Virus record (IMG/VR): IMGVR_UViG_3300027869_000164
Location: 1-37,374 of that record
Length of the DNA: 37,374 bases
DNA from: a virus
Reading direction: 5' to 3' (one strand)
Below the pieces are notes generated by a model. It saw only the letters and a list, made by a program, of their open reading frames with translations, made no database searches and had not been told where the DNA came from. Every line of letters begins with the position of its first letter. Positions within the stretch are counted from its first letter, which is position 1. This document shows positions 1-37,374 of the stretch, piece after piece. The translations under genes and the position numbers were made by a program.

Positions 1-609
1 GTGCGCGCGACGCTCGAGGCGGCGCCGATCCCGTATCTCGCGCCCGCGCCGAAGGCGCGCGCGACTCAGTACCTCCTCCAGGTCTGCTGGGAGCTATCCG
101 GGCTCGAGGCCGACGGCAAGACCCTGCGTCTCGTCTGGGAACTGCGCGCGACGATCGCACCGCAATACGTAGACGACTACTTCAGGGCGATGCGGCCACT
201 GCAGTTCCCGAAACGGGAGCAAGCCAAGCTCGCGCTCGAGCAGCTGCTGCGGCGTCACCGGCTGATCTTCATCGCGATCGTCGAGGCGCGGCCGCGCGGC
301 GCCTACGACCCAGCGCGAGGGATCGCCTTCTCGACCTACTCGCGCCGCATCCTCAGCCGGCGCGTGTGGGACTGGTACCGGCAAGACCCCGAGTTCGGCG
401 ACACCCGTTACCGCGATCGCCGCGGCCGAGAAGAGTCGCTCGAGGCGCTCTCAGCCCGCGGCCGCGACGACGACGAGCCGGACGCCTCCTACCTCGACCG
501 CCGCGGCCCCGGATCTCGCCTCGAGGTCGTCGACGAGCTGAACGTCTACACCTACGCCTACGAACGATCGCTCGAGGAGGTGCTCTGCGATGCGGCTGTT
601 GGTCGCTGA
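1..609 (+). CDS. Sigma-70 region-2-like protein
   Basis: This 202-residue protein resembles the core-binding and -10-recognition segment of sigma-70 factors. Residues about 80-127 are a helical, basic stretch containing YDPARGIAFSTYSRR, the pattern found in region 2 (FDP-x-RG-x-FSTYA). No region 4 (-35 recognition) is visible. The C-terminal third is charged, low-complexity Arg/Asp sequence. It could redirect host RNA polymerase to phage promoters or be a DNA-binding relative of sigma factors. The GTG at base 1 is the first base of the window, so the true start may lie upstream. The 3' end overlaps the next gene by 20 bp, which suggests an operon with the ParB-like gene. The family call is moderate; the regulatory role is inference. 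Confidence 0.6.
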   Translation: MRATLEAAPIPYLAPAPKARATQYLLQVCWELSGLEADGKTLRLVWELRATIAPQYVDDYFRAMRPLQFPKREQAKLALEQLLRRHRLIFIAIVEARPRGAYDPARGIAFSTYSRRILSRRVWDWYRQDPEFGDTRYRDRRGREESLEALSARGRDDDEPDASYLDRRGPGSRLEVVDELNVYTYAYERSLEEVLCDAAVGR

Positions 610-1609
610 CATCGACTGGAGCCAACTGACCGACCACGAGCGCCGCACGCTCGACGAGGTCGTCCCGCTACTCGAAGAAGGCCTCGATCTGGCAGAGATC
701 GCCGAACGCCTCGAACTCGAGCTCGACCAGCTCGAAGACGACTGGCAGAACCTCGCAGCTCGTGTCATGGCGCTCTCGGGCCGCACAGAGCTTCCGCCGC
801 TCGAGGACGACGAGTACGAGGCGCTCGTCGAGTCGATCCGCCGCTTCGGGCAGCAACACCCGATCCTCCGCGGCTCACCGACGAGCGGCCTGCCCGGCGA
901 GACCATCGACGGGAAGCATCGCTGGAGCGCGTGCGCGCGACTCCGGATCAAGCCTTGGATCGTCGACGTCGACGGCAGCGCCGATGAGCTTCGAAGCCTG
1001 GGGCTCGTGCTCAACTGCGCCCGCAGGAACATGAGCACGAGCTCCCGGCGCGGGCTGATCAAGGCAGAGCTCCTACGCGATCCCAGCCGCAGCGACCGCG
1101 CGATCGCCGCCGATCTCGGCGTCTCGCATCCATACGTCGGAACGATCCGCCGCGAGCTCGAGCAGGCCGGCACGGTGGAAACAGTTTCCACCAGGACAGG
1201 CCGCGACGGCGTCCAACAGCCTGCGCGCCAGACCGCGCCAAAGGCCGTCGAACCGCCGCGCGACCGCGCCATCAAGGTCAACGTTCCCGCCGAGATGTTC
1301 GAGCAGTGGGTCGGCCGCTGGGTCTCCTGCAACGCCTTCCGACTCGCAGAGCGACGCCCCGGCATCTACGAGCTCGAGGTTCAACTGCTCGAGCCGACCG
1401 CGGCTAGCGGCGACATCCTCCAGGCGCTCGAGGATCTCGCCAAGGACGTCGCCGCGAGTTCCGGCCGCTCACTGGACGACGCGATCGACGAGCTCCTCAG
1501 CACCGCCAGCCAGGTCTTCGCCCGACCAATCGGCGGCCTCGCCGAGCTCACGCAAGACGAAGCGAACTGGCTCCTCACCCGAGTGCGAGATCTCGTGGGA
1601 GCGGCATGA
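590..1609 (+). CDS. ParB/sulfiredoxin-domain DNA-binding protein
   Basis: This is a 339-residue protein. Residues 25-60 look like a small helix-turn-helix. Residues about 70-150 form a ParB N-terminal domain with IDGKHR (106-111) in place of the usual ParB box and LNCARRN (141-147) resembling the ENxxR segment. Residues 168-190 are a second helix-turn-helix. TRTGRDGVQQPA (201-212) is a motif that often follows ParB domains in phage proteins. The C-terminal 100 residues are helical and unassigned. A good Shine-Dalgarno (GAGGAGG, 574-580) supports the ATG start. It overlaps the sigma-like gene upstream and the zinc-ribbon gene downstream. Likely roles are DNA binding in replication, packaging or regulation; no nuclease residues can be assigned. 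Confidence 0.75.
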   Translation: MRLLVADIDWSQLTDHERRTLDEVVPLLEEGLDLAEIAERLELELDQLEDDWQNLAARVMALSGRTELPPLEDDEYEALVESIRRFGQQHPILRGSPTSGLPGETIDGKHRWSACARLRIKPWIVDVDGSADELRSLGLVLNCARRNMSTSSRRGLIKAELLRDPSRSDRAIAADLGVSHPYVGTIRRELEQAGTVETVSTRTGRDGVQQPARQTAPKAVEPPRDRAIKVNVPAEMFEQWVGRWVSCNAFRLAERRPGIYELEVQLLEPTAASGDILQALEDLAKDVAASSGRSLDDAIDELLSTASQVFARPIGGLAELTQDEANWLLTRVRDLVGAA

Positions 1610-2010
1610 GCGAGTCGATCTGCCCGGGCTGCGACGGCCCAAAGAGCAAGCGGGCCAAGCTCTGCCGCAAATGCCGGACGAAGGCCAACGCCGTCGGCGC
1701 CAGCGTCGTCACCCAGATCCACGACGTCACACTGCCGGCAGCCACGCGGCCGCGACTTCGCACGCCCGAACAGAACCGCGTCTACCACGGCATGCTCAAC
1801 GACCTGGCCAAGTTCGAGCACAAGTCGCTGCGGACGGTGAAGCGCGAAACCCTGGCCGAGGCCTCACGCCGGTTCGGTCGGAAAGTGGAATCGAGCACCG
1901 AGCTCTCTGAGCTCGAGATGGCTTCGCTGATCGAGGGCTACATCGACAGACGGCTCGAGCCATACGAGCTCGCCGCGGCCGAGACCGCCGGCGCCGGAGC
2001 CGCGACGTGA
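1606..2010 (+). CDS. Zinc-ribbon protein with helical C-terminal domain
   Basis: This 134-residue protein starts with a four-cysteine zinc ribbon, Cys6-x2-Cys9 and Cys20-x2-Cys23. From about residue 52 the helical segment TPEQNRVYHGMLNDLA leads to STELSELEMASLIE. That pattern recalls the C-terminal domains of phage recombination and regulatory proteins (GemA/RecT-associated type), but I cannot assign it firmly. The start is an ATGA overlap with the stop of the ParB-like gene, and its own stop overlaps the next GTG start, so it is translationally coupled on both sides. DNA binding or a recombination accessory role is inference. Confidence 0.6.
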   Translation: MSESICPGCDGPKSKRAKLCRKCRTKANAVGASVVTQIHDVTLPAATRPRLRTPEQNRVYHGMLNDLAKFEHKSLRTVKRETLAEASRRFGRKVESSTELSELEMASLIEGYIDRRLEPYELAAAETAGAGAAT

Positions 2011-2213
2011 GATCGCGCGACCGGCACCAGGCACAACGACACGGCGAGACGGCCCGCGACTACCACGACAGAGCGCACGGCATGGTCGCCGCGATCGAAG
2101 GCTTCCCGGTCCCGTTCGAGCAGTGCCCGGGCTATCCGTGCCGCACCTACCGGCTACGAGGCTGGCTCAAGGAACGAGCAGTCGGCCTCTACATCCGAGC
2201 ACGTCGAGCGTGA
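2007..2213 (+). CDS. Small hypothetical protein
   Basis: A 68-residue basic protein with no family I recognise. It is rich in Arg and His, contains two cysteines (CPGYPC) and has no membrane segment or signal peptide. It begins on a GTG overlapping the upstream stop (gtga) and ends in a gtga overlap with the next gene. That makes it part of a tightly coupled early operon. The tight packing on both sides is the main reason to believe it is translated. Confidence 0.5.
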   Translation: MRSRDRHQAQRHGETARDYHDRAHGMVAAIEGFPVPFEQCPGYPCRTYRLRGWLKERAVGLYIRARRA

Positions 2214-2407
2214 AGCGGCGACTCCGGAAACTGATCTGCCGGGCGACCGGCGGTCACCACTACGTGCTCCGCTCGGTCACGGTCGCCGGCGTCGCGATCA
2301 TCGTGCCGCGCTGCAGCTGCGGCCACGTCGACATCGAGCGGATCCAAGAGTCGCCCTGGAACCGTCGAGCTCGCCGGCGCCGGCAGCGCCAGCTCGGGAT
2401 GCGGTAG
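2210..2407 (+). CDS. Small Arg-rich putative zinc-binding protein
   Basis: This 65-residue protein starts on the GTG that overlaps the previous stop. A short zinc-ribbon-like pattern is visible: Cys10, paired His16/His17, and CSCGH in the middle of the chain. The C-terminus is strongly basic (RRARRRRQRQ). Small proteins of this shape are common next to HNH and terminase genes in actinophages. A nucleic-acid-binding role is inferred from the basic tail and the metal-binding pattern only. Confidence 0.55.
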   Translation: MKRRLRKLICRATGGHHYVLRSVTVAGVAIIVPRCSCGHVDIERIQESPWNRRARRRRQRQLGMR

Positions 2408-2417
2408 GCCGCGGGTC

Positions 2418-2759
2418 TTGCCGCTCGGAAGGATCTGCCCGGGCTGCAGCGCGATCGTCGTCGGGAGCTGCCCGAAGGGCTGCCGGCCGGGCGGCAAGCG
2501 GACTACGCCTCGTCGTTCACGCAATCAGAAGGTCTGGGGCTCGGCCGCTCATCGCCGTCAGCGCCCGAGGATCCTCGAGCGCGACGACTTCACTTGCCAA
2601 CGCTGTGGTCATCGCGACGAGACCGGCAGCACCTTGATCGCCGACCACATCGACGGCATCGACGACGCCGACCCGACGAGGGCCTACCGCGACGAGGAGC
2701 TGCAGACCCTCTGCCGAGGCTGCAGCGGCAAGAAGGACGGCCAGCAGCCAGCCGGCTGA
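2418..2759 (+). CDS. HNH-family endonuclease, active site degenerate
   Basis: This 113-residue protein has the HNH fold pattern: RILERDDFTCQRCG (51-64) with the first zinc pair Cys60/Cys63, ADHIDG (75-80) with the first catalytic His77, and LQTLCRGC (95-102) with the second zinc pair Cys99/Cys102. HNH proteins beside the terminase act in packaging of many cos-type phages. Two usual residues differ: the Asn before LQ is Glu, and the His after the last Cys is Ser103. Activity may therefore be reduced or chemically different. The start is a TTG at 2418, 10 bp after the previous gene; no better start is visible. Its stop codon shares the first base of a 13-bp palindrome. Confidence 0.75.
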   Translation: MPLGRICPGCSAIVVGSCPKGCRPGGKRTTPRRSRNQKVWGSAAHRRQRPRILERDDFTCQRCGHRDETGSTLIADHIDGIDDADPTRAYRDEELQTLCRGCSGKKDGQQPAG

Positions 2760-2771
2760 TTCCGGCGGAAT
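2759..2771. repeat. 13-bp dispersed palindrome, copy 1
   Basis: ATTCCGGCGGAAT, with arms ATTCC/GGAAT around a 3-bp centre. It starts on the last base of the HNH stop codon and is followed by AT. The 16-bp block 2758-2773 is identical to copy 4 inside parB. Candidate protein-binding site. Confidence 0.7.
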
Positions 2772-2825
2772 ATCCCCGCGCTCGAGCCGGCTGACCGGGA
2801 GGGCCGCTCAGGTGGCCGCAGGGAC

Positions 2826-2845
2826 CGCTGGCCGGAAGGCCAGCG
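2826..2845 (+). terminator. Stem-loop with GNRA-type loop, possible terminator
   Basis: CGCTGGCC-GGAA-GGCCAGCG is a perfect 8-bp stem closed by a GGAA tetraloop. A run of six T lies 16 bp beyond the stem (2862-2867), so it is not a textbook intrinsic terminator. It sits after the HNH gene and before the packaging operon, where a terminator would be expected. Confidence 0.45.
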
Positions 2846-2909
2846 TGACTTGGCGGAGGCCGTTTTTTAGGGTCGAGGCGCGCATGCACCCCGCGCCGGC
2901 ACTGCGCGC

Positions 2910-2933
2910 ATTTCTCCCAAAACTGGGAGAAAT
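2910..2933. repeat. Perfect inverted repeat before packaging genes
   Basis: Arms of 10 bp (ATTTCTCCCA / TGGGAGAAAT) separated by AAAC. It is conspicuously A/T-rich for this genome. No T-run follows, so an operator, a packaging-protein site or an RNA structure is more likely than a terminator. Confidence 0.6.
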
Positions 2934-3012
2934 CAAAATCGTGGCGACGCGGGCAAGCGGCCGGCGGCCCGCACCCGCGCCGCGTTCGCCGCCGGTGCTC
3001 GCGAGGGTATCT

Positions 3013-3021
3013 CGATAGACG
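3013..3021 (+). promoter_or_regulatory. Start-associated motif, copy 1
   Basis: CGATAGACG ends 4 nt before the GTG at 3026 of the ParB-methyltransferase gene. It is a member of the CGATAG(G/A)CG family found 4-7 nt before seven late-gene starts. Confidence 0.6.
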
Positions 3022-3025
3022 GAGT

Positions 3026-4300
3026 GTGGCCGGCGCCGAGACTGCAGCCCAGCTCGACCTCGACCAGCTCACGCCGGAGTGGAACGCGAACGTCACGCCG
3101 CCGCGCACGCTCGCGAAGATCCGCCGGTCGATCGTGCGCTTCGGCTTCGTCGAGAACCTCGTCGCGCGGCCGCACCCGACGCTCGAGGGCAAGTACGAGG
3201 TCATCAGCGGCAACCACCGCCTCGCGCTCTGCCGCGAACTCGGCATCAACCCCGTCCCGGTCGTCATCCGCGACTACGACGACATCGAAGCGCGGCTCCT
3301 CGCCGAGGCGATCAACAATCTCGGCGGCGAGCACGACCCCGTTCGGTACGCGCAGCTGCTCGAGCAGGTGCTCGAAGCCGAGGGTCGCGAGTCGGTGCTC
3401 GAGGTGCTCCCCGAGACCGAGTCGAGCATCGATCGCGCGCTCGGCGCGCTGCGCGTCCGCGACCTCACCGATCCCGACGACGCGCCCGAGCCGCCGGCGA
3501 AGCCGACCAGCCGTCGCGGCGAGGTGTACGAGCTCGGCCCGCACCGGCTCCTCTGCGGCGACGCGACCGACGCCGGCGACCTCGAAACACTCATGGGGGG
3601 CGTGGCATCGCTCGTGCTCACTGACCCGCCCTACGGCGTCAGCTACGAAGCCGAGACGCGCCCGATCCTGAACGACGACCTCGCCGGCGACGCACTCGAA
3701 GCCTTCCTCGTCGCCGCGCTCGAGCGCGCACGCGACGTCGCCGACGCCGGCGCCCCCATCTACGTCTGGCACAGCGACGGCCAAGGCGAGATCTTCCGCC
3801 GCGCCCTGCGCCTCGCAGGCTGGAGTCCGCGACAGACCCTCGTCTGGGTCAAGCACCACTTCGTGCTCGGCCGCCAGGACTACCAATGGCAGCACGAGCC
3901 GATCCTGTACGGCTGGAACCCCGGCGCCGCGCACCGCTGGTACGGCGGCCGCGAGGAGGCGACCGTCATCGACGACGACGTCGACCTGCGCGCGCTCAGC
4001 AAGCCCGAGCTCGTGCGGCTCGTCGACAGCTACCGCACCCGCGACAACACGACCGTCCTCCGCGCGGACAAGCCGACCACCGCCGATCTCCACCCGACGA
4101 TGAAGCCCGTCTGGCTGCTCCGCCACCTCATGCACAACTCGAGCTGCCGCGGCGACATCGTCCTCGACCCCTTCGGCGGATCCGGCTCGACGCTGATCGC
4201 GGCCGAGCAATCCGGCCGGCGCTGCTTCACGCTCGAGCTCGACCCCGGCTACTGCGACGTGATCCGCCGGCGATACGAGACCTTCGCCGGTGCCCGGTAG
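3026..4300 (+). CDS. ParB domain-DNA methyltransferase fusion
   Basis: This 424-residue protein has an N-terminal ParB/Srx-like domain (about 10-100), with EVISGNHRLALC (58-69) as its core motif. A linker leads to an N6-adenine or N4-cytosine DNA methyltransferase. The catalytic motif TDPPYGV lies at 199-205, and the AdoMet-binding motif DPFGGSGST at 381-389. The order (catalytic motif first, AdoMet motif last) is that of beta-class enzymes. It probably methylates phage DNA, for example to avoid host restriction or to mark DNA for packaging. The GTG start at 3026 has an ACGGAG just upstream and the start-associated motif CGATAGACG. It overlaps the terminase gene by 11 bp. No partner restriction enzyme is visible, so it is probably an orphan methylase. 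Confidence 0.9.
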   Translation: MAGAETAAQLDLDQLTPEWNANVTPPRTLAKIRRSIVRFGFVENLVARPHPTLEGKYEVISGNHRLALCRELGINPVPVVIRDYDDIEARLLAEAINNLGGEHDPVRYAQLLEQVLEAEGRESVLEVLPETESSIDRALGALRVRDLTDPDDAPEPPAKPTSRRGEVYELGPHRLLCGDATDAGDLETLMGGVASLVLTDPPYGVSYEAETRPILNDDLAGDALEAFLVAALERARDVADAGAPIYVWHSDGQGEIFRRALRLAGWSPRQTLVWVKHHFVLGRQDYQWQHEPILYGWNPGAAHRWYGGREEATVIDDDVDLRALSKPELVRLVDSYRTRDNTTVLRADKPTTADLHPTMKPVWLLRHLMHNSSCRGDIVLDPFGGSGSTLIAAEQSGRRCFTLELDPGYCDVIRRRYETFAGAR

Positions 4301-6275
4301 ACCGAGCAAGACCCTCCGCGACCACGTCCGTGACGGCACCTTCGAGTCGCGACGGTCAGAGCACCGCAAGCTCCTCACGAGCCACGACGTCCCCTGGCCG
4401 GCGCTCGCCGGCCTGCAGCAGCGTTACCGCGCCGCCGAGACGGAGTTCGAGCAGCGCGCGATCGCCCGCGAGTTCGAACGCCTTGTCATGGCCGCGCACG
4501 CCGAGGCCGCCGAACGCGCGCAGGACGACGCGAACGAATTCGGCAAGCAACTGACCCGCCTCGGGCCGCCGCACAGCGCCAAACGCACCGTCGCGTTCTT
4601 CGAACGGTTCTACCGCTGGGACGACGGCACACAGTGGAAGCTCGACCGCTGGCAGAAGGACTTCCTGCGAGACCTCTACGCGCGCACGCCCGACGACCGC
4701 CGCATCTACAAGGAGGCCGGCCTCGGGCTCCCGCGCGGCCAGGCGAAAACGCCGATCGCCTCCGGCGTCTGCACCGCGACGGTCGCCTCGGTCGAGGACG
4801 TCCGCACGCACGCCTATCAGATCGCCGGCAGTAAGCGGCAGGCCGCGATCGGCACCGAGTACTCCGTCAACTTCGTCACCGACAGCGAGCTCGAGGAGGT
4901 GCTCCGCGCCCGCCGGCGCAGCATCGAACGCCGCGACGGCCGCGGCTCCTACACCGTTCTCGGCTCCGACGGCCGCCTGAGCCACGGCCTCCACGGCCGC
5001 TACGTCGCTGTCCTCGACGAGCTCTGGCTGTTCAAGAGCGCCGCCGAGGTGCAGGGCTACACCGCGATCGAATCCGCGCTGCACAAGGACCCCGAATCAT
5101 TCATGCTCTGGATCTCGGCGGCCGGCTACGACCGCCGCTCGCTCCTCGGCCGCAAGTACAAGCGCGGCCTCACCTGCCCGGAGATCTCGACCCGACGGCA
5201 AGGCTTCCTCACCATCGGCCGCGACCCCGACGCCGGCTACCTCATGTGGTGGTACGGGATGCCCGACGGCTACGAGCTCGACCTCGAGAACGACAAGGCC
5301 GTAATGAAGGCCCTGAAGCTCGCCAACCCCGGCTCCTGGACCGACCACCACGAAATGCTCCGCTCGCTCCGGCGAGCGATGAGCGGCCAGCTCGAGGAGG
5401 ACGACGACATCGGCGACGAGCTCGAGTGGCTGCGGCTCTGCCTCAACTTCTGGACGGCCTCGCGCGGCGCCTGGTTCAAGCCCGGCGTCTACCGGCGCCT
5501 CGCCGACCGCACGGTCGAGATCCCGCGCGGCGCCGACATCTACGTCGCCGTCGACGCCGCCCACAGCTACGACACGACCGCGGTCACCTGGGCCTGGTAC
5601 TCGACCGAGCTCGAGAAGATCGTCACCAGGCGCCACGTCTTCAGCGTCCGGCCGAACGTCCCGGCCCACACGTTCGTCGACGACTTCTACGATGCCGCCG
5701 GCAACGAGCACGTCGCCGAACGGCTGATCCACGAGCTCGCCGACGTGCACGGCTACCGCGTGCGCGAGGTCGTCGGCGACCCGAACTACTTCGGCGGCGA
5801 GCTCGCGCGGCTCGGCCAGCGCTTCCTCACCGCTCCGCTGTTCCCGTGGGCGAACGAGATGCGCGACTACGTCCAGCGCTACTACCGCGACGTCAACGCC
5901 GGACGCATCGTCACCGACGGCGACCCGATCGGCATCGCGCACGTCGAGGCGGTCGTCGCCGAGAAGAGCGCCGACGGCTACTGGACGATCAAGAGGCGCA
6001 ACCAACCGGAACCGATCGACGCGTGCACCGCCGAGATCATCGCCAACGGCCGAGCGCAGCCCGATAGACACAACGTGAGCGTCTATGAGAAGCGCGGACT
6101 CGAGGTGCTCGACGGCCCGACACGCAAGTCTGTCGGCGACACCCGCGACGACGGAGCCGACGAGCGGACAGGCCAGGCACTCCCTTACAGCGCCGAGCTC
6201 GCCGAGCTGCTCGGTCTCGAGGTCGCCGACGACGACCTCGACGACGACGACGACCTCGAGGACGACGACGAGTGA
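4290..6275 (+). CDS. Terminase large subunit
   Basis: This 661-residue motor pumps DNA into the prohead and cuts it. The ATPase domain shows a Walker-A-like LPRGQAKT (147-154) and Walker B VLDE (241-244). The nuclease domain starts at IYVAVDAAHSYDTT, with the likely metal ligand Asp422. The first 90 residues, beginning GRPSKTLRDHVRDGTF, are an extension that looks more like a small-terminase-type N-terminus than part of the motor, and no separate small-subunit gene is seen. The last 66 residues are very acidic (an Asp/Glu run at the end) and follow an internal copy of the start-associated motif (6062) with an in-frame GTG at 6075. The GTG start lies inside the methyltransferase gene. Confidence 0.93.
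   Translation: MPGRPSKTLRDHVRDGTFESRRSEHRKLLTSHDVPWPALAGLQQRYRAAETEFEQRAIAREFERLVMAAHAEAAERAQDDANEFGKQLTRLGPPHSAKRTVAFFERFYRWDDGTQWKLDRWQKDFLRDLYARTPDDRRIYKEAGLGLPRGQAKTPIASGVCTATVASVEDVRTHAYQIAGSKRQAAIGTEYSVNFVTDSELEEVLRARRRSIERRDGRGSYTVLGSDGRLSHGLHGRYVAVLDELWLFKSAAEVQGYTAIESALHKDPESFMLWISAAGYDRRSLLGRKYKRGLTCPEISTRRQGFLTIGRDPDAGYLMWWYGMPDGYELDLENDKAVMKALKLANPGSWTDHHEMLRSLRRAMSGQLEEDDDIGDELEWLRLCLNFWTASRGAWFKPGVYRRLADRTVEIPRGADIYVAVDAAHSYDTTAVTWAWYSTELEKIVTRRHVFSVRPNVPAHTFVDDFYDAAGNEHVAERLIHELADVHGYRVREVVGDPNYFGGELARLGQRFLTAPLFPWANEMRDYVQRYYRDVNAGRIVTDGDPIGIAHVEAVVAEKSADGYWTIKRRNQPEPIDACTAEIIANGRAQPDRHNVSVYEKRGLEVLDGPTRKSVGDTRDDGADERTGQALPYSAELAELLGLEVADDDLDDDDDLEDDDE
6062..6070 (+). promoter_or_regulatory. 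Internal start-associated motif inside terminase
   Basis: CGATAGACA lies in the terminase frame and ends 4 nt before an in-frame GTG at 6075. The last base differs from the seven other copies. It could be chance, a relic of a gene fusion, or a start for a separate 66-residue acidic tail protein. Confidence 0.3.
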
Positions 6276-6640
6276 CCGCCGTCGATCTCGAGAAGCTCCT
6301 CGAGCTCGAGCCGCCGTCTCGCAGGCCACGCGGCCGCCTGCCGAAGCTCGAGCTCCGCCAGCGCCTGCAGCGGACGCTCGCCCGCCTCGCGCCACCGGCC
6401 ATCCCGCGGCCGAGCGACGAGCTGGTCGAGGACGCGCTGCTGATCTCAGGCCTGGCGGCGATCGCCGCCGGCTGCGGCTGGATCTTCCCGCCGACCGCAC
6501 CGATCGTCGGCGGCGTCTTCCTCGTCGTGCTCGCGCTCCGCGCCGCGCGCGCGTCCGCCGGCGCCGGCGCCGATCCGCAGCTGCGCGACGAGGCGATCGT
6601 CAAGCGCGTCTACGGCCCCGGCGACGAGGACGACGACTGA
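6272..6640 (+). CDS. Small two-segment membrane protein
   Basis: This 122-residue protein has a basic, helical N-terminal half. Two closely spaced hydrophobic segments follow (roughly 53-65 and 74-90) around the turn FPPTAPIVGG, and the tail is acidic. It starts on a GTG overlapping the terminase stop (gtga), and its stop overlaps the portal ATG, so it is translated with packaging genes. I do not recognise a family. A membrane protein between terminase and portal is not a standard head component. Anchoring of packaging complexes or superinfection exclusion are guesses. Confidence 0.6.
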   Translation: MTAVDLEKLLELEPPSRRPRGRLPKLELRQRLQRTLARLAPPAIPRPSDELVEDALLISGLAAIAAGCGWIFPPTAPIVGGVFLVVLALRAARASAGAGADPQLRDEAIVKRVYGPGDEDDD

Positions 6641-7887
6641 TGGGCCTCGCACGCCGCCTGGCGGCCGCGCCGATCGGGCCAAACCCGTTCGACTCGTACA
6701 ACCGCTATCCGTTCTGGAGCTCAGCGACGCAGGCCGGCAAGACCGTCACCGTCGACAAGGCGCTGCGCTTCGACGCGGTCTGGCAATGCATCCGCCTGCG
6801 CGCCTGGTCGACCTGGCAGACGCCGATCCGGATCTACGAGCGCCTCGACGAGGACGACTCCCGGCCCGCACGCGGCCATCGCGCCACGAAGCTCCTCAAA
6901 AAGCCGAACCCCGAGATGGTCTACGCGAACCTCATGGGCCTCGCCTCGATGCAGCTCAACTCGCAGGGCAACGCCTACTGGGGCAAGAGCTTCTCCAACG
7001 TCCGCGACATCAACGGCAACCCGCTCATCAACGGCCTCTGGCCGATCCCCGCCGACTTCGTCCGCGTCGTCCGCGAGGGCGGCGTGAAGCACTTCTACGT
7101 CAGCGACGCCGACACCGGCTACGAGTACCCCGAGCCCTTCACCAGCGACGAGATCATCCACTTCATGGGCTTCTCGAAGGACGGCCTCGTCGGCCTCTCG
7201 CCGATCGGGTACGCCCGCGAGACCATCGGCGCCGGCCTCGGCATGGACCACTTCCTCAACATCCTCTGGCGCAACAGCGGCGTCCCGCCGATCGTTCTCA
7301 CCAGCGACCACGAGCTCAGCGAACCCGCCCGCAAGCGCATGCGCCGCGACTGGGACCGCGTGCAGCGCGGCTTCCGCAACGCCTGGCGCACCGCAATCCT
7401 CGAACAGGGCGTCAAAGTCGAGGCGCTCTCGCTGCCGCTGAAGGACGCCGAATTCATCCTCTCGAGCGACGCGACCGTGCAGAAGATCTGCCGCTGGTTC
7501 GGAGTCTGGCCCTCGATGGTCGGAGCCTCGACCGGCCACGATATGACCTACAAGAACCTCGAGGGCGAAGCGCTCCGGCACCTGATGTTCAGCATGAACC
7601 CCGAGTGGTCGCTGATCGAGCAGACGATCGAAGGCGACGCCGACCTCTTCCCCGTTCGGCCCGGCGACGTCGAGCCGCAGTTCTTCCCGAAGTTCAAGCG
7701 CGACGAGTTCCTCCAGGTCGACCCGCTCACCGCGGCCAAGATCGACGCGCTCTCGCTCGGCGGCCGCGCCTGGCAGCTCCCGTCCGAGGTCCGCCAATCC
7801 CGGCACCTGCCGCCCGACGAGCAGCTCGACGACAACGCGTACAACCCGCCCAAGAGCGGCGACCCAGGCGTCGGCACCGAAGGCTGA
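6640..7887 (+). CDS. Portal protein, HK97-type
   Basis: This 415-residue protein forms the dodecameric channel at the head vertex. The segment ALRFDAVWQCIRLRA near residue 45 matches the start of the HK97-family portal fold. LKKPNPEM, then SQGNAYWGK around residue 110 and NSGVPPIVL around 215 are typical downstream landmarks. Its length is normal for the family. The ATG at 6640 overlaps the previous stop. The frame stays open upstream to 6085, but that stretch runs through the terminase tail and the membrane-protein gene in the wrong frame, so it is excluded. The position between terminase and protease fits. Confidence 0.92.
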   Translation: MGLARRLAAAPIGPNPFDSYNRYPFWSSATQAGKTVTVDKALRFDAVWQCIRLRAWSTWQTPIRIYERLDEDDSRPARGHRATKLLKKPNPEMVYANLMGLASMQLNSQGNAYWGKSFSNVRDINGNPLINGLWPIPADFVRVVREGGVKHFYVSDADTGYEYPEPFTSDEIIHFMGFSKDGLVGLSPIGYARETIGAGLGMDHFLNILWRNSGVPPIVLTSDHELSEPARKRMRRDWDRVQRGFRNAWRTAILEQGVKVEALSLPLKDAEFILSSDATVQKICRWFGVWPSMVGASTGHDMTYKNLEGEALRHLMFSMNPEWSLIEQTIEGDADLFPVRPGDVEPQFFPKFKRDEFLQVDPLTAAKIDALSLGGRAWQLPSEVRQSRHLPPDEQLDDNAYNPPKSGDPGVGTEG

Positions 7888-7889
7888 GC

Positions 7890-7898
7890 CGATAGGCG
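7890..7898 (+). promoter_or_regulatory. Start-associated motif, copy 2
   Basis: CGATAGGCG ends 6 nt before the protease ATG at 7905, in the 17-bp gap after the portal stop. GCC-GATA-GGC can form a short hairpin. Confidence 0.6.
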
Positions 7899-7904
7899 TC
7901 CGCG

Positions 7905-9488
7905 ATGGCCGACGAGATCCGCTACCGGCGCATCCTGCAGGCCGTCTGCGACACGCCGTGGGAGATCCTCGAGTCGAAGCTCGAGCTGATCGTCGAGCTC
8001 CTCTGCTTCCGCGCCGAAGGCGGCCGGCTCACTGACCAGGAGATCGAGCGCCGGCTGCAGGCGGCCGGGCCGTCGCGGCCGAACCAGCCCGACTACGCGA
8101 TCGCGTCCGGCTCGGGCGGAAATGTCGCGATCCTTACCCTGTACGGCGTCATCATGCCGCGCGCCGACCTGTTCAGCGCGATCTCCGGCGCGAAGGGCCT
8201 CAACCAGTTCCAGCAGACGTTCCAGCAGGCTCTCGCCGACCCCTCCATCAGCGCGATCCTGCTGGACGTCGATAGCCCCGGCGGCCAGGTCGACCTCGTC
8301 CCCGAGACCGCCGCGATGATCCGCGCCGCCCGCGGCCAGGGCAAGCCAATCGTCGCGATCGCCGACACGATGGCCGCCAGCGCCGCCTACCACATCGCGA
8401 GCCAGGCAGACGAGCTCGTCGTCAGCCCGAGCGGCATGGTCGGCTCGATCGGCTGCCTCGCCATCCACCAGGACGTCAGCCAGATGCTCGAAGGCCTCGG
8501 CGTCACCACGACCCTCGTCTCCTACGGCGACCACAAGACCGACCTCTACCCGTACTCGCCGCTCAGCCAGGACGGCCGCGACCAGCTCGAGGAGAGCGTC
8601 ACGACGTTCGGGAAGATGTTGGAGCAGGACGTCGCCGCCGGCCGCGGCGTCAGCGTCGACACCGTCCACAACACCTTCGGCCAGGGCAAGATGTTCGGCG
8701 CCCAGCAGGCCGTGAAGCTCGGCATGGCCGACCGCGTCGACACCCTCGACTCGACGATCGCCCGCCTCGCGCACGCACCCTCCCGCGCCCGCGTCGGCGC
8801 CGGCTCAAGCACGGCCGCGCTGGCCGCCGGCGACCGCTGCCAGGCGACAGAGACCTTCGACGGCGCAATCATCCGCTGCGACCACCCCGCGGGCCGCACC
8901 GGCGGCCACACGCACGACCTCGCCGACGGCAGCGGCATGGGCGTCGGCTGGTTCGACGCCCAGCAGCCAGCGATCGCCGCGAACGCTGTGCCGGTTCACT
9001 CGACGGACGTCGTCGACCAGGCCTGGGACGGCCCCGGCGAGGTCGCGAAGCTCAATACGCCGGTCACGAAGGCGCGCGGCTTCGGCATGTTCGCCTGGTA
9101 CGACGAGAACGGCGCCGACCCGGACGGCGACGGCTACCCCGACGCCAAAGACGACTGGAAGTTCGAGCACCACCTCGTCGGCGACGACGGCGAACCGCAC
9201 GAAGCGGTCGTCAGCGCCTGTCGGAACGGCCTCGCGCGCCTCGACCAGGCCAAGATCCCCGACGGCGACCGCGACGGCGTGAAAAAGCACCTACAGGCGC
9301 ACATCGACGACTTCGACAAGGCCCACGCAGCCGCCGGCCGCCGCTCGAGCGGCCTCGGCGAGCTCGCAACACCGCTCCGCGAGACGCTCGACGGCTTCCG
9401 CGCCCGCGACCTCCGCGCGATCGCCCGCGAGCTCGCTCCGACAGACACCCGTGATCCCTCCGCGACCCCGAAAGGAACCGAGACCTGA
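7905..9488 (+). CDS. Prohead maturation protease, S49 (ClpP/SppA-like), with C-terminal extension
   Basis: This 527-residue protein carries a lambda-C/SppA-type serine protease at about 70-270. DVDSPGGQVD (121-130) precedes the nucleophile Ser159 in MAASAAY, and Lys211 in YGDHKTD is the likely partner base. It would process the prohead scaffold and capsid. After residue 270 there is a Cys/His segment (CDHPAGRTGGHTHDL), then a long domain with KARGFGMFAWYDENG and HHLVGDDGEPHEAVV. Such extensions are seen on actinophage proteases and may act as the scaffold. No separate scaffold gene is present, which supports that idea. The start is fixed by the start-associated motif upstream, and the stop overlaps the capsid ATG. 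Confidence 0.88.
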   Translation: MADEIRYRRILQAVCDTPWEILESKLELIVELLCFRAEGGRLTDQEIERRLQAAGPSRPNQPDYAIASGSGGNVAILTLYGVIMPRADLFSAISGAKGLNQFQQTFQQALADPSISAILLDVDSPGGQVDLVPETAAMIRAARGQGKPIVAIADTMAASAAYHIASQADELVVSPSGMVGSIGCLAIHQDVSQMLEGLGVTTTLVSYGDHKTDLYPYSPLSQDGRDQLEESVTTFGKMLEQDVAAGRGVSVDTVHNTFGQGKMFGAQQAVKLGMADRVDTLDSTIARLAHAPSRARVGAGSSTAALAAGDRCQATETFDGAIIRCDHPAGRTGGHTHDLADGSGMGVGWFDAQQPAIAANAVPVHSTDVVDQAWDGPGEVAKLNTPVTKARGFGMFAWYDENGADPDGDGYPDAKDDWKFEHHLVGDDGEPHEAVVSACRNGLARLDQAKIPDGDRDGVKKHLQAHIDDFDKAHAAAGRRSSGLGELATPLRETLDGFRARDLRAIARELAPTDTRDPSATPKGTET

Positions 9489-10885
9489 TGGAACCCACGA
9501 CTGCCGAGTACACCGAGGCGCTCGACGAAGTGAAGGGCGTTGTCGTCGCCCTCAAGGAGGCAGTCGAGGGCTACCGCGAGGACGCCGTCGACCGCGAGAC
9601 GGTCGAGAAGATCGTCACCGACCTGCTCGAGAAGCAGGAGACGGTCGACACGATGACCAACGCGCGCCGCAGCCTCCGTCCCTCCGATTCGGCCGTCGAG
9701 GCGCTCGGCAAGACCGGCGTCGCGCGGCTCGAGGCGCTGTTCGCCGAGTCGCCGAAGGCGATCGCGCCGCTCGTGCGCCAGGACGCGGAGGAGATCGAGC
9801 ACTTCCAGAAGGCCGGCGACCGCATGCTCCTCATCAGCGCGATCCGCGACGTCGAGCCGCAGGAGACCGCGTACTACCAGGACGTCTTCCAGCCGCTCGT
9901 CAACGCCGCGATCAACACCGACAACGCCGGCGAAGGCGCCGACTGGGTGCCGACCATGCTCAGCCCGAACCTGATCGACCGCGTCGAGCTGCAGCTGAAG
10001 GTTCTCGCGCTCTTCACCGAGACGCCGATGCCCTCCAACCCGTTCGAGCTGCCCGGCCGCGCCGTGAGCCGCAAGAAGCTCGCCCGCGGCGTCCAGAACG
10101 ACGACGACACCGGACAGACCGCGGTCAAGAAGATCCAGATCGCGTCGCGCAAGGTCACGCTCCGCGCGATGAAGTTCTGGGGCGAAGCCCTCGTCTCGAA
10201 GGAGGCCGAAGAGGACGCGATCATCGCGCAGCTGCCGCTGATCGAGGACGAGCTCCGCCGCTACCTCCTCTTCGACCTCGAGGACGCAGGCCTCAACGGC
10301 GACACCGCCGGCGCCCTCGACACCGCCGTCGGCTTCTACGCCGCCGACGACCCGCTCCTCAACTGGGACGGCCTCCGCAAGCTCGCACCCGCAGGCGCGA
10401 AGACCGACGCCGGCAACAACCCGCTCACCGCCCACCTCATGCGCGGCAACCGCAAGAAGATGGGCAAGTACGGCGTCGACCCGCTCGAGCTCGCGCACAT
10501 CGTCTCCATCGCGGGCTACATCGACCTGCTCGACGACGCCGCAACGCTGACCCTCGAGAAGTACGGCCCGCACGCCGTCGTCCTGACCGGCGAGCTCGCC
10601 AAGGTCGACAACGTCCCGGTCATCGTCAGCGAGAAGATGCACGACGACCTCAACGCGACCGGCGTCTACGACGACACGACGACGAACCGCACCGAGGCCA
10701 TCACCGTCTTCACGCCCGGCTTCACCACCGGCACGCGCCGCGGCCTCACGATCGAGATCCTCCGCGAGCTCTACAGCGAGTTCGACCAGGACGCGGTCAA
10801 GGTCAGCGTCCGCCGCGCCTTCGAGCCAATCCAGCCGGTCGACACCGAGAACACGATCGCGATCACCTACAACGCATCGACCTGA
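9488..10885 (+). CDS. Major capsid protein, HK97 fold
   Basis: This 465-residue protein has an N-terminal coiled coil (about 1-60, rich in Glu/Lys/Val), which would be the delta-like scaffold segment. It is followed by a capsid body that includes VDPLELAHIVSIAGYIDLL and the C-terminal strand EPIQPVDTENTIAITY. The place directly after the protease is the usual one. AAAGGA at 9471 lies 11 nt before the ATG. A strong hairpin follows the gene and may protect the mRNA or limit read-through, as expected where capsid is needed in excess. Confidence 0.92.
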   Translation: MEPTTAEYTEALDEVKGVVVALKEAVEGYREDAVDRETVEKIVTDLLEKQETVDTMTNARRSLRPSDSAVEALGKTGVARLEALFAESPKAIAPLVRQDAEEIEHFQKAGDRMLLISAIRDVEPQETAYYQDVFQPLVNAAINTDNAGEGADWVPTMLSPNLIDRVELQLKVLALFTETPMPSNPFELPGRAVSRKKLARGVQNDDDTGQTAVKKIQIASRKVTLRAMKFWGEALVSKEAEEDAIIAQLPLIEDELRRYLLFDLEDAGLNGDTAGALDTAVGFYAADDPLLNWDGLRKLAPAGAKTDAGNNPLTAHLMRGNRKKMGKYGVDPLELAHIVSIAGYIDLLDDAATLTLEKYGPHAVVLTGELAKVDNVPVIVSEKMHDDLNATGVYDDTTTNRTEAITVFTPGFTTGTRRGLTIEILRELYSEFDQDAVKVSVRRAFEPIQPVDTENTIAITYNAST

Positions 10886-10893
10886 GCCGAGTA

Positions 10894-10942
10894 GCCAGCG
10901 CCCGGACGCCGCACACCCCTCGCGGCCGTCCGGGCAACTGGC
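10894..10942 (+). terminator. Nested hairpin after capsid gene
   Basis: Outer arms GCCAG (10894-10898) and CTGGC (10938-10942) enclose CCCGGACG (10901-10908) and CGTCCGGG (10927-10934). Inner CCGC/GCGG pairs extend the stem. No U-run follows, so partial termination, RNA processing or mRNA stabilisation are all possible. Confidence 0.6.
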
Positions 10943-10963
10943 GTCAGAGGAGGACATCCACAG

Positions 10964-11359
10964 GTGAAAAAGCTCAAGTACCGCGGCGGGATCCACGCCC
11001 TCAAGAAGAACGAGACCGACGTCTACCACGGCCTCGACGGACGCCAGGCGATCCACCTCGCCGTCGGCGACGAGACCGACGTCTCCGACGAGAAAGCCGA
11101 CCAAGTCGCCGCCGACTTCCCCGGCTGCTTCGACGTCAACGGCAAGACCGCCGGCGAGAAGCCCAGCAAGAGCAAGAGCGGCAAGAAGCAGCCCGCTCCG
11201 GCCGACGACGACGACCTCGCCGGCAAGCTCATGGCCCACAACCGCGACGAGCTCAACGCGGCCGCAGCCAAGCTCGGCATCGAGGACGCTGACAAGCTCC
11301 AGAACAAGCAAGCAGTCGTCGACGCGATCATCGCGAAGAAGGCCGAGACCGCCGCGTGA
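10964..11359 (+). CDS. Head accessory protein with SAP/HeH-like C-terminus
   Basis: This 131-residue protein has a compact N-terminal part (KYRGGIHALKKNETDVY, DGRQAIHLAVGDETDVS). A Lys/Ser linker then leads to a helical C-terminus, NRDELNAAAAKLGI...NKQAVVDAI. That end resembles the helix-extended-helix motifs found at the ends of phage head proteins. AGGAGG at 10948-10953 supports the GTG start. Its stop overlaps the next start. Its place after capsid suggests a head completion or decoration role; this is inference. Confidence 0.6.
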   Translation: MKKLKYRGGIHALKKNETDVYHGLDGRQAIHLAVGDETDVSDEKADQVAADFPGCFDVNGKTAGEKPSKSKSGKKQPAPADDDDLAGKLMAHNRDELNAAAAKLGIEDADKLQNKQAVVDAIIAKKAETAA

Positions 11360-11838
11360 ACGACCCGGATCCCGACGGGGTCGCCGGCGCGATCGAGAAC
11401 GACGGGTACGTCATCCTGCCCGTCCGCCTCGATGGCGACCCCGGCGACCCCGTCGCAGGATTCGACTCGGCCGGCAGCGTCACCCTGGTCGTCCTCGTCG
11501 ACGGCGTCGACCCCGACCCCGAGAACGAGATCGACGTCCTCGTCGAAGGATCAGCCGGCGAAGACAGCTGGAGCACGATCAACGAGTTCAGCACCCTCAC
11601 CGCCGAGAACACGCCCGCGGAGTTCGTCGTCGACGCGCCGCCCGCGCTCCTCCGCGCAACCCTCACCGGCGTCGCGAACCACGTCGAGGTGCGCGCCTTC
11701 CCGCACGGCCCACGAGCCGCCGTCCTCGACAACAACGGGCACTTCACCAACGTGACGAAGCCCTCGGTAAGCGTCGCCGACGCCGCGCATCTCCTGGCCG
11801 CTCTCGTCGAGCTCGGCCTCGTCGTGGACGACACATGA
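11356..11838 (+). CDS. Putative head decoration protein A (paralog of next gene)
   Basis: This 160-residue acidic protein is dominated by beta-strand patterns. Its first 115 residues align along their length with the start of the next gene: DGYVILP, GDPGDPVAGFD, AGSVTLVVLVDG, DVLVEGS, LRATLTG and HVEVRAFPH all recur in order. The last 45 residues are unique and end in a helix (DAAHLLAALVELGLVV). The GTG start overlaps the previous stop. The tandem copy arrangement points to gene duplication. Being in the head block and beta-rich, it may be a surface decoration or neck protein; I do not recognise a named family. Confidence 0.6.
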   Translation: MNDPDPDGVAGAIENDGYVILPVRLDGDPGDPVAGFDSAGSVTLVVLVDGVDPDPENEIDVLVEGSAGEDSWSTINEFSTLTAENTPAEFVVDAPPALLRATLTGVANHVEVRAFPHGPRAAVLDNNGHFTNVTKPSVSVADAAHLLAALVELGLVVDDT

Positions 11839-13154
11839 GCAGCCCCGATCCCAGCGTCGCCGGCGCCCTCGCCGACGACGGCTACGTCCTCCTCCCGTAC
11901 CGCGGCAACGGCGACCCCGGCGACCCCGTCGCGGGATTCGACGCCGCAGGCAGCGTCTCGATCGTCGTCCTCGTCGACGGCGACCAGGGCGACGTTGATG
12001 TTCTCGTCGAGGGATCGACCGACGGCGACACCTGGTCGACGATCCACGACTTCAGCGGCCTCACGCACGCGGGCAGCCCGGCCGTCTACCTCGCGAGCGG
12101 GCCGCCGGCGCATCTGCGCGCCACACTCACCGGCAGCGTCAAGCACCTCGAGGTGCGTGCCTTCCCGCATGCCGGGAGCTCGGGCGGCGGTTCGATGCCT
12201 CTCGGCTACGCGCTCAACGCATCACTCTTGACCGTTTTCCCCCTCGGCGAGACGTTCTCCAACGCACCCTGGGGGATCGCGTTCAGCCCCGACGGCACGA
12301 AGATCTACATGAGCAACAACGGCGGAGTCGGATCGACGTACATCGCCGTCATCGACCGAGCCAGCGGCATCGTCACGAGCCTGATCCCGATGATCCTCGG
12401 CGCTGGCGCCGCCTGGATTGTTGTCGCTCCCGACGGGACCGTGTACGTCGCAGAACTCGACAACCCGTCCTATCTCGCCATCATTCGCGACGACGCGCTC
12501 GTGACGGAGATCGCCATTCCGACAAGCTGCAACTGCATAGCCCTGGCTGACGACGGCGCGGTCTACGCCCCCGGCCAGGGTGAGGGAGATAACTACGCCG
12601 TCGCCGTCATCCAAGACGACGCTGTCACGAGCACTATCCCCGGCAGCACGGGCGGCGCCAGCGGTATTGCGATTGCACCGAACGGCGACCTCTATGTCTC
12701 CTACAACCACGCGGGAGCCGGACTCGTTGACGTGATCCGCGACGGTGCCGTCGCGGAGACCATCACCGGCGTCGGAACGTTCCCGTTTGGCATCGCCTTC
12801 ACGAGCGACGGCACCTGTTACGTCAATGGAGGTGACGGCACGGTCTATGTGATCCAAGACGAGGCAGTGGCGGCGACGATCGACCTGTCTGCACTCGTCG
12901 AAAGTTCCTATGCGCTCGGCGTCGGCCCCGACGACACTGTCTACGTGCCCAGCGGCTCCGGGCCTCCCTTGGCCGTAGTGCTGATCCAGGGGTTGGCGGT
13001 GATCGGATACGTCCTCGCGCCACATGGGTCGAGCGACGGCTACCAGATAGGAGCAGATCCGCAGGGTGTCCTCTGGTCGCCTTCAACGGAGATCATGGGC
13101 TCTGGCGCGGGTGCTTTCGGCATCGTCAAGACGCCCTACTACAAACCCTCGTAG
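11835..13154 (+). CDS. Beta-propeller protein with decoration-type N-terminus
   Basis: This 439-residue protein has an N-terminal domain (1-112) that is a second copy of the previous protein's domain. A Ser/Gly hinge (114-120) follows. About six NHL/YVTN-like blades then run from residue 130 to the end, with recurring cores such as GIAFSPDGTKIYMS, VVAPDGTVYVAE, IAIAPNGDLYVS and GIAFTSDGTCYVN. Propellers usually bind ligands, so this may be a particle-surface adhesin displayed by a head-binding domain. Codons in the propeller part (roughly 12400-13150) use more A/T at third positions than neighbouring genes, which suggests recent acquisition. It starts in an ATGA overlap. Confidence 0.7.
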   Translation: MSSPDPSVAGALADDGYVLLPYRGNGDPGDPVAGFDAAGSVSIVVLVDGDQGDVDVLVEGSTDGDTWSTIHDFSGLTHAGSPAVYLASGPPAHLRATLTGSVKHLEVRAFPHAGSSGGGSMPLGYALNASLLTVFPLGETFSNAPWGIAFSPDGTKIYMSNNGGVGSTYIAVIDRASGIVTSLIPMILGAGAAWIVVAPDGTVYVAELDNPSYLAIIRDDALVTEIAIPTSCNCIALADDGAVYAPGQGEGDNYAVAVIQDDAVTSTIPGSTGGASGIAIAPNGDLYVSYNHAGAGLVDVIRDGAVAETITGVGTFPFGIAFTSDGTCYVNGGDGTVYVIQDEAVAATIDLSALVESSYALGVGPDDTVYVPSGSGPPLAVVLIQGLAVIGYVLAPHGSSDGYQIGADPQGVLWSPSTEIMGSGAGAFGIVKTPYYKPS

Positions 13155-13186
13155 GGCATCGAATCGAGCTTCGACGACCGATCTGG

Positions 13187-13195
13187 CGATAGGCG
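13187..13195 (+). promoter_or_regulatory. Start-associated motif, copy 3
   Basis: CGATAGGCG ends 6 nt before the ATG at 13202 of the connector gene, within the 47-bp gap after the propeller gene. Confidence 0.6.
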
Positions 13196-13201
13196 GTAGC
13201 G

Positions 13202-13885
13202 ATGGCTGACCGTCGCGATCTGTGCACGCTCGACGACATCGCTGAGCGGACGCCCGGCTACGAGATCGGCGACGACGACGCGACCGACGCGGCGCTGGCC
13301 GACTTCATCACGACCGAGTCGCGTGACTTCATGGAGGTCACGCACCGCGAGTTCACGTCGATCACCGACGGCCCGTCGACAAGGGTGTTCGACATCGACT
13401 GGATCGTCGTCGAGGAGCGCGAGCTCCTGATCGGCGACGCCGCCGCGGTCACCGATGTCGTCCTGAAGGGCCAAGACGGCACGCTGCTGCAAACGCTCGA
13501 CTCGAGCGGCTGGGTCGAGCTGCCGCGCGTGCGCGAGGACTGGGAACCGATCACGTCGCTCTCCTTCCCGCCGCTCGTCAGCAACCCGGCCTTCTTCTCG
13601 TGGCCGGCCACGCAGTGGGGACCCTTCGTCCCCGACGAGAACCCGCGCCTGCTGTGCGAGGTCACCGGCACGTGGGGATTCCCGGAGGTTCCGAAGACCG
13701 TGAAGCGCGCCGTCGCCGTGCTCGTGCTGCTGCGCTACCTGAACGACGTCGCGAGCGTCGGCACGAAGCTCGCCGACGCGATCGACCGCACCGAGCTCAA
13801 CCTCGCCGGCGGCCTCAAGGCATCGCTCGACACCCGCGACCGGTTCACGGTGCCGCAGATCGGGACCAGCTCGATCAGCTCATGA
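13202..13885 (+). CDS. Head-tail connector (adaptor) protein
   Basis: This 227-residue protein resembles the gp6/gp15-type adaptors that sit under the portal. A helical N-terminus (LDDIAERTPGYEIGDDDATD, ALADFITTES) is followed by a beta-rich middle. The hallmark C-terminal block is VTGTWGFPEVPKTVKRAVAV, leading into helices. The start is set by the ATG after the start-associated motif. The stop overlaps the next ATG. Adaptor function follows from the sequence pattern plus its place between capsid and tail tube. Confidence 0.75.
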   Translation: MADRRDLCTLDDIAERTPGYEIGDDDATDAALADFITTESRDFMEVTHREFTSITDGPSTRVFDIDWIVVEERELLIGDAAAVTDVVLKGQDGTLLQTLDSSGWVELPRVREDWEPITSLSFPPLVSNPAFFSWPATQWGPFVPDENPRLLCEVTGTWGFPEVPKTVKRAVAVLVLLRYLNDVASVGTKLADAIDRTELNLAGGLKASLDTRDRFTVPQIGTSSISS

Positions 13886-14322
13886 GCAACCTCATCAGCG
13901 ACTGGCGGACCGCGCTCGTCGCCCGGCTGCAGACGTCGTTCCCGGACGCCGAGGTGCTGTCCGGCCAGCGCGCCGACGACGTCTCGCGCGACAAGGACCG
14001 CATCGCGGTCTTCTGGCCCGGCACGCCCGAGGCGAGCGAGGTCAACTTCGTCAACCCGAAGATGACGATCCGCTACTGGGCCAAGCGCCCGAAAACCACG
14101 CTGAAAGACGTGCCGCACGATGACGGGCCGCTCGAGCAGGCCGCCTGGGATCTCGCGCTCGCGCTGCAGCCCGTCCTCGCGAAGCTCCTCAACGACACCG
14201 ACCCCGCCTACCCGGGCTTCTACTTCCGCGTGGTCCAGATCGTCCCCGTCCGCGACGAATTCGCGGTCGAGGCGCAGCTCGTCGGCACCTGGAAGAACCC
14301 CGCCTACCTGACGCTTCTGTGA
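13882..14322 (+). CDS. Tail terminator / neck protein
   Basis: This 146-residue protein has a start-to-end pattern typical of small tail-terminator or head-tail joining proteins. It has an N-terminal helix (WRTALVARLQTSFPD), alternating strands (KDRIAVFWPG, KMTIRYWAK), a central helix and a C-terminal strand ending WKNPAYLTLL. The frame is open farther upstream, but the ATG at 13882 overlapping the previous stop is the sensible start. It ends in a gtga overlap with the next gene. Gene order supports a neck role; the precise ring position is not determined. Confidence 0.6.
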   Translation: MSNLISDWRTALVARLQTSFPDAEVLSGQRADDVSRDKDRIAVFWPGTPEASEVNFVNPKMTIRYWAKRPKTTLKDVPHDDGPLEQAAWDLALALQPVLAKLLNDTDPAYPGFYFRVVQIVPVRDEFAVEAQLVGTWKNPAYLTLL

Positions 14323-14795
14323 CGACGATCCGGTCGGGCGTCAAGGTCTTCCAGCGCTTCCCGGAGATCACGAAGCGCGTCGAGGAGGCCTGCATCGAAG
14401 GCCTCGAGCTCGCCTCGGCCGAGGCCGCCGCGATCACACAAGCGTCCGCATCGATCGACCTCCAGCTCGACGTCCTGCCGGCCACCGGCACGGTCGTCGG
14501 CTATTCCGCCGGAATAAAGTCGCGCCGCACGAGCTCGCGCGGCCGCCGCGGCGGGACCGCCGAGCAGAACATCACGCCGATCGCCTGGTTCTTCGACCGC
14601 GGCACCCTCGGCCAGCGCACCAAGGCCCTGAAACGGCCCCGTAAGCAGTCCTGGCCGGTCACCCGCAAGGGCACGACGTTCACCGCGAACCGCCAGGACG
14701 TCAGCGGGAAAGGCATCGCGCCGGAGCACTTCTTCGCCACAGGACGCGCCGCCGGCCGGGTGAAGCTCATCGAACGGCTGAACCAGCTGCGCTAG
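14319..14795 (+). CDS. HK97 gp10-like minor head-tail protein
   Basis: This 158-residue protein has an N-terminal amphipathic helix (RFPEITKRVEEACIEGLELA), a basic middle, and the ending GIAPEHFFATGRAAGRVK that is common in gp10-like neck proteins. It starts on GTG at 14319, overlapping the previous stop. Palindrome copy 2 lies in frame at 14503-14515 and forces the codons TCC GCC GGA ATA, including the rare Ile codon ATA. That suggests selection at the DNA level. Confidence 0.6.
   Translation: MTTIRSGVKVFQRFPEITKRVEEACIEGLELASAEAAAITQASASIDLQLDVLPATGTVVGYSAGIKSRRTSSRGRRGGTAEQNITPIAWFFDRGTLGQRTKALKRPRKQSWPVTRKGTTFTANRQDVSGKGIAPEHFFATGRAAGRVKLIERLNQLR
14503..14515. repeat. 13-bp dispersed palindrome, copy 2
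   Basis: ATTCCGCCGGAAT, the reverse-complement form of copy 1, lies inside the neck-protein gene and brings in a rare ATA codon. Confidence 0.7.
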
Positions 14796-14798
14796 CGC

Positions 14799-14807
14799 CG
14801 ATAGGCG
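14799..14807 (+). promoter_or_regulatory. Start-associated motif, copy 4
   Basis: CGATAGGCG ends 4 nt before the GTG at 14812. With flanking bases, GCGCC-GATA-GGCGC forms a 5-bp stem with a GATA loop. Confidence 0.6.
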
Positions 14808-14811
14808 CGGC

Positions 14812-15036
14812 GTGGGAAACACGCGCACCCGCAAGCCGAAGGCGGCCGCTGACACGGCGCCGCCGGCGCGCGCCTTCCAGCTCGCCTCGAGCGAAGGCGC
14901 CGACTACGTCGTCCGCGTCGCGATCGGCGCGTCGCCGCGCGTCTCGATCGGCACCGGCCAGGTGTTCGAGACCACTGACCCGCGGCTCGCCGCCCGGCTC
15001 GCCGCAGCCCCCGAGCTTGAAGAGGTGACACGGTGA
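14812..15036 (+). CDS. Small hypothetical structural-region protein
   Basis: This 74-residue protein has a basic N-terminus (TRTRKPKAA), a short strand-rich middle (DYVVRVAIGASPRVSIGTG) and an Ala-rich acidic helix at the end. I recognise no family. The GTG start is supported by the start-associated motif, and the stop overlaps the tail-tube GTG. Small proteins just before the tube gene often help neck or tube assembly, but that is only context. Confidence 0.55.
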   Translation: MGNTRTRKPKAAADTAPPARAFQLASSEGADYVVRVAIGASPRVSIGTGQVFETTDPRLAARLAAAPELEEVTR

Positions 15037-16019
15037 GCCTGATCCCCGGCAACGTCGAGACGCTCGCGTTCGGCTTCCAAACCGACAAGTCGACCCCGGC
15101 CGACGCGCCGGTCATGGCCATCGCTCTCGAGGACTGCAGCCTCGACCCGGGCGTCCAGTACCTCAAGACCGCCGAGACCGACCAGTCCGCGTTGCAGCCC
15201 GACGACATCGTCGTCGGCGCGCAGCCCGGCGGCACCTTCAAGAAGTACCTGCGCCCGAGCGAGGACGACCTGCTCCTCTACGCGCTGCTCGGCAAGAACG
15301 TCGACGCCGGCGTGACGCCGAAGACCCATACCGCGACCCTCGACCCGGCCGCGCCGTTCGCCAGCCCGTATCTCACGATCTGGGACATCTGGCCCGGCGT
15401 CGGGTGCGTCCAGTACATCGGCGCCCGCATCGGCCAGCTGACGCTCGCGAGCCAGGAAGGCGGCGGCGTGGAAGCGACCTACAAGGCCGAGGCGCTGCAG
15501 GCGCTCATGGGCGCGGACGCGCCCGACCTGACCGGCCTCTTCGCCGACGAGCTCCCGTTCTCGTGGGCCGAGCTCGCCGTCAGCCTCGGCGGCGTCCACG
15601 GCGGCATCGTCAGCCAGTACCAGCTCGACATCAACCGCAACACCGGGCGCTTCCAGGGCGACAACGGCCTCGAGTCGCTCGACATCCCGAACGGCCTCAT
15701 GGCCGTCACCGGCAACCTCAGTGTCGCCTTCGAGGACGACACGCTCTGGCGCGCGGCAAACACCGGAGCCACCGACGGCACCGCCCTCACCACGACGATC
15801 TTCGAGGAGTCCCTCGACATCGACCACACCCGCGGCCCCGACCTCGAGGCGAAGTTCTCGCTCGCGAACGCGCGCATCACGAACTTCAAGAACAAGGTCC
15901 AGACCGACGGCAAGCCCGCAGTCTCGACCTTCGACTTCGCGTCGGCGCGCAGCGCCACTCTCAGCGACGTCATCCAGACGCTCGTGAAAAACGCCATTGC
16001 GCACGCGGATCGGTCGTAG
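15033..16019 (+). CDS. Major tail tube protein
   Basis: This 328-residue protein is rich in beta strands, as expected for the ring-forming tube subunit. Examples are ETLAFGFQTDKSTPADAPV, YLRPSEDDLLLYALLG and SLDIPNGLMAVTGNLSVAFEDDTLW. The last is a typical tube-protein strand pair, ending near FEDDTLWRAANTG. It starts on GTG at 15033 overlapping the previous stop. The final 50 bp overlap, tail to tail, with the minus-strand endonuclease gene. Gene order (neck, tube, chaperone, tape measure) agrees with the call. Confidence 0.8.
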   Translation: MSLIPGNVETLAFGFQTDKSTPADAPVMAIALEDCSLDPGVQYLKTAETDQSALQPDDIVVGAQPGGTFKKYLRPSEDDLLLYALLGKNVDAGVTPKTHTATLDPAAPFASPYLTIWDIWPGVGCVQYIGARIGQLTLASQEGGGVEATYKAEALQALMGADAPDLTGLFADELPFSWAELAVSLGGVHGGIVSQYQLDINRNTGRFQGDNGLESLDIPNGLMAVTGNLSVAFEDDTLWRAANTGATDGTALTTTIFEESLDIDHTRGPDLEAKFSLANARITNFKNKVQTDGKPAVSTFDFASARSATLSDVIQTLVKNAIAHADRS

Positions 16020-16644
16020 GCCGCCAGAGGTACCGAGCCCACTTGCCGCGCTGACTCACCGGGAACCGGATCATCTTCGGCAAGCCCGGCGTCGACGGGA
16101 CCAGCAGGTACGCGATCGGTAGTCCGTCGGGCGCGCAGCAGATGAGGAAATAAGCGTCGTTGCCGCCGTGATTGTGAGCGACGTTGAACGACCAGCCCCA
16201 CTGATCACGCTTCACGCTCGCCGTCGAGGGGCGCGCTGTCTTCACCTCGACGCGACGATCGCCCACCAGGACGTCGAAGGACGGCTGCGCCCTCGGATTG
16301 GCTACACGAACGACACGGCCACCAAGAACGAGCGCAGCGTGCTTTTCGCCGTCCCATCCGACGGCGTTCGACGAGTCGCCGGACTGCAGCTGAGGCACGT
16401 AGCTGATGTCGAGCTGCTCGATGATGTACCGAACGTTCGTCGCGCCGCGGCCCAACACCCGAGCGACCGCGGAGACCGTCCCGTGAAGCTCGAGAAGTCG
16501 CTCGAGCTCGTCCTTCGACGGCCACGCAGCGCGATGCGCGCGCGAGAGCGCGTTCGACTTGTCCGGCCTCACCCTGCCGTTGTGTCCGTGACGGAACCGC
16601 CGCCCAGGCCTCGCTTGCTCTCCACAGCCGCATTCGCACGTCAT
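15970..16644 (-). CDS. PD-(D/E)XK-type (homing-like) endonuclease
   Basis: This 224-residue protein is on the strand opposite the whole structural block. The N-terminus has a cysteine/histidine cluster (TCECGCGEQ, Cys3/5/7, then FRHGHNGR with His19/21) seen in phage homing endonucleases. Residues 43-78 look like a helix-turn-helix (DELERLLELHG...GRGATNVRYIIEQL). The catalytic core follows: GWDGEKHAALVLG (96-108), Asp124 in SFDVLVGD, and Glu133-x-Lys135 in RVEVKTA. The ATG at 16644 is preferred; another ATG at 16695 would run over the start-associated motif of the next plus-strand gene. Third-position G+C seems lower than in neighbours. Freestanding intron-less homing enzyme or a moron restriction-like nuclease are both possible. 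Confidence 0.72.
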   Translation of the reverse strand: MTCECGCGEQARPGRRFRHGHNGRVRPDKSNALSRAHRAAWPSKDELERLLELHGTVSAVARVLGRGATNVRYIIEQLDISYVPQLQSGDSSNAVGWDGEKHAALVLGGRVVRVANPRAQPSFDVLVGDRRVEVKTARPSTASVKRDQWGWSFNVAHNHGGNDAYFLICCAPDGLPIAYLLVPSTPGLPKMIRFPVSQRGKWARYLWRPTTDPRAQWRFSRASG

Positions 16645-16682
16645 CGGGCCGCGTAGCCTCGCGGCCGCTCCGGACGGCACGC

Positions 16683-16691
16683 CGATAGGCG
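16683..16691 (+). promoter_or_regulatory. Start-associated motif, copy 5
   Basis: CGATAGGCG ends 6 nt before the ATG at 16698. CGCC-GATA-GGCG makes a 4-bp stem. It lies just upstream of the divergently placed endonuclease gene. Confidence 0.6.
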
Positions 16692-16697
16692 GCATCG

Positions 16698-16919
16698 ATG
16701 TTCGACCCGCGCATCGAGCACACCGCCGAGCTCGCCCGGCTGCACGAGAAGGCCACGGTGCTCCGGCGCAGCCTGAGTGGCCTTCAGACAGGCGCGCGCC
16801 ACGCGCTGCAGCTCGCCGCGCAGCTCGACGACGACGTCGCCGCGCTCCACGCCCGCATCGCCAATGCACAGCCCGAGGAGGCTCAGCATGACACCAAAGA
16901 AATCGTCCGCACCCACTGA
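16698..16919 (+). CDS. Small coiled-coil tail-region protein
   Basis: A 73-residue, almost entirely helical protein with a heptad-like pattern (ELARLHEKATVLRRSL, LQLAAQLDDDVAALHARI). No family is recognised. The ATG is 6 nt after the start-associated motif. Its 3' end overlaps the tail chaperone gene by 32 bp. Its position suggests a tail assembly helper. Confidence 0.55.
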   Translation: MFDPRIEHTAELARLHEKATVLRRSLSGLQTGARHALQLAAQLDDDVAALHARIANAQPEEAQHDTKEIVRTH

Positions 16920-17484
16920 CGAGACCTGGGCCGGCACCGGCGCCAGCTGGAAGAAACGCGGCGGCCCGCACCGGCTCACGCTCCCCTCCGGCATGCGCGT
17001 CCTCGCCCGCGTGCTCGGCCTCACCAGCCTCGCCCGACTCGAAGGCCTCCCGGAGGATCTCGTCGACGCGGTCGTTCTCCACGTCGCGAACCTCGAGCAC
17101 GGCGGCCTGCCCGCCGTAATCGCCGCCGACCTCAGCAACGCGGCAACCGATCCCGCCGTCGCCGCCCGCGTCGCGAAGCGGATCAACGACTTCGGCCGGC
17201 TCACAAAGCACCTCGTAGCCGCAGCGCTCGAGAAGCCGAAGCTCACCGTCGACGAGCTCGAAGAGATCCCCGAGGACGACCTCGAGATGCTGATGCGGAT
17301 CGTCACCGGCCGCCAGTCCTTCGACGCCGCCGGCGTCCGGATCGGCGTGGAGGCGCTCGACGCGTGGGCCACCTTTCGTCACGCGCACGGATGCGACGGC
17401 GGGAAGCTCGGCAGCGACACGCCTTGCGAAGCATGCACGAACGCTCAAGCAGCCCTTTCCTCGATTCACGTGGGCGACCTGTGA
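16888..17484 (+). CDS. Tail assembly chaperone
   Basis: This 198-residue protein has the features of siphophage tail chaperones. An early segment HRLTLPSGMRVLARVLGL is followed by LPEDLVDAVVLHV, long helices, and an acidic stretch TVDELEEIPEDDLEMLM. It would hold the tape measure protein while the tube grows. GAGGAGG at 16875-16881 supports the ATG at 16888; the frame is open farther upstream, within the previous gene. Codon use becomes less G/C-biased after about 17390. A second-frame ORF overlaps the end and runs to the tape measure start, which is where most such phages make a frameshifted longer form. Confidence 0.78.
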   Translation: MTPKKSSAPTDETWAGTGASWKKRGGPHRLTLPSGMRVLARVLGLTSLARLEGLPEDLVDAVVLHVANLEHGGLPAVIAADLSNAATDPAVAARVAKRINDFGRLTKHLVAAALEKPKLTVDELEEIPEDDLEMLMRIVTGRQSFDAAGVRIGVEALDAWATFRHAHGCDGGKLGSDTPCEACTNAQAALSSIHVGDL

Positions 17485-17515
17485 ATGCGGCTGCGGATAC
17501 GAGGGCGAGGACGAG

Positions 17516-17668
17516 GTGTGCCAGTTCCTGATCGAAGAGGCGTGCCTGCTCCGGCTCGAGCTCGAAGAGGCCGCGGCCCAGCGGGCCGCGTTCGAAGAGG
17601 GCGAGCACCAGGCCGCGATCGCGAAATCGCGCGACCGCGCGAAGGCGATCTTCGGAGGTGACGACTGA
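17516..17668 (+). CDS. Second tail-chaperone ORF, possibly made by frameshift
   Basis: This frame is open from 17294 to the stop at 17666-17668. The earliest standard start is GTG 17516 (50 residues, acidic helix LEEAAAQRAAFEEGEHQAA). Reading farther upstream gives TWATCECGCGYEGEDEVC, a cysteine-rich stretch that looks coding. That hints that translation enters from the upstream chaperone frame by a +1 (or -2) shift somewhere in 17294-17484. Most known cases use -1, so this would be unusual. I see no textbook slippery heptamer; the CCCTTT tract near 17453 is a candidate. Its stop overlaps the tape measure ATG. Confidence 0.55.
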   Translation: MCQFLIEEACLLRLELEEAAAQRAAFEEGEHQAAIAKSRDRAKAIFGGDD

Positions 17669-20600
17669 TGCCGTTCGGCGAAGAGATCCTCGCGGCCCAG
17701 GCCGACGTCGTCTACGCCACGAACCTCGGCCAATTCAAGGTCGACCAGGCCGAGATCGAAGCGGTCTACGCGCGCACGACCGGCGCGATGTCGGACGAGG
17801 CGCTCAAGCTCTCGATCGCGCAGGAGCGCCTCAACCGCGCGATCGCACAGCAAGGCCCCGAGTCGCTCGCCGCCGGCCGCGCGACCGTCGCGTACCGCGC
17901 GCAGCTCGACGAGCTCGCCGCGAGCGAGGTAGCCACCGCGGCGGCCGCGGACAAGGCCTCGCAGCAGCGCCTCGCGAGCTACGCCGGCGCCGCGCGCAGT
18001 GTCGGATCCACGCTGACCAGGTACGTGACCGCGCCGACCGCCCTGGCGGCCGCGGCCGCGGTCAAGCTCGCCTTCGACTTCAACGGCTCCATGCGGCTCA
18101 TCCAGACCCAGGCCGGCGCCAGCGCCGGCGAGGTCAACTACGCGAGCGGCGCGATCCTCAACCTCGTCAGCTCCGGCAACTCGTTCGGCCAGACCGCGAA
18201 CGACATGTCCAAGGGCCTGTTCGAGGTCGAATCGGAAGGCATACGCGGAGCGCGCGCGATGGAGATCCTGCGCGTGGCCGCTGCCGGCGCCGCAGTCGGC
18301 GGGACCGACCTCATACAGACCGCCAACGCGCTGACCTCGGCAATGCGCGTCTACGACGTCTCCGCCGGCGGCGCCGCGAAGACGCAAGCGACCCTCAACG
18401 CGATCGTCGGCGCCGGCAAGCTCCACCTCGACGACCTCGTCGCCGCCCTCTCCACGAAGTACCTCCCCGTCGCGAAGCAGCTCGGGATCCCGCTCGACCA
18501 GGCAGGCGCCGCCCTCACCGTCTTCACCCGCGCCGGCGTGCCGGCCGAGTCCGCCGCCACGAACCTCACCACCGCCCTCACGAAGATCCTCAGCCCGTCG
18601 AAGACCGCCGCGGCGAGCCTCGGCCAGCTCGACCTCAACAGCAGCCAACTCGCCAACGACCTGCAAAACGGCGGCCTCACCAGCGCCCTCGCCACCCTCT
18701 CCAAGCACTACGACCAGCTCGTCGCGAGCCAGGGCAAGGTCGCCGCGAACCAGGCCATCTTCGGCGCGTTCGGCGGCGTGCGCGGGGGCGCCTCGATCCT
18801 CACGCTCGTCCAGCAATACAGCCAGTACGTCCAAGGCCTCGACGAGATCCAACGGAAGGCAAACCCCGGCACCTTCTGGAGCGACGTCGCCGTCACCATG
18901 CGCGAGCCGGCGAACCAGGTCCACCAGGACATCGCGAAGATCGGCGCCGATCTCATCGAGGTCGGCAACAAGCTCGCGCCGCTCGTCGTCGACGTCGTCG
19001 GCGGCGTCGCCCATATCGCCGACGCGATCGGCAAACTCCCCGGCCCCGCGAAAGACGCCGCCGCCGCGCTCCTCGGCATCGTGGCCATCGGCGGCCCGCT
19101 CCTGCTCTTCGTCGGATCCGTGATCCGCGGCGTCGAGGCGATCGATCGCGCCTGGGGGAAGATGACCGGAAGCGCGACCGCGGCCGTCACGACGAGCGAC
19201 GAGCAGCTCGCCATCCTCAGAACCAACGCGGCCGAGACCGCGACCGCGCTCGAGACCGCCGGCACCGAAGGAGGCGCGGGGCTCGCCGCCGGCGTCGGCG
19301 CCGGCGTCACCGCCGCAGAAGCAGACCTCACCAGCCTCGGAGTCGCCGAAGCCGGCGTCGCGGCCGAGGGCGGCGGCATCGGCCTCCTCGGCGGCGGCAT
19401 CGGGCTCGGCGCGATCGGGCGCGCCGGCGCTTACGGCATCGGCGGCCTCGTAGCCGGCCAGCTCATCCAGAGCGTCGTCCCGGGCCAGACGGGCCAGACG
19501 CTCGGCAGCGTCGCCGAGTACGCCGGCCTGGGCGCCGCGCTCGGATCGTTCGTCGGCCCGGAAGGGACCGCGATCGGCGCCGGCGTGGGCGCCATCGTCG
19601 GCGGCATCACATCCCTCATCCACGACGGCCCGAGCTTCGTGCAGCAGATGGACGCGATGGGCCAGAGCGTTTCGCGGTTCAACGAGACCGCGGCCGCGAG
19701 CGCGCACGCGATCACGCAGCTGCATCAGCAGATCGCGAACGACCGCGTCGGCCGCGACCAGGCACAGCAAGAGCTCATCGCAGCCCAGGCCGAAGAGAAG
19801 GCGACCCGCGGGACGAACCAGCACGCCGATGCGGTCGACCGGCTCCGCGCCGCGCAGGCAAACCTCAGCGCCGCGACACAACAGGTCACCACCGACACCG
19901 CGAAAGCCACGCAGGCGCAGAAGACCCACGAGGCCGCCGTCCGGGCCGCGTCCAAGCAGACCGCGCTCGAGGAAGAAGCCCTGTTCAAGCAGGTCGCCGA
20001 CCAGGCGCAACAGGCCCAGCACATCGTCGACGTCGGCATGGAGGGCGGCACGGTCTACACCGCCGACGCGACCACCGCGGCCAAGCGGTACGTCGACCAG
20101 CTCACCGCGCTCGCGAACTCCGCGCAGTCGAGCCAGCCGAAGCTCGCCGCGGTCTTCCGTGAGCTCGCGCAGATCGCCGCGAACGTTCACCGCATCCCGA
20201 GCGAGAAGACCGTCCGCATCGTCATCAAGGAGATCTACGACGCGAAGCCGAGCAAGGGCGGCGGGATCCTCGGCGAGATCGCCGGCGGCATCGAGAGCGC
20301 GCTCAAGAACGTCGGGAAGGAAGCCGCGAAATACGCGAAGACCCATCACATCCATGCCCCGACGCCGTTCACGACCACGATCCCGATCGGCCTGCAGATC
20401 AACCTGCAGCGCGCGCAGAACGCGAACGACGTCGGCGCCGAACGGCGCTACCTCGACGAGGAGAAGGCGTTCCTGCAGCGCGAGCTCGCGAAGGCCGAGA
20501 AGGCCAAGAACAAGCAGGACGAGCTCGCCGCGCTGCAGGCGCTCGGCGCGGTCGACAGCCAGCTCTCTACGCTCCAGACCAAGTCGACGAGCGCCGGCAA

Positions 20601-21075
20601 GAAGCGGAAGTCGGCCTACCTGACCAAGGTCCAGGACGAGCAGAACAAGCTCGAGATCAACCTCGCCCGGGCGCAGCTCGCCGAGAAGAACGCCGGCCTG
20701 AATCAGCAGGCCCTCGACCGCGCCTACAAAGCCGAGAAGCGGGCGCTGGACGCCGAGATCGAGTTCTATCGCAAGGAGTCGCACGACCAGGATCTCGCGC
20801 TCGCCGAGCGGCAGAAGTACGCGAAGCTCGCGATCGCTGCCGAGGCCGCGAAGCTCAAGATCGGCAAGGAGAGCGCGAAGCAGCTGCTCGAGCTCAAGAA
20901 GGCCGAGGCGCAGGTCCTCGTCGACCTCCAGACGATCCTCCAGAACTACGCCCCGAACGTCTTCCCGCAGAAGCCCGACGTTCACGTGCACCAGCACTTC
21001 CCGAACGGGCCGACCGACCACCACCGCCAAGCCAGAAACGCGCTCGTCGCGGTCCGCGCCGCATTCGACTCCTAG
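17668..21075 (+). CDS. Tail tape measure protein
   Basis: This 1135-residue protein sets tail length and is probably ejected ahead of the DNA. Residues about 130-400 match the TP901/PhageMin_Tail core (FNGSMRLIQTQAGASAGEVN, LSTKYLPVAKQLGIPLDQAG, FTRAGVPAESAATNLTTAL, FGAFGGVRGG). Hydrophobic segments lie at about 459-485 (ALLGIVAIGGPLLLFVGSVI) and 565-600 (Gly-rich). The C-terminal half is helical with Lys/Glu-rich coiled coil from about 910 to 1090. GGAGGTG at 17654-17660 is a good Shine-Dalgarno for the ATG. It is the longest gene in the window, as usual for this family. Confidence 0.92.
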   Translation: MPFGEEILAAQADVVYATNLGQFKVDQAEIEAVYARTTGAMSDEALKLSIAQERLNRAIAQQGPESLAAGRATVAYRAQLDELAASEVATAAAADKASQQRLASYAGAARSVGSTLTRYVTAPTALAAAAAVKLAFDFNGSMRLIQTQAGASAGEVNYASGAILNLVSSGNSFGQTANDMSKGLFEVESEGIRGARAMEILRVAAAGAAVGGTDLIQTANALTSAMRVYDVSAGGAAKTQATLNAIVGAGKLHLDDLVAALSTKYLPVAKQLGIPLDQAGAALTVFTRAGVPAESAATNLTTALTKILSPSKTAAASLGQLDLNSSQLANDLQNGGLTSALATLSKHYDQLVASQGKVAANQAIFGAFGGVRGGASILTLVQQYSQYVQGLDEIQRKANPGTFWSDVAVTMREPANQVHQDIAKIGADLIEVGNKLAPLVVDVVGGVAHIADAIGKLPGPAKDAAAALLGIVAIGGPLLLFVGSVIRGVEAIDRAWGKMTGSATAAVTTSDEQLAILRTNAAETATALETAGTEGGAGLAAGVGAGVTAAEADLTSLGVAEAGVAAEGGGIGLLGGGIGLGAIGRAGAYGIGGLVAGQLIQSVVPGQTGQTLGSVAEYAGLGAALGSFVGPEGTAIGAGVGAIVGGITSLIHDGPSFVQQMDAMGQSVSRFNETAAASAHAITQLHQQIANDRVGRDQAQQELIAAQAEEKATRGTNQHADAVDRLRAAQANLSAATQQVTTDTAKATQAQKTHEAAVRAASKQTALEEEALFKQVADQAQQAQHIVDVGMEGGTVYTADATTAAKRYVDQLTALANSAQSSQPKLAAVFRELAQIAANVHRIPSEKTVRIVIKEIYDAKPSKGGGILGEIAGGIESALKNVGKEAAKYAKTHHIHAPTPFTTTIPIGLQINLQRAQNANDVGAERRYLDEEKAFLQRELAKAEKAKNKQDELAALQALGAVDSQLSTLQTKSTSAGKKRKSAYLTKVQDEQNKLEINLARAQLAEKNAGLNQQALDRAYKAEKRALDAEIEFYRKESHDQDLALAERQKYAKLAIAAEAAKLKIGKESAKQLLELKKAEAQVLVDLQTILQNYAPNVFPQKPDVHVHQHFPNGPTDHHRQARNALVAVRAAFDS

Positions 21076-21084
21076 GAGAACCCG

Positions 21085-21537
21085 ATGGCCGAGTACAACG
21101 CACCCGCCTCGCTCATCACCCCAGGGGGGACGATCACGTTCAACGGCGACACGCCGCCGGCATACCTGCACGACCAATCGGTGTGCGCGGGCCTCGACGG
21201 CGCGCCGGCGCGCACGACCGTCGACCCGAAGTCGGTCACGGACGGCGGGATCTGGCACCGCAGCTTCAAGGCCGCGCGCGAGGTCACGATCGGCGGCGTC
21301 TTCGTGATCGACGCGGTCACCGACGCGGTCACGCTCGAGGACAACCTCCTGGCCGCGTGCGACTCGATCTTCGGCGACCCCGGAGTGACCGGGACGTATC
21401 AGTGGATGCCGAGCGACGGCTCGACGAGGTCGATCACCGTGCGGTGCGACATCCTCCCGACGTTCAGCGGGCCGGCGTATCAGAAGAAGTACACGTTCGG
21501 GCTCGTCGCGATCGACCCGACGGTCACGGTGGCCTAG
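21085..21537 (+). CDS. Distal tail (Dit-like) protein
   Basis: This 150-residue beta-rich protein has a pattern of a ring-forming distal tail protein: LITPGGTITFNGDTPPAYL, then SVTDGGIWHRSFKAAREVTI, LEDNLLAACDSIFG, and a strand pair RSITVRCDILPTFSG. It is short for a Dit protein and would consist of the core belt domain only. AGGAG at 21074-21078 supports the ATG. It ends directly against the ATG of the tail-hub gene, with no gap. Confidence 0.65.
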   Translation: MAEYNAPASLITPGGTITFNGDTPPAYLHDQSVCAGLDGAPARTTVDPKSVTDGGIWHRSFKAAREVTIGGVFVIDAVTDAVTLEDNLLAACDSIFGDPGVTGTYQWMPSDGSTRSITVRCDILPTFSGPAYQKKYTFGLVAIDPTVTVA

Positions 21538-23661
21538 ATGCTGATCGCGGTCGCGAACTACAACGACAACAACGTCGCGATCATCGAGACAGACGGCTGG
21601 ACCGTCCTTAGAACAGTCGCAGTCGGCTCCGAACCGATCGGCGCCGCGGCCGCACCCGACAACTCGTTCATCGCCGTCCCGAACAACGGGGACGGGACGG
21701 TCTCGATCATCGAGACGACCGGCTGGACCGTCACCCACACCATCACCGTCGGAAGCAACCCCTATCCGTGCGCGATCGCCCCGGACGGCTCGTTCATCGC
21801 CGTCCCAAACGATGGGGACGGGACGGTCTCGATCATCGAGACGACCGGCTGGACCGTCACCCACACCATCACCGTCGGAAGCTGCCCCTATCCGTGTGCG
21901 ATCGCCCCGGATGGTTCGTTCATCGCCGTCCCGAACCTCGCGGACGGGACGGTCTCGATCATCGAGACGACCGGCTGGACCGTCACCCACACCATCACTG
22001 TCGGCACGGAACCTGTCTGGTCAGCGATCTCGCCCGACGGATCCTTCGTCGCCATCGCCAACGACAGCGACGGAACCGTCTCGATCATCGAGACGACCGG
22101 CTGGACCGTCGCGCACACCGTCACCGTCGGCACGGGACCCTACGGCGTCGCCGTGTCACCGGACGGATCGGCGGTAGCCGTCGCGAACGACGGGGACGGG
22201 GCGGTCTCGATCATCGAGACGACCGGCTGGACCGTCACCCACACCATCACGGTTGGCGCGGAGCCGCTCGGGACAGCATTCGCTCCCGACGGCTCATTCA
22301 TTGCGGTCTCCAACTACGGCGACGGGACCGTCTCCATCATCAAGACCTCCGACTGGACGGTCACCCACACGATCACCGTCGAAGGCGGCATCGGCGGCAG
22401 CCTGTGGGGGCTCGGTGTGCTCGATCTCTATCCGCCAACCGACGGCGTCTGGACGTTCGAGCTGTGCGACCAAGTCGACGTCTCGCTCGCCGACATCACC
22501 CACCTCGTGACCGCGGTCATCAGCCCACGCCTGAACCGGCCGTTCGCGGTCCCGTTCGCCGCGGCGGCCGACCAGGACGTCTGGAAGACCATCCACACCG
22601 ACGGCGATCGCTACCTGTCCGAAGGCATTCGCACGATCAAGGGGTACCGCAACGGCGACTTCATCGCGAACCTCGAGATCTGGCGTCTCGACTACGTCGG
22701 CGACGAGAACAACCAAACCGTCGTCATCACCTGCTTCGACTCGATGGTCCGCACCGCCGGCCGCAGCGTCCGCGACGACGACGGCCGCATCTCCGACTGG
22801 CAATTCTCCGACCCGCTCCACGCCGGCCCATTCGTCAAGGAGCTCTTCGCGAACAGCATCACCTACGACGACGACAACGTCCCCGACGGCACGCCGCGCA
22901 TCTTCCCGATCGACGCCGTCAGCGGAGACTTCACAGCCGACTGCGACGTCACCAACGACTACGCCGACGGCCCGATGACACTCGGCGACCTCATCTACCG
23001 GACGATCTGCGACGTCGGCCTCGCCGACATCATGCTCACCCCGACCGACACCGCGCACGGAAGCGACCCCGGCATCTACGGGATCCTCCACTGCGTCACC
23101 CACTGGGGCACGGACAAGAGCGCGGCCGTCCACTTCGACTACGCGACCGGCGAAAACAACGTCGCGAAGGCCAGGCGCACCTTCGACATGGCGACGCTCA
23201 CGAACCGCCTCCGCTATCTCCTCGGCCCCAAGCTGCGACCCAACCACTGGCGCGCGACCCTCCAGGCCACCGACCCCGGCCTCGGCACCACCCACTACCG
23301 GACGATCCAGGCCAACTCGCGCGCGAGGTACGGCACGCTCCGAGCGTGGGAAGTCTTCTCGAGCAACACCGCCAGCGAGCTGAAAGAGCTCTACCGCAGC
23401 CTCTGGAAAGTCGAGGACGAGCTCCGCGTCAACCCACGCCAGCTCCTCTACATGACCCCCGCGGGCAACTGCCTCTTCCAGCCTTTCACCGACTACAACG
23501 TCGGCGACCTTGTCACCGTCAACGTCGGCGACGACCTCGGCCCCGCCTTCGCCGGCGTCCAACGCATCTACGGCTTCGACGTCACCGTCGATGTGAACGG
23601 CGTCGAGACCGTCGGCGAGCTCATCGTCAGCCCCGACGGCGCCGCCTTCCCGCCCTCCTGA
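21538..23661 (+). CDS. Tail-hub protein (Gp37-like) with N-terminal seven-unit propeller
   Basis: This is a 707-residue protein. Residues 3-296 are seven repeats of exactly 42 residues, each with the core DGTVSIIETTGWTVTHTITV and PDGSFIAV, the pattern of YVTN-type beta-propellers. Seven units would close one propeller. From about residue 300 on, the sequence resembles actinophage tail-tip proteins of the ReqiPepy6 Gp37-like group (WTFELCDQVDVSLADITHLV, GDRYLSEGIRTIKGYRNGD, DNVAKARRTFDMATLTNRL-like segments). The propeller may bind a host receptor or sugar, placed at the tail tip by the hub domain. The DNA repeats are nearly identical, so the array is young or kept alike by recombination. Confidence 0.8.
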   Translation: MLIAVANYNDNNVAIIETDGWTVLRTVAVGSEPIGAAAAPDNSFIAVPNNGDGTVSIIETTGWTVTHTITVGSNPYPCAIAPDGSFIAVPNDGDGTVSIIETTGWTVTHTITVGSCPYPCAIAPDGSFIAVPNLADGTVSIIETTGWTVTHTITVGTEPVWSAISPDGSFVAIANDSDGTVSIIETTGWTVAHTVTVGTGPYGVAVSPDGSAVAVANDGDGAVSIIETTGWTVTHTITVGAEPLGTAFAPDGSFIAVSNYGDGTVSIIKTSDWTVTHTITVEGGIGGSLWGLGVLDLYPPTDGVWTFELCDQVDVSLADITHLVTAVISPRLNRPFAVPFAAAADQDVWKTIHTDGDRYLSEGIRTIKGYRNGDFIANLEIWRLDYVGDENNQTVVITCFDSMVRTAGRSVRDDDGRISDWQFSDPLHAGPFVKELFANSITYDDDNVPDGTPRIFPIDAVSGDFTADCDVTNDYADGPMTLGDLIYRTICDVGLADIMLTPTDTAHGSDPGIYGILHCVTHWGTDKSAAVHFDYATGENNVAKARRTFDMATLTNRLRYLLGPKLRPNHWRATLQATDPGLGTTHYRTIQANSRARYGTLRAWEVFSSNTASELKELYRSLWKVEDELRVNPRQLLYMTPAGNCLFQPFTDYNVGDLVTVNVGDDLGPAFAGVQRIYGFDVTVDVNGVETVGELIVSPDGAAFPPS
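21544..22425 (+). repeat. Seven 126-bp in-frame tandem repeats
   Basis: The anchor GTCTCGATCATCGAGACGAC (or close variants) occurs at 21574, 21700, 21826, 21952, 22078, 22204 and 22330, always 126 bp apart. Units 2 to 4 are nearly identical at the DNA level; units 1 and 7 are the most diverged. Each unit encodes one propeller blade. Confidence 0.92.
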
Positions 23662-24086
23662 TGCCGAGCGGACGCCCCCTCTACGAGAAGAACCCCGCCA
23701 CCACGGAAGCCGGCCACGGCTACGAGATCGAACGTCTCAAGCGACGCCTCGCACCACCGCAAAACGGCGTCAACCCGCGCATCGCGTTCGGCCAGATCGA
23801 CGGCAGCGGCTCCATCCTCGACGCCGGCTCTGGCGACTGGACCGTCGAGACCGACTACGCCGGCACCTGGACGATCACCTTCGACCCGCCCTTCGACGCG
23901 GCGCCGACGCTCCACCTGACCGTGAACGAAACGACAACCGTCGTGCCCGCGTCGGCGTTCCCCTACAGCCGCGCGGTCGACGCCGTCGTCGTCAAGACCT
24001 ACGACGGCACCGGCACCCTCTCAGACGACATCGGCTTCGACTTCGACGCGAAAGGCGCCGAGGGCGTCGACGACGCCGACTCCTGA
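23661..24086 (+). CDS. Small tail-tip / fibre-associated protein
   Basis: This 141-residue protein has a helical start (ATTEAGHGYEIERLKRRLAPP) and a beta-rich body (GSGDWTVETDYAGTWTITFD, APTLHLTVNETTTVV). The pattern resembles small receptor-binding or fibre-tip proteins that follow the hub gene. Its ATG overlaps the hub stop. Its own stop codon shares its last base with palindrome copy 3. The function is inferred from position and strand pattern. Confidence 0.55.
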   Translation: MPSGRPLYEKNPATTEAGHGYEIERLKRRLAPPQNGVNPRIAFGQIDGSGSILDAGSGDWTVETDYAGTWTITFDPPFDAAPTLHLTVNETTTVVPASAFPYSRAVDAVVVKTYDGTGTLSDDIGFDFDAKGAEGVDDADS

Positions 24087-24098
24087 TTCCGCCGGAAT
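24086..24098. repeat. 13-bp dispersed palindrome, copy 3
   Basis: ATTCCGCCGGAAT begins on the last base of a TGA stop, as copy 1 does. It is followed after 3 nt by start-associated motif copy 6, so the two signals are adjacent here. Confidence 0.7.
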
Positions 24099-24101
24099 CG
24101 C

Positions 24102-24110
24102 CGATAGGCG
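24102..24110 (+). promoter_or_regulatory. Start-associated motif, copy 6
   Basis: CGATAGGCG ends 7 nt before an ATG at 24118 that opens a 16-codon ORF. TCGCC-GATA-GGCGA forms a 5-bp stem. Confidence 0.6.
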
Positions 24111-24117
24111 ACGAACG

Positions 24118-24168
24118 ATGCAGGCCCGTCCCGACAATGCCTCGAGCAGCCGGGGCGCGAGCAGATGA
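24118..24168 (+). CDS. Possible 16-residue leader peptide
   Basis: The ATG after motif copy 6 opens a tiny ORF (MQARPDNASSSRGASR). Its TGA overlaps the ATG of the next gene (ATGA). This could be a coupling leader that delivers ribosomes to the lysis-region gene, whose own start has no good Shine-Dalgarno. The motif and overlap are seen; translation is inference. Confidence 0.35.
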   Translation: MQARPDNASSSRGASR

Positions 24169-24650
24169 TCATCGCCGCGATCAGCTGGGCCGCCGTAGGT
24201 GTTGCCGCAGGCGTGGGCGGCCTCATCGTCGCCGCGGTCAGCTTCATCGTCAACGATCGACGCGAAGCACGCCGCGAGAAAGCCGAGAACGAGACCCACA
24301 TCGAGGAACGCCGAGACGTCGCGCGCGACGAAGCGCTCGCGCTCGTGAACGTGCGCGGCCAACAGATCGACGACCTCGAGCGGCAGCTCACCGCGCTCAA
24401 GACCCAGTACGCGAGCGAGCGCGACGCGCAGATGGCGACGATCGCCGGCCTGCAACGCACGATCGACCTCGTCCGCGAGCAGGCTTTCGAGACGCTCCAG
24501 GTCTACGCGCACGGCCAGCGCGCCCTGCTCGTCACGATCCTCGGAGATCTCGATCGCGACCCGCCGCTCGTCGATCGCGCCGTCACGCGGATCCAGGAGG
24601 CACTCAGCGACGCGAGGCCAAACTTCCCCGGCCACCCGGCGCCGGCGTGA
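24165..24650 (+). CDS. Membrane-anchored coiled-coil protein, lysis region
   Basis: This 161-residue protein has one N-terminal membrane segment (about 2-28, IIAAISWAAVGVAAGVGGLI). A long charged coiled coil follows, roughly 30-110 (EARREKAENETHIEERRD, QIDDLERQLTALKTQYASER), then a short Pro/Ala tail. It sits directly before the endolysin, so a holin, antiholin or envelope-spanning lysis helper is plausible. I do not recognise a named family. Its stop is followed by start-associated motif copy 7. Confidence 0.6.
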   Translation: MIIAAISWAAVGVAAGVGGLIVAAVSFIVNDRREARREKAENETHIEERRDVARDEALALVNVRGQQIDDLERQLTALKTQYASERDAQMATIAGLQRTIDLVREQAFETLQVYAHGQRALLVTILGDLDRDPPLVDRAVTRIQEALSDARPNFPGHPAPA

Positions 24651-24652
24651 GC

Positions 24653-24661
24653 CGATAGACG
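24653..24661 (+). promoter_or_regulatory. Start-associated motif, copy 7
   Basis: CGATAGACG ends 5 nt before the endolysin ATG at 24667, directly after the previous stop. Confidence 0.6.
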
Positions 24662-24666
24662 CGGCC

Positions 24667-25788
24667 ATGACCCGCTCCCTCGCATTCGCGCGGCGCTACT
24701 GGAAGCACATCGCCGCAGCTCACGTCGCCGTTATCATCCTCCTCGCCGTCCTCTTCTTCCTCGGCGTCTTCGCCGGCGCCGCGGCGTACAAGACGATCTT
24801 CGGCGTCAAGCTCTCCCCGAAGGGCGTCCAGATCTACAACCAGCTGGCCGAGACCGACGGCTACGAAGGCCACATGGGCGGAGGCCGCAAGACCGACGTC
24901 GTCCATCTATCCCCGGCCGAGACGGCCAAGCTCGAAGCGTCAGCCGCGAAGGCCGCGAACCAGCTGCACCCGAACGTCCAGGCGACGCCCCAGCCGAAGC
25001 TGCTCGTGCAGCCGCTCAAGATCAACTTCTCGACCCGGCCCGCCGACGCGAAGTACGAGCTGCTCGTCGCGCACGACACCGAGTCGCCGAACGCGCCCGG
25101 CATCGCCGACCTCGAAGCGATCCGCGCGTGGTTCTCGAACCCGAACGCGCAAGCGTCCGCGAACTACGTCGACGACGCCACCGGCAACGTCCTCGAGATG
25201 GTCAACCCCGTCACCTACATGGCCTGGCACGTCGCGTATTTCAACCCGTGGGCGATCGGCGTCGAACAGGTCGGCTACGCCTCGCAGACGAAGTGGCCGC
25301 TCCTGCAGGTCGAAGCGACCGCGCGGATCTTCGCGCACTGGGCGACCCTGTACGGGATCCCGATCCGGCACGGCAAGGTCAACGGCTGCACGATCGTCAA
25401 GCCAGGCATCGTCTTCCACGCCGACCTCGGCCTCTGCGGCGGCGGCCACCACGATCCCGGCCCGCACTACCCGCTCGGACTCCTCATCCGGCTCACCCGC
25501 CTCTACGCGCACGCCGGCCAGCACCAGCACCATCACCACCACCACCACCGCAGGCATCACAAGCCCGCGGTGAAGGTCACTGTCCCGGCCGTGACGCTCC
25601 AGACCGGCGATCACGGCCGCGCCGTTCGCGTTCTGCAGAAGGCGCTCGACCAGCACGGAGCCCATCTGAAGATCGACGGCGACTTCGGCCACGCGACGTT
25701 CGTCGCGGTCGAGCACTTCCAGAAGGCTCACCACCTCGCCGTCGACGGCATCGTCGGCGCCGCTACGCGGAGGTCCCTGAACACGTGA
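24667..25788 (+). CDS. Endolysin: anchored N-acetylmuramoyl-L-alanine amidase
   Basis: This is a 373-residue enzyme that would cut the amide bond between MurNAc and the stem peptide. A membrane anchor occupies residues 14-42 (HVAVIILLAVLFFLGVFAG). The Amidase_2-type domain (about 128-280) shows zinc-ligand candidates His136 (LVAHDTES) and the pair region FHADLG / GGHHDPGPHYP (251-269). A His-rich linker (HQHHHHHHHRRHH, 286-298) leads to a peptidoglycan-binding domain at 308-372 (LQTGDHGRAVRVLQKAL, IDGDFG, AVEHFQKAHHLAVDGIVG). An N-terminal Ala/Gly-rich anchor is unusual and may work as a signal-arrest-release segment that exports the enzyme without holin. Confidence 0.88.
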   Translation: MTRSLAFARRYWKHIAAAHVAVIILLAVLFFLGVFAGAAAYKTIFGVKLSPKGVQIYNQLAETDGYEGHMGGGRKTDVVHLSPAETAKLEASAAKAANQLHPNVQATPQPKLLVQPLKINFSTRPADAKYELLVAHDTESPNAPGIADLEAIRAWFSNPNAQASANYVDDATGNVLEMVNPVTYMAWHVAYFNPWAIGVEQVGYASQTKWPLLQVEATARIFAHWATLYGIPIRHGKVNGCTIVKPGIVFHADLGLCGGGHHDPGPHYPLGLLIRLTRLYAHAGQHQHHHHHHHRRHHKPAVKVTVPAVTLQTGDHGRAVRVLQKALDQHGAHLKIDGDFGHATFVAVEHFQKAHHLAVDGIVGAATRRSLNT

Positions 25789-26078
25789 ACACCATCAAGA
25801 ACGGCATCAAGCGCCTCGCCGCGGTCGTCAACAAGCCGCGCGTCATGCACTACGCCGACATCTTCATCGCCGGCACCGTCACCGCGCTCTACTGGAACCG
25901 CGACCAGCTGCTGAACGCGCACGGCCTGAACATCGTCGGCTCGATCGCGTTCGGCGCGTGCGTCGCCGGCGGCAAGGCCGTCGTCGAAGCATTCCGCAAG
26001 GACTTCACGCCGCCGAGCTCGCCGCCGAGCTCGACGCCCGCCGACACGACGCCCCAGCAGGACACGCCCGCTTCGTGA
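25785..26078 (+). CDS. Holin candidate
   Basis: This 97-residue protein has two likely membrane segments, about 25-42 (ADIFIAGTVTALYW) and 48-65 (GLNIVGSIAFGACVAGG). The Lys/Arg-rich N-terminus and hydrophilic Pro/Ser/Thr-rich tail fit a class II-type holin. It begins on GTG overlapping the endolysin stop and ends overlapping the next GTG. Holins have little sequence conservation, so the call rests on topology and position. Confidence 0.65.
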   Translation: MNTIKNGIKRLAAVVNKPRVMHYADIFIAGTVTALYWNRDQLLNAHGLNIVGSIAFGACVAGGKAVVEAFRKDFTPPSSPPSSTPADTTPQQDTPAS

Positions 26079-26599
26079 CGCCCTCGCTCTGGAACGAGCT
26101 CCGCGCCCTGATGCCGGCACCGCTGCCGGCCAAGTTCCCGAGCGACACCGTCGTCCTCTTCCCACCGCGCGACAACGCCGCCGGCGCCCTGCAGCTGCTC
26201 GCCGCGAACAGCGCGATCGCGGTCAACGGCTCGATGTTCACGTACACCGACAAGGCCCTCCACGCGATCCTCAAGACCAAAGCCGCGGCCGCCGGCTACG
26301 ACCTCCAGCTCGTCCTCGACGAGACCCAGGCCAAGACCGTGCCGGCAATGGCAGCCCTCGTAGCCGACTGGGCAGCCGACCCGCGCATCCTCATCGGCAA
26401 CAGCGAACACGGCGCCTACATCCACCGCAAAATCTGGGTCTTCGACCACGAGTACGTCGTCGACGGCTCCACGAACACCACCCACTCCGGCGAAGCGCTC
26501 GAGGACAACTCCCTCACGATCGTCCGGAACGCGCCACTCGCCGCCTACTACGAGACCGCGCTCAACGCCAACGCCCAACGCCTCAAGCCAGCCGCATGA
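26075..26599 (+). CDS. Half-size phospholipase-D/Nuc family protein
   Basis: This 174-residue protein has a single HKD motif. His117-x-Lys119-x4-Asp124 occurs in IHRKIWVFD, followed by GSTN at 131-134 and EDNSLTIV at 143-150. Full phospholipase D enzymes carry two such motifs; proteins with one, like the nuclease Nuc, act as dimers. It could cut DNA or phospholipid. Its place between a holin candidate and the end of the late operon suggests lysis or host DNA breakdown. No signal peptide is visible, so it likely acts in the cytoplasm or is released at lysis. Confidence 0.78.
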   Translation: MTPSLWNELRALMPAPLPAKFPSDTVVLFPPRDNAAGALQLLAANSAIAVNGSMFTYTDKALHAILKTKAAAAGYDLQLVLDETQAKTVPAMAALVADWAADPRILIGNSEHGAYIHRKIWVFDHEYVVDGSTNTTHSGEALEDNSLTIVRNAPLAAYYETALNANAQRLKPAA

Positions 26600-26790
26600 A
26601 CGGAACGGCCGAACCGGTCGTCACCGAGCACGGCAAGGTCGAAGCCTGGCGACTCCACGTCCTAATCGAAGCCGGCTACCCACTCCCACTCGCCGAACGG
26701 CTCGCCGCCAGCGACGCCGACCTCCACGCCGCCTGCCAGCTCCTCAAGCGCGACTGCGCGCCCGAGACCGCCGCCGAGATCCTGCTCTGA
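26596..26790 (+). CDS. Small helical hypothetical protein
   Basis: This 64-residue protein contains VEAWRLHVLIEAGYPLPLAE and an Ala/Leu-rich helix (LHAACQLLKRDCAPETA). Similar small proteins occur in actinophages, but I know no function. It starts in an ATGA overlap with the Nuc-like gene and ends 6 bp from the stop of the convergent lipoprotein gene. It is the last gene of the late operon. Confidence 0.55.
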   Translation: MNGTAEPVVTEHGKVEAWRLHVLIEAGYPLPLAERLAASDADLHAACQLLKRDCAPETAAEILL

Positions 26791-26796
26791 GCGGCC

Positions 26797-27135
26797 TCAC
26801 CGTCGGGCGTCCTCGAGCCGCGTGAAACAGTCCTGACACGGCACGATCTCGACGTCGCTCTCGGCGCTGTTGATCTCCTTATCGAGCCACGTCTCTGAGA
26901 CCCCGTCGGCGCGAGCCTTCTCGATCGCTGAGACCACTTTCTGCGTCTCGTCGAACATGTCCGAGGTGGTGCCGTTCTCGACGGCGGACGCAAGATGCAC
27001 CTCGGCGGTCGTGACGAGCACCTGGTCCGAGTCTCGCACCATCTGCGCGTTGAACGAGTTCGAGCTGCCGCACGCCGACAGCGCGAGGCAGGCGAGCGTG
27101 GCGGCGATCGCCGCCGCGGATCTGCGCCGCCTCAT
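26797..27135 (-). CDS. Prophage-encoded lipoprotein
   Basis: This 112-residue protein has a classic lipoprotein signal: basic MRRRR, hydrophobic core (residues 6-18) and lipobox LSAC with Cys22. The mature part is hydrophilic and helical (DSDQVLVTTAEVHLAS, FDETQKVVSAIEKARADG) and ends with CQDC. The ATG at 27135 fits the signal peptide; an in-frame ATG at 27174 would add residues in front of it. Codon use on this strand is strongly G/C-ending, which supports a real gene. Its location beside the repressor region suggests expression in the lysogen, as for superinfection-exclusion lipoproteins of other phages. That role is inference. Confidence 0.72.
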   Translation of the reverse strand: MRRRRSAAAIAATLACLALSACGSSNSFNAQMVRDSDQVLVTTAEVHLASAVENGTTSDMFDETQKVVSAIEKARADGVSETWLDKEINSAESDVEIVPCQDCFTRLEDARR

Positions 27136-27167
27136 CACCGTGACTCGACGAATGTCCAAAACGGCCA

Positions 27168-27197
27168 GTGACATTTTCGGGGCCAGGGTCGTATCTT
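27168..27197 (+). promoter_or_regulatory. Promoter candidate, leaderless type
   Basis: GTGACA (27168-27173), an 18-bp spacer and TATCTT (27192-27197) are followed after 8 nt by GTG 27206. The -10 box reads TATCTTCCC, as in the promoter at 27670-27702, with the same 8-nt distance to the start codon. Confidence 0.5.
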
Positions 27198-27205
27198 CCC
27201 TGGGG

Positions 27206-27403
27206 GTGGCGCGCGGCGATCGGGACATCGGAGAGCTGCTCGAGGATCTGCTTTCCGTAATCCGGCCGGTCGTCACGTCCCTGTCCCTTCTCGAGGAGAC
27301 CGTCGCTGACGAACTCGAGTCGCTGCAGCCGCAGCGTCCTCGCCTGCGGCTCGTGCCGCCCGAGCCGCATCGCCCCGCCACGCGCGATCGGCCTCCGGAG
27401 TGA
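27206..27403 (+). CDS. Small helical protein from a leaderless promoter (tentative)
   Basis: This 65-residue ORF is helical and acidic (DIGELLEDLLSVIRPVVTS, LLEETVADELESLQ) with a Pro/Arg-rich tail. It overlaps the 3' part of the minus-strand regulator by 131 bp, so either could be false. In favour: a promoter whose -10 box is exactly 8 nt from the GTG, and mostly G/C-ending codons. The longer version of this frame (from 26870) covers the lipoprotein gene antisense and is not accepted. No family recognised. Confidence 0.4.
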   Translation: MARGDRDIGELLEDLLSVIRPVVTSLSLLEETVADELESLQPQRPRLRLVPPEPHRPATRDRPPE

Positions 27404-27620
27404 GCAGGCCGGCGGCGCTGAGCATCTCGAGGAGATACTCGGCCCGAGGCGCGTGCGCGCCGGCGAGCCACTTCCTGATCGTCCCGGCGTTCTCGCCGTA
27501 AGGGTCCATCCCGATCGCGCGTGCGAGCTTGGACGGCGAACCTCGACCTTCTAGCTCGAGCCTGCTCATCGCGAGCGCGATCACGCGCGCCGTGGGGCTG
27601 TCGGCGTTGTGCTCAGGCAA
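27273..27620 (-). CDS. HTH transcriptional regulator (immunity region, leftward)
   Basis: This 115-residue protein has a helix-turn-helix at about 28-55 (SPSKLARAIGMD, NAGTIRKWLAGAHAP). Further helices follow (EYLLEMLSAAGLLTPEADRA) and an Ala/Arg-rich C-terminus. It starts on TTG 27620 and faces away from the second regulator, with 90 bp between them. This divergent pair is the usual layout of a lysogeny switch. Which of the two is the main repressor cannot be read from sequence. A weaker start codon fits a low-level regulator. Its 3' end overlaps a possible plus-strand ORF. Confidence 0.7.
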   Translation of the reverse strand: MPEHNADSPTARVIALAMSRLELEGRGSPSKLARAIGMDPYGENAGTIRKWLAGAHAPRAEYLLEMLSAAGLLTPEADRAWRGDAARAARAAGEDAAAAATRVRQRRSPREGTGT

Positions 27621-27661
27621 GGCAACGTCACCGTAAGAGGTTCACGCGGGCAGCTCCACAC

Positions 27662-27675
27662 GGTCAGATTTGACC
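27662..27675. promoter_or_regulatory. Operator-like palindrome between divergent regulators
   Basis: GGTCA-GATT-TGACC is a perfect 14-bp inverted repeat. It covers the -35 box (TTGACC) of the rightward promoter, so a bound repressor would block that promoter. Confidence 0.6.
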
Positions 27676-27702
27676 TGCTACATCCGATGGGGTATTTATC
27701 TT
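27670..27702 (+). promoter_or_regulatory. Rightward early promoter, leaderless type
   Basis: TTGACC (27670-27675) is followed after 17 bp by TATTTA (27693-27698), overlapping TATCTT (27697-27702). The ATG of the rightward regulator lies 8 nt after TATCTT, leaving almost no leader. The stretch is A/T-rich against its surroundings. Confidence 0.65.
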
Positions 27703-27710
27703 CCCGCGCT

Positions 27711-28058
27711 ATGCAAGAAGCACCCGCCCTGAACCCCGCCCGGATCGAAAATGCTCGCCTCGCGGCGAACATGTCGCGAGCCGATCTCGCCTTCGCTGTC
27801 CGCGACGTGACGAACGGCCGGCTCAAGCCGACCGAACAGACGATCCGCCGCTGGAGCCAGGGACGCCACATCCCGCGCGAGGGCGCGATCGCCGCGATCG
27901 CCGTCGCCACCGGGCACGAGATCTCGTTCTTCTACGAGCAGGACGCCGGCGGCGACGACGAGGAGGAGGCCGAACTGCTCCGCGATCTCCAGCAGCTGCC
28001 GGGAGACCTTCGCCTTCGCGTCGAGCGCGCGCTCAAGCGCGCACGGAGCACCGCGTGA
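27711..28058 (+). CDS. XRE-type HTH regulator (immunity region, rightward)
   Basis: This 115-residue protein has an XRE-type helix-turn-helix at about 10-75: ARIENARLAANMSRADLAFA, TEQTIRRWSQGRHIP, then AAIAVATGHEISFFY. An acidic hinge (GGDDEEEAE) leads to a C-terminal helix (LPGDLRLRVERALKRA). The frame is open upstream to 27609, but the ATG at 27711 lies at the expected transcription start, so a leaderless message is likely. It heads the rightward early operon, which suggests a Cro-like or repressor role. Confidence 0.75.
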   Translation: MQEAPALNPARIENARLAANMSRADLAFAVRDVTNGRLKPTEQTIRRWSQGRHIPREGAIAAIAVATGHEISFFYEQDAGGDDEEEAELLRDLQQLPGDLRLRVERALKRARSTA

Positions 28059-28222
28059 CCGTCGTCGATCTGAAGCTCGCGATCGTCGCTCTCATCGCGA
28101 CCGCGGCAGCGATCGCGCTCGTCGCTGTCCTCGTCGGGCATCTGCGCTGGTGCGCCGCGGAACGACGTCGTCGCCGGCGCCGGGCACGCCGCGCCGCAAT
28201 CTCCTACCTGCGCCGGGCCTGA
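28055..28222 (+). CDS. Small single-pass membrane protein
   Basis: This 55-residue protein has one membrane segment at about 5-30 (LKLAIVALIATAAAIALVAV). An Arg-rich cytoplasmic tail follows (ERRRRRRRARRAA). The GTG start overlaps the regulator stop and its stop overlaps the next ATG, giving good operon support. It is too small for family assignment. Small early membrane proteins like this may affect superinfection or host membrane state; that is a guess. Confidence 0.5.
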   Translation: MTVVDLKLAIVALIATAAAIALVAVLVGHLRWCAAERRRRRRRARRAAISYLRRA

Positions 28223-28929
28223 TGAGTTCCGCGGCAGAGCGCGCCGGCGAAGCCGGGATGGAGCAGGCCCTGCACGCGGAGCGCGTCGCTGAGTGGCGGC
28301 GGCGTGCCGACCGCTGGCTCGACGAGCTGCCGCAGGGCAAGTTGTTCACCTCCGACGATCTCGTGGAAGCGATCGGGAAGCCCGACCCCGATGGGCCGCG
28401 AAATAACGCGATCGGTGGGTGGATCAAGAACCAGGTGAAGCTCGGGCGCACGGAGTCCTCCGGGCGGTTCGCCAGGAGTACGCGTGTCGAGGGGCACAGC
28501 AATCGGATCGAGATCTGGCGGGTCAAGGATCAACGGGTTGGAGGCGGCGCCGGCCGCGCCTCGACGCCGCAGCGGGAGCGCGCCGACGTCGCCTCGAACC
28601 CGAAGGGTCCGCGCCAGCTCGCGAAGTCGGACTTCGCTCTGGCGTCCGAGGGCATGGCTGGAGGAGGCGTCGACAACCGATTGGGGCCGGACGGCGGCGC
28701 CTCCTCGAACCATGCTTCGGCGGCCGGCGAGTACAACGGAGCGCCATCCCTCAAGCGCGCCGACCTCGACCAGGCCGCCGAGGACTTCTACGAGTCGGAG
28801 CGCCAGCAGACGCTCGACGACTTCGCACCTACCGCGGGCGACGCCCCGGGCTTCGAGACCGGCGGCGAGCAGCTCGGGCTCCTCGCGCCCGTCCCGGCGC
28901 CGAGGGGCGCCTACACGGAGGCGGCCTGA
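28222..28929 (+). CDS. Early-region winged-helix DNA-binding protein
   Basis: This 235-residue protein has a folded N-terminal domain, about 22-103. It includes WLDELPQGKLFTSDDLVEAI, NNAIGGWIKNQVKLGRTESS and NRIEIWRV. The pattern fits a winged-helix module of phage early proteins, where a helix pair is followed by a beta wing. The rest is low-complexity, with an acidic C-terminal segment (ADLDQAAEDFYESERQQTLD). The ATG at 28222 overlaps the upstream stop. A role in replication or early gene control is inferred from position before the initiator. Confidence 0.6.
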   Translation: MSSAAERAGEAGMEQALHAERVAEWRRRADRWLDELPQGKLFTSDDLVEAIGKPDPDGPRNNAIGGWIKNQVKLGRTESSGRFARSTRVEGHSNRIEIWRVKDQRVGGGAGRASTPQRERADVASNPKGPRQLAKSDFALASEGMAGGGVDNRLGPDGGASSNHASAAGEYNGAPSLKRADLDQAAEDFYESERQQTLDDFAPTAGDAPGFETGGEQLGLLAPVPAPRGAYTEAA

Positions 28930-29040
28930 GCCGTGGATGTCTCGTCGGTCGTCGCGAGGCTACGGCCTCACGTCAGTGACGAACGCTCTCGCCTCGTCGA
29001 CGGCGACGAACAGGCGCGGCTCGTTGCGCGGCTGCTTGAG
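28930..29040 (+). other. Region between convergent genes, possible gene remnant
   Basis: A GTG at 28933 opens a frame that reads like protein for about 45 codons (SSVVARLRPHVSDERSRL, EQARLVARLLELARDRDA). It then runs antisense through Ku. It could be the 5' stub of a gene interrupted by arrival of the Ku gene, or chance. No terminator is evident. Confidence 0.3.
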
Positions 29041-29880
29041 CTAGCCCGCGACCGGGACGCGCGCGCGCGCCTTATGTCGCCGCGGGGCCTGCTTGACGCT
29101 GCGACGGAGGGCACCCTCGAGGTCAGCGATCGGTCGGGCGGCCCGCTCGTCCTTCTTCACGGTCGGCCGGATGAACGGCTCGCCGGCGAGGAGCCGCTCG
29201 CGCAGCTCGAGCAGGCGCGGCTGCTCGAGGCCGACGAGATCCTTCTCGGGCACGAGGCGCCGAGTGTGCCGATGGACGAGCTCGCGGGCGAGCTCGAGGA
29301 GCTCGTCGCTGACCGGGCGCGTCTTGACGCCGAGCCGGTCGGCGAGATCGGCCGGCTTGGCTTCGGCGAGATCCTCGTGGAAGTAGAGGACTGCGAGGTC
29401 GAGGAGTCCGTCGCGGCTTTCGATCGCTGCGACCTTGTCGCCGCGCCAGTTGAATCGGACGATCGCGGCGACGTCGAGGTCGGCGATCGCCGAGCGGAGA
29501 AGGACGTAGGCGTCGAGGCCGACCGGGCTCGAGGGGAGCAGGTGGTAGTGCTTCTTGACGAGGCGCGGGTCGATCGACGCCGACGGCGTGAAGCAGCCGA
29601 TCGGGATGCGGCGAGAGTCCGGCTCCTTGATGGCGCTGAGGTCGTCCGGGAGGGGCGCCTGAAAGCTGCCGCCCGGGGCGATCTCGAACGCGAGCGCGAT
29701 CTCTTCCGGCTCGAGCAGATCCTCGTCGACCTCGCAGTACGGCAGCATCCGGATCGGGCTCCCGCACGCAGCGTGGATCTGCCGCAGCCCCGTCTCGGGG
29801 TCACGGACAGCGGTCGCGAGACCGACCGGGACGACGAGCTCGCCGAGCTCGAGCGTTCCCTTCCACAGCAGCTTCTCCAC
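29041..29880 (-). CDS. ku: Ku DNA end-binding protein
   Basis: This 279-residue protein matches bacterial and phage Ku. The opening LLWKGTLELGELVVPVGLAT corresponds to the usual WKGxxxFGLVxxPV start. RQIHAACGSPIRM, DLLEPEEIALAFEI, then IDPRLVKKHYHLLPS, and AYVLLRSAIADLDVAAIVRF complete the Ku core (to about 170). A basic tail ends the protein. Ku threads onto double-strand ends and recruits ligase; mycobacteriophages Omega and Corndog use Ku to circularise genomes with host LigD. No ligase gene is present here. An ATG at 29922 extends the frame by 14 codons, but those codons are poorly G/C-biased, so GTG 29880 is preferred. It is the only minus-strand gene of the early block. Confidence 0.85.
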   Translation of the reverse strand: MEKLLWKGTLELGELVVPVGLATAVRDPETGLRQIHAACGSPIRMLPYCEVDEDLLEPEEIALAFEIAPGGSFQAPLPDDLSAIKEPDSRRIPIGCFTPSASIDPRLVKKHYHLLPSSPVGLDAYVLLRSAIADLDVAAIVRFNWRGDKVAAIESRDGLLDLAVLYFHEDLAEAKPADLADRLGVKTRPVSDELLELARELVHRHTRRLVPEKDLVGLEQPRLLELRERLLAGEPFIRPTVKKDERAARPIADLEGALRRSVKQAPRRHKARARVPVAG

Positions 29881-29920
29881 CGCGCGAAGAGTAGGCGTAC
29901 TTCTGGACGGAGCGAGATCC

Positions 29921-30133
29921 ATGCCTGAGCCTGATCGTCACGACGCCCTCGCGTCGAGGCTCGCGCCGGTCTTGCGCGCGATCGACCTCGCCGAGGCCCA
30001 CACCGGCTGCCGTTCGATCGTCGATGCCGTCGACTACGCGTGCGACCAGCTCGGGATCCCGCTCGACCGCGACCGCAGGGTCGTGCGTCGAGCCGTCATG
30101 CGTCGCTGGCTCAACAAGAAGCGGGTCGCGTAG
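29921..30133 (+). CDS. Small basic protein before initiator
   Basis: This 70-residue protein has helices SRLAPVLRAIDLAEAHTG and SIVDAVDYACDQLG and a basic end (VVRRAVMRRWLNKKR). Small regulators of replication look like this, but no family is recognised. GGAG at 29909-29912 is a fair ribosome site. The 40-bp interval to Ku's preferred start would have to hold promoters for both. Its TAG overlaps the initiator GTG by one base. Confidence 0.55.
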   Translation: MPEPDRHDALASRLAPVLRAIDLAEAHTGCRSIVDAVDYACDQLGIPLDRDRRVVRRAVMRRWLNKKRVA

Positions 30134-31449
30134 TGGGCTGGCGTGCGACGGCCGAGGTGTACGAGCACTCGCGCCACGGCGGCGGGAAGTTGCACGTGAT
30201 GCTCGCGATCGCGGAGAAAGCCTCGAACGACGACGGGGTCGCGTTCGGGATCGACCAGGGCTGGCCGCGGGGCGAGACTAACCTGCGGCGCAAGCGCGAG
30301 ACGATCGCCGGCAAGGCGCGCCTCGACCCTGCGACGGTCTCGCGTGCGATCCGAGACCTCGTCGCCGACGACGAGCTCGAGGTCAGGTGGGTGCGACGGG
30401 GCCAGGCCAAGTGGGCCGTGTACCGGCTCATCGTCGGCGACTTCCGCCACAGGCACGTCGACGTCGACCACCTCGAGCGCCACGGCCAGCATCTCGACCG
30501 GCCGTTCTCGACGCCCGAAGAACTGCTCCTACCCGTCGCCGAGCGGGGCGGAATCGACCTGCTCGAGCCGACCGAAGTACCTGACGTTTCGTCAGGTACT
30601 TCCGGGGGCGCCGGAGACGCCGACCACCTTGCATTCGATCAGGTCGCACCTGACGAAAAGTCAGGTTCGCACCTGACGAGAGATCAGGTGGGTCCTATAT
30701 CTACGCGCGCGCGCGGGTCCAGAACTACCGTCCAGCAGCAGGTCCACAAGCCCTCAAGGTCTGAAGGGCTAGAGGGCGGACAAGAATCTGCTGCTGCAGA
30801 ACCCGAGGTCACGCGCGCCGAGGTCGACGAGATCGTGCGCGGCCTCCGCGGCGCCGACTCCTCGTCGACGAGGACGGTGTACCCGCTCGCGACGAGCCTG
30901 CCGCCGGCTGTGTTCCGCGACGTCGTCGCCACTACGCGCGAGCGCTGCCGCAGCGGCACCGTCGCGAACCCGTGCGGCCTCCTCGTCTCGCTGCTCAAGG
31001 CCAAGCACGCCGAGCAGCTCGCCCAGGCCACCGCCGCCTTCGTCGCCGCGACCTCTGAGCGCGCCCGGGCGTACACGCCCGGGCCGGGACACTCGGATCA
31101 GCTCGTCCGCTGGGCACCCGAGCGGTACGTCCGCCTGCTCGCGCCGCACACCGACGACGGCGCCCTGCGCGCACGGCTCGAGGTCGACCACAGCGACAAG
31201 CTCGACGCGCTCCTCGAGCTCGCCGCCGACGTCCGCGCCGGCCGCGTCCCGCCGGCTGAACCCGAGACACCCGAGCAAGCCCGCGCGCGCTGGGTCGACG
31301 ACCAGGCCGCCGACCCCGAGTTCCCGCTCGAGGAGCTCGCCGCGGTCGTCACGAGCTGGGACGGCGTCGACGAACTCGAACGCCAGGAGCACCTCGAGCG
31401 CGCCGAACAGCGCCGCGCGGCCGCGATCGCCACAAAGCAGGCCGCATGA
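30133..31449 (+). CDS. Replication initiator-type protein with internal origin
   Basis: This is a 438-residue protein. The N-terminal domain (about 5-105) is a winged helix of the phage initiator type: HVMLAIAEKASNDDGVAFGI, DPATVSRAIRDLVADDELEV, KWAVYRLIVGD. Residues 145-225 are a low-complexity linker whose DNA carries three ACCTGA/TCAGGT palindromes. The C-terminal part is helical, with a segment TSLPPAVFRDVVATTRERC and a Pro/Glu-rich end. This layout, with origin iterons inside the linker of the initiator gene, is the lambda O/ori plan. It starts on GTG 30133. No helicase or loader gene is visible; host enzymes are presumably recruited. Confidence 0.75.
   Translation: MGWRATAEVYEHSRHGGGKLHVMLAIAEKASNDDGVAFGIDQGWPRGETNLRRKRETIAGKARLDPATVSRAIRDLVADDELEVRWVRRGQAKWAVYRLIVGDFRHRHVDVDHLERHGQHLDRPFSTPEELLLPVAERGGIDLLEPTEVPDVSSGTSGGAGDADHLAFDQVAPDEKSGSHLTRDQVGPISTRARGSRTTVQQQVHKPSRSEGLEGGQESAAAEPEVTRAEVDEIVRGLRGADSSSTRTVYPLATSLPPAVFRDVVATTRERCRSGTVANPCGLLVSLLKAKHAEQLAQATAAFVAATSERARAYTPGPGHSDQLVRWAPERYVRLLAPHTDDGALRARLEVDHSDKLDALLELAADVRAGRVPPAEPETPEQARARWVDDQAADPEFPLEELAAVVTSWDGVDELERQEHLERAEQRRAAAIATKQAA
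30574..30689. repeat. Iteron cluster, candidate replication origin
   Basis: Seven half-sites ACCTGA/TCAGGT lie at 30579, 30592, 30639, 30648, 30661, 30671 and 30684. They form three inverted pairs with 7-bp spacers (30579-30597, 30648-30666, 30671-30689). The first pair sits in a perfect inverted repeat with 13-bp arms around TTT (30574-30602). A short A/T stretch (CCTATATCT, near 30694) follows directly. Confidence 0.82.
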
Positions 31450-31637
31450 GGAGCGACCGTCGGATCCACGACCGGCTCGTCGAGCCTGGCTGGCACGACG
31501 ACCTGTGGTCGGCCGAGATCCGCACGTTCGACGGAGAGACCCTCGAGCTCCCCGTTCCGGCCGGCTGGACGATCGACGAGGTCTGCGACGTCGTCGCCGC
31601 GATCGACGCGCTCCCTGAGACGGAGCCGATCGCGTGA
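31446..31637 (+). CDS. Small hypothetical protein
   Basis: This 63-residue acidic protein includes WHDDLWSAEIRTFDGETLEL and a helix DEVCDVVAAIDALPE. No family is recognised. It is coupled to the initiator by an ATGA overlap and to the next gene by a gtga overlap, which supports translation. Confidence 0.5.
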   Translation: MRSDRRIHDRLVEPGWHDDLWSAEIRTFDGETLELPVPAGWTIDEVCDVVAAIDALPETEPIA

Positions 31638-31882
31638 GCCTCCAGCGTCAGCTGCAGCGCCGCGTCGGCGACGTCATCGGGCCGCGCGAAACCCGCAGCC
31701 AGCTGATCGCCCGCGGCTTCTCGTCGCCCGAGGCCGACGAGATCATGGCCGTCAAGACCTTCCTCAACCGCGCCGGCGATCCCGACCTAGAGCCGACCCG
31801 CGCCGACCACGACTACCAACGCGGCGCGCTCTCCGGCCTCGGCTACCTCCAAGCGGTCGCGCCAGAGGTCATCGATGCCTGA
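31634..31882 (+). CDS. Small hypothetical protein
   Basis: This 82-residue helical protein (LQRQLQRRVGDVIG, ETRSQLIARGFSSPEADEIM, ALSGLGYLQAVAPEV) starts on GTG 31634. It overlaps the following gene by 8 bp. There is no motif that allows a function call. It belongs to the early operon that begins with the initiator. Confidence 0.5.
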   Translation: MSLQRQLQRRVGDVIGPRETRSQLIARGFSSPEADEIMAVKTFLNRAGDPDLEPTRADHDYQRGALSGLGYLQAVAPEVIDA

Positions 31883-32081
31883 GTGCCGCCGCTGCGAGCG
31901 CGTCCTCGCGACCGCCGAGCTGCGGCGCCTGCCGCGCGGCCTCGGCTACGTCTGCCTCGAGGGCGCGAACAATCCCTTCTCACGCTGCCGCAGGATCGAG
32001 CGAGAGCTCCGTGACGAACGCCGCGCCGCAACGCGCGAGGCCGCGCAACCGACCACGAGGGCCGAGGCATCCGTTGCGTAG
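31875..32081 (+). CDS. Small zinc-ribbon-like protein
   Basis: This 68-residue protein has cysteines Cys4-x2-Cys7 and two later single cysteines (YVCLEG and SRCRR), a loose zinc-ribbon layout. A charged helix (RRIERELRDERRAATREA) follows. It may bind nucleic acid or act as a protein adaptor. Its end overlaps the 5' part of the cell-wall hydrolase reading frame. Confidence 0.5.
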   Translation: MPECRRCERVLATAELRRLPRGLGYVCLEGANNPFSRCRRIERELRDERRAATREAAQPTTRAEASVA

Positions 32082-32470
32082 CGCTCGCTGCCGCCATCGG
32101 TCTTCTGCTCGTCTGCGTCGCGCCGGCGCGCGCCGGCTACCCGAGCTCGTGGCTCGCCGGCGCCCGCTGCATCCACTACTACGAGGCGGCCCCCCACGGG
32201 CCGGCCACGCCGGCGTCGTTCCGCAGGGACTGGCGCGTCGGCTGGCACCTCACCCGCACCGCCAGCGGGGAGCCGTCGACGAACCACGGCGGCTTCCAAA
32301 TCGCGGTCTCAACGTGGCAGGCGTTCGCGCCGAAGCGATGGCCTCGAGATCCTGCTCGAGCGACCCGCCGGCAGCAGGTCCGCGTCGCCTGGCGGATCTG
32401 GCGCGCGAACGGCGACCGCTGGGGCGGCAACCAATGGCCCGGCAGCGCCGCGGCCTGCGGACTCCGTTGA
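32069..32470 (+). CDS. Secreted transglycosylase/Rpf-like protein with no standard start codon
   Basis: Read from the ATC at 32069, this frame gives 133 residues. There is a good signal peptide (RCVALAAAIGLLLVCVAPARA), then LAGARCIHYYE, with the likely catalytic Glu as in resuscitation-promoting factors and lysozyme-like enzymes. NHGGFQIAVSTWQAFAPKRW and GGNQWPGSAAACGL are the usual later landmarks. It probably cuts cell-wall glycan. There is no ATG, GTG or TTG between the frame's stop (32012-32014) and the signal peptide. ATC at 32069, with AGGGCCGAGG before it, sits just where the initiator Met should be. Either a rare AUC start is used or the start codon was mutated. Confidence 0.6.
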   Translation: MRCVALAAAIGLLLVCVAPARAGYPSSWLAGARCIHYYEAAPHGPATPASFRRDWRVGWHLTRTASGEPSTNHGGFQIAVSTWQAFAPKRWPRDPARATRRQQVRVAWRIWRANGDRWGGNQWPGSAAACGLR

Positions 32471-32504
32471 ACCAAACCACCTCACCGAAGGGAGCAAACC
32501 CCGC

Positions 32505-33860
32505 ATGGCAGTAGCCGTCACACCCGAACCCGACCTCGCGGAGACCGCCGCCGCGCAGACGATCGAGGATCTTCAGCTCTCCGCGATCACGCCGGCGCCG
32601 GACAACCCGCGCAAGACGCTCGGCGACGTCGACGAGCTCGCCGCGTCGATGCGCGAGCTCGGCCTGCTGCAGCCGCTCGTCGTCACGCCCCGCAAGGGCA
32701 AGTTCATGGTCGTGTGCGGCCACCGTCGGCACGCGGCCGCGAAGAAGGCCAAGCTCGAGACCGTCCCCGCGATCGTGCGCGACCTCGACGAGCCGCAACG
32801 GATCAAGGCGATGCTCGTCGAGAACTGCCAACGCACCGACCTGACCGCGCTCGAGGAAGCGCGCGCCTACGCCCAGCTCGTCGAGCTCGGCCTCACCCAG
32901 CGGCAGATCGCCGATGACGTCGGCAAGACGCAGGGGCACATCTCGAAGCGGCTCTCGCTGCTCCGGCTTCCGAAGGACGTGCTCGGCAAGGTCGATTCCG
33001 GCGGAATATCGATCGCCGATGCGCTCGAGCTCGTCGCTCTCGTCGACCACCCGGCCGCGATGAAGAGCGCGCTCGCCCGGATCAAGAACTGGAGCTGGAG
33101 CGCGACCAGCGCGGTCAGGCACGAGCTCAGCCAGATCGCCATGGACGAGAAGCGCGAAGCGGAGATCGAGCGCGTGAAGGCCTCCGGCGTCCGCTACCTC
33201 CCGATGCCCGGCCAGTACGACGAGCTGCCGAAGGACACGATGCGTGTCGACCCGACCCGCGGCTGGGACTCGCTCCCGATCAAGGTCGGCGCCCACAGCA
33301 AGCTCGACTGCCACGCCGCAACCGTCGACCGGCACGGCACCCGCGTCTACCTCTGCACCGACCCGAAGAGCCACCCGGCCGAGCTGAAGAAGGTCAGCTC
33401 GTATTACCTCAGCGGCGGCTCGTCGACGCAGAGTTCCCAGCAGCGCGAGCACCGCCAGATCCAGAAACTCCGCGGCCCGCGGCGCGAGCTCGCCGCGGAG
33501 ATCGCGACCAGCAGGCTCCCGAAAGCCGACCACGCGAAGCTGCTCCTAGACACGCTGATCGCCTCCGCGCACTCCGAGGTTCTCAAGGTCGCATGCCAGA
33601 TGCTGCTCCCCGACCGTCCCGCCGGCAACGGGTACCGCGACTTCGGCGACGCCCTCCGCGAATACGCGACCACGCCGGCGAAGCAACTCCACGTCGAAGC
33701 CGCCATCGCGTTCGCGACCAGCGAAGAGCACCTCGGCGTCTACTACGACTGGCACCAGCACGCGCCCTACCTCGAACTCCTCGAGCGGCACGGCTACACA
33801 CTCGACCCGCTCGAGGCGAAAAAGATCGGCCGAAAGGCCACCGCGAAGGCCGCAGCCTGA
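32505..33860 (+). CDS. parB: ParB-family partition protein
   Basis: This 451-residue protein has a full ParB layout: NPR (34-36), VCGHRRHAA (70-78, the GxRRxxA CTP-binding box), ENCQRTDL (106-113), and the helix-turn-helix TQRQIADDVGKTQGHISKRL (131-150) that reads parS-like sites. The C-terminal 250 residues are longer than in chromosomal ParB. AAGGGAG at 32488-32494 supports the ATG. No ParA/SopA gene is visible. Palindrome copy 4 lies in frame in this gene and brings in codons GGA ATA. It may bind the dispersed palindromes; partition, packaging or gene silencing are possible roles. Confidence 0.85.
   Translation: MAVAVTPEPDLAETAAAQTIEDLQLSAITPAPDNPRKTLGDVDELAASMRELGLLQPLVVTPRKGKFMVVCGHRRHAAAKKAKLETVPAIVRDLDEPQRIKAMLVENCQRTDLTALEEARAYAQLVELGLTQRQIADDVGKTQGHISKRLSLLRLPKDVLGKVDSGGISIADALELVALVDHPAAMKSALARIKNWSWSATSAVRHELSQIAMDEKREAEIERVKASGVRYLPMPGQYDELPKDTMRVDPTRGWDSLPIKVGAHSKLDCHAATVDRHGTRVYLCTDPKSHPAELKKVSSYYLSGGSSTQSSQQREHRQIQKLRGPRRELAAEIATSRLPKADHAKLLLDTLIASAHSEVLKVACQMLLPDRPAGNGYRDFGDALREYATTPAKQLHVEAAIAFATSEEHLGVYYDWHQHAPYLELLERHGYTLDPLEAKKIGRKATAKAAA
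32995..33007. repeat. 13-bp dispersed palindrome, copy 4 (inside parB)
   Basis: ATTCCGGCGGAAT; the 16-bp block 32994-33009 is identical to the one at copy 1. It forces the rare Ile codon ATA, as in copy 2. Confidence 0.7.
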
Positions 33861-34006
33861 TGCCGCGCCGCAACCGCAACGCCTGGCGCAACGACCAGGC
33901 CCGCAGCGCCGAGACCCGCCACGCCGGGAACCTCGTCGATCTCAACCAGCGCCAGCCGAAGCGCGGCAAGCGCGGCCGGCGCCTCCAGCAAAAACGAGCC
34001 GCATAA
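33860..34006 (+). CDS. Very basic 48-residue protein
   Basis: A short Arg/Lys/Gln/Asn-rich protein (MPRRNRNAWRNDQARSAE, PKRGKRGRRLQQKRAA). It starts on the ATG that overlaps the parB stop. The composition suggests nucleic-acid binding. Coupling to parB suggests it is a partner, but nothing in the sequence names it. Confidence 0.5.
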   Translation: MPRRNRNAWRNDQARSAETRHAGNLVDLNQRQPKRGKRGRRLQQKRAA

Positions 34007-34029
34007 CCACGAGCGAAAGGACAACGGCA

Positions 34030-34305
34030 ATGAGGACATGGATTGTGCTCGGCAATTACCAGCTCGAATGGCAGCCCGAGCTACAGGGCCGCCTGGGCGA
34101 CAACGCCCAGCTCGAGAAAGTCGCCGTGTTCACGTCCGGCGACGGCGACGAGCCGATGCGCGGAGATCTCGAAGAGGCCCTCGAAGGCTTCCAGTTCGAA
34201 GGCGACCAGGAGCTCCTCCTCGTCCCGCTCGACGCCGGCCACAGCATCACCGTCCGCACCAAGACCACCATCGACGTCCTCTCGACCGGAAGCGTGCCGG
34301 CCTGA
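34030..34305 (+). CDS. Small early-region hypothetical protein
   Basis: This 91-residue protein is mixed alpha/beta (TWIVLGNYQLEWQPELQG, LEEALEGFQFEGDQELLLV) with no recognised family. AAAGGA at 34016-34021 gives good support for the ATG start. Its stop overlaps the next ATG, so the pair is co-translated. Confidence 0.55.
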   Translation: MRTWIVLGNYQLEWQPELQGRLGDNAQLEKVAVFTSGDGDEPMRGDLEEALEGFQFEGDQELLLVPLDAGHSITVRTKTTIDVLSTGSVPA

Positions 34306-34724
34306 TGGAAACCCTCGCCTACAGCGGCACGCTGACGGTCGTCACCTGCTGGTGCGGGATGAGCCACGCCGTGCCGACCGAGCTCCGCGACTTCCAGCTG
34401 CGTCAGTTCCACGACGGCCGCAAGGTGCAGGACATCTACTGCCCGCTCGGCCACACGCACGTTCCGGCCGGCGAGACCAAAGCCGCGCAGCTCGAATGGC
34501 AGCTCGAGCAGGCGCGGCGATCGCGCGACGCGACCCGCGACCTCCTCGAGCACGAACAGCGATCGCACTCCGCGACGCGCGGGCACCTGACTCGCGCGAA
34601 GAAACGCGCGGTCGCCGGCGTCTGCCCGCACCCGGACTGCCACCGGCACTTCCAGAACCTCGAACGGCACATCGCGGCCAAGCACCCTGAGCTGCTCGCC
34701 GAGGCGGAGGCGCTCGGAGGATGA
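34305..34724 (+). CDS. Zinc-finger protein with C-terminal C2H2-like finger
   Basis: This is a 139-residue protein. The N-terminal half carries TCWCGMSH and YCPLGHTH, a Cys/His metal site. A coiled-coil middle (QLEWQLEQARRSRDATRD) follows. The C-terminus, CPHPDCHRHFQNLERHIAAK, is a single C2H2-type finger (Cys-x4-Cys ... His-x4-His). Such proteins are widespread in actinophages and presumably bind DNA or RNA. It starts in an ATGA overlap and ends in one. Confidence 0.7.
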   Translation: METLAYSGTLTVVTCWCGMSHAVPTELRDFQLRQFHDGRKVQDIYCPLGHTHVPAGETKAAQLEWQLEQARRSRDATRDLLEHEQRSHSATRGHLTRAKKRAVAGVCPHPDCHRHFQNLERHIAAKHPELLAEAEALGG

Positions 34725-35128
34725 GCGGAAAGGGCCTTCTCCCGACCGCGCTCCTCAACATCGAGACCGTCCCGAGCGACCAGCTCGCGACCGGCCGCCA
34801 GGGACGCATCGTCTGCCGCACGGTCCGCGAGATCGGGCCGCGTCCCGGCGTGCCCGGCGCGATCCGCGTCCGCTGCTGCGAGTGCCGCGCCGAGCTCTGG
34901 ATGTCACCGTCGACTCGCAAGATCATGGTCGCCGGATGGCAGCCGATCTGCGTCGGCTGCGCCGGCGCCTACACCGGGCCGGTCTCCGGGATCTACACGA
35001 CTCCGGAAATCAACCGCGAGCTCGCCGACCGAATCGACCGCGAGCAAGCCGCGACCGGCCACGCCTTCATCCCCGCGCTCGAGGCCGACCTCGTCCTCAG
35101 CCTCGACCTCCGCCAGAGGATGTCGTGA
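34721..35128 (+). CDS. Putative zinc-binding hypothetical protein
   Basis: This 135-residue protein has a possible four-cysteine metal site: RCCECRAELW and CVGCAGAY. A C-terminal helix follows (NRELADRIDREQAATGHAF). The start overlaps the zinc-finger gene, the stop overlaps the next GTG. I cannot assign it to a family. Confidence 0.5.
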   Translation: MSGKGLLPTALLNIETVPSDQLATGRQGRIVCRTVREIGPRPGVPGAIRVRCCECRAELWMSPSTRKIMVAGWQPICVGCAGAYTGPVSGIYTTPEINRELADRIDREQAATGHAFIPALEADLVLSLDLRQRMS

Positions 35129-35493
35129 CGCACGCCTTCGCGTTCAGTCTGACTGGCGGCGAAGCGGACGGCGCCTGGTTCGAAGGGCACGCGCTCGAGG
35201 GCGCGCCCGAGGAGATCAAGATCGCGGTCGGCGGCGAAGGCGGACCCGCTCTGCTCGATCTCCCGACCGACCAGCTCGAGATCGGCGAGCACGTCGTCGT
35301 CTACGTCCGACGATCAACCGGGCACATCTGCGGCCGCGGACGCCGCGGCGGCCGCTGTACCTCCTATGCGACCTACGAGCCGGCAGAAGGGCTCCCGCAT
35401 CCCGACAGCGCCGAAGGCCGCGCGATCCGCCGCCGGGTCCTCGAGGACGCGGGCCTGCAGCCGCGGCTGCAGGCCATCGAAGGCGGCGCGTGA
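35125..35493 (+). CDS. Hypothetical protein before excisionase
   Basis: This 122-residue protein starts with beta-strand patterns (AFAFSLTGGEADGAWFEGHA, LEIGEHVVVYVRR). A short Gly/Arg/Cys segment (GHICGRGRRGGRC) and a helical end (GRAIRRRVLEDAGLQPRLQ) follow. No family is recognised. It is coupled by overlap to both neighbours in the integration operon. Confidence 0.5.
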   Translation: MTHAFAFSLTGGEADGAWFEGHALEGAPEEIKIAVGGEGGPALLDLPTDQLEIGEHVVVYVRRSTGHICGRGRRGGRCTSYATYEPAEGLPHPDSAEGRAIRRRVLEDAGLQPRLQAIEGGA

Positions 35494-35795
35494 ACGGGAT
35501 GCAGCTCAACGTCCCGCCGGAGGCGGTCGAGGCGATCGCGCGTCGCGCGGCCGAGCTCGTGCTCGAGCAGCTCGGCGATCGCGCCGGCGCCGGCGAGCTG
35601 CTCACGGTGCCCGAGGCTGCCGAGTATCTGCACTGCAGCCCGCAACGGATCTACGAGCTGCGGTCGAGCGGTCGTCTGCCACGGACGAGCGAAGGCGGCC
35701 GCGCCCTCGTGCGGCGCGCTGACCTCGACGGCCTGGTGGTCGACGAGAGCTCATTGAGTTCGGCGCATGAGCGTCGTAGGCTGCGGACTGCGTGA
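35490..35795 (+). CDS. xis: Excisionase-type HTH protein
   Basis: This 101-residue protein has an N-terminal helix, then a winged-helix of the excisionase/MerR type at about 38-82: LLTVPEAAEYLHCSPQRIYE, LRSSGRLPR, GGRALVRRADLDGLV. Proteins of this class bend DNA at attachment sites and turn integrase toward excision. It begins on GTG 35490 and overlaps the integrase GTG by 4 bp, which is the expected pairing. Confidence 0.8.
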   Translation: MNGMQLNVPPEAVEAIARRAAELVLEQLGDRAGAGELLTVPEAAEYLHCSPQRIYELRSSGRLPRTSEGGRALVRRADLDGLVVDESSLSSAHERRRLRTA

Positions 35796-37051
35796 GCGTG
35801 GCGCGCGTTCCGATCCCCGACCATCCCGGCTTCTGGCGTCGAGGCCGCACCGTCACGTTCAAGTACCGCGACCAGCGCGGCCGGCAGCGATGGGCCACCG
35901 CCGGCACGCTGCGCGAGGCGAAGCGGAAGCGGGCGGCGATCGAGACCGACGTCGCACGCGGCGAGTATCGGCACCGCGCCTCCGTCGACTTCAAGACCTA
36001 CGCGCGGCGCTGGGTCAAGACGTACCAGGGGCGCACGTCACGGCCGGTGAACGAGCAGACGCGCGCCGACTACGAGCGCCGGCTCGAGCAGGACGCGATC
36101 CCGTTCTTCCAGTCGATGCGGCTCGGCGACATCGAGCCGCAAGACGTCAAGGCCTACGCCCACCACGTCGCGACGCGACGGCGCCAGACCGCGCGGAAGG
36201 GCGACGAACTGCGCCCGCTCTCGGCGAACAGCGTCCGCCTCGCCCTGGCGCCGGTGAAGGCCCTCTTCGCGACGGCGTTCGAGGAGGGCGTCATCCGCGT
36301 CAACCCCGCCGCCGGTGTCCGCATCGCGGTCCCGCGCTCGGTCGTCGATGTCGACGAGGACGAGACCGGCGTCCGCGCCCTCACAGCACCGGAGCTCGCC
36401 GGCGTGCTCGAGGCCGTCCGCTGCGAGGCATGCAACCGCCTCGACGAGCCAGAAGCCGACTGCCAGCGCTGCGAGGACTGGCGGCTCTTCTTCACGACCC
36501 TTGCCCAGCTCGGTCTCCGCATCGGCGAGCTGGTCGAGCTGCGCTGGCGCGACATCGGCGCCGCAGGACCCGGCACCGTGAAGATCCGTCGCCGCCACTA
36601 CCGCGGCACCATCGGACCGCCGAAGTCGAAGTACGGCCGCCGGACGCTCCGGCTGCCCGACGACCTCGCGCGCGCTCTCTGGCAACACCGCAAACGAACC
36701 CACGCCGGCGACGCCGACCTCGTCTTCACGCTCCGCAACGGCGCCCGCGTGGATCCCTCGAACCTCATGAGCCGCGTGCTCAAGCCCGCAGCGCGCCGCG
36801 CCGGCGTCGGCGGCTGGGTCGGCTTCCACACGTTCCGGCACACGTGCGCGACCCTGCTGTTCACGGCCGCGAAGTGGAACCCGAAACAGGTGCAGCTCTA
36901 CCTCGGCCACCACTCGGCCGCGTTCACCGTCGACACGTACATCCACCTGCTCCCGGACGACGTCCCGGAGCCGCCCATGCTGTCCACAGTCTCCGAGCTC
37001 GCCGACGACCAGGCGCTCGAGGAGGCAAGCGAAGCGGCGGCGGTCGGCTGA
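35792..37051 (+). CDS. int: Tyrosine integrase with a Cys4 insertion
   Basis: This is a 419-residue site-specific recombinase. An N-terminal arm-binding region (FKYRDQRGRQRWATAGTL) and a SAM-like core domain (about 63-175) precede the catalytic domain. The catalytic residues are Arg243 (GLRIGEL), His346 and Arg349 (HTFRH), His373 (LGHH) and the nucleophile Tyr383 (DTYIHL). Between the first two helices of the catalytic domain is an insertion with Cys211-x2-Cys214 and Cys224-x2-Cys227, a probable zinc knuckle. The GTG start overlaps excisionase. No attP core can be identified without the flanks. Confidence 0.93.
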   Translation: MSVARVPIPDHPGFWRRGRTVTFKYRDQRGRQRWATAGTLREAKRKRAAIETDVARGEYRHRASVDFKTYARRWVKTYQGRTSRPVNEQTRADYERRLEQDAIPFFQSMRLGDIEPQDVKAYAHHVATRRRQTARKGDELRPLSANSVRLALAPVKALFATAFEEGVIRVNPAAGVRIAVPRSVVDVDEDETGVRALTAPELAGVLEAVRCEACNRLDEPEADCQRCEDWRLFFTTLAQLGLRIGELVELRWRDIGAAGPGTVKIRRRHYRGTIGPPKSKYGRRTLRLPDDLARALWQHRKRTHAGDADLVFTLRNGARVDPSNLMSRVLKPAARRAGVGGWVGFHTFRHTCATLLFTAAKWNPKQVQLYLGHHSAAFTVDTYIHLLPDDVPEPPMLSTVSELADDQALEEASEAAAVG

Positions 37052-37374
37052 TGGCCGGCTGGCTACGTCGACGGCGGCCCAGCGTGACCCTCGCCGAGGC
37101 CTGCCGGCGGCTGCAGACGGCGATCGAGGAGTGCCACGCCGCCCACCTGGCCCTCGCACCGATTCTCGAGGCCGCCTTCGCCGGGACGTACCAGGTCGCG
37201 CACCGGCCGAGATGGTGGAGCGGCAAGAGCGTCTACGTGTCACCGCCGCAGCGGTTCCGGGACGCCGAGGACGCCGAGCTCGCGCTGCGAGATCGCGGCT
37301 ACCGGCGCCTGCGGATCGTGAAGGTTGCCGACGAGACGCCTTCGCCGAGTACCCCTTCGGTACCACCGGCCTGA
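37051..37374 (+). CDS. Small hypothetical protein after integrase
   Basis: This 107-residue protein has a helical core (TLAEACRRLQTAIEECHAAH, LALAPILEAAFAG), a beta part (QVAHRPRWWSGKSVYVSPPQ) and a Pro/Ser/Thr-rich tail. It starts on the ATG overlapping the integrase stop and ends exactly at the window edge. It is not a known recombination factor. Tight coupling suggests it is expressed with integrase. Confidence 0.5.
   Translation: MAGWLRRRRPSVTLAEACRRLQTAIEECHAAHLALAPILEAAFAGTYQVAHRPRWWSGKSVYVSPPQRFRDAEDAELALRDRGYRRLRIVKVADETPSPSTPSVPPA

Follow-up and report, generated by a model that had tools for sequence, protein, structure and literature searches.

The question raised by this locus is why a phage gene for a replication initiator should carry a cluster of palindromic repeats within its own coding sequence. 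The window, that is, the whole stretch of DNA analysed (37,374 bp, IMG/VR record IMGVR_UViG_3300027869_000164), contains at 30133-31449 on the plus strand a gene for an O-like replication initiator of 438 residues with a GTG start. The mechanical ORF extends to 30040, and the start at 30133 agrees with the aligned N-termini of the initiators of both relatives described below. A winged-HTH-type N-terminal domain, predicted to bind DNA from alignments and from hhalign comparison with annotated O proteins, is encoded at 30133-30552 on the same strand, and its candidate recognition helix was located by alignment as PATVSRAI, at about residues 66-73. A helical C-terminal domain, presumed to contact the replisome, is encoded at 30805-31449 (plus strand); its last 55 or so residues are conserved in one of the relatives, G002, and it did not match any known family. 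Structure prediction with AlphaFold gave pLDDT values of 46 for the whole initiator and 37 for the N-terminal domain alone, a confidence too low for use. Across the linker between the two domains, codon adaptation drops from about 0.7 to 0.2-0.4 and GC3 goes down from about 0.9 to 0.45-0.65. Given both drops, the linker DNA appears to be read for something besides protein.

The linker-coding part of the gene contains the three exact ACCTGA-N7-TCAGGT palindromes claimed in the preliminary description, at 30579-30597, 30648-30666 and 30671-30689, and the first of them does form the core of a perfect inverted repeat with 13-bp arms, GAAGTACCTGACG-TTT-CGTCAGGTACTTC, at 30574-30602. The extra half-site that had been reported, TCAGGT, is present at 30639-30644 but does not stand alone. 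It is the better half of a degenerate palindrome with two mismatches, ACCTTGCATTCGATCAGGT (30626-30644), whose counterpart in the relative G001, ACCTCGCAAAAGATCAGGT, is likewise two mismatches off. Therefore, the window has four 19-bp units: iteron 1 (core 30579-30597), iteron 2 (30626-30644), iteron 3 (ACCTGACGAAAAGTCAGGT, 30648-30666) and iteron 4 (ACCTGACGAGAGATCAGGT, 30671-30689), with spacings of 47, 22 and 23 bp. No further exact copy was found anywhere in the 37,374-bp record, and one other match with up to two mismatches lies at 20618. Another TCAGGT, standing alone at 30383, has no counterpart in the relative and was set aside as probably due to chance. The observed number of matches was reached in none of 100 dinucleotide shuffles of the whole window, and synonymous-codon resampling of the initiator gene never produced more than one such palindrome in 5000 rounds, compared with three observed. 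Both tests exclude a chance origin of the repeats.

Conservation of the repeats could be followed in G001 (IMGVR_UViG_3300036900_000306, 37,427 bp), the sole close initiator homologue found in IMG/VR, with 62% identity over 429 residues. A DNA pattern scan of IMG/VR with ACCTGA-N7-TCAGGT-N1-8-ACCTGA gave 22 matches, of which G001 is a true relative; the others, judged from the surrounding sequence, appear to be chance occurrences or repeats of unrelated coding sequences. Against the origin reading, a single relative sharing the repeats was found, and no more than two genomes have the close initiator. The first three units are present in the G001 linker at the same place as in the window, together with the left half alone of iteron 4, and 28 of the 29 bases of the inverted repeat at 30574-30602 are unchanged. 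Between 30570 and 30700, codons are identical at 24 of 26 shared residues that could vary synonymously. Over the repeats and the next block, 36 of 41 codons are identical compared with 134 of 223 elsewhere (Fisher p = 6e-4), and the linker residues flanking the repeats have diverged. The recognition helix of G001, which accompanies the same repeats, is PATVSRSI. At the genome level, the initiator region is common to both phages, and the matched virion genes are divergent and in opposite orientation. In gene order, G001 looks circularly permuted relative to the window, which together with the inverted virion genes suggests a near-complete circular map with module exchange.

A short A/T-rich stretch had also been noted after the repeats, and it was found as CCTATATCTA at 30694-30703, about 10 bp directly after the last iteron. 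It lies within 30575-30774, the 200-bp segment with the highest A+T content in the window and a putative unwinding region that ranks second least stable there at 30, 60 and 120 bp; the least stable DNA at 60 and 120 bp is the start of a repressor-like gene at 27.6 kb. The homologous stretches are also near the top for A+T in the parts of G001 and G002 examined, and G002 carries CCTATCTATAGATC where the window has its A/T patch. In the window the shortness of the patch and the (CG)6 run that comes after it count against an origin. This run begins a conserved block, (CG)6-GGGTCCAGAAC-N-ACCGTCCAGCAGCAGGTCCA (30704-30746), in which 42 of 43 bases are the same in G001 and which is possibly a second origin element. 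Further downstream, CTGCTGCTGCAGAA (30788-30801) is complementary to CAGCAGCAG of this block, and the pair, which is conserved in G001, could form a stem. The stem CAGCAGCAG/CTGCTGCTG is marginal (z about -2, with 9 of 200 shuffles folding equally well in the window and again in G001), and it was not seen by eye in G002. A DnaA-box-like GTCCACA near 30742 was dropped, being absent from G001. The GC-skew check that had been proposed turned out to be unhelpful: no origin signature was found in the window, and the positive skew to the left of the gene, at 28.5-30 kb, was rejected as origin evidence since it overlaps a Ku gene on the minus strand and its sign is opposite to that expected of a bidirectional origin.

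Used as a direct query, the window initiator gave nothing significant against phages, plasmids, PDB, NCBIfam and genome contigs, and its direct matches to replication families were weak (best E 0.013-0.097). The link to O-like proteins was obtained through G002 (IMGVR_UViG_3300015199_000013), which was reached by searching with the region neighbouring the initiator. Its initiator (L034:9160-10035) is homologous to the window protein at both ends, with E values of 1.4e-18 and 8.7e-16 for the two-sequence profile. The G002 protein matches PHROG 391, "replication initiation O-like", at E 5.4e-11, along with several other initiation families, and the annotated "DNA replication protein O" of Escherichia phage mEp554 at E 8e-7. 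A profile of the three N-termini aligned with an O-like profile of annotated O proteins (hhalign Prob 93.9, E 1.6e-7). The N-terminal homology to the O-like family is thus firm via G002 and weak directly. The family Phage_rep_O (PF04492), to which lambda O itself belongs with an E value of 5.7e-36, was not matched by the window initiator or its relatives. The O-like arrangement also includes a repeat cluster in the linker-coding part of the gene and easily melted A/T-rich DNA beside it, and both were found here, though just about 10 bp of A/T-rich DNA directly adjoin the repeats.

The G002 linker contains four units of its own, GTCTCA...TGAGAC, at the same place as the window iterons, directly followed by CCTATCTATAGATCTTGATCC and further A/T-rich DNA. 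Its recognition helix reads RATAFRAI, compared with PATVSRAI in the window, and the repeats differ too. A concerted change of helix and repeats would be predicted for an N-terminal domain that recognises the repeats, with the reservation that three genomes are few.

To evaluate how general this arrangement is, 16 O-like initiators (one of them lambda O) and 12 control genes were surveyed with a blind search for the densest cluster of 6-mers. In all 16 initiators this cluster falls in the early to middle portion of the gene, at 0.26-0.56 of the gene length, and it beats shuffles of the gene's own codons (≤5/200) in 12 of the 16, compared with none of the 12 control genes. The annotated iterons of lambda were recovered by the same blind test. 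Among the initiators that failed are S1249 and AP22, in which repeats are visible but double as code for repeated peptides, a feature that the shuffle retains. A further O-like initiator gene, in IMGVR_UViG_3300038379_000300, lies directly upstream of a probable replicative-helicase gene and its linker (L038:906-1034) contains three 20-bp palindromes, GGTGACAYAGCTRTGTCACC, that are almost perfect; this linker is a strong candidate for another internal origin.

In phage lambda, four 19-bp iterons lie in the middle of the O gene together with an A+T-rich tract, and the binding of O dimers to the iterons, the formation of a nucleoprotein complex, melting and helicase loading are established (PMC3985674, PMC7466680, PMC5043065). 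The window shares with lambda O and its origin a DNA-binding N-terminus of the initiator (predicted in the window), four palindromic iterons of approximately 19 bp in mid-gene, spaced by about 20-24 bp in lambda, and an A/T-rich stretch directly downstream of them. In contrast, the iteron sequence is unrelated, the first unit is set apart by 47 bp instead of 20, the A/T-rich patch is much shorter and sits in a 69% GC genome, PF04492 is unmatched and a P gene was not recognised in the window. The idea, put forward at the outset, that the locus follows the plan of lambda O and its origin is sustained as far as can be read from the DNA, by the HTH domain linked to O-like initiators via G002, the four units, the stretch predicted to melt easily, the conservation of the repeats in one relative and the occurrence of other repeats at this position in a relative whose recognition helix differs. 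The O-like initiators of PHROG 391, 8540 and 4617, with HTH_36-type N-termini (among them the "DNA replication protein O" of Escherichia phages mEp554 and mEp044 and the O protein of Pseudomonas phage MD8), have the same N-terminal domain as the window protein by profile comparison and via G002, and they likewise carry phage-specific linker repeats. Their C-terminal domain, however, cannot be aligned with that of the window, the mEp repeats are of a different, GTGTCA type with a 23-bp period, and several neighbours of such genes encode a P protein, whereas the window does not visibly do so. The RepA-type origins of the extrachromosomal mycobacteriophage prophages Miko and Rachaly resemble the window in having, in an actinobacterial phage, an HTH initiator gene with an origin suspected inside it or beside it (PMC7157519). 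In those prophages, a search around repA gave no repeats, and they possess parABS; the window has four repeats, and ParA was not found.

Since palindromes of this kind may serve other proteins, alternative roles were considered. The strongest rival explanation is that they are parS-like sites for the phage ParB-like protein encoded at 32505-33860, located in the initiator gene by chance or through coupling. A ParB with ParB_N and HTH_ParB domains is indeed encoded 1 kb downstream in the window and also in G001, and both phages share the repeats. This explanation is nevertheless improbable, since no ParA was present among the proteins scanned, the repeats are confined to the initiator linker and repeats are general to the O-like initiators of many phages. 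In addition, repeats of another sequence occupy this position in G002, whose 32-kb, possibly fragmentary record yielded no ParB, and the parS of mycobacteriophages has another architecture, consisting of arrays of 8-bp direct repeats (PMC7157519). There is likewise little probability that the palindromes are operators through which the initiator or a phage repressor controls transcription through the gene, with no role in an origin. The 19-bp dyads do resemble the operators of HTH dimers, and a repressor-like gene lies at 27609-28058, but copies are absent from all promoters and intergenic regions of the window, a promoter-like site was not found around the repeats, and an operator would require neither the low stability of the duplex nor the conserved block downstream.

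A function in RNA, with the repeats folding in the early transcript as hairpins for termination, attenuation or processing, is highly improbable. The first inverted repeat is very stable (-15.1 kcal/mol folded as DNA, z -7.5), but it is not followed by a T-run on the plus strand, the one terminator-like match is weak and only on the minus strand, no Rfam family was matched, and the fourth unit and half-site in G001 form no strong hairpin. That the repeats merely reflect chance or low complexity at the protein level has a negligible probability, although the linker is of low complexity and tolerant: even two such palindromes were never reached in the 5000 codon-preserving resamplings, and the relative keeps the same codons while the flanking linker residues diverge.

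The repeats are thus very probably the iterons of a phage replication origin located within the linker-coding part of an O-like initiator gene. The repeats, their position, their conservation at the DNA level, the low stability of the region and the O-like kinship of the initiator are shown by the sequences, and the following steps are proposed from them. The N-terminal winged-HTH domain would bind each 19-bp palindrome, probably as a dimer, as suggested by the symmetry of the palindromes and by lambda O. Three of the four units are spaced by 22-23 bp, about two helical turns, and the four bound units would wrap into an O-some of the lambda type, which would open the adjacent DNA of low stability at about 30690-30775. 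Recruitment of the host's replicative helicase, either direct or via a loader, would then fall to the C-terminal domain. This helicase loading is the least certain step, because the neighbouring and downstream genes tested included none recognisable as a lambda P-like loader or a DnaB helicase; a loader is possibly present among the neighbours in a form that cannot be recognised. A bolder proposal, considered rather unlikely, is that the locus represents a distinct sub-type for very GC-rich DNA, with (CG)6-GGGTCCAGAAC-N-ACCGTCCAGCAGCAGGTCCA and CTGCTGCTG as a second element and with the helicase recruited by the C-terminal domain independently of a P-like loader. In such a sub-type, the second element might act as stress-driven Z-DNA, a hairpin or a site for a host factor.

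Several other features of the window were recorded. A Ku homologue (PF02735, E 1.6e-18 to 4.6e-23) is encoded in each of the three phages, immediately upstream of the initiator gene and on the other strand (window 29041-29922, L031:16062-16910 and L034:8082-8933, all on the minus strand), and a gene called on the plus strand at 28933-29928 was rejected as a shadow of it. In mycobacteriophages Corndog and Omega, Ku joins the genome ends together with host LigD, and by analogy the phages of the window, G001 and G002 may circularise in this way. The ParB-like protein at 32505-33860 has 53-57% identity in G001, and a second ParB_N-like protein is encoded at 590-1609. After the tail tape measure gene, gene 21538-23661 contains a 126-bp tandem repeat (21574-22381, 6.4 copies, 78% match) that encodes beta-propeller-like repeats, and its product is possibly a receptor-binding protein that varies by repeat recombination. 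A tRNA-Arg (TCG) was predicted at 26585-26677 on the minus strand, antisense to a small gene at 26596-26790 that has a counterpart in G001 with 74% protein identity. One of the two predictions, tRNA or ORF, may be spurious, or the site may be what is left of an attachment site. A PLD-like domain protein (PF13091) is encoded at 25958-26599, adjoining the endolysin, and has 52% identity in G001.

An earlier-described origin for this phage lineage was not found in the literature. What is new here is the iteron sequence, while an O-like initiator with an internal iteron origin is already known. The locus adds a predicted lambda-type, self-contained cassette of initiator plus origin from an uncultured, soil-type, GC-rich phage lineage, and the plan of placing a phage's own repeats in the linker of its initiator recurs across the O-like initiators of very different phages. 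This recurrence offers a route from sequence alone to phage origins and to matching HTH domains with the DNA that they read. The segment of about 1.3 kb is predicted to be a ready-made replicon, provided that the host contributes the other components.
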